Assembly: GCA_020073015.1 (NCBI GenBank)
Contig: JAIQFZ010000078.1
Span: forward strand, 1-48,307
Reading direction: 5' to 3'
DNA: 48,307 bases
DNA from: Terriglobia bacterium
GTDB taxonomy: Bacteria; Acidobacteriota; Terriglobia; Terriglobales; Acidobacteriaceae
Shown: one piece after another, positions 1 through 48,307 of the stretch
How the letters are laid out: each line of letters starts with the position of its first letter
How positions within the stretch are numbered: the stretch's first letter is position 1
Position numbers and translations under genes: made by a program
Notes under the pieces: generated by a model
Told to the model about the DNA's origin: nothing
Database searches by the model: none
Seen by the model: only the letters and a program-made list of their open reading frames with translations

Positions 1-63
1 CAGCAAGCTACTAGCTTCTAGCCGCTAGCTAGTAGCTAGAAGCTCGTAGCCAGTAGCTGGTTC
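1..63. repeat. Degenerate heptanucleotide repeat forming an inverted repeat, 3' of nuoH
   Basis: Positions 1-63 divide into 7-bp units, most ending in TAG or AAG and starting with C (units at 8, 15, 22, 29, 36, 43, 50). The block also folds back: the 15-nt arm at 7-21 pairs with 36-50 with one mismatch, leaving a 14-nt loop. It begins two bases beyond the nuoH stop, so it lies in the nuoH/downstream-gene junction. It shares the 7-bp period and the inverted layout, but not the sequence, of the AT-rich repeats near 4.9 and 5.5-5.9 kb. The window edge may cut it. Function unknown; it could act as an mRNA processing or stabilising hairpin. Confidence 0.6.
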
Positions 64-64
64 T

Positions 65-1150
65 CTACGCTCTCCACGCCACAATCAGCGCCGTCACTAT
101 GACATTCGCCATCGCCACCGGCAGCAGGACCTTCCACCCAAACGCCATCAGTTGGTCATAGCGGAAGCGGGGAAGAGTCCAGCGCACCCAGACGTACAGA
201 AACATGAAAAAGAAAACTTTCAGACAGAACCAGACGACCGGCAGAACCATTTGCAGGAGCGGCGGTCCAAACACCGGGCCCAGCCAGCCGCCGAAAAACA
301 GCAGCGTCGCCAGGCAGGCCACCGTCACCATGTTCGCGTATTCCGCCATGAAGAACATGGCGAACTTCATGGCGCTGTATTCGGTGTGATACCCGGCAAC
401 CAGTTCCGACTCGGCTTCCGGCAGATCAAACGGCGTGCGGTTGGTCTCCGCGTAGGCCGAAATCAAATACGTGAAGAACGCCACCGGCTGAAGAAAAATG
501 TTCCAGTGCAAATGGCGCTGCGCTTCAACGATGTCGCGCAAACTGAAGCTGCCTGCCAGGATCAGCACTCCAACCAGCGACAGGCCGAGCGAGACTTCAT
601 AGCTGATCATCTGGGCACTGGCGCGCAGGCCGCCGAGCAGCGAATACTTGCTGTTCGACGACCATCCGGCGAGGGCGACACCGTACACGCCCATGGACGT
701 GATACCCAGGATCACCAGCAGCCCGATATTCAGGTCGGTAATCTGGAACGGCGTACTGATCGCATCGATCGTCAACCAGTGGCCGACATGGATCGCCGGA
801 ATTTCTATCCAATTGCCGAATGGAACCACCGAGATTGAGGTTATGGCGAAGACCACCGCAAGCATCGGGGCTGCGATGTAGAGCGTCTTGTAGACGTAGG
901 GTTGGGTCAGGTCTTCCTTAAAGATGAACTTGATGCCGTCTGCAAGGGGCTGCAACAAGCCAAACGGCCCTACCCGCGTGGGCCCCCAGCGGTTCTGGAT
1001 GTGAGCCGACACCTTGCGCTCCAGCCAGACGCTGTAGGCCACCGCCGTGAGCAGGACAAAAATCACGGCCACTGACTTGATGATCGAAATGATGACGTAC
1101 GTCGTTATGTTCAACGAAGTCTTCCGTCTCTGCTCGTGTGGCGCGGACAT
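65..1150 (-). CDS. nuoH: NADH-quinone oxidoreductase subunit H
   Basis: Membrane subunit of complex I that forms much of the quinone-binding chamber at the joint of the peripheral and membrane arms. The 361-residue product has about eight hydrophobic segments and family motifs: LLERK-like [17 protein letters not shown] near residues 42-58, then [20 protein letters not shown], and later [20 protein letters not shown], the acidic quinone-site loop. Length is normal for the family. The ATG at 1150 lies inside a 22-bp palindrome (1141-1162). A TTG at 1114, preceded by GGAAG, gives a product starting [10 protein letters not shown] that matches usual NuoH N-termini and may be the true start. It is last of the nuo genes seen here and follows nuoG by 43 nt. 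Confidence 0.95.
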
Positions 1151-1162
1151 TCCTGTCCGCGC
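1141..1162. repeat. REP-like perfect palindrome at the nuoG/nuoH junction
   Basis: Two 9-bp arms, GCGCGGACA and TGTCCGCGC, flank a 4-nt loop. In the nuo mRNA it would form a very stable hairpin. It contains the first ATG of the nuoH frame, so initiation there would be occluded when the hairpin forms. This favours the TTG start 36 nt downstream, or alternatively translational control of nuoH. The perfect arms and intergenic placement suggest a dispersed repetitive extragenic palindrome; other copies would have to be found elsewhere in the genome, as none was seen in this window. Confidence 0.6.
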
Positions 1163-1193
1163 GGTTTTGATCTACCCGACTGCTAATTCGTCC

Positions 1194-3548
1194 CTAGTCC
1201 GCCGCAATCTCTGATTCCGCTGGCTTGTTTTCATACACCGAATTCAGAGTATGCGAATACCGTCCCAAAGTTCCGGAGCTGAACAAATCGTCATTTGCCG
1301 GAACGATGAGTTCCGGCTTGTGAGAAGCGCCCACGCCGCAGTGTGCGATCTCGATGTGCTGATCGGCGCCCGCGAGCAGGTTGGTGCGCGAAACGTCGTA
1401 GCCCGCCACTACGCGCTGGATCTCGTCGAGAATGGCCATCGGATCAAAGGGCGTCATCTTCGGCTCAAGATTGTGCGCTTCGAGCCAAACGGCGTGACGA
1501 TCCGCTTCGCCCGACTGCGCGCCGCGCGTCTGTCCCATGTCGGCGTGCGTCCCGCCGCCAAATGGCACCAGGCTGCGCACATCGAAACCCATGGCGTCGG
1601 CAATGCGGACAATCATTTCGAAATCCGGCTTCGTCCCCGTGACCTCGCCCGCCTTCTTGACCAGTTGCAGATCGCCGCATGTGTTCGTAAAGGTGCCGGA
1701 CTTCTCATACGAATTTGCCGCCGGCAACACCACATCGGCGATCGTCGCCGTTTCGGTCAGGAACATGTCCTGAACCACTACCAAACTTTTCGAGAACGTG
1801 AACGGGTCGATTCCAAGGCGGCCGATCGGATTCGAGCCCACAACGTACAGAGCCTTCAGCTTCCCGGCTTTGGCCGCATCCACCATTTCCGGCAGACTCA
1901 AACCTTTTTCCGCAGGAAGCGCGCCCCAATCTTGCTGGAAGCGGCCGCCTTCGCTCACGGGTTGATAGCCGGGCAGCAGATCTGGATACAAGCCCATGTC
2001 GGCCGCGCCGCGCGAGTTTGCATAGTCGCCCAAGCAAATCAACTTCGCGCCAGAGAGGGAGGAGGAAACACTCACCAGCGTCTGGATGTCCTGCGCGCGC
2101 AGCTCGGAGCCAAACGCGATGACCAGATTCTGCTCGGCGCGGATTTTGTCTCGCAGCGCAGTCCATGCCTCGCGGGTCGTACCGTCGCTCACCAGCGAAT
2201 CGAGTTGGGAATCATCGCCGCCCAGGAAGGCGACCGCTTTCGCTTCCGCACCTGCCGGAAGCAGACCAAATCCAGCCGCCTGTTTCTGCAGCTTGATGGG
2301 CGCAGAGTTGATCACGTACAGCTTCGCCCGGCGCAGCCGGACGTTGGTGCGGATCTGCCACGCCAGCAGCGGATGCTGGTTCGTCGGATCGTTGCCAATC
2401 AGCAAGATCGCGGGCGCGGTCAATACGTCGCGCATGGAGGCCGTCTGACCGGGCTTGCTATGCAGTGCCGCCGCCAGGGCAGGGAAGTCGGCCGTGCGGT
2501 GATGATCGACGTTATTGGTCTTCAGCACGACGCGGGCAAATTTCGAGAGCAGGTAATTTTCTTCATTCGTCGTGCGGGTCGAGCCGACCACGCCGATGGC
2601 TAATCCGCCGTCTTTGTCGCGTACCTCGGCAAAGCGTTTCCCAATCAGCTCAAACGCCTCTTCCCAGGTGGAAGGCATCAGCTTGCCGCTCTTGCGGATC
2701 AGCGGCTGCATGATGCGTTCTTCGCTGTGCGCAAAGTCGAACGCGTAGCGCCCCTTGATACACAGGAAGTCGTTATTGATCCCGCTCTTGTCGCGGTTAT
2801 CGCCGCGCACAATCTCCATGCCGGTGTCGCAGCGGCGCACGCCCAGCGTGGTCTTGCAGCCGTCGCCGCAATGGGTGCAGACCGTGCCCACGTGATTCAT
2901 TTCCCACGGGCGAGTCTTGTAGCGATAGGCTCCGGAAGTGAGTGCGCCGACCGGGCAAATGTCGATGCACATGCCGCACTCTTCGCACTCCAGGTGATCG
3001 TCCTGATTGGGCGCGATGATGGAACTGACGCCGCGGTTCTGCACACCCAGCGCCCAGACGTCCATGCCCTCACCACACACCCGGACGCAGCGGTAACAAA
3101 GGATACAGCGCGGGCGGTCAAAGTACACCACCGGAGACCACTGCTGTTCCTCGCGGTGGTTCTTGGCCTCCATGAATTTCGACTCGGAGGCGCCATACGA
3201 GAACGTCATGTCCTGCAATTCGCACTCACCGCCGGCGTCGCACACCGGACAGTCCAGCGGATGATTGCCGAGCAGCAACTCGACCATCGCCTTGCGAGCC
3301 TGGCGGACTTCGTCGTTGTCGGTCGCGACGACCATGCCCTCGGTGACCACCGTGGTGCAGGCGGTCTGCAACTTGGGCATCTTCTCGATCTTCACCACGC
3401 ACATGCGGCAGGCGCCCTGCAGCGATAGGCCCGGGTAATAGCAGAAGGAGGGCACTTCGATGCCGACACTCTTGCAGGCCTCGATCAGCAGCGTCCCCGC
3501 GGGAGCCGTGAGCTTCTTGCCATCGACAGTGAGATTGACGTCAGCCAT
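1194..3548 (-). CDS. nuoG: NADH-quinone oxidoreductase subunit G
   Basis: Iron-sulfur subunit of the complex I peripheral arm that carries electrons from NuoF/E towards NuoI/B. About 784 residues. The N-terminal [2Fe-2S] ferredoxin domain has Cys36, 47, 50 and 64. It is followed by the His/Cys N5-type cluster site (HPLDCPVCDAGGECELQD), the N4-type CxxCxxC plus CEECGMCIDICP ligands, and a molybdopterin-oxidoreductase-like domain starting with CTHCGDGC, which may bind a further cluster. The frame opens further upstream (3599) inside nuoF; the ATG at 3548 is chosen because the product then begins MADVNLTVDG, the usual ferredoxin start, five bases after the nuoF stop. The C-terminal MopB part is catalytically inactive in this family. 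Confidence 0.95.
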   Translation of the reverse strand: MADVNLTVDGKKLTAPAGTLLIEACKSVGIEVPSFCYYPGLSLQGACRMCVVKIEKMPKLQTACTTVVTEGMVVATDNDEVRQARKAMVELLLGNHPLDCPVCDAGGECELQDMTFSYGASESKFMEAKNHREEQQWSPVVYFDRPRCILCYRCVRVCGEGMDVWALGVQNRGVSSIIAPNQDDHLECEECGMCIDICPVGALTSGAYRYKTRPWEMNHVGTVCTHCGDGCKTTLGVRRCDTGMEIVRGDNRDKSGINNDFLCIKGRYAFDFAHSEERIMQPLIRKSGKLMPSTWEEAFELIGKRFAEVRDKDGGLAIGVVGSTRTTNEENYLLSKFARVVLKTNNVDHHRTADFPALAAALHSKPGQTASMRDVLTAPAILLIGNDPTNQHPLLAWQIRTNVRLRRAKLYVINSAPIKLQKQAAGFGLLPAGAEAKAVAFLGGDDSQLDSLVSDGTTREAWTALRDKIRAEQNLVIAFGSELRAQDIQTLVSVSSSLSGAKLICLGDYANSRGAADMGLYPDLLPGYQPVSEGGRFQQDWGALPAEKGLSLPEMVDAAKAGKLKALYVVGSNPIGRLGIDPFTFSKSLVVVQDMFLTETATIADVVLPAANSYEKSGTFTNTCGDLQLVKKAGEVTGTKPDFEMIVRIADAMGFDVRSLVPFGGGTHADMGQTRGAQSGEADRHAVWLEAHNLEPKMTPFDPMAILDEIQRVVAGYDVSRTNLLAGADQHIEIAHCGVGASHKPELIVPANDDLFSSGTLGRYSHTLNSVYENKPAESEIAAD

Positions 3549-3553
3549 TCTTT

Positions 3554-4867
3554 TTACGCCATCGCCGGGATACGATCCGCCGCCTTCTCGAACGGGCACG
3601 GTTTGCCATCCAGGTGATCTTCAAATTCCTTTCTGAACTTCTTCACGAATGCCATGGTGGGCATCGCGGCCGCGTCTCCGAGCGGACAGAATGTTTTGCC
3701 CAGCATGTTCTCGGAGAGGTAATAAATATTGTCGATATCTTTCTTCAGCCCGGCGCCGGCATGGAAGCGCGTCAGCGTCTTCTTGAGCCAGTCGGTGCCT
3801 TCACGGCACGGGATGCACCAGCCGCAGCTTTCATGCTGGTAGAACTTGATAGTGCGCAGCGCGAAATTGACGATGCAGGTCGTGTCATCGAGTACCACCA
3901 CGCCACCCGACCCTAGCATCGATCCCGCCTTCCCCACCGAATCGAAGTCCATCGGAATATCAATTTCTTCGGGAAGCAGCACCGGGGTCGACGACCCACC
4001 GGGCACCACCGCCTTCAGTCCACGGCCGTTCGGAATGCCGCCGCCAACCTCGTAGATCATCTTCTTGAGGTTGTAGCCCATCGGCAACTCGTACACACCC
4101 GGCTTGTTCAGGTTTCCGCTCAGGCAGAACAGGCGCGTGCCACCATTTTTGGGCGTGCCCAGTCCGGCATACCATTCCGCGCCGCCCAGGATGATGTGAG
4201 GGACGGCTGCCAGCGTCTCCGCATTATTAATGACCGTCGGCCCGCCCCACAGCCCAACCACGGCTGGGAAGGGCGGCCGGATGCGCGGGACGCCACGCTT
4301 GCCTTCGAGCGATTCCATCAGCGCCGATTCTTCGCCGACCTCGTACGCTCCCGCTCCACCGTGCCAGTAGATGTCGAGATCGTATCCGCTGCCGAAAATG
4401 TTCTTGCCCAGGAAGCCTTTGGCGTACGCGTCCTTGATTGCCTTCTGCATGATCACTGACAGGTAGCGATACTCGCCGCGAATGTAGATGTAGCCGGTAT
4501 GCGATTGCACCGCGATGGCGGCAATCATCACGCCTTCAATCACGGAGTGCGGATCATGCTCAAAGATCAGGCGGTCTTTGCATGTCCCGGGCTCGCTCTC
4601 GTCGCCGTTGCACAAAACGTACTTCGGCTTGGCCGACTGCTTCGGGACAAACGACCACTTCATGCCGGTGGAGAATCCGGCGCCGCCACGCCCGCGCAGC
4701 CCGGAATTCTTGACCTCGTTGATGATCGCGTCCGGCTGCATGCTGAGCGCCTTCTGCACGGCTTTGTAGCCGTCCAGTTGGAGGTAGCGATCGATATCCG
4801 TCGCCCCCTGGCCAAAGCGCTTCGAGATCACGCGCACTTCGTCGGGATGGGAAACTAGAGAAGCCAT
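3554..4867 (-). CDS. nuoF: NADH-quinone oxidoreductase subunit F
   Basis: NADH- and FMN-binding subunit of complex I, the electron entry point. The 437-residue product has the nucleotide/FMN motif GLRGRGGAGFSTGMKW (about residues 56-71), the acidic NADH region around YCNGDESEPGT-like CNGDESEPGTCKDR, a SLBB-type domain, and the N3 [4Fe-4S] ligands in ESCGWCIPCREG plus the later Cys in TFCPLGDAA. The frame extends upstream to 4930, but that extension is translated heptad repeat. The ATG at 4867 (MASLVSHPDEV) matches family N-termini. It overlaps no neighbour: the stop lies 5 nt before nuoG, and the repeat hairpin at 4879-4946 separates it from nuoE. Confidence 0.96.
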   Translation of the reverse strand: MASLVSHPDEVRVISKRFGQGATDIDRYLQLDGYKAVQKALSMQPDAIINEVKNSGLRGRGGAGFSTGMKWSFVPKQSAKPKYVLCNGDESEPGTCKDRLIFEHDPHSVIEGVMIAAIAVQSHTGYIYIRGEYRYLSVIMQKAIKDAYAKGFLGKNIFGSGYDLDIYWHGGAGAYEVGEESALMESLEGKRGVPRIRPPFPAVVGLWGGPTVINNAETLAAVPHIILGGAEWYAGLGTPKNGGTRLFCLSGNLNKPGVYELPMGYNLKKMIYEVGGGIPNGRGLKAVVPGGSSTPVLLPEEIDIPMDFDSVGKAGSMLGSGGVVVLDDTTCIVNFALRTIKFYQHESCGWCIPCREGTDWLKKTLTRFHAGAGLKKDIDNIYYLSENMLGKTFCPLGDAAAMPTMAFVKKFRKEFEDHLDGKPCPFEKAADRIPAMA

Positions 4868-4878
4868 TTGAAATTGGT

Positions 4879-4946
4879 AATTTGTAATTTGTAATTGAAA
4901 ATCCAAAACCTTTGCGCACCGGCTTTTCAATTACAGATCACAAATT
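4879..4946. repeat. AT-rich heptad repeats as a 23-bp inverted repeat between nuoE and nuoF
   Basis: The left arm, 4879-4901, is built of GTAATTT units. The right arm, 4924-4946, is its reverse complement at 21 of 23 positions, with further heptads continuing out to 4962. Only 22 nt (4902-4923) lie between the arms. In the nuo transcript this gives a long stem with a short loop immediately upstream of the nuoF start. The arms closely match those that bound the four-helix-bundle gene at 5451-5868, so this looks like a gene-less copy of the same element. It is sharply AT-rich compared with the flanking nuo genes. Confidence 0.75.
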
Positions 4947-4958
4947 TCAGATTACAAA

Positions 4959-5441
4959 TTACATCGTTCCCTTCTTCTTGTACTCGTCGAGAACTTGATC
5001 CATCTTGTCGACCGTCAGGTTCTCGTGAAAATCGTAGTTGACCTGTACGGCCGGGGCCCAACTGCACGCCCCGATACATTCGACTTCTTCCAGCGAAAAC
5101 AAGCCGTCCTGCGTGGTGCCTTTGTGGCCGATGCCGAGTTTCTTCTGGCAATGGTTGAGCAGTTCCTCGCCTCCGCGCAGCATGCAGGCGATATTTGTGC
5201 ACACCTGCACGTTGTATTTGCCCCGCGGCTTGGTGGTCAGCATTGAGTAATAACTGATCACGTTGCGAACTTCGAGTTCGGTCAGGTCCAGCCGCTGCGC
5301 CAGTTCGACAATGACTTCGTCGGTCAGTGCGCCGGCTTCGTCCTGCGCGTAAAGAAGGGTCGGCACGAGCGCGGAACGCTTGGTTGGGTAATGCGTGAGC
5401 ATGTCGGCGAAGCGCTGTTCGAACTCTTGTGAGAACTTCAT
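4959..5441 (-). CDS. nuoE: NADH-quinone oxidoreductase subunit E
   Basis: Small [2Fe-2S] subunit of the NADH dehydrogenase module, partner of NuoF. 160 residues, the usual length. The N-terminal helical bundle is followed by a thioredoxin-like ferredoxin domain with the four cluster ligands Cys81, Cys86 (CTNIAC), Cys122 and Cys126 (CIGAC). The start MKFSQEFEQRF fits the family. Both flanks hold heptad-repeat stem-loops rather than the short overlaps seen between nuoA, C and D. Its codons and composition are like its neighbours, so the repeats, not the gene, are the foreign-looking component. Confidence 0.95.
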   Translation of the reverse strand: MKFSQEFEQRFADMLTHYPTKRSALVPTLLYAQDEAGALTDEVIVELAQRLDLTELEVRNVISYYSMLTTKPRGKYNVQVCTNIACMLRGGEELLNHCQKKLGIGHKGTTQDGLFSLEEVECIGACSWAPAVQVNYDFHENLTVDKMDQVLDEYKKKGTM

Positions 5442-5450
5442 AGATTTGTA

Positions 5451-5868
5451 ATTGGCAATTTGTGATTTGTAATTTTACCGTCTCAGCTACGTTTCCGAAC
5501 CGATTGTTGCGTTACGGTGAAGATCGCCGTCAGCTCCCTCGATTCTTGGAGCAACTCTTCTAATAACGCCATCCGTACAATTCCTGCGTCTGCCAACATC
5601 TCCAACCAGAATCCGCTCTCGTCCGCTTCCTCCACCATTCCCCAATTCGTGCTGCAAACTCAGCTCGCGACCTGGCTCGGCAAGATGCCCGGTAGTTCGC
5701 GGCTACCGAAGTCCCACATCGCAAAAGCTGTTTCCCTATGACCTGTGCATCTGCGGTCCGCGGCAACGAGCGATAGAGTTTCACCACCCGGAGCGCAAAC
5801 GATTTCGTCCGCGCGCGCAACTCATCCGGAGTCATGAGCTTTTCGATTACAAATTACAAATTACCAAT
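5451..5868 (-). repeat. Inverted heptad-repeat element enclosing an S23-family gene (intervening-sequence-like)
   Basis: Arms at 5451-5473 and 5846-5868 are reverse complements at 21 of 23 positions; in the minus-strand RNA one of the two differences becomes a G-U pair. Heptads (consensus AAATTAC or its complement) continue past the arms. The 372 nt between them hold essentially only the four-helix-bundle gene. The element fills the nuoD/nuoE junction, which would otherwise be short. 23S rRNA intervening sequences of Leptospira and Coxiella have the same plan: complementary ends that form an RNase III substrate and a loop encoding an S23 four-helix protein. The comparison to an mRNA-borne version is inference. 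Confidence 0.7.
5483..5835 (-). pseudogene. Four-helix-bundle protein (23S rRNA IVS / S23 family), frameshifted
   Basis: The frame from ATG 5835 reads MTPDELRARTKSFALRVVKL then GTSVAANYRASCRARSRAEFAARIG, which is typical of the S23 four-helix-bundle family (also related to the Avd accessory protein of diversity-generating retroelements). After IG the frame drifts. Resuming in the adjacent frame gives MVEEADESGFWLEMLADAG and a family-like C-terminus that stops at 5483. One missing base near a GGGG run, around 5625, explains this. As it stands translation ends at about 5560 after 91 residues. Expected full length is about 117 residues. The cellular role of this family is unknown. Real mutation or a homopolymer consensus error are both possible. 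Confidence 0.8.
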
Positions 5869-5871
5869 GGC

Positions 5872-7077
5872 TTACCGGTCGATGTCTCCCAGCACCACAT
5901 CAATGCTTCCAATGGCCGCGATCACATCCGCAATGAGGTGTCCTTCACACATCTTGGACAGCGCCTGCAGGTTGGCATACGACGGACCGCGCATGTGCAC
6001 GCGATACGGCTTGGCCGTCCCATCGCTCACGATGTAGTAGCCCATTTCGCCGCGCGGCGACTCGACTGCCTGGTAAACCTCACCCGCCGGAACCGAGAAG
6101 CCCTCGGTGATGATCTTGAAGTGATAGATGAGGGCTTCCATCTGCGTCTTCATGTTCTCGCGGTCGGGAAGAACGACCTTCGGCGCGTCCGCTTTCACCG
6201 GCCCTTCCGGCATTCCCGCCAGCGCTTGCTGGACGATGCCGATCGACTCCCGCAGTTCCTGGACGCGGCATACATATCGTGCAAATACATCACCTTCCGT
6301 GGAAACCGGAACCTCGAACTTGAAGTTTTCGTAGCCCGTGTAGGGAGCATCGCGCCGCAGATCAATATCCACGCCGCTGCCGCGCAGAGTCGGGCCACAC
6401 GCGCCGAGCGCAATCGCGTCGTCCATGCTCAGCCGCCCCACGCCCTTGGTGCGCATCATGAAGATCGGATTCCCGGTCAGCAGCCCTTCGTACTCATCCA
6501 CATTGCCGGGAAAGCGATCGGCAAACTTCTTCACCTTCTCGAAGAATCCGAGCGGCGGTTCCAGCGCCAGCCCGCCGATGCGGAAGTACGACGTCATCAT
6601 CCGCTGCCCGCTGACCATCTCAAAGAAGCGGAGGACGTCCTCGCGCTCGCGGAAGCAATACAAGAAGACCGTCATCGCCCCGAGGTCCATGGCGTGCGTG
6701 CCCAGCCAGACCAAGTGCGAGTTGATGCGGGTCAACTCATTCATCAGGACTCGCATCCACTGCGCCTTGGGTGGAATCTCCAGCCCCAGCAATTTCTCCA
6801 CTGCCAGGCAGTAGGTCAGGTTGTTGGTGAGGGGGCACAGGTAGTCGATGCGGTCGGTCAGCGGCACGACCTGCTGGTAGAACTTGGCCTCGCAGGTCTT
6901 CTCGATCCCCGTGTGCAGGTAGCCGATCTCCGGCATCAGGCGCACCACGGTTTCGCCGTCAATCTCAAGCACCAGTCGCAGCACTCCGTGGGTCGACGGG
7001 TGTTGCGGACCCATATTGAGGACGAGGGTGCGGTCCTGGCTTGGTTCTGTGACAGTAGCGGCGGGGAATTGCGTCAT
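5872..7077 (-). CDS. nuoD: NADH-quinone oxidoreductase subunit D
   Basis: The 49-kDa-type subunit of complex I, which forms the quinone-reduction site with NuoB and NuoH. 401 residues, full length. Recognisable parts are NMGPQHPSTHGVLRLVLEIDGE near the N-terminus (the quinone-site His/loop), IGYLHTGIEKTCE, the GVDYLCP-like region, and the C-terminal GDIDR ending shared with [NiFe]-hydrogenase large-subunit relatives. It starts 3 nt after the nuoC stop, implying translational coupling. Its quinone-site partner nuoB is not in this operon segment. Confidence 0.96.
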   Translation of the reverse strand: MTQFPAATVTEPSQDRTLVLNMGPQHPSTHGVLRLVLEIDGETVVRLMPEIGYLHTGIEKTCEAKFYQQVVPLTDRIDYLCPLTNNLTYCLAVEKLLGLEIPPKAQWMRVLMNELTRINSHLVWLGTHAMDLGAMTVFLYCFREREDVLRFFEMVSGQRMMTSYFRIGGLALEPPLGFFEKVKKFADRFPGNVDEYEGLLTGNPIFMMRTKGVGRLSMDDAIALGACGPTLRGSGVDIDLRRDAPYTGYENFKFEVPVSTEGDVFARYVCRVQELRESIGIVQQALAGMPEGPVKADAPKVVLPDRENMKTQMEALIYHFKIITEGFSVPAGEVYQAVESPRGEMGYYIVSDGTAKPYRVHMRGPSYANLQALSKMCEGHLIADVIAAIGSIDVVLGDIDR

Positions 7078-7080
7078 GAC

Positions 7081-7578
7081 TTACCGGTAACCTTCCACCG
7101 GGTAGTCTTTCCGCAGGGGATGACCTTCCCAGTTGTCGGGCATCATGATGCGTTTCAGGTTCGGGTGGCCGGTGAAGCGGACGCCGAAGAGATCGAAGAC
7201 TTCGCGCTCGTAGAAATTGGCGGACGGCCAGACCGAGGTCACCGACTCAATCGCGGGGCTCGAACCGTCGAGCTTTGCCTTCAACCGCACCCGCTCCTTC
7301 TTCGGAATCGAAAGCAGGTGATACACCACTTCAAAGCGCGGCTCCGACGGATACCAGTCCACCGCCGTGAGATCGCAGAGATAATTAAAAGGACAGTCGG
7401 GGTCGTCCCGCAGAATGGCACAAGCTTCGCGGATCGAGCCTTTCTCAACCCAGATCGTCAGTTCCTCGCGGTCGAACTTTACCGCCTCGACCACCGGCGC
7501 GTTCCATGCCAGCAGGCGAGCGAGCGCGGGATGCGCCTTCAGTTGTTCGACATCGGTAATCGCGGGAGCCAGTGCCAT
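7081..7578 (-). CDS. nuoC: NADH-quinone oxidoreductase subunit C
   Basis: The 30-kDa-type subunit of the peripheral arm. 165 residues with the family core: LCDLTAVDWYP (about residues 67-77), FEVVYHLLS, and the conserved ERE(V)FDLFGVRFTGHPNLKRIMMPDNWEGHPLRKDYP near the C-terminus. It is a free-standing subunit, not fused to NuoD or NuoB as in some bacteria. The ATG directly abuts the nuoA stop codon with no gap. Confidence 0.95.
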   Translation of the reverse strand: MALAPAITDVEQLKAHPALARLLAWNAPVVEAVKFDREELTIWVEKGSIREACAILRDDPDCPFNYLCDLTAVDWYPSEPRFEVVYHLLSIPKKERVRLKAKLDGSSPAIESVTSVWPSANFYEREVFDLFGVRFTGHPNLKRIMMPDNWEGHPLRKDYPVEGYR

Positions 7579-7974
7579 TTAGACATCCCCTCGTCTAGCG
7601 CTGCGCAAACCCCAGTCGAGCACGCCTTTTTTCCACACATAGAAGAGACCGACCAGGAAGATGGCAATGTAAACGATCATCTCCCAGAATCCGAACATCT
7701 TCAGTTCGCGCAGGATGATGGCCCAGGGATAGAGGAACACGGCTTCCACGTCGAACAGAATGAACAGCATCGCGACCATGTAGAACTTGACCGAGAAGCG
7801 TTCCCGGGCGTCGCCGATGGGCGGAACTCCGCATTCATAGGGAGACAGCTTCGCTCGATTGGGCTTATGTTGCCCGATCAGCCACGACAGGGTCACAATC
7901 GCGCCCGCAATGACCGTGGCGATGCCGAAATGCAGCAAGAGGGGCAGGTAGCGAGCGAAATAATTGTCCGGCAT
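7579..7974 (-). CDS. nuoA: NADH-quinone oxidoreductase subunit A
   Basis: Small membrane subunit of complex I, 131 residues with three predicted transmembrane helices (about 10-30, 65-87 and 94-112). The conserved ESG-type loop appears as YECGVPPIGDARERFSVKFY, containing the invariant Cys, and is followed by the acidic FDVEAVFLYPWA segment. It is the first gene of the operon as read here. The next gene downstream is nuoC, so nuoB is absent from its usual position. Upstream sequence 7975-8124 is shared with a divergent gene. Confidence 0.95.
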   Translation of the reverse strand: MPDNYFARYLPLLLHFGIATVIAGAIVTLSWLIGQHKPNRAKLSPYECGVPPIGDARERFSVKFYMVAMLFILFDVEAVFLYPWAIILRELKMFGFWEMIVYIAIFLVGLFYVWKKGVLDWGLRSARRGDV

Positions 7975-7986
7975 AGGAGGAGCTAG

Positions 7987-8015
7987 ATATAATGCGCGCC
8001 AAGCAATACAGTAAA
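7987..8015 (-). promoter_or_regulatory. Possible nuo operon promoter
   Basis: On the minus strand TTTACT (8010-8015) and TTATAT (7987-7992) are separated by 17 bp, giving a weak match to a sigma-70-type promoter just upstream of nuoA. The start site would lie only a few bases from the nuoA ATG at 7974, giving a very short leader; the coding strand there reads CTCCTCCT and has no purine-rich Shine-Dalgarno sequence. Confidence 0.3.
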
Positions 8016-8058
8016 CGTTCTAGATTAGTTTTTGGCTGGTAAAAGTGTCAAGCTAAGC

Positions 8059-8075
8059 GGAACATTAAATGTTCC
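8059..8075. promoter_or_regulatory. Palindromic operator candidate between nuoA and the divergent gene
   Basis: GGAACATT-A-AATGTTCC is a perfect 8-bp inverted repeat around one central base. It sits in the 150-bp divergent region, 84 bp upstream of nuoA and 50 bp upstream of the ATG at 8125. The symmetry suits a dimeric repressor or activator. The GAAC...GTTC ends recall some SOS boxes, but the spacing differs from the known LexA sites I can recall, so no regulator is assigned. Confidence 0.4.
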
Positions 8076-8080
8076 AGCAT

Positions 8081-8104
8081 TCCTCAGAAGCTGTCTTCTC
8101 AGGA
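8081..8104 (+). other. Leader hairpin just upstream of the ribosome-binding site at 8106
   Basis: Arms 8081-8090 and 8095-8104 are complementary at nine of ten positions around a CTGT loop. The hairpin ends one base before GGGAGAG, the likely Shine-Dalgarno sequence of the gene starting at 8125. It could influence translation or mRNA stability. No U-tract follows, so it is not an intrinsic terminator. Confidence 0.4.
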
Positions 8105-8124
8105 CGGGAGAGAGTTCGAACCGC

Positions 8125-8712
8125 ATGATTTTCGGTTTCAACACCGACATAAAACACGAAGACACGGTGTACCACGTGCAAAGCGAGGCGCGCGAGAGCG
8201 AGCAACTCCTGCAAACCCAGGTTTTCGTGCGCGGCCGTTGCATCGGCAAGCGGGCGGTCTCCTATGCCCCCACCGCTGCCGAAGGCCAGGTCAGCGATCA
8301 GGAGAAAGAAAGGATGCTGCGCGATCAGCATCGCCAGGTGCTCGATGCCATCCGTGACGGGAAAGTTGATTCCGTCTTCGACAAGCGCGATACGCCTGAG
8401 ACCCTCGCCGCAGTGAAAGAACTTGATCTCCAATGGCTCAATGCGAACTCCGTCCACGCCGCTGGTACGTTGCTGATGCATATGCGCGTCACCGAGGGCG
8501 GGGCCGCGGTCGAGGGCGCCCGCCTCACGTTTCGCTTCGTGCGCCCCGACGCGCCACCTTTCTACGCGCAAGTGTTGACCGATGCAGAGGGCAACGCGCA
8601 GATGAGCGTCCAGGTGGAGGAAGCCTCGTTGCGCGACTCTTCCGTGCTGGTGCAGGCCAATGTTTCCGGACGCACCGCCACGCGCAAGTTTGAGTTCCGC
8701 TCGGCCCAGTAG
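8125..8712 (+). CDS. Conserved protein of unknown function with a C-terminal Ig-like/carboxypeptidase-regulatory-like domain
   Basis: 195 residues, no signal peptide or membrane segment. The frame is open from a TTG at 8032, but ATG 8125 has a good purine-rich site (GGGAGAG) and gives the start MIFGFNTDIKHEDTVYHVQSEAR. The N-terminal third is a compact region ending in GKRAVSY; a charged helical middle follows (DQEKERMLRDQHRQVLDAI); the last ~80 residues (MRVTEGGAAVEGARLTFRFV...YAQVLTDAEGNAQM) look like a beta-sandwich of the kind seen in carboxypeptidase-regulatory or Big domains. I recognise no enzyme motif. It is divergent from nuoA behind a palindrome and hairpin. Confidence 0.8.
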   Translation: MIFGFNTDIKHEDTVYHVQSEARESEQLLQTQVFVRGRCIGKRAVSYAPTAAEGQVSDQEKERMLRDQHRQVLDAIRDGKVDSVFDKRDTPETLAAVKELDLQWLNANSVHAAGTLLMHMRVTEGGAAVEGARLTFRFVRPDAPPFYAQVLTDAEGNAQMSVQVEEASLRDSSVLVQANVSGRTATRKFEFRSAQ

Positions 8713-8757
8713 CATCCGGCTTGCTCCCCTGCTTCCACTGCTGCGAAAATTAATCCG

Positions 8758-8976
8758 ATGAACCTCATCATTAACGGGGAGAACCAGGTCTGGTCGGCCG
8801 ATACCCTGAGCGCTCTGGTCGACCAGCTCGGTATGAAGTCCGACCGCGTTGCCATAGAGCTGAACCGGGAGATTGTACCGCGCGATCAGTGGGCCCAGAC
8901 TCGTTTGGCGGATGGCGATCGGCTCGAGATCGTCCACTTTGTGGGCGGCGGGTCCGGATCGCCGTGTCTTTCATAA
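8758..8976 (+). CDS. thiS: ThiS-like sulfur carrier protein with a C-terminal tail
   Basis: 72 residues with the ubiquitin-like ThiS pattern: MNLIINGE at the start, [15 protein letters not shown] in the middle and [16 protein letters not shown] near the end. ThiS donates sulfur for thiamin thiazole synthesis through a C-terminal Gly-Gly thiocarboxylate. Here the Gly run is followed by SGSPCLS, so the glycine is not the terminal residue. Either the tail is trimmed, the protein works in another sulfur-transfer route, or an indel changed the end. No thiF, thiG or thiH lies nearby. It is preceded by the gene at 8125 and followed 13 nt later by an M48 protease. Confidence 0.8.
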
Positions 8977-8989
8977 GGAGACTGCTGCT

Positions 8990-9874
8990 ATGAAGAGAAC
9001 CATTCTGTTGGCAAGCGCAATCGTCGTCGTTCTTAGTTTCGGAAGTCCGTCCTTCGCCCAAGGTCCGCATCGCTTTCAGCCCGGCTTCAATCTTTTCTCC
9101 AAGCAGCAGGACGTTCAACTGGGGGAAGAGTCCGCGGCCCAGGTTCGCAAACAGATGACCGTCATCAACGATCCCGTGCTGACGGCATACGTAAGCCGAG
9201 TGGGCAAGAGACTCGTTGCAGCGCAGGAGGCAACCGAAAGCGGCTTTCCATTCAGTTTCGAAGTGGTCGCCGACCCGAGCATCAATGCCTTTGCGTTGCC
9301 CGGTGGACACATGTTCATCAACACTGGACTTCTCAAAGCCGTCGACAACGAAGCGCAACTGGCCGGTGTGATGGGCCATGAAATGTCGCATGTCATCCTG
9401 CGTCACGGCACCAACCAGGCCTCGAAGGCCAACCTGATCGAACTCCCAGCGGCGCTGGCCGCGCAGATGGCGGGCAAGGACTCCATGATGGGCCAACTGG
9501 CGCAACTGGGCATCGGCTTAGGCGCCAACAGCGTGCTCCTCAAATTTTCCCGCACTGCCGAGAGCCAGGCCGACCTGATGGGTTCGCACCTCATGTCCGA
9601 GGCCGGCTACAATCCCATGGAGATGGCGCACTTCTTCAACAAGCTCGGCAGCCCCGGTAAAGGAATGGTCGGCAACGTGGCGCAGTTCATGTCCGATCAC
9701 CCCAATCCCGACAATCGCGAGCGCGCCATCGAACAGGAAGCGCGGCTGCTGCCGCAGCAGACCTACGGCTACCAGACCGGTGACTTCAAGCGCATGAAAG
9801 GAGTGGTAGCCAAGATTCACGAACCGGCGCCCAAGCCACCCCAGCAGCAGGTTCAGCCGTCACAGCAGCAGTGA
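8990..9874 (+). CDS. Secreted M48-family zinc metalloprotease
   Basis: 294 residues with a signal peptide (MKRTILLASAIVVVLSFGSPSFA, cleavage near residue 23). The M48 zinc motif is GHEMSHV with His130, Glu131 and His134; the third ligand Glu is in SRTAESQADLMG. It resembles periplasmic LoiP/BepA-type proteases that act in outer-membrane quality control, and its substrates are not evident from sequence. The C-terminus is Pro/Gln-rich. The frame is open upstream, but ATG 8990 has an AAGGAG site nine bases away and restores the signal peptide. Confidence 0.9.
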   Translation: MKRTILLASAIVVVLSFGSPSFAQGPHRFQPGFNLFSKQQDVQLGEESAAQVRKQMTVINDPVLTAYVSRVGKRLVAAQEATESGFPFSFEVVADPSINAFALPGGHMFINTGLLKAVDNEAQLAGVMGHEMSHVILRHGTNQASKANLIELPAALAAQMAGKDSMMGQLAQLGIGLGANSVLLKFSRTAESQADLMGSHLMSEAGYNPMEMAHFFNKLGSPGKGMVGNVAQFMSDHPNPDNRERAIEQEARLLPQQTYGYQTGDFKRMKGVVAKIHEPAPKPPQQQVQPSQQQ

Positions 9875-9921
9875 GGTTGAGAAGGGCGGATCTTCAAGTG
9901 GTGGGGAACTGACGCACGCAC

Positions 9922-9958
9922 TCGCCGTCCCGGTTCGGCGATTCTCCCTTTCCTTTCT
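9922..9958 (+). terminator. Weak terminator candidate after the M48 protease gene
   Basis: TCGCCG (9922-9927) and CGGCGA (9936-9941) form a 6-bp stem with an 8-nt loop, followed by a pyrimidine-rich stretch with T triplets up to about 9958. It sits 47 bp past the protease stop and abuts the end of the convergent glycosidase gene. The stem is short and the T-run is interrupted, so efficiency is doubtful. Confidence 0.4.
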
Positions 9959-11087
9959 ACTGCACTCCCGTAAGCTGCCGGATCAAACTCACTTCCGCTT
10001 CCCGGTAGGGCGTTCCGTCCGGACGCAGCACCTCGTGAAACCACACGGGCGGCTGGTTAAGAATGTATGGGTGTTCCCATGACTCCCACGGCAGATACGT
10101 CTGCGTCTTGCCGGCGACGAACCCCCAATTGATGGCCCCCACTCGCTCTTGCTTCGCAATCGGCAACACCGTGTCAAACGTGCTGCCTACCGAGCGCGCC
10201 ATGTATTCAGTGCAGATCACCGGCCGATTGTACTTTTTCAGCCATGTTACTTCACGCTGGAAGTACTCCGGCCAGCTGTAATTGTGAAAGGTGATAATGT
10301 CAGACTCGCGCAGCTGAATCTGTTGCAGTACCTCGAGGTTTGCCCCGTCGGGCGAGGTGTCGGCAGCCCAGACTCCGCTGGTGAGAGGCTGCAGCGGATT
10401 AGCCTCACGCGCCCACTCGAACGCCTCAGTCAAGAGCTTCGTTACCCGCGCCGTCTTATCCTTCAGTTCCTCCTTCGGATAGCTCCCCGCGTTATCGGCA
10501 CCGGGCTCGTTCCACACATCCCACGCAAGAATACGTTCGTCCTTCGCGAAGGCTCCCACCACTCCCTGCACGTACGCTTTCAGCCGCGGGTATTGATTTG
10601 CATCCGCCAGGGCGCTCGCGCCCGGACTCTGCACCCAGCCTGAGTTGTGAACTCCCGGAATCGGTGGATGCTGCGGGCCCAGATGAGGTACCGGATCCCA
10701 GCATGAGTCGAACAGCACGAACAGCGTGCGGATGTGATGCCGCGACGCGATCGTCAAGAACCGGTCGATGCGTTTCTGAAAACCGGCAGCATCCTGTTTC
10801 CAGGGCAGGTCGTGGAGAAAGACACGCATGGTGTTCATGCCCATCGCTTCTGCCCAAGTTAATTCCTGATCGATCTCAACGGGATCGAAGGTCTCCTCCT
10901 GCCACATCTCCAGCTGATTGATCGCTGACTTGGGAATGTAATTGCTTCCCATCAACCATGGCTGTTGCGCGTACCAGGCGTTTGCCTTCTGTTCTGGCCA
11001 GCGCGCGGTTTGCGTCGATGCTAACGTCGTGCACGAGACGATCCCGATCAGCACTGCCGTCATGAAAGCGGATTGGCGTAGTTTCAC
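9957..11087 (-). CDS. Secreted (beta/alpha)8 glycoside hydrolase, GH5/clan A type
   Basis: 376 residues with an N-terminal signal peptide (hydrophobic core about residues 8-24). Clan-A retaining hydrolase features are visible: the acid/base Glu194 in WDVWNEPG and a likely nucleophile Glu294 in ICTEYMAR, with FHNYSW between them. This points to a cellulase, mannanase or xylanase-like enzyme acting outside the cytoplasm; the exact substrate cannot be read from sequence. The start is GTG 11087, preceded by GGAG at eight bases; ATG 11063 would cut off the charged n-region of the signal peptide. It is transcribed divergently from the export operon and converges on the M48 gene. Confidence 0.85.
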   Translation of the reverse strand: MKLRQSAFMTAVLIGIVSCTTLASTQTARWPEQKANAWYAQQPWLMGSNYIPKSAINQLEMWQEETFDPVEIDQELTWAEAMGMNTMRVFLHDLPWKQDAAGFQKRIDRFLTIASRHHIRTLFVLFDSCWDPVPHLGPQHPPIPGVHNSGWVQSPGASALADANQYPRLKAYVQGVVGAFAKDERILAWDVWNEPGADNAGSYPKEELKDKTARVTKLLTEAFEWAREANPLQPLTSGVWAADTSPDGANLEVLQQIQLRESDIITFHNYSWPEYFQREVTWLKKYNRPVICTEYMARSVGSTFDTVLPIAKQERVGAINWGFVAGKTQTYLPWESWEHPYILNQPPVWFHEVLRPDGTPYREAEVSLIRQLTGVQ

Positions 11088-11106
11088 GGTGTGAACTCCG
11101 GTTGCA

Positions 11107-11136
11107 TTTATATGCCAGAGACTCGGGGTCTAGCAA
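11107..11136 (-). promoter_or_regulatory. Likely sigma-70-type promoter of the glycoside hydrolase gene
   Basis: On the minus strand TTGCTA (11131-11136) and TATAAA (11107-11112) are separated by 18 bp. The -10 matches five of six consensus positions and the -35 four of six. The gene's GTG start lies about 20 bp downstream of the -10 box with a GGAG in between. Confidence 0.45.
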
Positions 11137-11205
11137 TCAACCCCTCGGCCAGTCCCACCCGAGATCGCGCGTTCAAGGGGACAAGTTGTCTTTTGCCTCG
11201 ACGTA

Positions 11206-11241
11206 CTGTCCATTCGTGGACAGCGAAGTCCGGTACGGGAC
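11206..11241. promoter_or_regulatory. Two GTCC-N6-GGAC palindromes 20 bp apart: likely activator sites of the export operon
   Basis: Site 1 is GTCC at 11208-11211 with GGAC at 11218-11221, extended to CTGTCC...GGACAG. Site 2 is GTCC at 11228-11231 with GGAC at 11238-11241. The centres are exactly 20 bp apart, about two helical turns, so two dimers would bind the same DNA face. This is the layout of an upstream activating site for an NtrC-type enhancer-binding protein, and one is encoded at the far end of the same locus (30722). I could not find a convincing GG-N10-GC sigma-54 promoter between here and the first gene, so binding by that regulator is inference. Confidence 0.6.
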
Positions 11242-11290
11242 AGGGTAAACAGCCTCGAACTGTTCAGTTGCAAGAACTATCCCCTTCCTC

Positions 11291-12526
11291 TTGCTCCAAA
11301 AACGCCGCCGCACGATCATTTTTGCCGCCGCCGCAGTCGTGGTCGTGGTTGTTCTCACCATTGGAGTCTCGCGGCTGAAACCTGCCGCTCCCCTGGTTGA
11401 GCGTGGAACCGTGTGGACCGACACAGTGAAGCGCGGACCGATGCTGCGCCAGGTGCGCGGGTTAGGTTCTTTGGTCCCGACGCAAGAAGCCGTGCGCCAG
11501 ATTCCCGCTGAAACCGAGGCCACCGTGGTCCGCATCCGCATGTTGCCCGGTTCACTGGTAAAGGCCGACACCGTCTTACTAGAGATGAGCAATCCGCAGG
11601 TTGAACAGGCTGCCATCGACGCCGGTCTTCAGCTCAAGTCTGCCGAGGCCGAGTACCGCAGCCAGCGCGTCAAGCTTGAAAGTGACCTGATGAACCAGAA
11701 AGCCGGCGCCGCCACGGTGGGCGCCGACCACGCCCAGGCACAACGCCAGGCCGATACCGACAAGGCGCTCTACGATCTGGGCGTCATCTCGGGACTCACC
11801 TACAAAGCCTCCAAGGGCAAGGCCGACGAACTGACCACCAGAAATGATCTGGAATCAGAAAGGCTCAAGGCCAATCAGAACGCCGTGGAGTCGCAAATGG
11901 CGCAAGCGCAGGCCAAAGTGGATCAGATGCGGACTCTGGCCCAACTCAAACAGAAGCAACTCGATGCGCTGCGCGTTCGGGCGGGAATCGATGGCGTTCT
12001 CGTCGATCTGCCGCTGCAGGTGGGTCAGCACGTTTTGCCGGGTGCGATGCTCGCCAAGATCGTGCAGCCGAACCATCTGATGGCGACGCTGAAAGTCGCG
12101 GAGACGCAGGCCCGCGACGTGCAGATTGGCGAGCCCGCCTCGATCGACACCCACAACGGGATCATCCCGGGCACCGTGATGCGCGTGGATCCGGCCGTGC
12201 AGAACGGAACGGTGACGGTTGACGTAAACCTTACTGGGGATCTTCCCAAGGGCGCGCGGCCCGACCTCAGCGTAGATGGAACGATCGACCTGGAGCGACT
12301 GGACAACGTGCTGTATGTAGGGAGGCCGGCACTTGGGCAAGAGAACAGCACCATCAGCCTTTTCAAACTGCGCACGGACGGGCAAGAGGCGGTGCGTGTG
12401 CCCGTCAAAGTGGGGCGCGCATCGGTCAATTCGATCCAGGTCATCGAGGGACTTCACGAAGGGGATGCGGTTATCCTCTCGGACATGTCGCGCTGGGACA
12501 ACACGGACCGCATCCGGCTCGATTAA
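11291..12526 (+). CDS. HlyD/MacA-type periplasmic adaptor (membrane fusion) protein
   Basis: 411 residues. A single N-terminal membrane anchor (about residues 8-28) follows a basic KRRR stretch. Next come a lipoyl-type half (ATVVRIRMLPGSLVKADTVLLEM), a long helical hairpin rich in Gln/Ala/Lys (about 110-225), the second lipoyl half (DALRVRAGIDGVLVDLPLQVGQHVLPG) and beta-barrel and membrane-proximal domains. It should link the inner-membrane permeases to the TolC-like channel encoded downstream. The start is a TTG, since no in-frame ATG or GTG lies between it and the upstream stop at 11246. It is first in the operon, 42 nt before the ATPase gene. Confidence 0.9.
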   Translation: MLQKRRRTIIFAAAAVVVVVVLTIGVSRLKPAAPLVERGTVWTDTVKRGPMLRQVRGLGSLVPTQEAVRQIPAETEATVVRIRMLPGSLVKADTVLLEMSNPQVEQAAIDAGLQLKSAEAEYRSQRVKLESDLMNQKAGAATVGADHAQAQRQADTDKALYDLGVISGLTYKASKGKADELTTRNDLESERLKANQNAVESQMAQAQAKVDQMRTLAQLKQKQLDALRVRAGIDGVLVDLPLQVGQHVLPGAMLAKIVQPNHLMATLKVAETQARDVQIGEPASIDTHNGIIPGTVMRVDPAVQNGTVTVDVNLTGDLPKGARPDLSVDGTIDLERLDNVLYVGRPALGQENSTISLFKLRTDGQEAVRVPVKVGRASVNSIQVIEGLHEGDAVILSDMSRWDNTDRIRLD

Positions 12527-12568
12527 CGGGCTCTACTACAACGACACACGAAAGCGAGGCAGAGAGCA

Positions 12569-13294
12569 ATGACCGAAGCAGGCCAGCCACTCATCCAGAT
12601 CCAGGACTTGACCAAGGTGTTCTACACCGACGAGATCGAGACGCACGCCCTCTCCGGCGTCCACCTTTCCATCAATAAAGGTGAATACCTGGCGATGTCG
12701 GGGCCATCGGGCTGCGGCAAGTCCACGCTATTGTCGATTATTGGCCTGCTCGATACGCCTACCAACGGACGCTATTTCCTGAATGGCAAGACGGTTGAAA
12801 ACCTCGACTTTGCGGAGCGGTCGCGCATCCGCAACCAGGAAATTGGCTTCATCTTCCAGAGCTTTAACCTGATTGGCGATTTGACGGTGTACGAGAACGT
12901 TGAGCTGCCACTGACGTATCGGCAAAAAATGCCGGCGGCCGACCGCAAAGCGCGCGTCATGGAAGCCTTGGAACGAGTCGGCATGGCCCACCGCATTCGG
13001 CACTACCCGTCGCAACTCTCCGGCGGTCAGCAACAGCGGGTGGCAGTGGCACGCGCGCTCGGCGGCAAGCCCTCGATTCTGCTGGCCGACGAGCCCACCG
13101 GCAACCTGGACTCGCGCAACGGCGAAGCCGTCATGGAACTGCTCCAGAATCTGCACCGCGAGGGAGCAACCATCTGCATGGTCACGCACGATCCCCGCTT
13201 TGCCCGGCACGCGCAGAGAGAAGTGCACCTCTTTGACGGCAAAGTGGTGGCGGAGGAGGAACTGAAGAAGTTGATGCAGGAGACGAATGCATGA
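12569..13294 (+). CDS. ABC transporter ATP-binding protein, MacB/LolD type
   Basis: 241 residues, a complete nucleotide-binding domain of the lipoprotein/macrolide-export family. Walker A GPSGCGKST lies at about residues 44-52, the Q-loop at FIFQSFNLIGDLTVYENVELPL-like positions 93-100, the signature LSGGQQQRVAVARAL near 145-159, Walker [13 protein letters not shown] near 166-177 and the H-loop in MVTHD. It energises FtsX-type permeases. Its stop overlaps the start of the first permease (ATGA), so the two are translationally coupled. A second paralogous ATPase closes the permease array at 28125. Confidence 0.93.
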   Translation: MTEAGQPLIQIQDLTKVFYTDEIETHALSGVHLSINKGEYLAMSGPSGCGKSTLLSIIGLLDTPTNGRYFLNGKTVENLDFAERSRIRNQEIGFIFQSFNLIGDLTVYENVELPLTYRQKMPAADRKARVMEALERVGMAHRIRHYPSQLSGGQQQRVAVARALGGKPSILLADEPTGNLDSRNGEAVMELLQNLHREGATICMVTHDPRFARHAQREVHLFDGKVVAEEELKKLMQETNA

Positions 13295-15738
13295 GTGGGT
13301 TGCTCCAGGATCTTCGTTACGCGCTCCGCCAATTGCGCAAAAACCCAGGCTTCACCGCTGTTGCAGTGATCGCATTGGCCCTGGGGATTGGCCTCTCCAC
13401 CACCATCTTCAGCGTTTTCTACAACGGCGTGCTCAATCCCTTTCCTTATCGAGACGCCAACCGCCTTACCGTGATCCTAGCCCTCGATAAGGATCACGGT
13501 TCCGAAAACCGCGCCATGTTTCACCTGGATGATGTGGCCGCGTTTCGGCAGGGCAATCACACCTTCGACGATATCGTTGCCTACTCCGGCTGGGACGTCA
13601 TCTATTCGCGCCAAAGTTCCTCCGAACCAGTGCACGGGTGCGTCCTCACGCCGAACGCCATGGGGTTCTGGGGCGTGCCCCCGCTCCTCGGTCGTGGTCT
13701 TACAGAACAAGATTCGGAACCCAACGCCAATCCTGTTGCCGTGCTCAGTTACGCCTATTGGCAAAGCATGTTTAACGGAGACAAAGCCGTCCTCGGTACC
13801 ACCATGATGCTCGATGGACACGCTCGCACCGTGGTCGGCGTAATGCCTAAGAGATTCGGCCTCTACGGTGCCGACCTCTATATTCCAATTGCCTGGAACC
13901 GCCCCGAACCCTCTCTTGCTGAAGCCTTCGACAGCCCCGATCCCACTTACTTTTTCGCCACCGGAATCATCAAGCGCAAGGTCAGCCTGCAAACTGCAGC
14001 CGCCGACATCCAAGTGATTGCGCAAGCCCTCGTCCCCCTCCATCGCCAGGATTACCCCGAACATTTTCAGATGACCGCGAAACCCATGAACGACGTTATC
14101 GTTGATGATTTCAAGCAGACCGTAACTCTGCTGATAGCCGCCGTCATCCTGTTGATGCTCATCTCGTCGAGTAACGTCGCCAGTCTTTTGCTCACGCACC
14201 ATACCGCCCGCGCTCGCGAAATAGCGTTGCGTGCCGCACTCGGTGCCACGCGCGGCCGTTTGATTCGTCAACTCTTTGTCGAAAGCCTAGTTCTCGGCCT
14301 TGCGGGCTGCATGGTTGGCTGCTTCCTGTCATACCTGGGGCTAAGAGTTGTGACGCTGACTCCGGGACTTCAAGTCCCCGGCGAAGCGGACATGTCCCTG
14401 AATTGGCCGGTGCTTTTCTTTGCCGTTGGTCTCGCACTTCTGACCACTCTGTTTTTTGGACTCGCTCCCGCTCTCTTCGCCGTCAGAAAAGACCTGCGCT
14501 CCAGTCTGCAAACCACCGGAGTAAACGTGAATACTTCCAGCGGTGGCGCACGCCTTCGCGCTGGCTTGGTGGTTGGCCAAGTCGCTTTTTCCATGCTCCT
14601 GTTGGTCTTTGCCGGTCTGATGATGCGAAGCTTCTTCGCCATTATTCATTTTGACCCCGGCATCAACACCCAGGGTCTTCTGGGGGCAGAGATACATTTT
14701 CCGCCCCATCAGTACGACTCCGTCGAAAACAAACGCGCTTTCTTCGACCAGGTCCTGCCACGGATCGCGGCCCTTCCCGGAGTAACCCAGGCGGCAGTAT
14801 CGTTCGGAGTGCCGTTGGAGGGTGGTCCGGAGACAGACGACGTCACCATTCCCGGAAGGCCTCATGACAAACATTGGATGACTCGTTTTGACGCCGTTAG
14901 TGAAGAGTACTTTCCAGCCCTCGGTTTGCGGTTACTCCAAGGCAGGCTGCTTTCGGCGGCAGACGTAGCTTCCGGGAGTCGCGTTGCGGTGGTGAACCGC
15001 ACGCTTGTAAAGTCTTACTTCGGCGATCAAAATCCCATCGGCCAGCAAATCAAATTTAATGTTCTCGATGAAATCCCGAAGGCCCCGCACGATGCCTATT
15101 TCCAGATTGTTGGCGTGGTCAATGATTACAACAATTTTGGATTGCAGCGGAGTATCATGCCGCAGGCCTTTTTCCCCTACACCTTTACCGGCGTTGCCGA
15201 TCGCTCTCTGGTGGTCCGCACCGTTGTGAACCCGTCGTTGCTCGTCAATAATATTCGGCAAATTTTCGCTAGCGTTGATCCGAATATCCTCCTTCTTCAT
15301 CCCGGCACGGTCGATGACTACCTGCAGAACTTCGAATACATGAAACCCAAGTTCCGCCTGGTTTCGTTTGGCGCCTGCGCGGCCATCGGGCTCGGTCTCG
15401 CTTTGATCGGACTCTTCGGTGTCATGGCTTATTCGGTCACGTTGCAGACGCACGAGTTTGGCGTGCGCATCGCTCTCGGCGCCCAAGCCGGCAACATTCT
15501 CGGGTTCGTGCTCCGCAAAGGGCTGTTGCTGGTTGGCAGCGGAATTCTGTTGGGACTTCTGGCCTCAGCTCTTTCTGTCCGCATCGTGAAGTCGCAGCTT
15601 TGGGGGGTATCCGCTTTCGACCTAGGCACGTTTGTATTGGCTCCACTCGCCTTGCTGGCAACCGGCTTGCTCGCCTGCTACGTTCCCGCCCGCCGAGCGA
15701 TGCGAGTCGATCCCATGGTGGCCCTGCGCCAGGAGTGA
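13291..15738 (+). CDS. ADOP-type MacB/FtsX permease, copy 1
   Basis: 815 residues with two repeated halves, each a MacB-type periplasmic core domain plus FtsX transmembrane helices. The start MSGLLQDLRYALRQLRKNPGF is the family signature. Membrane segments lie at about 21-43, 279-305, 330-350, 373-397 and 425-445, then three near the C-terminus from about 690. The protein ends PARRAMRVDPMVALRQE, also a family hallmark. This is the class named ADOP because in Acidobacteria it is multicopy and often lacks a cognate ATPase. Here the ATPase is directly upstream with overlapping start and stop codons. Substrate unknown. Confidence 0.92.
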   Translation: MSGLLQDLRYALRQLRKNPGFTAVAVIALALGIGLSTTIFSVFYNGVLNPFPYRDANRLTVILALDKDHGSENRAMFHLDDVAAFRQGNHTFDDIVAYSGWDVIYSRQSSSEPVHGCVLTPNAMGFWGVPPLLGRGLTEQDSEPNANPVAVLSYAYWQSMFNGDKAVLGTTMMLDGHARTVVGVMPKRFGLYGADLYIPIAWNRPEPSLAEAFDSPDPTYFFATGIIKRKVSLQTAAADIQVIAQALVPLHRQDYPEHFQMTAKPMNDVIVDDFKQTVTLLIAAVILLMLISSSNVASLLLTHHTARAREIALRAALGATRGRLIRQLFVESLVLGLAGCMVGCFLSYLGLRVVTLTPGLQVPGEADMSLNWPVLFFAVGLALLTTLFFGLAPALFAVRKDLRSSLQTTGVNVNTSSGGARLRAGLVVGQVAFSMLLLVFAGLMMRSFFAIIHFDPGINTQGLLGAEIHFPPHQYDSVENKRAFFDQVLPRIAALPGVTQAAVSFGVPLEGGPETDDVTIPGRPHDKHWMTRFDAVSEEYFPALGLRLLQGRLLSAADVASGSRVAVVNRTLVKSYFGDQNPIGQQIKFNVLDEIPKAPHDAYFQIVGVVNDYNNFGLQRSIMPQAFFPYTFTGVADRSLVVRTVVNPSLLVNNIRQIFASVDPNILLLHPGTVDDYLQNFEYMKPKFRLVSFGACAAIGLGLALIGLFGVMAYSVTLQTHEFGVRIALGAQAGNILGFVLRKGLLLVGSGILLGLLASALSVRIVKSQLWGVSAFDLGTFVLAPLALLATGLLACYVPARRAMRVDPMVALRQE

Positions 15739-15748
15739 GGAGACTGAA

Positions 15749-18246
15749 ATGACCGGCCTGCTCCACGATCTGCGTTTCGCTTTTCGGCAACTCAGGAAGA
15801 GTCCTGGATTCGCTGCTGTCGCCATTCTTACTCTTGCCCTTGGCATCGGCGCTTCCACCATCATCTTCAGCGTAGTGTACAACGGCGTGCTCCACCCGTT
15901 TCCCTATCGCAGCGCGGAGCGCCTCACGGTCATTAGCGTCGAGGATGTTCAGCAACCAGGAAGGGGACACGGCATGTACCACCTCGATGAGGTGGCCGCC
16001 ATGCGCAAGGGCAACCACACCTTTGAGGACATTCTCGCCTACGGGCTCTGGTACGTGGTGTACGCGCATGCCAACACTACGGAAATGGTGAAAGGGGTTG
16101 GGGCAACGCCGAACGCGATGGAGTTCTGGGGCGTGCCGCCTCTGTTGGGGCGCGGCTTCGGCGAGCAAGATGCGCAGTCCGGAGCCCCGCTCGTGGTGCT
16201 CCTCAACTACAGATTCTGGAATCGCGAGTTCCACGGCGACCCCGGCATTCTTGGGGCCACCATGATGCTAAACGGGAAGGCGCGAACCATTATCGGAGTG
16301 ATGCCACCGCGGTTTCAGGCCGTCGGAGCCGACTTGTACATGCCCGTGTCCTGGACTCGGCCCGAGCCGGTCCGCGGGAAATTCGAGTGGGACGTCGATG
16401 ACCCACTCTTCTTTTGGGCCACGGGGATTCTGAAGCGCGACGCAAGCCTGGGAACTGCTGCCGCCGACATCGATGTGATTGCTCGCCAACTCGCTCTCGT
16501 GCATCCGGACGACTATCCCAAGAGTTTCCGTGTGACCGCGAGGTGGCTCAACGACGTGGTGGTGTCCGACTTCAAGCGGACGCTGTTTCTGCTTTTCGCC
16601 GCCGTGGCCCTGCTGCTGTTCATCTCCTGCAGCAACGTGGCCGGACTTCTGCTGGCGCAGGCCAGCGCGCGGACTAAGGAAATCGCCCTCCGCGCGGCCC
16701 TGGGCGCGGGCCGGCTGCGGCTCATCCGGCAGCTTTTGTCGGAAAGCCTGGTTCTGGCAGGAGCCGGCTGCGTAGCGGGTTGCCTGTTTGCATACGCAGG
16801 GCTGAAGGGCGTCATGCTCACGCAGTTGGCGACCATCATGCCAATGGAAGCAGCTATTTCGCTGAACCGTCCAGTGCTGTTCTTCGCCGTGGGCATCTCC
16901 TTGGTGGCGACCCTGCTGTGTGGGCTGGCGCCCGCGCTCCATGCTGTCCGAGGAGACTTGCAGAAAGGGCTGGCCAGCACAGGGGTCAATGTGGATGCCG
17001 CCTTCCAACACAGCCGGTTTCGCTCCGGGCTGGTGATCGGCCAGGTAGCCCTCTCCTTACTTCTGCTGACGTGTGCCGGCCTGGTAACGCGGAGTTTTTT
17101 CTCGCTGACCCACGTCGACCTCGGAATCCAGCCGGAAAACATCTTCACCGCCGAAATCCACTTCCCGAAGGGCCGATACACGAAAGCAGAAGAGAAGAGT
17201 GCATTCTTCGGACGGTTGCTGCCGCAACTTGATTCCGTGCCCGGCGTGGTCAGCGCGACAGAAATGATTGGCATGCCGCTGTTCTTCGCGCCGCGCGGCG
17301 ATGTGACCATCCCCGGCAAGCCCCACCGGGAGGCTTGGGAGACGCGAGTTGAACTGTGCAGCGAGGGTTATTTTCAGACCCTGGGCCTGCATTTGCTGCA
17401 CGGCAGGTTGCTGACCGACAACGACATTTTCTCGGCCCGAAGAGTCGTAGTTGTGAATGAAAATCTGGCCCGGAAGTACTTCGGAGGTGAGGATCCGATT
17501 GGGAGGCAGATTAAGTTCAACGTGCTGGATGAAATCCCCGAAACCCCGCACGATGCCTATTTCGAGATCGTCGGCGTGGTCAGCAATGCCCGCAATTACG
17601 CCCCCGAAGGGGACACGATTGTGCTCAAGGCAGCGGAGGTGGCGGATCCCGAGGGATTTCTGCCGTATTCATTTTCCGGGTTCGGAGATCGAGCCATCGC
17701 GATGCACACCCACACTCCGCCGGTTTCGCTGGTCAACAATGTACGGCAGATCATTTGGTCCCTGGACCATGACGTCGTCCTGGTTGCTCCCGATCTTGGC
17801 GGGGCCACCGGTTTCTCGCTCGCGGACGTGTTGGGGGGACTCGTGTATGGCAAGCCAAAATTCAGCGCCATCGCCTTCGCCTCGTGCGCTGGGCTCGGAT
17901 TTGCGCTCGCCCTGGTCGGGCTGTTCAGCGTGATGACCTACATCGTTTCTCTGCAGACGCACTACATTGGCGTCCGTTTAGCACTGGGTGCGCCGCAGCT
18001 CGCCATCTTGCGCATGATGCTGAAGAGGGCCTGGTGCTGATTGTGACCGGCGCTGCTATCGGACTGGTGGTGAGTCTGGCGCTGACTCGTCTTCTGGCCA
18101 GCCAGTTCCGCGGCATTTCCGCCACCGATCCGGCGACCTTCGTCTTTGTCGTCGCCACGGTGATCGCAGCCGGGCTATTCGCCTGCTTTTTGCCGGCCCG
18201 CCGAGCCACCCACGTCGACCCGATGGCCACTCTGAGGAACGAATGA
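15749..18246 (+). pseudogene. ADOP-type permease, copy 2, with a 1-nt frameshift near the C-terminus
   Basis: Starts at ATG 15749 (MTGLLHDLRFAFRQLRKSPGF), ten bases after copy 1, with a GGAG site. It is closely related to copy 1 across the whole length. The frame as given stops at 18040 after ILRMMLKRAWC. In the adjacent frame the sequence continues EGLVLIVTGAAIGLVVSLAL and ends PARRATHVDPMATLRNE at 18246, the normal family ending. Loss of one G near 18024-18027 explains both frames. The truncated product lacks its last two membrane helices. The rest is intact with no other stops, so this is either a very recent lesion or a sequence error. Confidence 0.85.
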
Positions 18247-18325
18247 CTTCTTTGGCAAACATCATCCGCAACCGGCGCTGCTACTGCGCCACCCTGAGCA
18301 GCATGGAGGAAATCGAGGAACGCCC

Positions 18326-20764
18326 ATGAATGGACTTCTGCAAGATCTGCGCTATGGACTGCGCATGCTGCGCAAGAGCCCGGGGTTCACCGTCCTGGCG
18401 GTGATTACGCTCGCGCTCGGCATCGGCGCCAATGTCGCTGTTTTCAGCGTGATGAATGCCATCCTCCTCAATCCCAGCGGCATTCCTCATCCCGAGAAAG
18501 TCGTCGCTCTTCGCGCCAAGTATTCCGTCGGCGATCTGCAAAACATCAACATGTCCCCGCCCGATTTCGGGGACGCGGCCATGGGCAAAGACACGTTCAC
18601 CTCTGCCGCGGTCATGATGGGCAGTGATTTCAACTACAGCGGCAACGGGACTACTCCCGAGCGCCTGATTGGCGCCTTAGTCACCTGGCAGTGGTTCGAT
18701 GTTTTCTGGGCTCGTCCTTATCTTGGGCGAGTGTTCCGGCCCGAAGAGGACCAGCCGAACGCGAATCACGAAGTCGTGCTCTCGTATGCGACGTGGCGGC
18801 GGCGGTTCGGCGGCGATCCGTCGATCATTGGCCGGAAGCTTTTGCTGAATCAGGAATCATTTCAAGTCATCGGTGTGATGGGGCCGGAATTCGCCTGGCC
18901 GAACCAGGCTGAGTTGTGGGTGCCCCTGGCGCTGCCCCCGGGACGTTACTTCGACAGCAATTATCGGCACAACGAATTCCTCTTCGGAGTGGCGCGTCTT
19001 CGGCCGGGCGTCTCGCTGGAGCAGGCGAACTCCTACTTGCAGATGAAAACCACCGAGAACATTGCTGCAGAAGGTGGAAACAGCTTTAGTAGAGCATCCG
19101 GCTGGGGAATGTTTTGTGTGCCCTTGATCGAGTTCGTCGCCGGAAATCTGCGTAAGCCGCTGCTGATCTTGTTGGCGGCTGTGGGGACTATCCTGCTGAT
19201 CGCGTGCGCAAACATTGCCGGCCTGCAACTGGCTCGGGCCTCCGGCAGGCAGCGCGAAGTCTCCATCCAGATCGCGCTGGGAGCGGCGCGAGCCCGCCTG
19301 GTGCAGCAGGCGCTGGTAGAGAGTCTGTTGCTCGCCCTCGCCGGGGTGGTGCTTGGCCTGGTACTGGCCAAGACGACCATTCCGCTGCTGTTGCTGCTCG
19401 CTCCTGAGAGCCTGGTGCAGAATGTGCCGGTCCCGATCGGGCGGGAAGTCCTGTTGTTTGTCGCCGTCATCGGCGTGATCTGCGCATTGTTGTGCGGTAC
19501 CGCACCGGCATGGCAGATGACCCATTCTCGCTGGTTCCAAACCTTGCAGGAGAGTGGTCGCTCGGAGACCTCCAGCCGTGCCCGGCAGCACGTGCGGTCC
19601 GCGCTGGTGATCAGTGAAATCGCCCTCGCCATGCTCCTTCTGGTAGGCGCCGGCCTGCTCGTCCGAAGCCTGGAGAAACTGGAGCAGGTACAGACAGGAT
19701 TTGATCCCGGCGGCCTGGCGTCGGGCGCGCTGTCTCTGCCCGTCACCACCTACAAGACTGACGAGCAGCAGGCAGCGTTCTTCACTGCGGCCGAAGAACA
19801 ATTGAGAAGCATACCCGGCGTTACCAGCGCGGCTTTCGCGGACGCGCTGCCATTTATGAATGCGGGCGGTTCCGCCTCGTTCCGGATCATCGGCCACCCG
19901 CTGGCGCCCAATGATCCTGGGCCGCACGGCAACATCCGCAGCATTTCGTCTGATTACTTTTCCACTCTTCGCATCCCGGTTGTGCGTGGCCGCGTGTTCA
20001 CACTTGAAGACCGGCTGAAGACCGAGCGGGTCACAGTGATCGACGAAACTCTGGCACGGCAATACTGGCGCAATGAAGATCCCATCGGACAACACATCAG
20101 CTTCGGCAGCAATGCTCCTCCGATTACCGTGGTCGGAATCGTGAAGCACGCCAAGAGTTCTTCTCTTGAATCGGACACGACCGAGGGCTTCTATTACCTG
20201 CCGATCGCGCAGTCGCCTCCGACTACAGCCGCCATCGTAGTACGGGCCCGCAGTTCCAATCCGGCTGGACTCGCGGCCACCATCCGGTCCGCGATTCGCA
20301 CGGTTGACAGCAACCAGCCGCTCTATGACATGAAAACCATGGAGCAGCGCGTGGATGAGTCGCTGATCAGCCGCCGTTTCCTTGTGATCCTGCTCTCGAT
20401 TTTTGCCGGGCTCGCGCTCCTTCTGGCAGCCTTGGGCCTGTACGGAGTGATCAGCTACGCCGTGAAGCTGCGTACGCGCGAGCTCGGCATCCGCATGGCG
20501 CTGGGCGCGGCGCGCGGCGACGTACTGCGCTTGATCCTGGGGAAGGGAATGCAGTTGGCTGTACTCGGGCTGGTCCTCGGACTCGCAGTAACGTTCATTC
20601 TCGGACGAGCCTTGGCCAGTCTTCTCTATCAGGTGAGCTTGTTCAATCCGGTTACCTTGCTCCTAACGTCGCTGTTGCTGGTTTCGACGGTTCTGCTGGC
20701 GAGCTATTTGCCCGCCCGGCGGGCTGCCACGCTCGACCCGATGCGCACCCTGCGAGAGGAATAG
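18326..20764 (+). CDS. ADOP-type MacB/FtsX permease, copy 3
   Basis: 812 residues, intact. The N-terminus MNGLLQDLRYGLRMLRKSPGF and the C-terminus PARRAATLDPMRTLREE are family hallmarks. Its periplasmic domains differ strongly from copies 1 and 2 (for example NAILLNPSGIPHPEKVV after TM1), so it is not a recent duplicate of those. The first TM is about 21-43; a four-helix set lies between residues 270 and 450, and three helices follow residue 680. It is separated from copy 2 by 79 bp, the widest gap in the array, holding no obvious promoter. Confidence 0.92.
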   Translation: MNGLLQDLRYGLRMLRKSPGFTVLAVITLALGIGANVAVFSVMNAILLNPSGIPHPEKVVALRAKYSVGDLQNINMSPPDFGDAAMGKDTFTSAAVMMGSDFNYSGNGTTPERLIGALVTWQWFDVFWARPYLGRVFRPEEDQPNANHEVVLSYATWRRRFGGDPSIIGRKLLLNQESFQVIGVMGPEFAWPNQAELWVPLALPPGRYFDSNYRHNEFLFGVARLRPGVSLEQANSYLQMKTTENIAAEGGNSFSRASGWGMFCVPLIEFVAGNLRKPLLILLAAVGTILLIACANIAGLQLARASGRQREVSIQIALGAARARLVQQALVESLLLALAGVVLGLVLAKTTIPLLLLLAPESLVQNVPVPIGREVLLFVAVIGVICALLCGTAPAWQMTHSRWFQTLQESGRSETSSRARQHVRSALVISEIALAMLLLVGAGLLVRSLEKLEQVQTGFDPGGLASGALSLPVTTYKTDEQQAAFFTAAEEQLRSIPGVTSAAFADALPFMNAGGSASFRIIGHPLAPNDPGPHGNIRSISSDYFSTLRIPVVRGRVFTLEDRLKTERVTVIDETLARQYWRNEDPIGQHISFGSNAPPITVVGIVKHAKSSSLESDTTEGFYYLPIAQSPPTTAAIVVRARSSNPAGLAATIRSAIRTVDSNQPLYDMKTMEQRVDESLISRRFLVILLSIFAGLALLLAALGLYGVISYAVKLRTRELGIRMALGAARGDVLRLILGKGMQLAVLGLVLGLAVTFILGRALASLLYQVSLFNPVTLLLTSLLLVSTVLLASYLPARRAATLDPMRTLREE

Positions 20765-20820
20765 TGGACCATGCCAACTCGCAGGGACGTTGCGGTACGA
20801 GGAGAGAGGTCGGCATAGAA

Positions 20821-23128
20821 ATGAACGGGCTACGACAGGACTTTCGCTACGGACTGCGCATGCTGCGCAAGAGCCCGGGGTTCACCGCCTTGGCGGTGAT
20901 TACTCTTGCGCTGGGCATCGGGGCCAACACGTCGATCTTCAGCAATGTCAATGCTCTGGTCCTGCGGCCGTTTGCGTTCCCGGATCTCGATCGGGTCGTC
21001 GCCGTGTGGGAGACCGTGCCCAAACAGGACGCGGCCAGCATCAAAGCTGCGCCCGCCAACTTCCTCGACTGGACCGAGCAAAGTACTTCCTTCGAACACT
21101 TGGCTGCCACTCATGGATGGGACGCCAATCTGACTGGCGAAGGCTTGGCCGAGCGTGTGGAAGGCTATCAGGTTACGGCCGACTTCTTTGCACTCGCGGG
21201 TATCCCACCGCAACTCGGCCGGCAGATCGGAGGCGTTGATTTTCAGCATGGAACGGCGCCGGTTGTCGCCCTGAGTCATGGATTCTGGCAGCGGCATTTA
21301 GGGGGCGACCCGAGCATTGTTGGCAAAAGTTTGCTCCTGAATGGTCAGAAGTTCACTGTGATCGGAGTCGCGGCGCCTGATCTTGATTTTCCGGCCGGGG
21401 CAGAGCTTTGGACTCCGCTCGATTTGAGCTCCGCCGCAACGATGGACCGCGCGAACCACTATCTGCTAGTGCTCGGACGGCTGAAGAAAACAACGTCGGT
21501 CGCTCAGGCCCAGGCGGATCTTCAGGCCATTGCGGGCCGTCTCGGACAGCAGTATCCAAACACGAACGGAGGACACGAGGTCCGGGTCGCGCGTCTGGCC
21601 GAGGATGCCGTGAGCGGAACGCGGCAGTTTGTGCTGGTGCTGATGGGGGCGGCGGTTTTCGTTCTACTGCTCGCGTGTGTCAACGTGGCGAACTTGCAGT
21701 TGGCTCGAGTTTCAAGCCGGCAGAAGGAAATGGCGGTGCGCCTCGGGCTGGGCGCCAGCCGGTGGCAACTGATTCGGCAGTTGCTGATCGAAAGCATACT
21801 GCTGGCGGTCGCTGGAGGGGCAGCCGGCCTGCTGCTCTCCAACTGGGGGATGGGAGTTTCGCTACGCAGCCTCCCGCCCTTCATCGTGGCACATGTGCCT
21901 GGACTCAAGCACCTGCAACTTGATTCCCGGGTCTTGTTTTTCACTCTGGCGGTCGCACTCCTTACCGGCAGTTTCCCAGATTGCACTCGCTTTGGTTCTG
22001 CTGATCGGAGCAGGGCTTATGGTGAAGGGCTTCCGCAATCTGCTGACCGTCGAAATGGGATTTGATCGGACCCACCTACTGACGTTCCACGTGGCGTTGC
22101 CCGAAGAGAAATATCAGAGAAAAGACCAGGTACTCGGTTACTACGATCGGGTCCTGCGCGAGCTGCGGGCTCTGCCCGGGGTTGAGGCAGTTGCCTGTGT
22201 TACGAGTTTGCCTTCCAGCTGGAGCTACAACTGGACCGAATACAGCGCGGAAGGCCGGCCTCCGTCCTCGCCCAGCGAGATGCCCTCCACCCTGTCGCAG
22301 ACGGCGACCCCGGACTTTTTCACCGCGTTGCGCGTGCCGCTGCTGAAAGGCCGTTTCCTTTCGACTCAGGACGGGCCGGATGCCCCGCCCGTTGCCGTCA
22401 TCAGCGAGAGCATGGCACGCACCAACTGGCCAGGGCAGAATCCCATCGGGAAGCATCTTAAGCTGGGCCGCCCGGAAGATTCGGAACCGCAGCGTCAGAT
22501 TGTGGGAGTGGTTGGTGACGTTCGCTCCTCGCCCTTCGATTTCAATCCCGACCCGACCACGTACGTGCCGTTCGCGCAGATGCCACCGTCTTCTTCGGCA
22601 TTTGTCGTGCGCACCGCAGGCGACCCCTTGACGCTCGCGGCGCCCGTGATTGCGCAAGTGCGAAGCATCGATTCTGACGAACCCGCCTACGACGTTCGCA
22701 GCCTGGAACAAGTCCTTTCCGACAATGTCAGCGGCGTGCAGTTCTCCGCGCGCATGATGCTGGTCTTCGGATTCATCGCCTTGGTCCTGGCGGCTGCCGG
22801 AATCTTCGCCGTCATGGCTTACTCCGTATCCCAACGCACCCACGAAATCGGTGTACGCATGGCGCTGGGAGCACAGCGTGTCGATGTTCTCCGCCTGGTG
22901 GTCACATCCGCCGTCAAGATGGCAGCGGTCGGTTTGACCATCGGCGTTGTCATCGCGTTGATCTTGACCTACGTGCTCTCGAGCATGCTCTTCGGCGTGA
23001 TTCGGATGGACGCGATCGTCTTCGCTCTGTTGACACTTGTGCTGGCCAGTATCGCCGCTCTGGCAGCTTACATACCCGCGCGCTGGGCGACGAGAGTCGA
23101 CCCGATGCAAGCGTTGCGATACGAGTAA
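20821..23128 (+). pseudogene. ADOP-type permease, copy 4, with an internal deletion
   Basis: Starts at ATG 20821 (MNGLRQDFRYGLRMLRKSPGF) and is nearly identical to copy 3 in its first ~20 codons. Around 21967 the frame breaks: ALLTG of the fourth helix runs into a shifted frame that ends at 22065, while the other frame resumes at VSQIALALVLLIGAGLMVKGF and continues to the normal ending at 23128. In copies 3 and 5 about 45 residues lie between these two landmarks, so roughly 130 bp has been lost with a frame change. Total span is 2308 nt against about 2440 for its intact paralogues. Both remaining parts are otherwise free of stops. Confidence 0.85.
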
Positions 23129-23137
23129 GGAGGACGC

Positions 23138-25564
23138 ATGAACGGATTACTCCAGGATCTGCGCTACGCAGTGCGGCAGTTGCGAAAGTCACCCGGGTTT
23201 GCGGTCACGGCCGTGCTCTCGCTCACGCTGGGAATTGGCGCTACGACAGCAATCTTCAGTGTCGTGTACAGCATTCTGCTCGACCCCTATCCCTACCGGG
23301 ACGCTGACCGCATGGTGCATGTGGAACTGCGCGACAAGGGAGACCGGGGGCCTCTGCTGGTTGTCAATGGCTCCGAGTACCCGGAACTTCGCCGGGCATC
23401 TTCTGTGGACGACGTGTTTCTTCAAAACCAGCAAATGCAGACTTTGACGGGCGGACAATTCCCGATCTCGGTGAACGTGGGGCAGTATTCACCGAACCTG
23501 TTTGCATACATGGGCGTGCCGCTGCTTCTGGGGCGCGGGTTCACATCGGCCGACGCGCCCGGCGGCAAAGGTTCTCCCGTCGCCGTGCTGAGCTACTTGT
23601 TCTGGCAGCGGCAGTTTGCGGGAAATCGTGGTGTGGTGGGGCAGTCGATTGAACTCAATCACAAGCTATACACCATCATTGGGGTCGTGCCTTCCCGGTT
23701 CACCTGGGGCGACTCGGACGTGTACCTGCCCGCCCTGCCCAGTGGGGATCCGCACGATTACTGGATGTCGTTCATTAAACTGAAACCGGGTGTAAAGCAT
23801 CCGGCGGCTGCGGCTGAACTGCAGCTCCTTGTCGATCGCTTCACCAAAGAGGACCCCAAGGATTTTCGCCGCGACCGGCGGGTTGCGATTGTCACCCTGA
23901 ACGAAGAGGTCCTGGGTCGCTTTTCCGGGACGCTGGTCCTGCTTTTCGTAGCGGTGATTGCGCTGCTGGTCATCGGCTGTTCCAACGTTTCTATCCTGTT
24001 ACTGGCGCGGGGAATTGCGCGGCAACACGAGTTGGCGGTGCGCGCTTCGATCGGTGCCAGCCGCACGCGCCTGATCCGGCAGTTGCTGACCGAATCCGTC
24101 CTGCTTTCTGCCGTGGGCGCCGCGCTCGGGGTTTTGCTAGCCTACCGCGCGGTTGGGACCCTGTCTTCCATGCTCCCGCTGTATTCGTTTCCGCACGAAG
24201 CGGCGATTCGTGTCAATGGTCCCGTCCTCGCGTTCAGCGCGGCCGTCGCCGTAATTACCGGGATTCTCTTCGGCATTTCGCCCGCCTGGCAGCTTTCCCA
24301 TCCTCCGATCAGCGAGTTGATCCAGGCCAACAGCACCAAGCACTCTGGCAGCTCCCGGAGCCGTAGCACGCACCGCCTTCTGATCGCCGGACAGGTTTCC
24401 CTGACGTTGCTGCTGATGGCGGGCGCCGGGGCGGCCATGAAAGCGTTCCTGGCACTGACTCACACGCCGCTGGGCTTTGATCCCGACCACGTCCTTGCCT
24501 TGAATACTGCGATTCCAAAAGGAACGAACACCACCTGGCAAGCCCGGCTGAATACTAACGAGGCGATCCGCCAGAGCATCGCAGAAGTGCCCGGCGTGAC
24601 CAGCGCATCGGTTTCGACCACCTGGTTCCCGCCGTTTGGAGGATTTAACGCCAAGATCGAGATCCGGAGCAAGCCGACCCTGACCGGCGCCGAAGCGGTC
24701 CTGGCGTTGGTGAGTCCACAGGAGTTCACCACCCTTCGCATCCCGCTCCTGGCTGGCCGAATTTTCGACGATGCGGAACTCAATCGCGCCGCCCATGTGG
24801 CGCTGGTCAACCAGGCGTTTGTGAAGCAATTCCTGCCGGAAGGGAACCCGCTCGGCCAGAACGTGCGCAGCCCAATGCTCAAAGCCGAGTTCCCCGACCT
24901 GTTGCTCGCCCAAGCTCCGGATGACTGGCTCGAAATCATCGGGGTGGTTGGGGACGCCCGCGACGACGGGCTGGAACGTCCGGTCAAACCGGCGGTCTTT
25001 CTTCCATACAGCTTCGTGCTGCCCCCAGACGTCGCCCTGCTTGTGCGCGCCAAGGGCAATCCAGAGGCGGCCATCCGGTCGGTGAAACAGCGCCTGCGTG
25101 AACTCAATCCCGAGTTGGTCGTCAATCAGGAGCACACGCTGGCATGGTGGCTGGAAACACAGGGATGGGGACAAGGGCGCTTCATTGCGACGCTGTTTTC
25201 GCTCTTCGCAATTCTGGCCCTTGCTTTGGCGGGGACCGGACTTTACAGCGTTGTTTCGTTTTCCGTCACGCAACGCACCCAGGAAGTTGGCATCCGGATG
25301 GCGCTCGGCGCCCCGCGTGCCAACATTCTGAGATTGGTGATCAGTTCCACGGCCTTAATGCTCGCCGCGGGTGTAGCTGTTGGACTCGGGCTCAGTCTGG
25401 CGCTGGACCACATCGTCCGCGCCTGGGCAGGAGGCAGTCCACGCGATCCCCTGACCTTACTTGTGTCGGCACTGATTCTGATCCTGGTGGCGACGATCGC
25501 CTGCGTCGTGCCGGCCTGGCGCGCGGCGACCGTCGATCCCTCAGTGGCACTGCGGTACGAATAG
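23138..25564 (+). CDS. ADOP-type MacB/FtsX permease, copy 5
   Basis: 808 residues, intact, starting nine bases after copy 4 with an AAGGAGG site. It starts MNGLLQDLRYAVRQLRKSPGF and ends PAWRAATVDPSVALRYE. Overall helix layout follows the family: TM1 at about 21-43, a cluster between 265 and 430, and three helices after residue 680. The periplasmic segments (SEYPELRRASSVDDVFLQNQ and onwards) are unlike the other copies. It is a likely inner-membrane component of the export system built with the adaptor, ATPases and TolC-like protein. Confidence 0.92.
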   Translation: MNGLLQDLRYAVRQLRKSPGFAVTAVLSLTLGIGATTAIFSVVYSILLDPYPYRDADRMVHVELRDKGDRGPLLVVNGSEYPELRRASSVDDVFLQNQQMQTLTGGQFPISVNVGQYSPNLFAYMGVPLLLGRGFTSADAPGGKGSPVAVLSYLFWQRQFAGNRGVVGQSIELNHKLYTIIGVVPSRFTWGDSDVYLPALPSGDPHDYWMSFIKLKPGVKHPAAAAELQLLVDRFTKEDPKDFRRDRRVAIVTLNEEVLGRFSGTLVLLFVAVIALLVIGCSNVSILLLARGIARQHELAVRASIGASRTRLIRQLLTESVLLSAVGAALGVLLAYRAVGTLSSMLPLYSFPHEAAIRVNGPVLAFSAAVAVITGILFGISPAWQLSHPPISELIQANSTKHSGSSRSRSTHRLLIAGQVSLTLLLMAGAGAAMKAFLALTHTPLGFDPDHVLALNTAIPKGTNTTWQARLNTNEAIRQSIAEVPGVTSASVSTTWFPPFGGFNAKIEIRSKPTLTGAEAVLALVSPQEFTTLRIPLLAGRIFDDAELNRAAHVALVNQAFVKQFLPEGNPLGQNVRSPMLKAEFPDLLLAQAPDDWLEIIGVVGDARDDGLERPVKPAVFLPYSFVLPPDVALLVRAKGNPEAAIRSVKQRLRELNPELVVNQEHTLAWWLETQGWGQGRFIATLFSLFAILALALAGTGLYSVVSFSVTQRTQEVGIRMALGAPRANILRLVISSTALMLAAGVAVGLGLSLALDHIVRAWAGGSPRDPLTLLVSALILILVATIACVVPAWRAATVDPSVALRYE

Positions 25565-25579
25565 GAGAACGCGACGTCC

Positions 25580-28096
25580 ATGACTGGGCTATTCCAGGAT
25601 CTGCGCTATGCACTGCGCCAGTTCGGCCGCACTCCCGGTTTTACGGCCGTGGCCGTTGTGACGCTGGCGCTCGGAATTGGCGCCAATGCGGCGATCTTCT
25701 CCCTGGTCGACCAGGTCCTTCTCAAGCGCCTGCCGGTGCAGGAACCGGACCGGCTGGTCATGCTCAAGTACACAGGTTCCGACACCGGCCACACAAGTTC
25801 GTACGGCGGTGACGTGCAGCAGTACTTCTCCTATCCGATGTATCGCGATCTGCGCGACCAGAACAGCGTGTTTTCCGGAATGCTCACCATGTTTCCCACG
25901 CAGGTGGGAATCCAATGGCGAAACACGCCCAGCCTGGCAAACAGCGAACTGGTCAGCGGAAACTACTTCTCGCTGTTGGGAGTGCAGCCTGCCCTGGGGA
26001 GGCTGTTCGTCCCAGAGGACAGTGCCACGGCTGGGGCGTCTCCCTTCGTAGTTCTGAGTTACCGCTTCTGGCAGCAACGGCTCGGCTCCGATCCCGCCGT
26101 CATCAACCAGAGCATTCTGGTCAACGGGAATCCGTTCACTATCATCGGCGTCGCGCAACCGGGTTTTGACAGCGTAATCACGGGCGCGGTACCCGCCTTT
26201 TTTGTGCCCATCAGCATGAAAGCGAAGATGACCCCCGGGTGGGACGACCTGGAGAACCGCCGGTCGCGATGGCTGAACATCATCGCGCGGCTGAAACCCG
26301 GTGTGACTGCGCAGCAAGCGGAGGCTGGGATCAATCCGCTTTGGAAGTCGCTACGCGCTTTCGAACTGCAAAGCATACCCAGCCGAACTCAACGATTCCG
26401 TGACCAGTTTGTAGAGAAGAGTTATCTGTCAGTGCTGGACGGCTCCAAGGGCTTTTCACCGTTACGGCAAATCTTGCGCACACCACTTCTCATCTTGCTG
26501 GGAATGGTCGGCTTGCTAACCCTGATGGCGACGGCGAATGTCGGGAGCTTGTTGCTGGTACGAGCTGCTGGACGCCTGCGAGAAATGTCGGTGCGCTACG
26601 CTCTGGGCGCCACGAGCCCCCGAGTGGTCCGCCAACTGATGGTCGAAGGCCTTGTGCTGGGATTGGCAGGCGGGTTCTGCGGGGTGGCGATTGCGCCGGC
26701 CTTGGCAGGGGTGCTCATCCGTCTCGTGAATACCTCTGCCAGCAACTCCGGAATGACCTCACTCTCTGCCACTCCTGATGCGCGCGTTTTGCTCTTTACC
26801 TTCGCAGTCTCTGTGCTGGCCAGTGTTCTGTTCAGCCTTGCGCCGATTGTGCAGTTTTATCGCCCGAAGGTTGCGCCGGCACTCAAGCAGCAGGCGGTAA
26901 CCGCGGAGGGTGGTCACGCCCGATTTCGCCGGGTCACGGTGGGTGTTCAAATCGGCTTGAGCATGCTTCTGCTGATCGGAGCTGGGCTGTTCACGCGCAC
27001 GCTCAGCAACCTGAAATCGGTCGATGTCGGCTTCCGAACCGACCACCTGCTGGCGTTTCAAATCGATCCGCGCATGGCAGGATACGAGCCCGCCGCCGTT
27101 GCCCAATTGTACAAACGTCTCCTGGAAACTCTCGCTTCTCAGTCGGGAGTGCAAGCGGTGGGGATGACCGATGACCCCGTTCTCGCACAAAACGACAGCA
27201 CTTCCACAATCGACGTTCCCGGGTACCAGGGGCAAGAAGGGGAACGCATGAGCTTCGAGTGGGAACGCGTGTCGCCGGGTTATTTTGCGACCCTGCAACT
27301 TCCGGTGCTCGCTGGGCGCATGCTCGGCGACCAGGATGGCCTTTCCGCTCCTAAGGTTGTGATCGTGAACGAGAGTTTCGTGCACAAGTTTTTTGGCAGC
27401 CCGGAGCAGGCCATTGGCAGATCGTTTTCTGAGCGCCGACCGAAAGACAAGGCTTCACTCCTGATCGTGGGCGTGGTGAAAGACGCCAAACACTTCGACT
27501 TGCATGACCAGCCGAAGCCGATCTTCTATACGCCCATCTTCCAGCAAGAAGAACCGCAAGCCGTAGCGGTCTACGTGCGCACCGGGCAGGCCCCCGAGGC
27601 CGCGGCCGGCACCATTCGAAAAGCAGTGAGCGGTATCGATGCCAGGCTCGTCGTGGATTCCCTGCAATCCATGCACGCACAGATCGATGGAACGCTGACC
27701 TCCGAACGCATGCTTTCGTTTCTAGCGAGCGCGTTCGGTATCATCGCGATCTTTGTAACGGCGATCGGCCTATACGGAGTGCTGGCCTCCTCCATCGCAC
27801 AGCGCACTCGCGAGATCGGCATTCGCATGGCTCTGGGTGCGAGCCGGGGCTCGGTGGTGAAGATGGTCTTGCGCGAGGTGCTGGTCCTGACGGGCTTGAG
27901 CGTGGCGCTGGCATTGCCTCTATCGCTCGCCCTGAGCACGCTGGTGAAAAGCCAACTGTTCGGTGTCTCGGACCGAGACCCGGCCACGTTGGGGTTGGTT
28001 ATGCTCGCGATCGCGAGCGTGGCGTTGCTTGCTGCCTGGGTGCCGGCGCGTCGCGCTACCCAGGTTCAGCCGATGATCGCATTGCGCTACGAGTAG
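25580..28096 (+). CDS. ADOP-type MacB/FtsX permease, copy 6
   Basis: 838 residues, the longest of the array. It starts MTGLFQDLRYALRQFGRTPGF, with AGGAG upstream, and ends PARRATQVQPMIALRYE. After TM1 the motif FSLVDQVLLKRLPVQEPDRLV places it in a different ADOP subgroup from copies 1 and 2. FtsX segments include a conserved RLREMSVRYALGATSPRVVRQL cytoplasmic loop near residues 330-350, expected to contact the ATPase. It is followed after 28 bp by the second ATPase gene, so copies 1 and 6 are each adjacent to an ATPase while copies 2-5 are enclosed. Confidence 0.92.
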   Translation: MTGLFQDLRYALRQFGRTPGFTAVAVVTLALGIGANAAIFSLVDQVLLKRLPVQEPDRLVMLKYTGSDTGHTSSYGGDVQQYFSYPMYRDLRDQNSVFSGMLTMFPTQVGIQWRNTPSLANSELVSGNYFSLLGVQPALGRLFVPEDSATAGASPFVVLSYRFWQQRLGSDPAVINQSILVNGNPFTIIGVAQPGFDSVITGAVPAFFVPISMKAKMTPGWDDLENRRSRWLNIIARLKPGVTAQQAEAGINPLWKSLRAFELQSIPSRTQRFRDQFVEKSYLSVLDGSKGFSPLRQILRTPLLILLGMVGLLTLMATANVGSLLLVRAAGRLREMSVRYALGATSPRVVRQLMVEGLVLGLAGGFCGVAIAPALAGVLIRLVNTSASNSGMTSLSATPDARVLLFTFAVSVLASVLFSLAPIVQFYRPKVAPALKQQAVTAEGGHARFRRVTVGVQIGLSMLLLIGAGLFTRTLSNLKSVDVGFRTDHLLAFQIDPRMAGYEPAAVAQLYKRLLETLASQSGVQAVGMTDDPVLAQNDSTSTIDVPGYQGQEGERMSFEWERVSPGYFATLQLPVLAGRMLGDQDGLSAPKVVIVNESFVHKFFGSPEQAIGRSFSERRPKDKASLLIVGVVKDAKHFDLHDQPKPIFYTPIFQQEEPQAVAVYVRTGQAPEAAAGTIRKAVSGIDARLVVDSLQSMHAQIDGTLTSERMLSFLASAFGIIAIFVTAIGLYGVLASSIAQRTREIGIRMALGASRGSVVKMVLREVLVLTGLSVALALPLSLALSTLVKSQLFGVSDRDPATLGLVMLAIASVALLAAWVPARRATQVQPMIALRYE

Positions 28097-28124
28097 GAGC
28101 ACTAGTTCAACTGTTGAGGACGAC

Positions 28125-28835
28125 ATGATCCAACTGAAGAACGTCGAACGCAGCTACAAAACCAAAGCCGGCCAGACCTGGGTTCTGCGCCGCATTAACG
28201 TGGCGATTCATGAAGGTGAATTCATCACCGTCATGGGACCATCCGGGGCAGGGAAGTCCTCGCTCTTGAACGTGCTCGCTCTTCTCGACGACCAGTGGGA
28301 AGGCGAGTACTGGTTCCACCAGCAGGCCGCGCACGCCATGAAGCGGAAGGAGCGCGCGGAACTCGCCAAGAAGAACACCGGCATGGTGTTTCAGAGTTAC
28401 CACCTCCTCGATGATCTGACGGTACAGGAGAACCTCGATCTGCCCCTCTCTTATAAAGACATTCCCGCAAGACAGCGGCAAAGCCTGGTCGCGGACGCTC
28501 TCGATCGCTTCCAGATCGTTGCCAAGAAGGATCTCTACCCCAGCCAGCTCTCGGGCGGGCAACAGCAGTTGGTGGGCGTTGCGCGCGCCGTGATCCACAA
28601 GCCGGCGCTGCTGCTCGCCGACGAGCCGACCGGGAATCTCCATTCCAGTCAGGCCAAGGAGATCATGGAGCTCTTTCGGGAATTGAATCAGCACGGTACA
28701 ACCATCGTGCAGGTCACGCACTCCGAGGCGAACGCTGCTTATGGAACGCGCACCCTCCAGTTGCGCGACGGTTGGCTGGTGGGCGATACCGCGAATCCGG
28801 CGATGGAGCCCAGCGACGTGGCGGTGAATCGATGA
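28125..28835 (+). CDS. ABC transporter ATP-binding protein, second copy
   Basis: 236 residues. Walker A is GPSGAGKSS (about 36-44), the Q-loop is in [14 protein letters not shown], the signature is [14 protein letters not shown] near 141-154, and Walker B is [13 protein letters not shown]. Family signatures usually have Arg/Lys after the glutamines (QQQRV); here it is QQQLV. It belongs to the same MacB/LolD-like group as the ATPase at 12569 but is clearly diverged from it. Its stop overlaps the ATG of the TolC-like gene by an ATGA, showing tight coupling. It probably serves one subset of the six permeases. Confidence 0.92.
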
Positions 28836-30718
28836 AGATCCGTTTCCGTGAAAGGCGCTTCGGCATTTCGTTGATGGCAGCGTTGCTCGTGCTCATGGCC
28901 GCCCTGGCTTCGGCCCAGGTGCGCACTCCGGCGGAGTTGACAATGCCGCAGTCTTATAACCCACTCGGTCCGTACACGGGCGATTCTGTGCCGGAGCCCG
29001 TACTGACAAATTCGCCGCGGCTCGACCGGATGGTTCGGGATGGAAAGCTGTACCTGTCTTTGAAAGATGCTATTGACCTTGCGCTGGAGAACAATCTCGA
29101 TCTTGCGATCGCTCGCTACAATCTGCCGATTGCCGATACCGACCTACTCCGCACCAAGGCAGGCGGGTTCTTTCGCGGCGTGAATACTGGCGTGGTCCAG
29201 GGAACACCGGGCGGTGGTGTGGGAGGCTTTGGCACAGGTGCTCCGGGCGCCGGCGCAGGAGGCACCACGAGCGGCGCGGGCGGGGCGGGTGCGGGGGCTT
29301 CTGGATTGGTGCAGTCCACCTTGGGTGCCGGAACGCCGGTGGCGTCTTACGATCCCCAACTCAACGCCAACATGGGTATTGAACACCTGACCTCTCCACT
29401 CACAAACACAACGCTCTATAACGTCTCTTCCTTGCAACACAATATCGCTCAGGTGAACGTCGGGTATTCCCAGGCCTTTCCCACCGGCACTACTGTCTCC
29501 TTTGACTTCAATAACAATCGCGTAACCTCCAACAGCCCGTCCGACATTCTGTCGCCTGCCCTGAATACCTACTACCGTTTTTCATTTCAGCAGCAATTAC
29601 TCGCCGGATTTGGCTTCGGCCCGAACCTGCGCTATTTGCGCATTGCCCGCAACAACAAGAAAATCTCCGACATCGCTTTCAAAGATCAAGTCATCGCCAC
29701 CATTACGCAGATCGAGAACATTTACTGGGACCTGGTCAGCGCCTACGAGCAGGCGCGCGTCAACGAGCAGTCCCTGGCATTTGCCAACCAGACCCTCGAG
29801 AACGCGAAGAAGCAACTACAACTGGAGGCTGTGCCCGAGATGGATGTAATGAAGGCCGAGGCGGAGGTGTCGAAACGCGATCAGGATTTGACCGTTGCCC
29901 GCACCACTCTCCAACTCCAGGAATCACTGATGAAGAATGCGCTGACCAAAAGCCTGGACGATCCCGCGCTCGGAGAAATGCCGGTGGTTCCGACCGATCG
30001 CACGCAAACGACGGGCGCCGAAACCGATACGGCGCTGCCGGACCTGATCGCACAAGGCCTGCAGAATCGTCCGGAGTTGCTCGAAACCGACGTCGATCTC
30101 GTCAACCGCCAAATCAGCCGCAAAGCCGCGCGAAACGCGCTCCTGCCCACCCTCTCCCTGGTAGGTTTCTATGCCGGCAGTGGTCTTGCAGGACTGGTGA
30201 CCCCGGGAAACACTGCCACGGTTCCCACCGACCTGACGGGCGCATGGCAAAATGCCTTCAATAATTCCTCCCCCGACTACTTCGTCGGCCTGAACCTGAA
30301 CATCCCGTTCCGCAACCGCGTCGCGAAAGCGGATCAATACCGCTCGGAACTCGAATACCGCCAAGCCGGACTGCGTAAGGAACAACTCAAGAAGCAGATT
30401 CGAATCGAAGTGCGCAACGCGCAGTACGCGCTGGAACAATCGCGTGCCCGGGTTGAGTCGGCCCGCAAGGCGAGGGACCTGGCAGAACGCACCTTCGAAA
30501 TTACAAAGAAAGAGCAAGACCTGGGAGCGGGCTCGAGTTACCAGACCATGACCGCGCAGCGCGATCTCTCGGTGGCCGAACTGGACCTGGTCACAGCCAT
30601 GACCACCTACCAGAAGGCACGCGTCGAACTTGATCGCGCAACCGGTGCCACTTTAGAACATAATGGTGTGCTGATTCAGGATGCAGTCAGTGGCACCGTG
30701 TCTGCCTCCTCTCCATAG
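28832..30718 (+). CDS. TolC-like outer-membrane efflux protein with a glycine-rich insert
   Basis: 628 residues with a signal peptide (hydrophobic core about residues 12-26). Two OEP repeats give the coiled-coil barrel: [25 protein letters not shown] is the first repeat start, and [14 protein letters not shown] with VGLNLNIPF belongs to the second. Between about residues 124 and 158 lies a run made almost only of Gly, Ala, Ser and Thr that is absent from classical TolC. The protein is longer than Escherichia coli TolC (about 490 residues). It supplies the outer-membrane channel for the adaptor and permeases upstream. ATG 28832 is chosen because it restores the signal peptide and overlaps the ATPase stop. 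Confidence 0.92.
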
Positions 30719-30721
30719 TGC

Positions 30722-32137
30722 ATGCCGAACCCGGCCAAATCGCTGTCTTCTCCGTCTCCTGCACCTTCCCGCGATAGCCAGCATCGTGCTCCGCGTGTGT
30801 TGGCTGCCGACGATCAGCGCCCCATTCTCGAAGCGCTGGAGCTATTGCTCCGCCCGCAGGGTTATGCCGTCGACACGGTTTCCTCTCCGGTGCTGGCGCG
30901 GGAAGCTCTGACGACCGAGTTCTACGACGCGGTGCTGATCGATCTCAACTACACCCGCGACACGACTTCGGGACGCGAGGGCCTCGATCTGCTCTCGGAG
31001 ATCGTCGCGCTCGACAGCAGTCTTCCCGTCATCGTCATGACCGCATGGGGCAACGTGGAGTTGGCCGTCGAAGCCATGCGTCGCGGAGCACGGGACTTCA
31101 TACAAAAGCCCTGGGAGAACGAGCGCCTGCTCAATATCCTGCGCACGCAGGTTGAGCTCTATCGTGCCCTTCAGCGTGCAGAACGGCTGGCGGCAGAAAA
31201 CCGGCTGCTCCAGGCCCAGGGCCGCGCTGAATTCATCGCCTCCGCGCCTTCGATGCAACCCGTTCTCGAAGCGATTGCCCGCGTCGGACCCTCCGATGCC
31301 AATGTCCTGATCACCGGGGAGCATGGCAGTGGAAAGGAGGTAGTGGCGCAAACCCTGCATGCCCTCTCCCCACGCGCCGGACGTCCGCTGGTCGCGGTAA
31401 ACACCGGCGCGCTGGCCGAAGGAGTTTTCGAAAGCGAACTTTTCGGACACGTCAAGGGCGCATTCACCGACGCCCGGACCGACCGCATCGGACGATTCGA
31501 ACTAGCCGACGGCGGCACTATCTTCCTGGATGAAATTGGAAATGTGCCGATTCGCCAACAGGCCAAACTCCTTCGCGTGCTGGAGTCGGGCGAAATGGAA
31601 CGGCTCGGGTCCTCGCGGTCCCGTCGTGTGGACGTGCGCATCATCTCGGCCACCAATACCGACCTGCAAGCGGCGTGTGCCGCGGGTCAGTTCCGGGAAG
31701 ACTTGCTTTTCCGGCTGAACACGGTGGAGATCCACGTGCCGCCCCTGCGGGAACGCCGGGATGACATTCCGGCGCTGGCCGTGCACTTTCTCAGGCGCTA
31801 CGCCTCCCGCTACCGGCGCGAGATCGGCGGGTTTGAAGACTCCGCCCTGCAGGTCTTGCTGCAGTACTCGTGGCCGGGTAACGTTCGCGAATTGGAGCAC
31901 ACCCTGGAACGCGCCGTTCTGATGTGCCGGGGTCAGGAGATTCAGCCCGCCGATCTGGGCTTGAATTTGCTTAGACCGCAAGCCCAGAACCCGGACGATC
32001 TCAGCCTGGAATCGGTCGAAGCGCTCCTCATCCGAAAAGCTCTTCAGCGTTTTCAGGGAAATGTAAGCCAGGCGGCTGAGGCCCTGGGACTGAGTCGCGG
32101 CGCGCTCTATCGCCGCATGGAAAAATATGGTCTCTAG
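30722..32137 (+). CDS. NtrC-type sigma-54-dependent response regulator
   Basis: 471 residues. The receiver domain (about 25-140) has the acidic pair Asp30/Asp31, phospho-acceptor Asp74 (VLIDL), Thr107 and Lys129. The AAA+ domain has Walker A GEHGSGKE (199-206), the sigma-54 loop motif GAFTDA (246-251) where GAFTGA is standard, and Walker B GGTIFLDE (264-271). The C-terminal Fis-type helix-turn-helix reads NVSQAAEALGLSRGALYRR. It starts 3 nt after the TolC-like gene stop and overlaps the kinase frame downstream, so it is cotranscribed with the export genes. It most likely activates this operon through the paired palindromes at 11206-11241. Confidence 0.93.
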   Translation: MPNPAKSLSSPSPAPSRDSQHRAPRVLAADDQRPILEALELLLRPQGYAVDTVSSPVLAREALTTEFYDAVLIDLNYTRDTTSGREGLDLLSEIVALDSSLPVIVMTAWGNVELAVEAMRRGARDFIQKPWENERLLNILRTQVELYRALQRAERLAAENRLLQAQGRAEFIASAPSMQPVLEAIARVGPSDANVLITGEHGSGKEVVAQTLHALSPRAGRPLVAVNTGALAEGVFESELFGHVKGAFTDARTDRIGRFELADGGTIFLDEIGNVPIRQQAKLLRVLESGEMERLGSSRSRRVDVRIISATNTDLQAACAAGQFREDLLFRLNTVEIHVPPLRERRDDIPALAVHFLRRYASRYRREIGGFEDSALQVLLQYSWPGNVRELEHTLERAVLMCRGQEIQPADLGLNLLRPQAQNPDDLSLESVEALLIRKALQRFQGNVSQAAEALGLSRGALYRRMEKYGL

Positions 32138-32162
32138 CCCGCGCGGGGGTGGCGGTGCCGAG

Positions 32163-33605
32163 ATGCGGAAAAGGCCTGGCAGACCGGTTCGCCTTCTCTA
32201 TGAGCGCCGGATTAGTCTCTTCTCCCTGCTGGTGGCCTTGCCCGGGATCGTGGCCAGTGCGGTCCTGATCTGGCTGCAGTCTTGGTCGGTCGGCTCGAAA
32301 CTCTCGTTTTCTTTCATTGGACTGTTGGTGTGGTGGCTGCTCGCCATGGCATTACACGAACAGGCCATTCGCCCGCTGCAGACCTTGGCGAACGTAGTCG
32401 GGGCTTTGCGGGAAGAAGATTACTCCTTCCGAGCGCGAGGCGCGGTTCCCGAGGATGCCCTCGGAGAACTCTCCCTGGAGGTAAACGCCCTGGCCGACCT
32501 GCTCGCCGACCGGAGGGTGCGGGCCATCGAAGCAACCGCCCTGCTGCGCCGCGTGGTCGATGAAATCGATGTTCCTTTATTCGCGTTTGATCCGGATCGC
32601 CGCTTGAAGCTGGTCAACCCCGCCGGGGAACGCCTTCTGCAGCAGCCGTCGATCCGGCTCATGGGACGCTCGGCCGAAGAGTTGGGACTGGCCGATTGCC
32701 TGGCGGCAGAAAACGAGTCGCTCGTGTCACTCCCGTTAAGCGCTCCGAACGCGCGCTGGTTGGTGCGGCGCAGCCTGTTTCGTGAAAAAGGTATTCCGCA
32801 CACGCTGATCGTTCTGTCCGACGTCAGCCGCGCCCTGCGCGAGGAGGAGCGCAAGGCGTGGCAGCGTTTGATTCGCGTACTCGGTCACGAACTCAATAAT
32901 TCGCTGACGCCCATCAAATCAATCGCAGGAAGCCTGAGTGTTCGGCTCTCCGACACGATTCTCGATCCCGCGCAGCGCCAGGATTTCGAACGGGGTCTGG
33001 AGATCATCGAAACGCGATCGGCATCCCTCAATCGCTTTCTCCAGGCGTATCGCCAGTTGGCGCAGATGCCGCCCCCGGTCTTGCGCAGAATCGCATTGCG
33101 TCCCCTGGTGGAACGAGTTGCATTTCTCGAGACACGCCTTCCCGTCACCGTGATTCCCGGCCCCGACGTTGCCCTGATGCTGGACCCGGATCAAATTGAG
33201 CAGATGCTGATCAATCTCGTGCGCAACGCAGTGGAAGCGGTGCTGCCGCCGGAACAGATGGCCGCTCCGTCCAATGGCGATCAACCGCCTTGTCAGAAAG
33301 TGCCGAATCCGCAAGTGACCATTCAGTGGACCATCGAGGAAAAAGTCGTCGTCTTCGTAATCGAGGACAACGGTCCCGGACTTCTCAACCCAGCCAACAC
33401 ATTCGTGCCTTTCTATACCACCAAGCCATCCGGAAGTGGAATCGGCCTGGCCCTGTCGCGCCAGATTGCCGAAGCGCATGGCGGTTCGATTGAGCTCTCC
33501 AACCGAAGCGAAAAAGGCGGCTGCCGTGTGCGCGCCGTGCTGCCACGAATCCGGGAAGCTGCGATCAAGCCCTCCACGGAAAGAACCGGGATTCCGCAGA
33601 AATGA
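32163..33605 (+). CDS. Intramembrane-type sensor histidine kinase
   Basis: 480 residues. Two N-terminal membrane helices (about 18-38 and 46-66) are joined by only about eight residues, so there is no periplasmic sensing domain. A HAMP-like linker (67-120) and a PAS-like region (about 130-225) follow, then the HisKA phospho-acceptor His242 in GHELNNSLTPIK and the ATPase N, G1 and G2 boxes (NLVRNAVEAV, VIEDNGPGL, GSGIGLALSRQIAEAHGG). It pairs with the regulator directly upstream. The frame also opens at 32127, inside the regulator gene; ATG 32163 gives the typical basic start. Such kinases often take their signal from a membrane partner. Confidence 0.9.
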   Translation: MRKRPGRPVRLLYERRISLFSLLVALPGIVASAVLIWLQSWSVGSKLSFSFIGLLVWWLLAMALHEQAIRPLQTLANVVGALREEDYSFRARGAVPEDALGELSLEVNALADLLADRRVRAIEATALLRRVVDEIDVPLFAFDPDRRLKLVNPAGERLLQQPSIRLMGRSAEELGLADCLAAENESLVSLPLSAPNARWLVRRSLFREKGIPHTLIVLSDVSRALREEERKAWQRLIRVLGHELNNSLTPIKSIAGSLSVRLSDTILDPAQRQDFERGLEIIETRSASLNRFLQAYRQLAQMPPPVLRRIALRPLVERVAFLETRLPVTVIPGPDVALMLDPDQIEQMLINLVRNAVEAVLPPEQMAAPSNGDQPPCQKVPNPQVTIQWTIEEKVVVFVIEDNGPGLLNPANTFVPFYTTKPSGSGIGLALSRQIAEAHGGSIELSNRSEKGGCRVRAVLPRIREAAIKPSTERTGIPQK

Positions 33606-33778
33606 TCAAAATACATGCATTTCGAGCCAAAACGCACGCACCGCGAGTCATCTAGACCTCCAGTTCATCGGCTGTCCAGGGTTGTTGGTGTAATGATTCC
33701 ATAACAATGTCGGCTCCCGGCCCGAGTAAACTTTGGTGGCGCCAACCAACCAAAAGGCTCGGGAGAAAGGAGCCGAAG

Positions 33779-34328
33779 ATGATCATTATAGGTTGTGACT
33801 ACCACCCGGGCTTCCAACAAATTGCGTTTGTGGATAGCGAAACTGGCGAGTTGAACGAACGGCGACTGGAGCACCGCGAGGAAGCGGAGAACTTCTACCG
33901 CGATCTCAGAGCGCAAGGGGTGAGCGTGCGGGTGGGGATGGAAGCCAGTGGGCACGCCCGCTGGTTTGAGCGGCGGTTGGGGGAGTTGCAGTGTGAGTTG
34001 TGGGAGCGGGGATGCCGCCGAGATCCGGACGAAGCGGGTGCGCAAGCAGAAGACGGATCGCCAGGATGCCCAACTGCTGCGGCGATTGTTACTCGAAGAT
34101 CGCTTTCCGCGGATCTGGGTACCGAGCTGGGAAAATCGCGATCTGCGACAACTGTTGTGGCATCGACACCGACTGGTTGCAGATGCGCACGCGCATCATG
34201 AATCAGTTGCATGAGGTGGCATTGAACGAAGGGGTGCGGCGCAAGCAGGCGCTGTGGCGGCCCGCCGGGCGAGCCGAACTGGAGTCGTTGGTCCTGGCGC
34301 GGTGGGCCAGTCAGCGCCGGCAAGTTCC
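33779..34328 (+). pseudogene. IS110-family transposase remnant, frameshifted and 3'-truncated
   Basis: Three successive frames give one IS110 transposase: MIIIGCDYHPGFQQIAFVD (DEDD catalytic domain start, ATG 33779), then GDAAEIRTKRVRKQKTDRQDAQLL and RFPRIWVPSWENRDLRQLLW, then IMNQLHEVALNEG. Two extra bases, near 34000 and 34180, separate the frames. Similarity ends around 34328 after WASQRRQ, so the C-terminal transposase_20 half is gone. IS110 elements have no terminal inverted repeats, so element borders cannot be set here. It marks the left edge of an accessory stretch that runs to about 40.6 kb. Confidence 0.85.
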
Positions 34329-34495
34329 GGTTTGCCGACTATCCCTCCAGAATCAGGTCCGTCCGCTTCCCAAATGCCCGGTTCTGGACCGAGTGTCCCC
34401 TCCACGGGCTAGCCGACTAACCAGCTAGGTTTAGCGTAAACGGCGTCGCATGAGTCACGGAACCTAAGCGGGTCGCTTATCGTAACTATTTTGGG

Positions 34496-35344
34496 ATGAC
34501 GACCTTACTTCCGCGAACCACCTGGTACGAGGATTCTGCGGCGTCCGCTGAACTGGCGAACGCGCATATCCAGAAGCTCGACGTCGCAGGTTATCACTTG
34601 AGCGAGACGAGGCATCCCGCAGGTTCAAGGATTCCAATTCACTCGCACCAAACCTACTCGGTCTACTTCCTGCTGGAGGGAAGCCTCACGGAACATTTCG
34701 GCCGGCAGCGCGTTGACCGAGAGGCCAAGCAACTCATATTTACTCCTGCGGACGAACCCCACTCAAATGAATTCCGCCGCCACGGAGGGCGTTGCTTTTT
34801 CTTCGAATTGAATCCCTCCGTTGTGTCCTGGGCGAAAGATCACGGATCGTTACCAACTGGGCCTACTTTGCTGCAGGGTCCTCTCCCGCGGCTGGCACGA
34901 AGGCTATATGCGGAATTCCGGCGAGCGGATGTATTGTTCCCGTTGATCGTGGAAAGCATTGGGCTCGAGATGATTGCGGAGATTTGCCGGCGGCAATCAC
35001 CTCCTCGTCGCGGGCGGCCGCCAGCGTGGCTCCATCAAGCGAAAGAGTTGCTGGATGCTCATTTCTCAGAGCCCGCCTCACTGGCAGAGACGGCTCATGT
35101 GATAGGTTCCCATCCCGTCCACCTGGCTCGAATGTTCCGTCGGTATTACGGCTGTAGTGTCGGCGAATACGTGCGTCTTCGACGGATCGAGTTTGCTTGT
35201 TCTGAGCTCTCACGCACTGAGGCGCCACTCGCTCAAATCGCCGTCACCTGTGGCTTCTTCGATCAGAGCCATTTTTGCAAAACCTTTCGGGCGCTCGTTG
35301 GCGTGACCCCCTCGCAATATCGGTCGGCTTCAGGCAGACGCTAG
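34496..35344 (+). CDS. AraC-family transcriptional regulator
   Basis: 282 residues. The N-terminal cupin-like sensor domain contains HSHQTYSVYFLLEG (about residues 50-63) and FTPADEPHSNEF. The C-terminal ~100 residues hold the double helix-turn-helix: SLAETAHVIGSHPVHLARMFRRYYG for the first, and PLAQIAVTCGFFDQSHFCKTFRALVGVTPSQYR for the second, which is the AraC signature. The ligand is unknown. A short palindrome (GTTTA-GCG-TAAAC, 34429-34441) lies about 55 bp upstream and may be its own operator. It stands between a dead IS110 and a secreted peptidase on the same strand, which it may regulate. Confidence 0.88.
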   Translation: MTTLLPRTTWYEDSAASAELANAHIQKLDVAGYHLSETRHPAGSRIPIHSHQTYSVYFLLEGSLTEHFGRQRVDREAKQLIFTPADEPHSNEFRRHGGRCFFFELNPSVVSWAKDHGSLPTGPTLLQGPLPRLARRLYAEFRRADVLFPLIVESIGLEMIAEICRRQSPPRRGRPPAWLHQAKELLDAHFSEPASLAETAHVIGSHPVHLARMFRRYYGCSVGEYVRLRRIEFACSELSRTEAPLAQIAVTCGFFDQSHFCKTFRALVGVTPSQYRSASGRR

Positions 35345-35496
35345 AGCGATAAAAGGGCAGTTTCTTGGATACAAGACTTGCAGAAGCAATACCTCTACAA
35401 ATTGTGCTGGAGTTCTCGCGCGGGGCTCCTATCCCCCGCCCAGGACTGGACTGGTGGTCCCGGCATGCGAGAAGATTTGGAGCCGACACAAAGATC

Positions 35497-37434
35497 ATGA
35501 AAGAACACGTCTGCATGACCGTTCTTGGCGCATGTTTGTTGTGCTTCTTCAACGCCGCTGCCGCTACCGGCCCGGACGATCGTGCTGCCACAGATCCGCA
35601 ATCATTGACGTCACCAGAGAGCCCCAACCCGCAACCCGTTCCGATTGCTGATTTCTTTTATTCCCACACCGCTTTCTCACCAGCGTTGTCGCCGGATGGC
35701 AAGCAGGTCGTTTTCACGACCGATGTGACAGGCCGGTTCAATCTTTGGAGGACAGAGGTGGACGGCAGCATGCCGATTCAGTTGCTGCGATCCGACGAGG
35801 CCCAGGACACCCCTGTGTGGTCGCCGGACGGGAAGTGGATCGTTTTCCGCCAGGATACCGGCGGCAACGAGTTGTACGACCTTTACGCCGTCCCCGGTGA
35901 CGGCGGCGCCGTGCTAAACCTGACTAAAACTGCCGACGTTTCTGAGGATAGTGCCCTGTTCTCGCCTGACGGGAGATTGCTGGCGATCACCATAAAGCCT
36001 AAAGAGTCCGCGACCTCGGATGTTGCCGTGATGGATTGGCGTACTCACGGCATCCGCAAGCTCACCCATGAACAATCCCATGATCATCTCTGGCAGATCT
36101 TTGGATGGAGCAAGGACGGCAAGTATGTTTTCGCCAACCGCGTTAAGGAGAGCTACACCGACTCCGAAATCTATCGTGTGGATGTGGCGGAAGGCATCGC
36201 CCGCAACCTAACGCCGCATACCGGTGAGGTGATGTATACCGGCACGTCGGTTTCTCCGACGGGTGAGGTGCTGTTCAACTCGAACGCCAAAGGCGGATAT
36301 CAAAATGTCGGCGTATTGCATGTAGACGGCGGAACAATCGAATGGATTACGGATACGCGGTGGGAGGCAACGGCAGGGAATTTTTCGCCCGACGGACGGT
36401 ATTTCACCTACCAAATGAACCAAGATGGCCGCACAGACTTGTACTTGCAGGACACCCGCAGCCGAGTAACCCATAAACTCGCGTTCCCGGAGGGAATCAG
36501 CTCGGATGTAGGCTCGCCCACTTCGTTCTCGTCGGACGGCGCCCGGCTGTTGGTCTATCACGAAGACAGCCAGCGCCCACCCGATTTGTGGGTCTACGAT
36601 CTTCGCACGCAAAAGGCCAAGCAGCTTACCCATTCGGCGCTCGCCAGTTTGCGCCCAGCCTCCATTCCCCCTTCGCAACTCGTCCACTACAAGAGTTTCG
36701 ATGGCACCATGATCAGTGCATATGTCTGGATGCCGTTTAACACCAAGCGCGATCGGTCGAGCCCGGTTGTGGTCCTCCCGCACGGTGGCCCGACCGGACA
36801 GACGATGGACAAATTCAACACGGTCGCCGCTGCGTTGGCTTCCCGCGGCTTCATCTGCATCTCCCCCAACGTACGCGGTTCGACGGGGTACGGCATGGCG
36901 TTCCAAAAAGCCAACGTCAAGGACTTAGGCGGAGGTGATTTGCAGGATGAGATTTACGCCACTAAGTTTCTGGTGGCGACAGGGTATGCCGATCCTCGCA
37001 AGATAGGTATCACCGGCGAGTCATACGGTGGATACGTGACGCTATTGGCAATTAGCAAAACGCCGGAGGTATGGTCAGCTGCCGCATCCGAATATGGCAT
37101 CGTCGATTGGCGGAGCCTTCTGCAACACACTGATCCCAGGCTGCAAGAGTATGTGAAGTCTCTTTTAGGCGACCCGGTAGCTGACCACAAAGTCTATGAA
37201 GAGGCTTCTCCAATTACGTACCTCCACCAAGTCAAAGCACCGCTGCTTTTGCTACAGGGGGAGAACGATCCTCGTGTCCCAAAAGAAGAGGCTCAACAGG
37301 TATTCGATGCTCTAAAGGCCGCAGGCAACACCGTAGAGCTTCACTACTACCCGCAAGAGGGGCATGGTTTTGAAAAGTCGAGAACCGGATCGATGCTTTG
37401 CTTCGCATCGTGCAGTGGTTCGATAAGTATCTAA
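35497..37434 (+). CDS. Secreted prolyl-oligopeptidase-family (S9) peptidase, C-terminus frameshifted
   Basis: 645 residues as written. After a signal peptide (MKEHVCMTVLGACLLCFFNA...) comes a beta-propeller with WD40/TolB-like repeats marked by SPDG motifs (about 40-380), then an alpha/beta-hydrolase domain with the nucleophile Ser in GESYGGYV, the Asp in GENDPRVPKEEA and the His in EGHGF. The last residues (SRTGSMLCFASCSGSISI) are out of frame: the adjacent frame reads VENRIDALLRIVQWFDKYLKSR and stops at 37445, the normal ending. One A lost from the run at about 37374 explains it. All catalytic residues lie upstream of the lesion, so activity could survive. The frame opens earlier (35365), but ATG 35497 gives the signal peptide. 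Confidence 0.88.
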   Translation: MKEHVCMTVLGACLLCFFNAAAATGPDDRAATDPQSLTSPESPNPQPVPIADFFYSHTAFSPALSPDGKQVVFTTDVTGRFNLWRTEVDGSMPIQLLRSDEAQDTPVWSPDGKWIVFRQDTGGNELYDLYAVPGDGGAVLNLTKTADVSEDSALFSPDGRLLAITIKPKESATSDVAVMDWRTHGIRKLTHEQSHDHLWQIFGWSKDGKYVFANRVKESYTDSEIYRVDVAEGIARNLTPHTGEVMYTGTSVSPTGEVLFNSNAKGGYQNVGVLHVDGGTIEWITDTRWEATAGNFSPDGRYFTYQMNQDGRTDLYLQDTRSRVTHKLAFPEGISSDVGSPTSFSSDGARLLVYHEDSQRPPDLWVYDLRTQKAKQLTHSALASLRPASIPPSQLVHYKSFDGTMISAYVWMPFNTKRDRSSPVVVLPHGGPTGQTMDKFNTVAAALASRGFICISPNVRGSTGYGMAFQKANVKDLGGGDLQDEIYATKFLVATGYADPRKIGITGESYGGYVTLLAISKTPEVWSAAASEYGIVDWRSLLQHTDPRLQEYVKSLLGDPVADHKVYEEASPITYLHQVKAPLLLLQGENDPRVPKEEAQQVFDALKAAGNTVELHYYPQEGHGFEKSRTGSMLCFASCSGSISI

Positions 37435-38176
37435 AGTCACGATGATGCGCCGTGCGGCCTGCCAAGAGATCGATTTATTCCATCAGCGAAGTGGCAAAGA
37501 GCTCGGATCTGTTCCAACCCTACTCGCCTCCGAAGTGGCTTCGGCTCGTTTGTCTTCCGAGCTCCCGATTGATGCTCATGCAATCGGAGAGTCCTCGAGT
37601 CGTGGCGTGATTGTGATCGGATGACGGGCAATCCGGAGAGCGCCGGGATAAACCGGCATGTTGGTGTGTCCAGCGGAAAGCTAGCGCATTCAGTGAGGAT
37701 AATCTCGCCAGGGTAGAAGCCAGAGCCCTGTAGCTTGGATAGTAAGGAGGAAGGAAACTAAATCCTGAAAGCCTATCGACAAAGCCATCTCTTAAGGATG
37801 GTAAGCGAGTCATCGGGCCGCAACGAAAGTAAACGCACAAATGGCCTCGAAACGGGAGCTCCAGAGGCCGAGCCTTCCTTCATGAGGCGAAGGCAGCATG
37901 GACCGTCGCAAACTGGCTGAAGTGGCGGGACACTCTGGCGGGGTTATAGCGGCAGCACGAGGACAAGGATGCGCTAAGCAACTGGAGAAGCCCTACTCGT
38001 CCCGGATGAGAAATCGCCGGAAGCAGGGAAGCCGTATAACTGGCGAAACCAGGAAATCGGTGGAAAGGCGAGAGGGTGGCGGAGGGGCCAGTAGTAGCGG
38101 AGAAGCGGCGTAATGGCCGTGGAGCGAAGAGGCCCTGCTGTGGGTAATGACTCCAACAAAAGGGAGGCAGGGGTGA

Positions 38177-39496
38177 ATGATAAAAGCACCCATCAGTTTG
38201 CAAGACCTGAGGAGGAGCCTATACATCAAGGCGAAGGCTGAACCAGCCTGGCGCTTTTGGGGACTGTATGTTCACGTCTGCAAAACGGAAACGCTGTACG
38301 AAGCCTACCAAATGGCCAAGAGAAACGACGGGGCTCCCGGAATCGATGGGGTCACGTTTGAGGCTATTGAAGAAAGCGGAGTAGAGGGTTTTCTGAAACA
38401 GATCCAAGGTGAACTGGTCACAAACACGTATCGGCCCATGCAGGCACGGAAGAAAGAAATCGCGAAGGACGGAGGTAACAAGATTCGAGTCCTTTCGATT
38501 CCTGCGATTCGTGACCGTGTGGTCCAGGGGGCGCTCAAGCTCATCCTGGAGCCGATCTTCGAAGCCGACTTCCAATCGGGATCGTACGGATACCGACCGA
38601 AACGAACGGCTCATCAAGCGGTGAACCGAGTGGCACAAGCGATTGTCGAGGACAAGACTCGTGTCATCGACGTGGACCTGCGCTCCTACTTTGACAATGT
38701 GCAGCATGCTTTGCTGCTCAAAAAGGTGGGGCGGAGGGTGCAAGACGCGGCGATGATGCACCTCCTCAAGATGATCCTGAAGGCGACTGGGAAAAAGGGA
38801 GTTCCGCAAGGCGGTGTGGTATCACCCCTGCTCAGTAACGTCTATCTCACGGAGGTAGACCGGATGCTGGAGAAGGCGATAACCAACACGCGTCGCGGAA
38901 AATACACCCACGTTCAATACGCACGTTTTGCGGATGATCTGGTGATATTGATTGACTCCCATCCGCGACAGGACTGGCTCGTGAAGGCGGTGGAAAAACG
39001 GTTGCGAGAAGAGTTTGCCAAACTCGGAGTGGAGATCAACGAAGAGAAAAGCCGGATGGTGGACTTAACGAAGGGAGAGAGTTTCTGCTTCCTGGGATTT
39101 GAATATCGACGCATCCTAAGCCGTAACAAGGTGTGGCGACCCCAGTATGTGCCGAGATTGAAGAAGCGCACGGCGCTACTGGCAAAGCTCCGGGAGATCT
39201 TCCGACGATATGTTAGCCAACCCGCAGAACGAGTGATCGAGCTGATCAACCCGATTCTGCGAGGCTGGGTGAACTACTTCGCAGTAGGACACTCGAGCCG
39301 GTGCTTTTCGTTTATCCAAGACTGGGTAGATAAGAAGATTCGACGACACTTGATGCGTGCCCGGCAGCGCTCAGGATTCGGATGGAACCGGTGGAGTAGA
39401 CAGTGGCTCTACGAGAAGCTGGGGCTCTTCAACCAGTATCAGCTTCGTCGCCTCGAACCCCTGACGAAAGCCCAACCGACCGGATCGGTCTCATAA
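38177..39496 (+). CDS. ltrA: Group II intron reverse transcriptase/maturase
   Basis: 439 residues, intact. Reverse-transcriptase blocks are visible in order: DGAPGIDGVTFE (about 51-62), RVLSIPAIRDRVVQGAL (104-120), VIDVDLRSYFDNV with the first catalytic Asp (163-175), GVPQGGVVSPLLSN (208-221) and YARFADDLVIL (248-258), where FADD replaces the usual YADD. The maturase X domain follows, including LRGWVNYFAVGHSSRCF and the basic WVDKKIRRHLMRARQR. No HNH endonuclease domain is seen after it, so the intron would home by an endonuclease-independent route. The ATG at 38177 is preceded by a purine-rich GGGAGGCAGGGG stretch. Confidence 0.95.
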   Translation: MIKAPISLQDLRRSLYIKAKAEPAWRFWGLYVHVCKTETLYEAYQMAKRNDGAPGIDGVTFEAIEESGVEGFLKQIQGELVTNTYRPMQARKKEIAKDGGNKIRVLSIPAIRDRVVQGALKLILEPIFEADFQSGSYGYRPKRTAHQAVNRVAQAIVEDKTRVIDVDLRSYFDNVQHALLLKKVGRRVQDAAMMHLLKMILKATGKKGVPQGGVVSPLLSNVYLTEVDRMLEKAITNTRRGKYTHVQYARFADDLVILIDSHPRQDWLVKAVEKRLREEFAKLGVEINEEKSRMVDLTKGESFCFLGFEYRRILSRNKVWRPQYVPRLKKRTALLAKLREIFRRYVSQPAERVIELINPILRGWVNYFAVGHSSRCFSFIQDWVDKKIRRHLMRARQRSGFGWNRWSRQWLYEKLGLFNQYQLRRLEPLTKAQPTGSVS

Positions 39497-39519
39497 CCCT
39501 TGCTACGAAGCTCGCAGGT

Positions 39520-39552
39520 AAGCCCATTGCTGGAAATCGGCACGATGGGTTT
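39520..39552 (+). ncRNA. Domain V of group II intron A
   Basis: A 33-nt hairpin: AAGCCCAT at 39520-39527 pairs with ATGGGTTT at 39545-39552, an upper stem TGCTG/CGGCA carries a GAAA-type loop, and CG at 39543-39544 forms the two-base bulge on the 3' side. The catalytic AGC triad is at 39521-39523. Size, bulge and triad match group II domain V, and its place 23 nt after the reverse-transcriptase stop fits intron A. Confidence 0.7.
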
Positions 39553-39795
39553 GATGAGGCGGGGACTGGAAACGAGCCCCACAAGATCTCTTGGGCATCG
39601 CGCCAGTCCTCGACCCTACTAGGGGATGAAAGAGCCCTACAGGAAAGGAGAGCAGCGAGAGCTTCGAAAAGCCCATTTGGAACAGGATGCCGACTCCGTT
39701 CCGGTATGGGAGGAAGGCAACACGACAACCACGTTAATCGCGAGTGGATGGTCGGTCCTGCGTAGTCTAAGAACCCGCGCACGCCGAGAAACAAC

Positions 39796-40092
39796 ATGCA
39801 CGAGAACCGGGAGATCTCCTGCACGTCTTGGTCACGTGATCAAGACCGGTCCGCGAAGGCCATAAACCGAACGGCGGACGTGAACGTACAGGAGAAGTCG
39901 GACTGTGTCGTAGTACCTGTGAACCAGCCGAACAAAGAGGCGCAAGCCTCAGCGGAGGCCGGGGAGGGAAGGGCACAGACTAAGGAGAACATCATGCAAT
40001 CTCACATGCGCCCGACACAGAGCGGGAAACGCATGTCCCAGGGAGCGCATGGTGTGCGGCAAGTAGACTTTGCCGCCACTCATCCTTGGTAA
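39796..40092 (+). pseudogene. Remnant of the intron B reverse transcriptase (N-terminus only)
   Basis: Open frame of 98 codons. Residues 27-88 or so (ADVNVQEKSDCVVVPVNQ..., GRAQTKENIMQSHMRPTQSG, then KRMSQGAHGVRQ) look like the N-terminal leader of a group II intron-encoded protein that normally continues with RERFTALLHHLTVDLL and the catalytic domain. Here it jumps to VDFAATHPW and stops just before domain V. All reverse-transcriptase blocks are therefore deleted. Unrelated in sequence to the intact enzyme at 38177. Confidence 0.6.
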
Positions 40093-40164
40093 GAGCCGTA
40101 TGCGTAAACGCGCTCGTACGGATCTGCGCGGGGGGCGATCAGCGATGGTCGTCCCTACCGCGAC
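40092..40164 (+). ncRNA. Domains V and VI of group II intron B
   Basis: Domain V is 34 nt, 40092-40125: AGAGCCGTA pairs with TACGGATCT, the upper stem GCG/CGC carries a TAAA loop, and the catalytic AGC is at 40094-40096. A G-A opposition sits where a G-U pair is usual. Domain VI follows: CGCGG/CCGCG and GGGGCGA/TCGTCCC stems with a bulged A at 40157, seven bases before the 3' end (CGAC, 40164), as expected for the branch-point adenosine. Confidence 0.7.
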
Positions 40165-40618
40165 AATTGATCGTCGAGGGCGGCGTGCACGCCTGGATTA
40201 CTTCCGTATAGCCGACCATCCGCCCGGAACCAACGCCGCTACCATGGAGGCAAGTAGTGCTTGGCGAACGCGGCAGATATCGGCAGGTCGTGAGTGTTGG
40301 AAAGTAGCCTTATCCTCAGTGGTTCGTCCCAAGAGCGCGGGGACGAATTGTTAATGGGAACGCCTGTTCGCGCCGCTCTCATTTCAGAGAGAGTCGTGAC
40401 GCAAAAGCCGTCACTCATCGAACACCTAGAGTTGTACCTTGGCGGAAACGAGCGGGTTGCGCCTCTAAAGACCCTGTGGTTGATTCCCAGACTGAGGTCG
40501 TGGGCCAATTGATCGCGTGCCTCCGGTGGACGTGAGGCTCTGTGTGGCAAACCCATCCTGAACTGCTCGACTCCGCTGGCCTCACGACAAGCGCTACAAT
40601 GCTGCGTCGGAGGAGCAT
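40165..40618. other. Non-coding stretch between intron B and the amidase gene
   Basis: About 450 bp with no ORF I can support. It should contain the 3' exon of intron B, followed by the amidase promoter: TACAAT at 40595-40600 is a fair -10 box, but no good -35 is placed 16-18 bp upstream. GGAGGAG at 40610-40616 is the amidase ribosome-binding site. Short frames on both strands (40239-40556 minus, 40294-40512 plus) have no recognisable domains. Confidence 0.5.
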
Positions 40619-42415
40619 ATGTCGAAGTCGCGCCGGGAGTTCCTGATCACTTCATCGATTGCGCTACTCGGCGCAGCATCCGCGCCTCACAGTCACGCGC
40701 AGAACCCCACCGACCTGCCGCCGGGGGCGCCGCCTGCGTTCGGCACAGCTCCTGCCGTTGGACCTGAGGTCTCGGCCGCCACCTTCGCCGAAGCGGAGAA
40801 ACTGGTGCGCGTTGAACTCACGGAAAAGGACCGCGCGCAAGCAGCGCAGAACTGGCGCAACAGCATGGCGGCGCTTTACGAACGCCGCACCGGGCCACGC
40901 AAGATGGCACTCGATGCCTCGGTCGTACCGTGGTCGCAGGTGAACCCGGTATTGCCTGGTCACAAAGCGGGTCCGGAGCGCGACCGCTTTGTTCGCACGA
41001 ACACAGACCCGGGGCCGCTGCCGGCCAACGACGCCGACATTGCCTTCGCTCCCGTAGGGCAACTCTCGCGCTGGATCCAGGCCCGCAAGCTCACATCCGA
41101 GCGGCTTACAAACATTTACCTGGCCCGCCTGGAGCGCTTCGATCCCAAGCTTCATTGCGTCGTCACGCTGACTCGCGAACTCGCGCTCACCCAAGCGAAG
41201 AAGGCCGACCAGGAGATCGCAGCCGGAAAGTATCGTGGCCCCTTGCACGGCATCCCATGGGGAACCAAGGATCTCCTCGACACCGCCGGCATTCCCACGA
41301 CCTACGGAGCCGAACCCTACAAGGACCGCGTGCCTACGCGCGACGCTGCTGTGGTCAAGCGTCTGCACGATGCCGGTGCAGTGCTGGTCGCGAAGCTCAG
41401 TCTTGGTGCCCTTGCGCTGAACGATATCTGGTTCGGCGGGCAGACCATGAACCCGTGGCTGCTGGAGGAAGGTTCTTCGGGCTCGAGCGCGGGTCCCGGG
41501 GCCGCTACCGCCGCGGCACTTGTGGCTTTCTCCATCGGGAGCGAAACCGAAGGCAGCATCGTTAGCCCCAGCGTGCGCTGCGGAGTCACCGGACTGCGCC
41601 CTACCTACGGCCGCGTACCACGCACCGGAGCCATGACGCTCTGCTGGTCTCTCGACAAGCTCGGCCCTATGACTCGCAGCGTGGAAGACGCAATGCTCGT
41701 GCTGCACGCGATTTCCGGCCCCGATCCGGGCGACTTGGGGAGCGTCTCCAGCCGGCTCGACTTCGATTCGCAAGCCAGTGTAAAAGGCTTGCGCGTAGGC
41801 TACTTTCCGGGGTGGATGAACGAGGCCCCCGCAACTGAAGTAGACCGCGGCGCGCTCCGGCAAATCGAGCGGCTTGGCATGACTCCTGTTGAGGTCGCGC
41901 TTCCCGATTGGCCCTATGGATCACTCAACGCGATCCTGTTCGCGGAATCGGCAGCCGCTTTCGAAGACCTGACCCTGAACCATAAAGTAGACGACCTCAA
42001 GGTGCAGACACCGGATGCTTGGCCAAACACCTTCCGCCAATCCAGATTTATTTCCGCCGTAGATTTCGTGCAGGCCGACCGGATGCGCCGCAGCGTCGCA
42101 GTCGAAATGGACCGGCTGCTCTCTCAAGTGGACCTGCTTCTCGTCCCGGCTCTTCGCGATGAAATGCTCACGATCTCCAACTTCACCGGACATCCTTCGG
42201 TTACTCTCCGGGCAGGCTTTGTCGAGGTCTCACAGGCCCGCAGCGATTGGGCGCCCGACCCGAGTAGGCCCTTGCCCAAATTCTCTCCACCGCGCCGAGT
42301 TCCTCACGGAGTCACGTTGGTTGGAAGGCTCTTCGACGAAGGCACAATCGCCAGCGCCGGCCTCGCCCTCGAACGCGCATTGAAAGTCGCCAGCGAGAGG
42401 CCGCCAGGTTTTTAG
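40619..42415 (+). CDS. Tat-exported amidase-signature-family enzyme
   Basis: 598 residues. The N-terminus MSKSRREFLITSSIALLGAA has the twin-arginine motif and a hydrophobic stretch, so export in folded form is likely. The amidase signature Ser-cisSer-Lys triad is readable: Lys217 in GIPWGTKDLL, the cis-Ser in EGSSGSSAGPG (about 287-290) and the nucleophile Ser313 in GSETEGSIVSPS. The family hydrolyses C-N amide bonds of varied substrates; a periplasmic location suggests peptides or plant-derived amides, but the substrate is not predictable. Start supported by GGAGGAG three bases upstream. It is longer than cytosolic amidases because of a ~130-residue N-terminal extension. Confidence 0.9.
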   Translation: MSKSRREFLITSSIALLGAASAPHSHAQNPTDLPPGAPPAFGTAPAVGPEVSAATFAEAEKLVRVELTEKDRAQAAQNWRNSMAALYERRTGPRKMALDASVVPWSQVNPVLPGHKAGPERDRFVRTNTDPGPLPANDADIAFAPVGQLSRWIQARKLTSERLTNIYLARLERFDPKLHCVVTLTRELALTQAKKADQEIAAGKYRGPLHGIPWGTKDLLDTAGIPTTYGAEPYKDRVPTRDAAVVKRLHDAGAVLVAKLSLGALALNDIWFGGQTMNPWLLEEGSSGSSAGPGAATAAALVAFSIGSETEGSIVSPSVRCGVTGLRPTYGRVPRTGAMTLCWSLDKLGPMTRSVEDAMLVLHAISGPDPGDLGSVSSRLDFDSQASVKGLRVGYFPGWMNEAPATEVDRGALRQIERLGMTPVEVALPDWPYGSLNAILFAESAAAFEDLTLNHKVDDLKVQTPDAWPNTFRQSRFISAVDFVQADRMRRSVAVEMDRLLSQVDLLLVPALRDEMLTISNFTGHPSVTLRAGFVEVSQARSDWAPDPSRPLPKFSPPRRVPHGVTLVGRLFDEGTIASAGLALERALKVASERPPGF

Positions 42416-42854
42416 GTATGGGAAGGCCGCGACTATAACGCCGATGCTGCGTGCGTCAGAGAGGGGCTGCCTGGCCACACAGGCATCGACGGAAACCACA
42501 GTTTGCTGCTGTAGCACCGGGGGCCCTCGCGCCGCCTCCACTTTCCAGAACCCCGTTTCTAGCCTCTGAGGTCGTGGAGCCACATATCCCAGATGCCAAA
42601 GCCGCTCCGGGTCCGAGGGCATCTCGGCCAGCAGCACCTTGATCGCTAGGTCGCAGCTTGGTGTCGGTGGCGCGACCGTGAAGGCTCGCTAGAGGACAAC
42701 GTACGTTGTGCCTTCTTGGATTTATTACCTGTCTCCTTTCTTTATGTTTTGTTGTTCTGCTATTGTGTTCGCGTCAGCAATCGATTCTTGCCAGGTGGGC
42801 GGCCAATGCGCCCGGTTTCGTGATACTAGGAACTCCTTACCCGAGGAGTTGGTG
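42416..42854. other. Intergenic stretch with a T-rich upstream region
   Basis: About 440 bp with no gene I can support. The first 290 bp are GC-rich and may be decayed coding sequence; a minus-strand frame here has no recognisable domain. From about 42715 to 42770 the plus strand becomes strikingly pyrimidine/T-rich, followed by the start of a short secreted ORF. That AT-rich zone could hold its promoter; TATTGT at 42761-42766 is the best -10 candidate, without a convincing -35. Confidence 0.4.
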
Positions 42855-43001
42855 ATGATGAAGCTACGGTTCGGTGCAGCCCTACTGCTTCTGTGCGGAA
42901 CGGCGTTTGCTTCAGCCCCGTCGTTCAGACAGCCCCGGCTTTGGACTCCGCTTCATTCGGTTCCATGCCAGAAGACAACTGGGGACATACGGAATGTTTG
43001 A
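42855..43001 (+). CDS. Short secreted protein or truncated exported-protein fragment
   Basis: 48 codons from ATG 42855 (a second ATG follows directly), preceded by GAGGAG at seven to nine bases. The N-terminus MMKLRFGAALLLLCGTAFASA is a clear signal peptide with an AxA cleavage site. Only about 27 residues follow (SFRQPRLWTPLHSVPCQ...), with no known domain. It resembles the front of acidobacterial exported proteins of the PEP-CTERM kind, so it may be the stump of a larger gene rather than a real small protein. About 160 bp of non-coding sequence separate it from the next gene. Confidence 0.35.
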   Translation: MMKLRFGAALLLLCGTAFASAPSFRQPRLWTPLHSVPCQKTTGDIRNV

Positions 43002-43159
43002 AGATGAAGGCCACCGCGGAGGCGGAGGGGCTCGCGTGATCCCCTTCTTTGGGTGTGTCAAGAGTGGCGAATCCGGATGGGCCACTTCCGCAGCGGTCTG
43101 CGGCCATGATCGGCAGGAACGTAGTGGAAATCATCGTGCGCTGTTAGAGAGGGGCCAGT

Positions 43160-45328
43160 ATGCGATCAAAGCTTCTAGGCAAGAACGCACTCCTTGTAGT
43201 CACGGCGCTGCTAATCACCTTCGCGCAGGAAAAGCCCGGAGCCTGGAAGCCCGACACGGACTGGGGACACTGGCGGCTTGGACAGAAAGCGGACCTGGAA
43301 TTTCTAAAGACGAACAGCATGACCATCACATTCGGAAGCGGCGCGCCCAGCTTCGAAGAGGTCAGTCGCGACGAGTTCAATCGCGTGATGGAGCAGGCGA
43401 AGGTGAACAATCGCGTGTTCCACGACAAAGGCTACGTCGTTCTCCGATATCTTACGAGTTCGCTCCATGGGCGTTCGGGGTCGAGCAAAGACATCCCGCA
43501 AAAGAATCAGATCCGAATGCTGCAATTCTGGCGCGAAAAGTGGAACGAATACGAGGACTACCTGGGTCCCAAGCCGGCGGACGACCCGACGACGTGGATC
43601 ACGGTTCGGCCGGATGGCAGCTTTCCACACTATCGCTATGCTCCCTACGGCCAGGAAACGACGAGTGAGTTCGAAACCTGGGGCTGTCCCAACAATCCGC
43701 ACTTCACTCGATTGATGGAGGGCCGGATACGTGCGCAGGCGGAAACGGGGATCGATGGCTCGTACATTGACTGGACGCAGATCTCGGGCGAAACGTGCTA
43801 CTGCAGGTTCTGCAAACGGAACTTCGCTGCGTATCTGAAGAAGAACCTTCCCGCCAATGTGGCGCACGCCAAGTACGGCACGGACGACTATGCAAACATC
43901 GCGCTGCCAACGAAGCGCGGTGAGCCGTTCTGGATGGAATGGATCACCTTTCGCGGTCATTCCGTGGCCGAGTTCCACCGCCGCATGCGAGAAGTCGCCC
44001 GGAAGTACAACCCTAATTTCCTGATTTCAGGAAACGTGTTTGGGGGGTTCGGCTACGGTCCGATCAGCTATGACGCGGCCGGCAACATGGAAATGCTTGG
44101 GCGCGACGGATACGACGACTTCATCTACTCCGAAGTCCAGGAATACCTCGATTCGGCTCCACGCAAGGACGAACATGGCACGAAAATCACGAATAGTCCG
44201 GCGTTCAAGTTCCTGGCCGCAGTCACACATGGCAAGCCGGTGATCGTGTATGCCACGGAGATCACGCCGCCGATTTTCCCCAATCCCACTGAGGGCTGCT
44301 TGAGTGCGATGTCTCAGATCAACATCGCGGAGGCCGTAGCGAATCACGCTGTCTTCCGGGAAAAGAGATTGACGCCGCCGGGCGCTACTCAGATGTATCG
44401 GTTTCTGGCGGCGAATGATGGGAGTTTGCGCAACGTACGAATGCAGGCAAACGTCGGGGTGGTCGCATCGCTGCGGCAGTATCTCGCGGATGAGTTGAGT
44501 TTTGCGTTTAGTGCTTCGCGTGTGCTGGCGGACAACGGGATCTCTCACGTTATGCTGACAGAAGATGACTTAACGAACCCGGCGATCAACCAATTCGATA
44601 TGGTGGTCGTTCCGTATCTTCCGCTGATGAGTTCGGAAAATCAGCAAGCGCTTGTTCGTTATGCCAAGGCCGGCGGCACGCTGCTTATTTTAGGCGCCAG
44701 CGGCAACAAAGATCAGTACGGTCTTTCTCATCGTCAGATTGTTTTGGCGCAATTGCTGGGCGGCGGACAATACCCTGCAGCCGAGGCCACGCGGAGGGTC
44801 GGCAAAGGGCAGGTGGTGTTCATCCCCGTGCAGGTTCCGCCATCGCGGTTCCTGATCCCGATGAAGTCGCGCGGGGACTACACAACCTTTGGTCCGACAA
44901 TGGCCGACGTCTTCGCTGACATCCCGGAGGGCTATACCCGGAACCGCATCGACCCCGGGTTGCGCAAACTTCTGGAGCGAGTTGCCGGCAAAGTGCAGGA
45001 GAGTCTCGGCACCCGCGTGACGCGCCTCGCATCTGCAACTCCGTATGTCGAAATCACTACGATGATGGAAAAGACCGATCGATGGATGCTGCTCCACGTC
45101 GTTAATTACGACGTGACGGTGGACGGCACGATCACGCCTGCACGGGGCCTGAAGGTGCAAGTGGCGATTCCTCGCGGAAAGACCGCTCGAAGCGTTACCT
45201 GGAGTGGAACGCTCACCGAGATGAAACCAATGAAGTACAGAACGATGAGCAGGGGGGGGCGTCAGATGCTGATACTCGACCTCAATGAGGTGAGCATTTA
45301 TGGGCTTGCGAAGATCGAACTCGAGTGA
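43160..45328 (+). CDS. Secreted glycosidase-like protein (putative (beta/alpha)8 barrel plus glutamine-amidotransferase-like domain)
   Basis: 722 residues with an N-terminal hydrophobic signal (about residues 8-22). The first ~400 residues look like a catalytic barrel of the GH42/GHL-type: GIDGSYIDWTQISGETCYCRFCKRNFAAYL has acidic residues at strand ends, and CRFC with the earlier CYC could bind metal. Residues about 430-560 (VGVVASLRQYLADE..., MVVVPYLPLMSSENQQALVRYAKAGGTLLI) match the class-I amidotransferase-like trimerisation fold of GH42 beta-galactosidases. A C-terminal beta domain ends the protein. Catalytic acids cannot be assigned safely, so substrate and even activity remain open. 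It stands alone on the plus strand with 160 bp upstream. Confidence 0.7.
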   Translation: MRSKLLGKNALLVVTALLITFAQEKPGAWKPDTDWGHWRLGQKADLEFLKTNSMTITFGSGAPSFEEVSRDEFNRVMEQAKVNNRVFHDKGYVVLRYLTSSLHGRSGSSKDIPQKNQIRMLQFWREKWNEYEDYLGPKPADDPTTWITVRPDGSFPHYRYAPYGQETTSEFETWGCPNNPHFTRLMEGRIRAQAETGIDGSYIDWTQISGETCYCRFCKRNFAAYLKKNLPANVAHAKYGTDDYANIALPTKRGEPFWMEWITFRGHSVAEFHRRMREVARKYNPNFLISGNVFGGFGYGPISYDAAGNMEMLGRDGYDDFIYSEVQEYLDSAPRKDEHGTKITNSPAFKFLAAVTHGKPVIVYATEITPPIFPNPTEGCLSAMSQINIAEAVANHAVFREKRLTPPGATQMYRFLAANDGSLRNVRMQANVGVVASLRQYLADELSFAFSASRVLADNGISHVMLTEDDLTNPAINQFDMVVVPYLPLMSSENQQALVRYAKAGGTLLILGASGNKDQYGLSHRQIVLAQLLGGGQYPAAEATRRVGKGQVVFIPVQVPPSRFLIPMKSRGDYTTFGPTMADVFADIPEGYTRNRIDPGLRKLLERVAGKVQESLGTRVTRLASATPYVEITTMMEKTDRWMLLHVVNYDVTVDGTITPARGLKVQVAIPRGKTARSVTWSGTLTEMKPMKYRTMSRGGRQMLILDLNEVSIYGLAKIELE

Positions 45329-45947
45329 CACATTCTCCGAAACGAAGAGGGATGTGCTGCCCAATAATTCCTACCGAACCGCGTAAGCGGCACAAGAATC
45401 GATCTTAAGCTCATGCGGGACATAAGCAGTCCGGAAGAGACTGGCATTGTTCCGGCACTCTCTTGCCATGCCGGCTGCGGCAGATGTGAAAGGCCAGGAA
45501 ATCGGTGCGTATGTGGTGTGCTGACTTCCGTTTTGTCTATGATCGCGCGTGGTGCACTTACATTGAGGTCGAGAGTCCCAACTACAGTGAGAGCTATGGG
45601 CGGTCCGGACTTGAGCGGCCCAGCACAGGACCGGTTTTCATCGTGGTTCAGTGGATGGAGATCGCTCCGGACCTCCGCCAAGTTGTTGAAGAAATTCGTG
45701 GCGGCGAGAGCTGGCGACTCTGACGCACGGTTTCGTCTGGCATTCGATACGCACAGGGCAAGGTTCGCAGCAATCGACTGCGGCGGCTGTCCCGCGTCCC
45801 CCAGTCGATGTCCTGCTACCTGAGACCTGACTGGCCGGTCGGCCCTATCCGCCTGTACTTCCGATACTTGGGTGGGGAACGGCAGATGCCGCATTCTGCA
45901 TAGCAGGCCGAGAGTTGTGCAACCCGGAAGATCTTTGGAGTCGGCAC
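45329..45947. other. Intergenic region without a supportable gene
   Basis: About 620 bp. Short plus-strand frames at 45413-45823 and 45505-45723 lack ribosome-binding sites, start context and recognisable domains. The stretch ACGCACAGGGCAA at 45749-45761 recalls the core of c-di-GMP-I riboswitches, but the remaining conserved parts are not seen. The long leader could still hold the promoter of the lipoprotein gene that follows. Confidence 0.4.
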
Positions 45948-47669
45948 ATGCGCAAATCGATCGGGGTCTCAGGCAGTCTGCTTATTCTGTGTTCAGCCCT
46001 GACCCTGGCGGGTTGTGCGGGCTCCCCTGGATCGACCACGCCAAATCCTGGCAGTCCACCCATAGACATCTCGATCGTCCCGAGTTCTGCGTCCGTGCAA
46101 GTCGGGGGCACGCAGCAGTTTTCTGCTACGGTGTCGGGAACCTCCAATACCGCCGTGGTCTGGTCGGCAACGGGCGGGACCATCTCCTCCGGCGGCCTGT
46201 ATACGGCTGGAAATGCAGCGGGCAGCTACACGGTGACGGCAACCAGCGTGGCCGATAGCTCCAAGTCCGCGCACGCCGCCGTGAGTGCCACCACCGCCCC
46301 GCCACCTCCGGGAACGACTTCGTCGATCACCAAAGATGGGATCACGTGAATCTTCAGCCAGCCAGTTCCCGCAGGACAGTTCGTTACCGGCGACTACTAT
46401 GTGGTGGGCCCGGTCACGGTCACAGCGATCAGTCCGGCTCCGACGACATCTTCGCCATATCTGAACGGATCGGTGCTTAATCTTCCTACTGCCAACGGCA
46501 AGAGCGGATTCGATTCCAGGCTGAACGACGGTTCGGACCAATCCTGGTGGTTCGACGCGTCGTTGCGAAGTTATCCTCCAATCACCTTGCATGCGGGAGA
46601 CGCGCTGGTTTCCTCCATTAGCCTGGCGCAAATCCACTCGCTTCCCGAGGTGATGCGGGCGTCTGACATGAGCGCAAGCCCAGTGCGGACAGTCTCTGTG
46701 CTTACCGTGGTTTCTTCTGCACCTTCCGCGGACGCTTTCCGGCCCTCGTATTGCGACCGAAGTCAGACTATCTATCACGCTGGCGCACTGCAGAGGAGCC
46801 TGTTGCCCTCGCTGGCGCCACCGAATCCCGCGTCCACGCCGACGCTCGCGCAATTCGAGTCGTGGTACCGGAGGCCTTGGATCGACACCAACCCGTTTCT
46901 CTTCGATGCCCCCGCCGAATACATGCCCAGCTACGGGCAGCACATTGCCTTCGCCGATTCGTATGCGTCTTTGCTTTTAATGTTAAATTTCTCCACTAGT
47001 CAGAAAGTCAATCTTACGAATTACATCGTGCAATATGGCATCGATCTCTATGGCTGCGTGCAGGCTGGTGTGGGATGGCCTGCGTTCGGAGGGCATCGCA
47101 GCGGACGGAAGCTGCCCATCGTTCTCGCTGGAATATTACTCAATGAAAATGGCATGAAAAACGTGTCGGCCGCGTACCCGGACCAGTTTGGCGAGGACAT
47201 GCAGACTGTGTACGTCAATCAGATCCCGGGTGGATATCAGCAAGCATGGCAGGGCGCCAGTGTCATCTATGGCGGCCATTACGGAGTGCAAAACAACGGC
47301 CAGCCTGTCAGTGCCGGTTTGTACGGTCCTTACGAGCAACTTCAGCCGATGAACTGGCCGCTGATAAACGGTAACGAGCAGTTAGGGGAAGCATACCGGA
47401 GATGCTGTACATCGGTCTCGTGGGCGGGAGAGGCGCTCGCAATTCATCTCCTGCAAGCGGAAAGCGTGTGGAATCATCCTGCATTCTTTGATTACGTAGA
47501 TCGCTGGATGACCGAGGACGACACGCAGGCTGTCTCCGCTATCAAAGCGCAGACCGGTTTTGACTACAGCGCAAACTGGGAGCGTCAAGGGCAGACTCGG
47601 TACTGGCTGCAAGGCGAGTTTCCTCAGTACACGTTTGTGGATGATATGTGGGCAGCCTACCGGCACTAG
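45948..47669 (+). pseudogene. Ig-domain lipoprotein interrupted by one in-frame TGA
   Basis: From ATG 45948 the frame reads a lipoprotein signal (LLILCSALTLAGC, lipobox Cys near residue 22), a Pro/Ser linker and a bacterial Ig-like (Big-2) domain (VPSSASVQVGGTQQFSATVSG... and TYTVTATS-like GSYTVTATSVADSSKSA). It stops at TGA 46347-46349 in DGIT-stop-IFSQPVPAGQF. The same frame continues with no further stop to 47669 for 440 codons, including a region with paired Cys (RRCCTSVSWAGEALAIHLL) and a GGHYGVQNNG motif. The TGA stands exactly where Trp (TGG) would make good sense. Either a nonsense mutation or read-through; a start at 46401 would yield only a signal-less fragment. Confidence 0.75.
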
Positions 47670-47965
47670 ACTAGGCCTCTTTCCGTCCGGCAGCAGCGAA
47701 GCCTGGCAGGGGGCATTTAGGAATTGGTCCGTCAAAGCATTCGCTGGTCAGCTTACCCTCTCCTTGGTTACTAAACTAAGATGAGAGGCCCGCAGTCAAA
47801 ACCTCTGTTCTTAACTACCTAATGCTAAAGTCCGGATTGTGACCAGTGGTAGAGCCTACTTCTGCCTCGGGACGGCGGTGGATCAGGCCGGTCATGAAAG
47901 CCGATTTTCCGGGGAAGTGAAGGCAGAGGTTTCCTGAAACCCCAAAACGTGGCAGGCATTTCGGC
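47670..47965. other. Intergenic region between convergent genes with a possible structured segment
   Basis: About 296 bp between two gene ends. Within it ACTTCTGCCT (about 47858-47867) can pair with AGGCAGAGGT (about 47922-47931), enclosing further GC-rich self-complementary sequence, and GGTTTC/GAAACC form a small adjacent hairpin. No U-tract follows either stem, so a classical intrinsic terminator is not supported. It may be a bidirectional transcription end or a dispersed structured repeat. Confidence 0.35.
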
Positions 47966-48307
47966 CTAAGGGGTTGGAATCACCGCCGAGGTCTCATTTG
48001 AGTAGCCGCTCTCGTTCGAACTGCCATCCACGGCCGTGACCACGTAGTAGTAGGTCTGACCCGCGGTGACATTGTTATCAGTAAACGCGGTCGAAGGATC
48101 TAGGGAAGTGTTGATGATCGAGTATGGACCGCCCGATACGCTGCCACGATAGATGTTATAGCCGACGGCATTGGTCGAACTATTCCACGTCAGGTCGACG
48201 GAATGTGGTGACGGAGCCGTGCCCGTCCCGGTCAGGGACTGGACTGCCGGAGAGTTCGTCGCGTTGCTGGTAAAAGACAGGGTCCCCGAAGCCGTTCCGC
48301 TCGACTG
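47966..48307 (-). CDS. 3' end of a fibronectin-type-III surface protein (5' end beyond the window)
   Basis: An open minus-strand frame of 113 codons runs in from the right edge and stops at TAG 47966-47968. The residues (APSPHSVDLTWNSSTNAVGYNIYRG, then TYYYVVTAVDGSSNESGYSNE) form one complete FN3 domain that ends the protein. The portion before it (SGTASGTLSFTSNATNSPAVQSLTGTGTA) matches the end of a choice-of-anchor/ASPM-SPD2-like beta domain. Such mosaics are extracellular adhesion or carbohydrate-associated proteins. It converges on the interrupted lipoprotein gene. Confidence 0.85.
   Translation of the reverse strand, partial: QSSGTASGTLSFTSNATNSPAVQSLTGTGTAPSPHSVDLTWNSSTNAVGYNIYRGSVSGGPYSIINTSLDPSTAFTDNNVTAGQTYYYVVTAVDGSSNESGYSNETSAVIPTP

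Follow-up and report, generated by a model that had tools for sequence, protein, structure and literature searches.

Introduction

What kind of genetic element is an S23-family gene between inverted heptad repeats, and how does it come to lie inside a protein-coding operon? The question is raised by a 48,307-nucleotide stretch of DNA from Terriglobia bacterium (contig JAIQFZ010000078.1), herein called the window, in which such an element separates nuoD from nuoE. Proteins matching PF05635 are annotated as "four helix bundle protein" or "S23 ribosomal protein" and, in the available part of one report, are said to lack a known function (PMC4990558). The same portion of that report describes an intervening sequence (IVS) in the 23S rRNA of Coxiella burnetii, about 430 nt in total, which carries an S23 ORF, tandem heptamers (GACAGAT) at its 5' end and a 28-bp terminal stem cut by RNase III; the S23p protein itself was thought by its authors not to be made (PMC4990558). 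In a full-text literature search, with most subscription papers and all preprints outside its scope, no paper was found that connects S23 with inverted heptads other than in rRNA.

The S23 element and its surroundings in the nuo operon

The window element is located between nuoD and nuoE, not inside an rRNA gene, and its S23 gene runs in the same direction as nuoC, nuoD, nuoE and nuoF. On the minus strand, nuoD (5872-7077; TIGR01962, 574 bits) is its upstream neighbour and nuoE (4959-5441; TIGR01958, 161 bits) its downstream neighbour; nuoF (3554-4867; TIGR01959, 596 bits) follows past a gene-less hairpin, its start having been set at 4867 from comparison with relatives. The preliminary description of the window had placed the arms of the element at 5451-5473 and 5846-5868, and their reverse complementarity at 21 of 23 positions (91%) was confirmed. 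The 7-bp units described there were also recovered, but the left arm exceeds the limits first given: it covers 5444-5474 on the plus strand (31 nt) as four 7-nt units plus ATT (ATTTGTA ATTGGCA ATTTGTG ATTTGTA ATT). This is the 3' arm of the element and the reverse complement of the 5' arm, which lies on the minus strand at 5846-5869, reads ATTGGTA ATTTGTA ATTTGTA AT.. in gene sense (three heptads and a partial fourth) and pairs with 5444-5474.

Between the arms, as had been described, lies an S23-family gene copy (PF05635, 23S_rRNA_IVP; 5483-5835, minus strand), but in the window this copy is frameshifted. Its uninterrupted ORF spans 5560-5835 on the minus strand and matches PF05635 over its first half (residues 9-63; 30.8 and 32.5 bits against a cut-off of 33.8); beyond it, the C-terminal portion is encoded in a different frame as far as about 5483. 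At the same nuoD/nuoE junction in four relatives (G002, G004, G005 and G016), the S23 frames are uninterrupted (one was translated), so that the window copy is either frameshifted or affected by an assembly error.

A gene-less inverted pair of the ATTTGTA heptad family, absent from the preliminary description, occupies the nuoE/nuoF junction at about 4868-4966 (minus strand). It was recognized by motif matches and by its predicted RNA fold, which is strongly stable (-30.8 kcal/mol, z -4.3), and the nuoE stop codon (4959-4961) falls inside one of its arms, within a heptad. A search for AATTTGTAATTTGTAAT, a 17-mer motif of ATTTGTA type, with up to three mismatches gave 13 hits in the window where shuffles predict 0.01, and all 13 are confined to the S23 element and to this gene-less pair. 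Chance in AT-rich DNA is ruled out as the source of the ATTTGTA heptads by this difference; most S23 elements use GC-richer heptads.

Inverted arrays around S23 genes elsewhere

At each S23 locus surveyed, the 300-nt 5' flank was matched locally to the reverse-complemented 3' flank of equal length; the highest-scoring match had to reach 28, after which the period of the matched arms was determined. The genome-contig set consisted of the best 80 of 585 confirmed stretches, drawn from many bacterial phyla and two Methanophagales archaea, and thus favours relatives of the query. The relatives set consisted of 71 loci taken from 145 PF05635 matches in the genome that carries the window and 40 relatives, some genes being counted twice. 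Six short loci (L048, L049, L059, L060, L064 and L066) and one at an edge (L150) were left out, the truncated L050 was retained as a miss, and two loci occur in both collections (L046/L124 and L100/L115). The random-window comparison left out L150 and L162, and the viral set left out L273.

In the genome contigs (best 80 of 585), 62 of 79 usable S23 loci passed with an arm period of 7 or 8. When 700 small ORFs of the same contigs were used as a control, 13 passed by score; adding the period criterion left 7, one of which (L155) turned out to be another S23 gene. Among 390 random windows of the same size, 4 passed by score; the best flank period was 7 in 32 of the 390, compared with 58 of 78 S23 loci from the best 80 of 585. 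For the own genome and its relatives, 64 of 71 loci passed by score and 63 with period 7 or 8. The preliminary description had named S23 genes without flanking inverted heptads as evidence against its model; of the 150 loci combined (79 from the best 80 of 585), 24 fell short of the threshold and 126 scored at least 28, and the viral, plasmid and control-ORF sets agree with this picture. The 24 misses include the S23 element of G002 at nuoD-nuoE, and several of them show weaker heptads. Inverted arrays with a period of 7, and sometimes 8, therefore surround most S23 genes examined (109 and 16 of the 126 passing loci, respectively, with the arms of L094 too short to tell). Coincidence of S23 genes and inverted arms was ruled out by the 390 random windows and the 700 control ORFs.

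The association was also recovered in other collections. One of the two archaeal loci (L135) passed, the other (L162) being cut off at an edge. In contigs from a viral collection, 35 of 44 S23 loci passed, or about 30 of 36 once near-identical copies were collapsed by eye; a phage collection gave no S23 match. Plasmid loci, none of them picked by their flanks, were fetched from 14 of 34 records and then from 11 of 23, and all passed (14/14 and 11/11, or 25/25), the flanks of the second set of 11 including 20 nt of the gene ends. They include loci from Nostoc, Calothrix, Anabaena, Planktothrix, Azospirillum, Gemmatirosa, Bernardetia and Chlorohelix.

Arms are most often 31 nt long when the period is 7 (4x7+3; 19 of 109) and 35 nt long when it is 8 (4x8+3; 3 of 16). 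In the 5' arm, the sense strand carries more G than C at 104 of the 126 passing loci. Among 250 arms, 161 contain 4-5 units of 7 or 8 nt; five units per arm as a rule was only partly borne out, since 80 arms have 4 and 81 have 5.

Several individual loci depart from the common form. In the planctomycete locus L113, the S23 gene is flanked on both sides by matched arms of 247 nt, each with roughly 28-34 heptad units. Octad arms occur in relatives (L081, L083-L085, L087, L091-L093 and L097), chiefly where the S23 gene belongs to the same subfamily as that of the window, and the ATTTTGTA octad looks like an extended ATTTGTA. Heptad or octad arrays are also found in frame within long ORFs of L122 (Chloroploca; 488-9825) and L152 (2038-3576), the repeats of L122 encoding recurrent peptides such as QVSGVRFQVSG and LTPDTWNLTP.

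Gene-less hairpins and their relation to S23 genes

In the 5.5-Mb genome that carries the window, PF05635 was found at seven places, the six outside the window scoring 115-139 bits. Inverted arrays lie on both sides at all seven, with a different heptad unit at each. The same genome holds many hairpins without a gene. The ATTTGTA unit gave 56 matches at 18 sites, compared with none for a reversed-pattern control; 12 of the 18 sites are two-armed, all with the same polarity, and the other 6 show one arm. A CAGTTCTC-type unit alone gave 237 matches against 18 in the control. Within 400 kb, 20 strong hairpins were detected, compared with 1 in shuffled DNA, and 6 of the 20 have a period of 7 or 8 at a value of at least 0.6, with one more close to it. 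Extrapolated from these 400 kb, about 80-100 heptad or octad hairpins would be present per genome, as against 7 S23 genes. Gene-less copies with element-type termini are thus dispersed through the genome. That these hairpins arose from S23 elements by simple internal deletion is unsupported, because their loops look unrelated in sequence (by eye). Aperiodic hairpin families were also seen in this genome, at L236 13345-13422, L244 12693-12768 and L244 2947-3029 (TGTCATCC..GAGCGAAGCG; GCGGACACTCC..GTCCGCG).

Such abundance could mean that S23 genes merely hitch-hike, having been caught in or near frequent intergenic heptad hairpins of a different system. The 6 to 7 heptad hairpins without S23 in 400 kb fit this explanation, as do genomes rich in ATTTGTA matches for which no matching S23 gene was seen among those examined: G006 and G008 have 147 and 205 matches, with no ATTTGTA-armed S23 among the places inspected (2 of 3 and 2 of 6). 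Hitch-hiking would, however, leave unexplained why 62 of 79 S23 genes (best 80 of 585) but 7 of 700 control ORFs are flanked in this way, with one array on each side in mirror order, and why the association persists across phyla that differ in their heptads. In addition, eight S23-less genomes are nearly devoid of the three heptad or octad types searched: their matches to the AG-type heptad number 0, 1, 0, 0, 0, 0, 0 and 0, and the ATTTGTA and CATTGA types gave none. Hitch-hiking is accordingly regarded as very improbable.

Across genomes, S23 genes and heptads tend to occur together. Heptad runs are frequent in those members of the genus that carry S23, many of the runs being gene-less hairpins, and the number of S23 genes correlates with that of AG-type heptad matches (Spearman 0.78 in 41 genomes, 0.57 in the genus and 0.60 in family f2), a relationship confounded by phylogeny. 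One member of the genus, G022, is 95% complete and S23-less, and both its nuo junctions are empty. Five S23-bearing genomes have no AG-heptad match (G027, G035, G037, G039 and G040); arms observed in three of them (G027, G039 and G040) belong to types other than AG, and in G039 the reversed control pattern gave 29 matches. A cognate S23 gene is associated with a modest enrichment of hairpins (p 0.016 and 0.019; 5 versus 19 genomes, with a subset of their S23 loci examined). Strict one-to-one pairing of S23 and hairpin families is unsupported.

States of the nuo junctions among congeners

The nuo junctions were compared in the 21 of 24 genus genomes with a clear nuoE (all but G006, G009 and G021), and their states were classified by eye. 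Between nuoD and nuoE, an S23 element is present in 5 genomes, a gene-less octad hairpin in 7, a one-arm remnant in 1 and another repeat in 1, and the junction is empty in 7. A single junction is thus found in empty, gene-less and S23-bearing states among congeners. Empty junctions leave a stop-start gap of at most 16 nt, some of them with overlapping genes. The search for clean empty sites that the preliminary description had proposed therefore supports insertion, 7 of the 21 junctions being near-empty. Comparison of filled with empty nuo junctions, which differ by a few nucleotides and by overlapping stop and start codons, revealed no target-site duplication. In G001, the relative with the most similar nuoE, the nuoD/nuoE gap (L188) holds a different palindromic repeat (GCCCCGAAGGGGC...). 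The nuoE-nuoF junction carries a hairpin in 17 of the 21 genomes and is empty in 4; its unit families, assigned by eye, are ATTTGTA in 8, ATTTTGTA-type in 5 and CATTGA-type in 4.

Selection, inheritance and mobility

Purifying selection was shown for the nine S23 orthologue groups compared, with dN/dS values of 0.03-0.18 (computable in 24 of 28 pairs, synonymous sites being often saturated). Recent movement of S23 elements is hardly seen: among 30 locus pairs whose S23 DNA is at least 78% identical, 29 have homologous flanks and 1 does not, which indicates that most copies are old residents. Over longer times, turnover is shown by the presence or absence of elements and by the gene-less copies.

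The arms themselves vary. Arm length differs between S23 orthologues in a comparison of arm and flank conservation, and 15 compensatory arm changes were counted between related elements, compared with 3.1 expected under independence; a single group accounts for 14 of these, 8 of the 14 being in pairs with L051, whose flanks are non-homologous, and 13 double changes are non-compensatory. Among S23 proteins at least 60% identical but without homologous flanks, heptad similarity was 0.533, compared with a permuted mean of 0.463 and a maximum of 0.504 (176 pairs; none of 999 permutations reached the observed value). Over all pairs, the correlation between heptad and protein was weak (r 0.10, reached by 4 of 999 permutations). 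At E <= 0.01, three S23 proteins matched PF05635 and bAvd only among Pfam models, with no transposase model, and S23 has no known catalytic domain with which to move the elements, a point against the element class proposed below.

These data also bear on the possibility that S23 is a resident RNA-level regulator, which would bind the heptads of its own hairpin and of others at operon junctions, as TRAP binds spaced triplets, and control downstream translation or decay, its mobility being ancient or incidental. Purifying selection and the vertical inheritance of most S23 orthologues would be expected of a regulator, and placement between cistrons of nuo, cas, cmr, nrd, restriction or defence loci, together with a stable predicted RNA hairpin, is in line with such a role. 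It is less easily reconciled with the emptiness of the same junctions in some congeners, or with heptads that also lie in frame inside coding genes (L122). Furthermore, the unit family at nuoE/nuoF varies between congeners, which fits turnover better than a conserved regulon. Regulation as the main role is therefore considered rather unlikely, though it is the alternative given the greatest weight.

A proposed element class and its mechanism

Altogether, these results point to S23 with inverted heptads as a widespread, largely overlooked kind of genetic element, whose gene-less relatives are scattered through bacterial genomes. Probably the gene and the inverted array on either side of it form one unit, an S23-heptad element, belonging to a class that extends across many bacterial phyla and one archaeal locus and acts by the mechanism outlined here. 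As part of this whole explanation, the window copy is likely an old, vertically inherited element whose gene is now frameshifted or appears so through an assembly error.

In the proposed mechanism, the S23 protein, a pentamer judging by its solved relatives, would recognize its own heptads as single-stranded DNA or RNA, with about one heptad unit per subunit, and this recognition would help to maintain or spread the elements. The gene-less hairpins would be non-autonomous derivatives, and 23S rRNA IVSs with S23 would be members that landed in rRNA. Two solved relatives are entered with five chains each, namely 2gsc (E 1.9e-26) and 2rld (E 0.0039), and the X. campestris protein is cited as a homopentamer in the available part of the report on Coxiella (PMC4990558). 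Five chains, combined with 4-5 units per arm, suggest that S23 may be a heptad-binding ring with one unit per subunit, although 4 units are as common as 5. TRAP, which binds spaced triplets, would offer a parallel. Between mRNA cistrons, the paired arms could be a substrate for RNase III, as in rRNA. Such cutting is plausible because the arms of the window element pair in the predicted fold and the gene-less hairpin is predicted to be stable.

A bolder version of this explanation must be regarded as doubtful. According to it, S23-heptad elements would constitute an undescribed pan-bacterial mobile class whose sole protein is a non-catalytic pentameric ring, around which arms of about five 7-nt (or 8-nt) units, one for each subunit, would wrap as single-stranded RNA or DNA; they would be the main source of over-abundant heptanucleotide repeats in bacterial genomes, rRNA IVSs would be their rRNA members, and movement at an RNA stage with a borrowed enzyme might occur. 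The survey links PF05635 proteins to a constant partner in the genome: inverted heptad arrays, which also provide a concrete candidate ligand.

Comparison with known systems

REPIN/RAYT systems and MITEs combine a protein gene with many gene-less palindromic relatives. Gene-less relatives are thus common to these systems and to S23 elements. Unlike them, S23 matches no Pfam transposase model, and its arms are tandem heptads or octads. The Avd/bAvd proteins of diversity-generating retroelements form a homologous family, according to the available part of one account (PMC10053308). The S23 protein of L001 scores 36.6 bits against PF22296, below the cut-off of 40, and the genes adjoining the window element are nuo genes.

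Heptad arrays have been described in several other bacteria. As here, the Xanthomonas GGGAATC and Nostoc GGGGA(T/C)T arrays are intergenic, and two Xanthomonas genomes hold 70 and 75 convergent inverted pairs with the polarity seen here, as stated in the accessible portion of the source (PMC4692102). X. campestris has an S23 protein, XCC0516, whose structure is 2gsc. In that same portion, the heptamers are read as quadruplex-forming simple repeats that lie generally away from mobile elements, and S23 is unmentioned; the Nostoc heptamers have few inverted pairs, which counts against the S23-heptad explanation (PMC4692102). Similarly, marine Beggiatoaceae carry intergenic TAACTGA heptanucleotide arrays in many sets per genome, as here, but these are almost all direct rather than inverted, and S23 is unmentioned in the available sections, which likewise counts against it (PMC4679880). 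A survey cited in those sections found heptanucleotides to be the most abundant class (PMC4679880).

S23-family genes have also been sighted in cas loci: 23S_rRNA_IVP genes are reported there in the available part of one study (PMC3936711). In the present survey, plasmid S23 elements separate cas6 from cas4 and cmr2 from cmr3 or adjoin cas1, and six of them (L291, L298, L303, L304, L309 and L313) are at CRISPR or restriction/defence junctions (cas6/cas4, cmr2/cmr3, cas1 and drmD/pglX). Insertion between cistrons would explain the earlier sightings, as far as that part of the study describes them (PMC3936711).

The closest comparison is with insertions in rRNA genes. In CPR bacteria, 23S_rRNA_IVP is found at several sites of 16S and 23S rRNA genes, with ORF-less insertions at similar sites; the main text, as far as available, describes no arms and contains no word starting with "repeat" (PMC11270868). 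With the Coxiella IVS, as presented in the available part of its report, the window element shares an S23 ORF, complementary termini (21/23 in the window) and heptamers; unlike that IVS, it lies in a protein operon and has gene-less hairpin relatives dispersed in the genome (PMC4990558). The authors' view that S23p is not produced in Coxiella counts against the S23-heptad explanation as well. The likeness to 23S rRNA IVSs drawn in the preliminary description is thus supported, and so is an insertion at nuoD/nuoE. In its strict form, the model of that description would have an rRNA IVS transferred to the mRNA junction, cut there by RNase III, and the expression of complex I segmented as a result. 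Besides the shared anatomy, it can draw on the predicted RNA fold, where the terminal arms form a duplex; the fold of the whole element is, however, only modestly better than shuffles (z -2.2). Three short 23S motifs, searched with at most one mismatch, are absent from the 80 genome-contig S23 loci (best 80 of 585), where sites outside rRNA are the rule, and the rRNA IVS therefore looks like a special case rather than the origin. Single 23S-motif matches in a relative's S23 locus (L067) and in overlapping hairpin loci (L011, L012 and L037) were taken as chance. The strict model is thus judged improbable, and the reading of S23 gene and inverted arrays as one unit is preferred. Since the Coxiella rRNA IVS also has heptamers, according to the available part of the report, such IVSs are read as rRNA-inserted members of a wider class (PMC4990558). 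The rRNA IVS is the nearest known kind, and the window element shares its anatomy, not its location.
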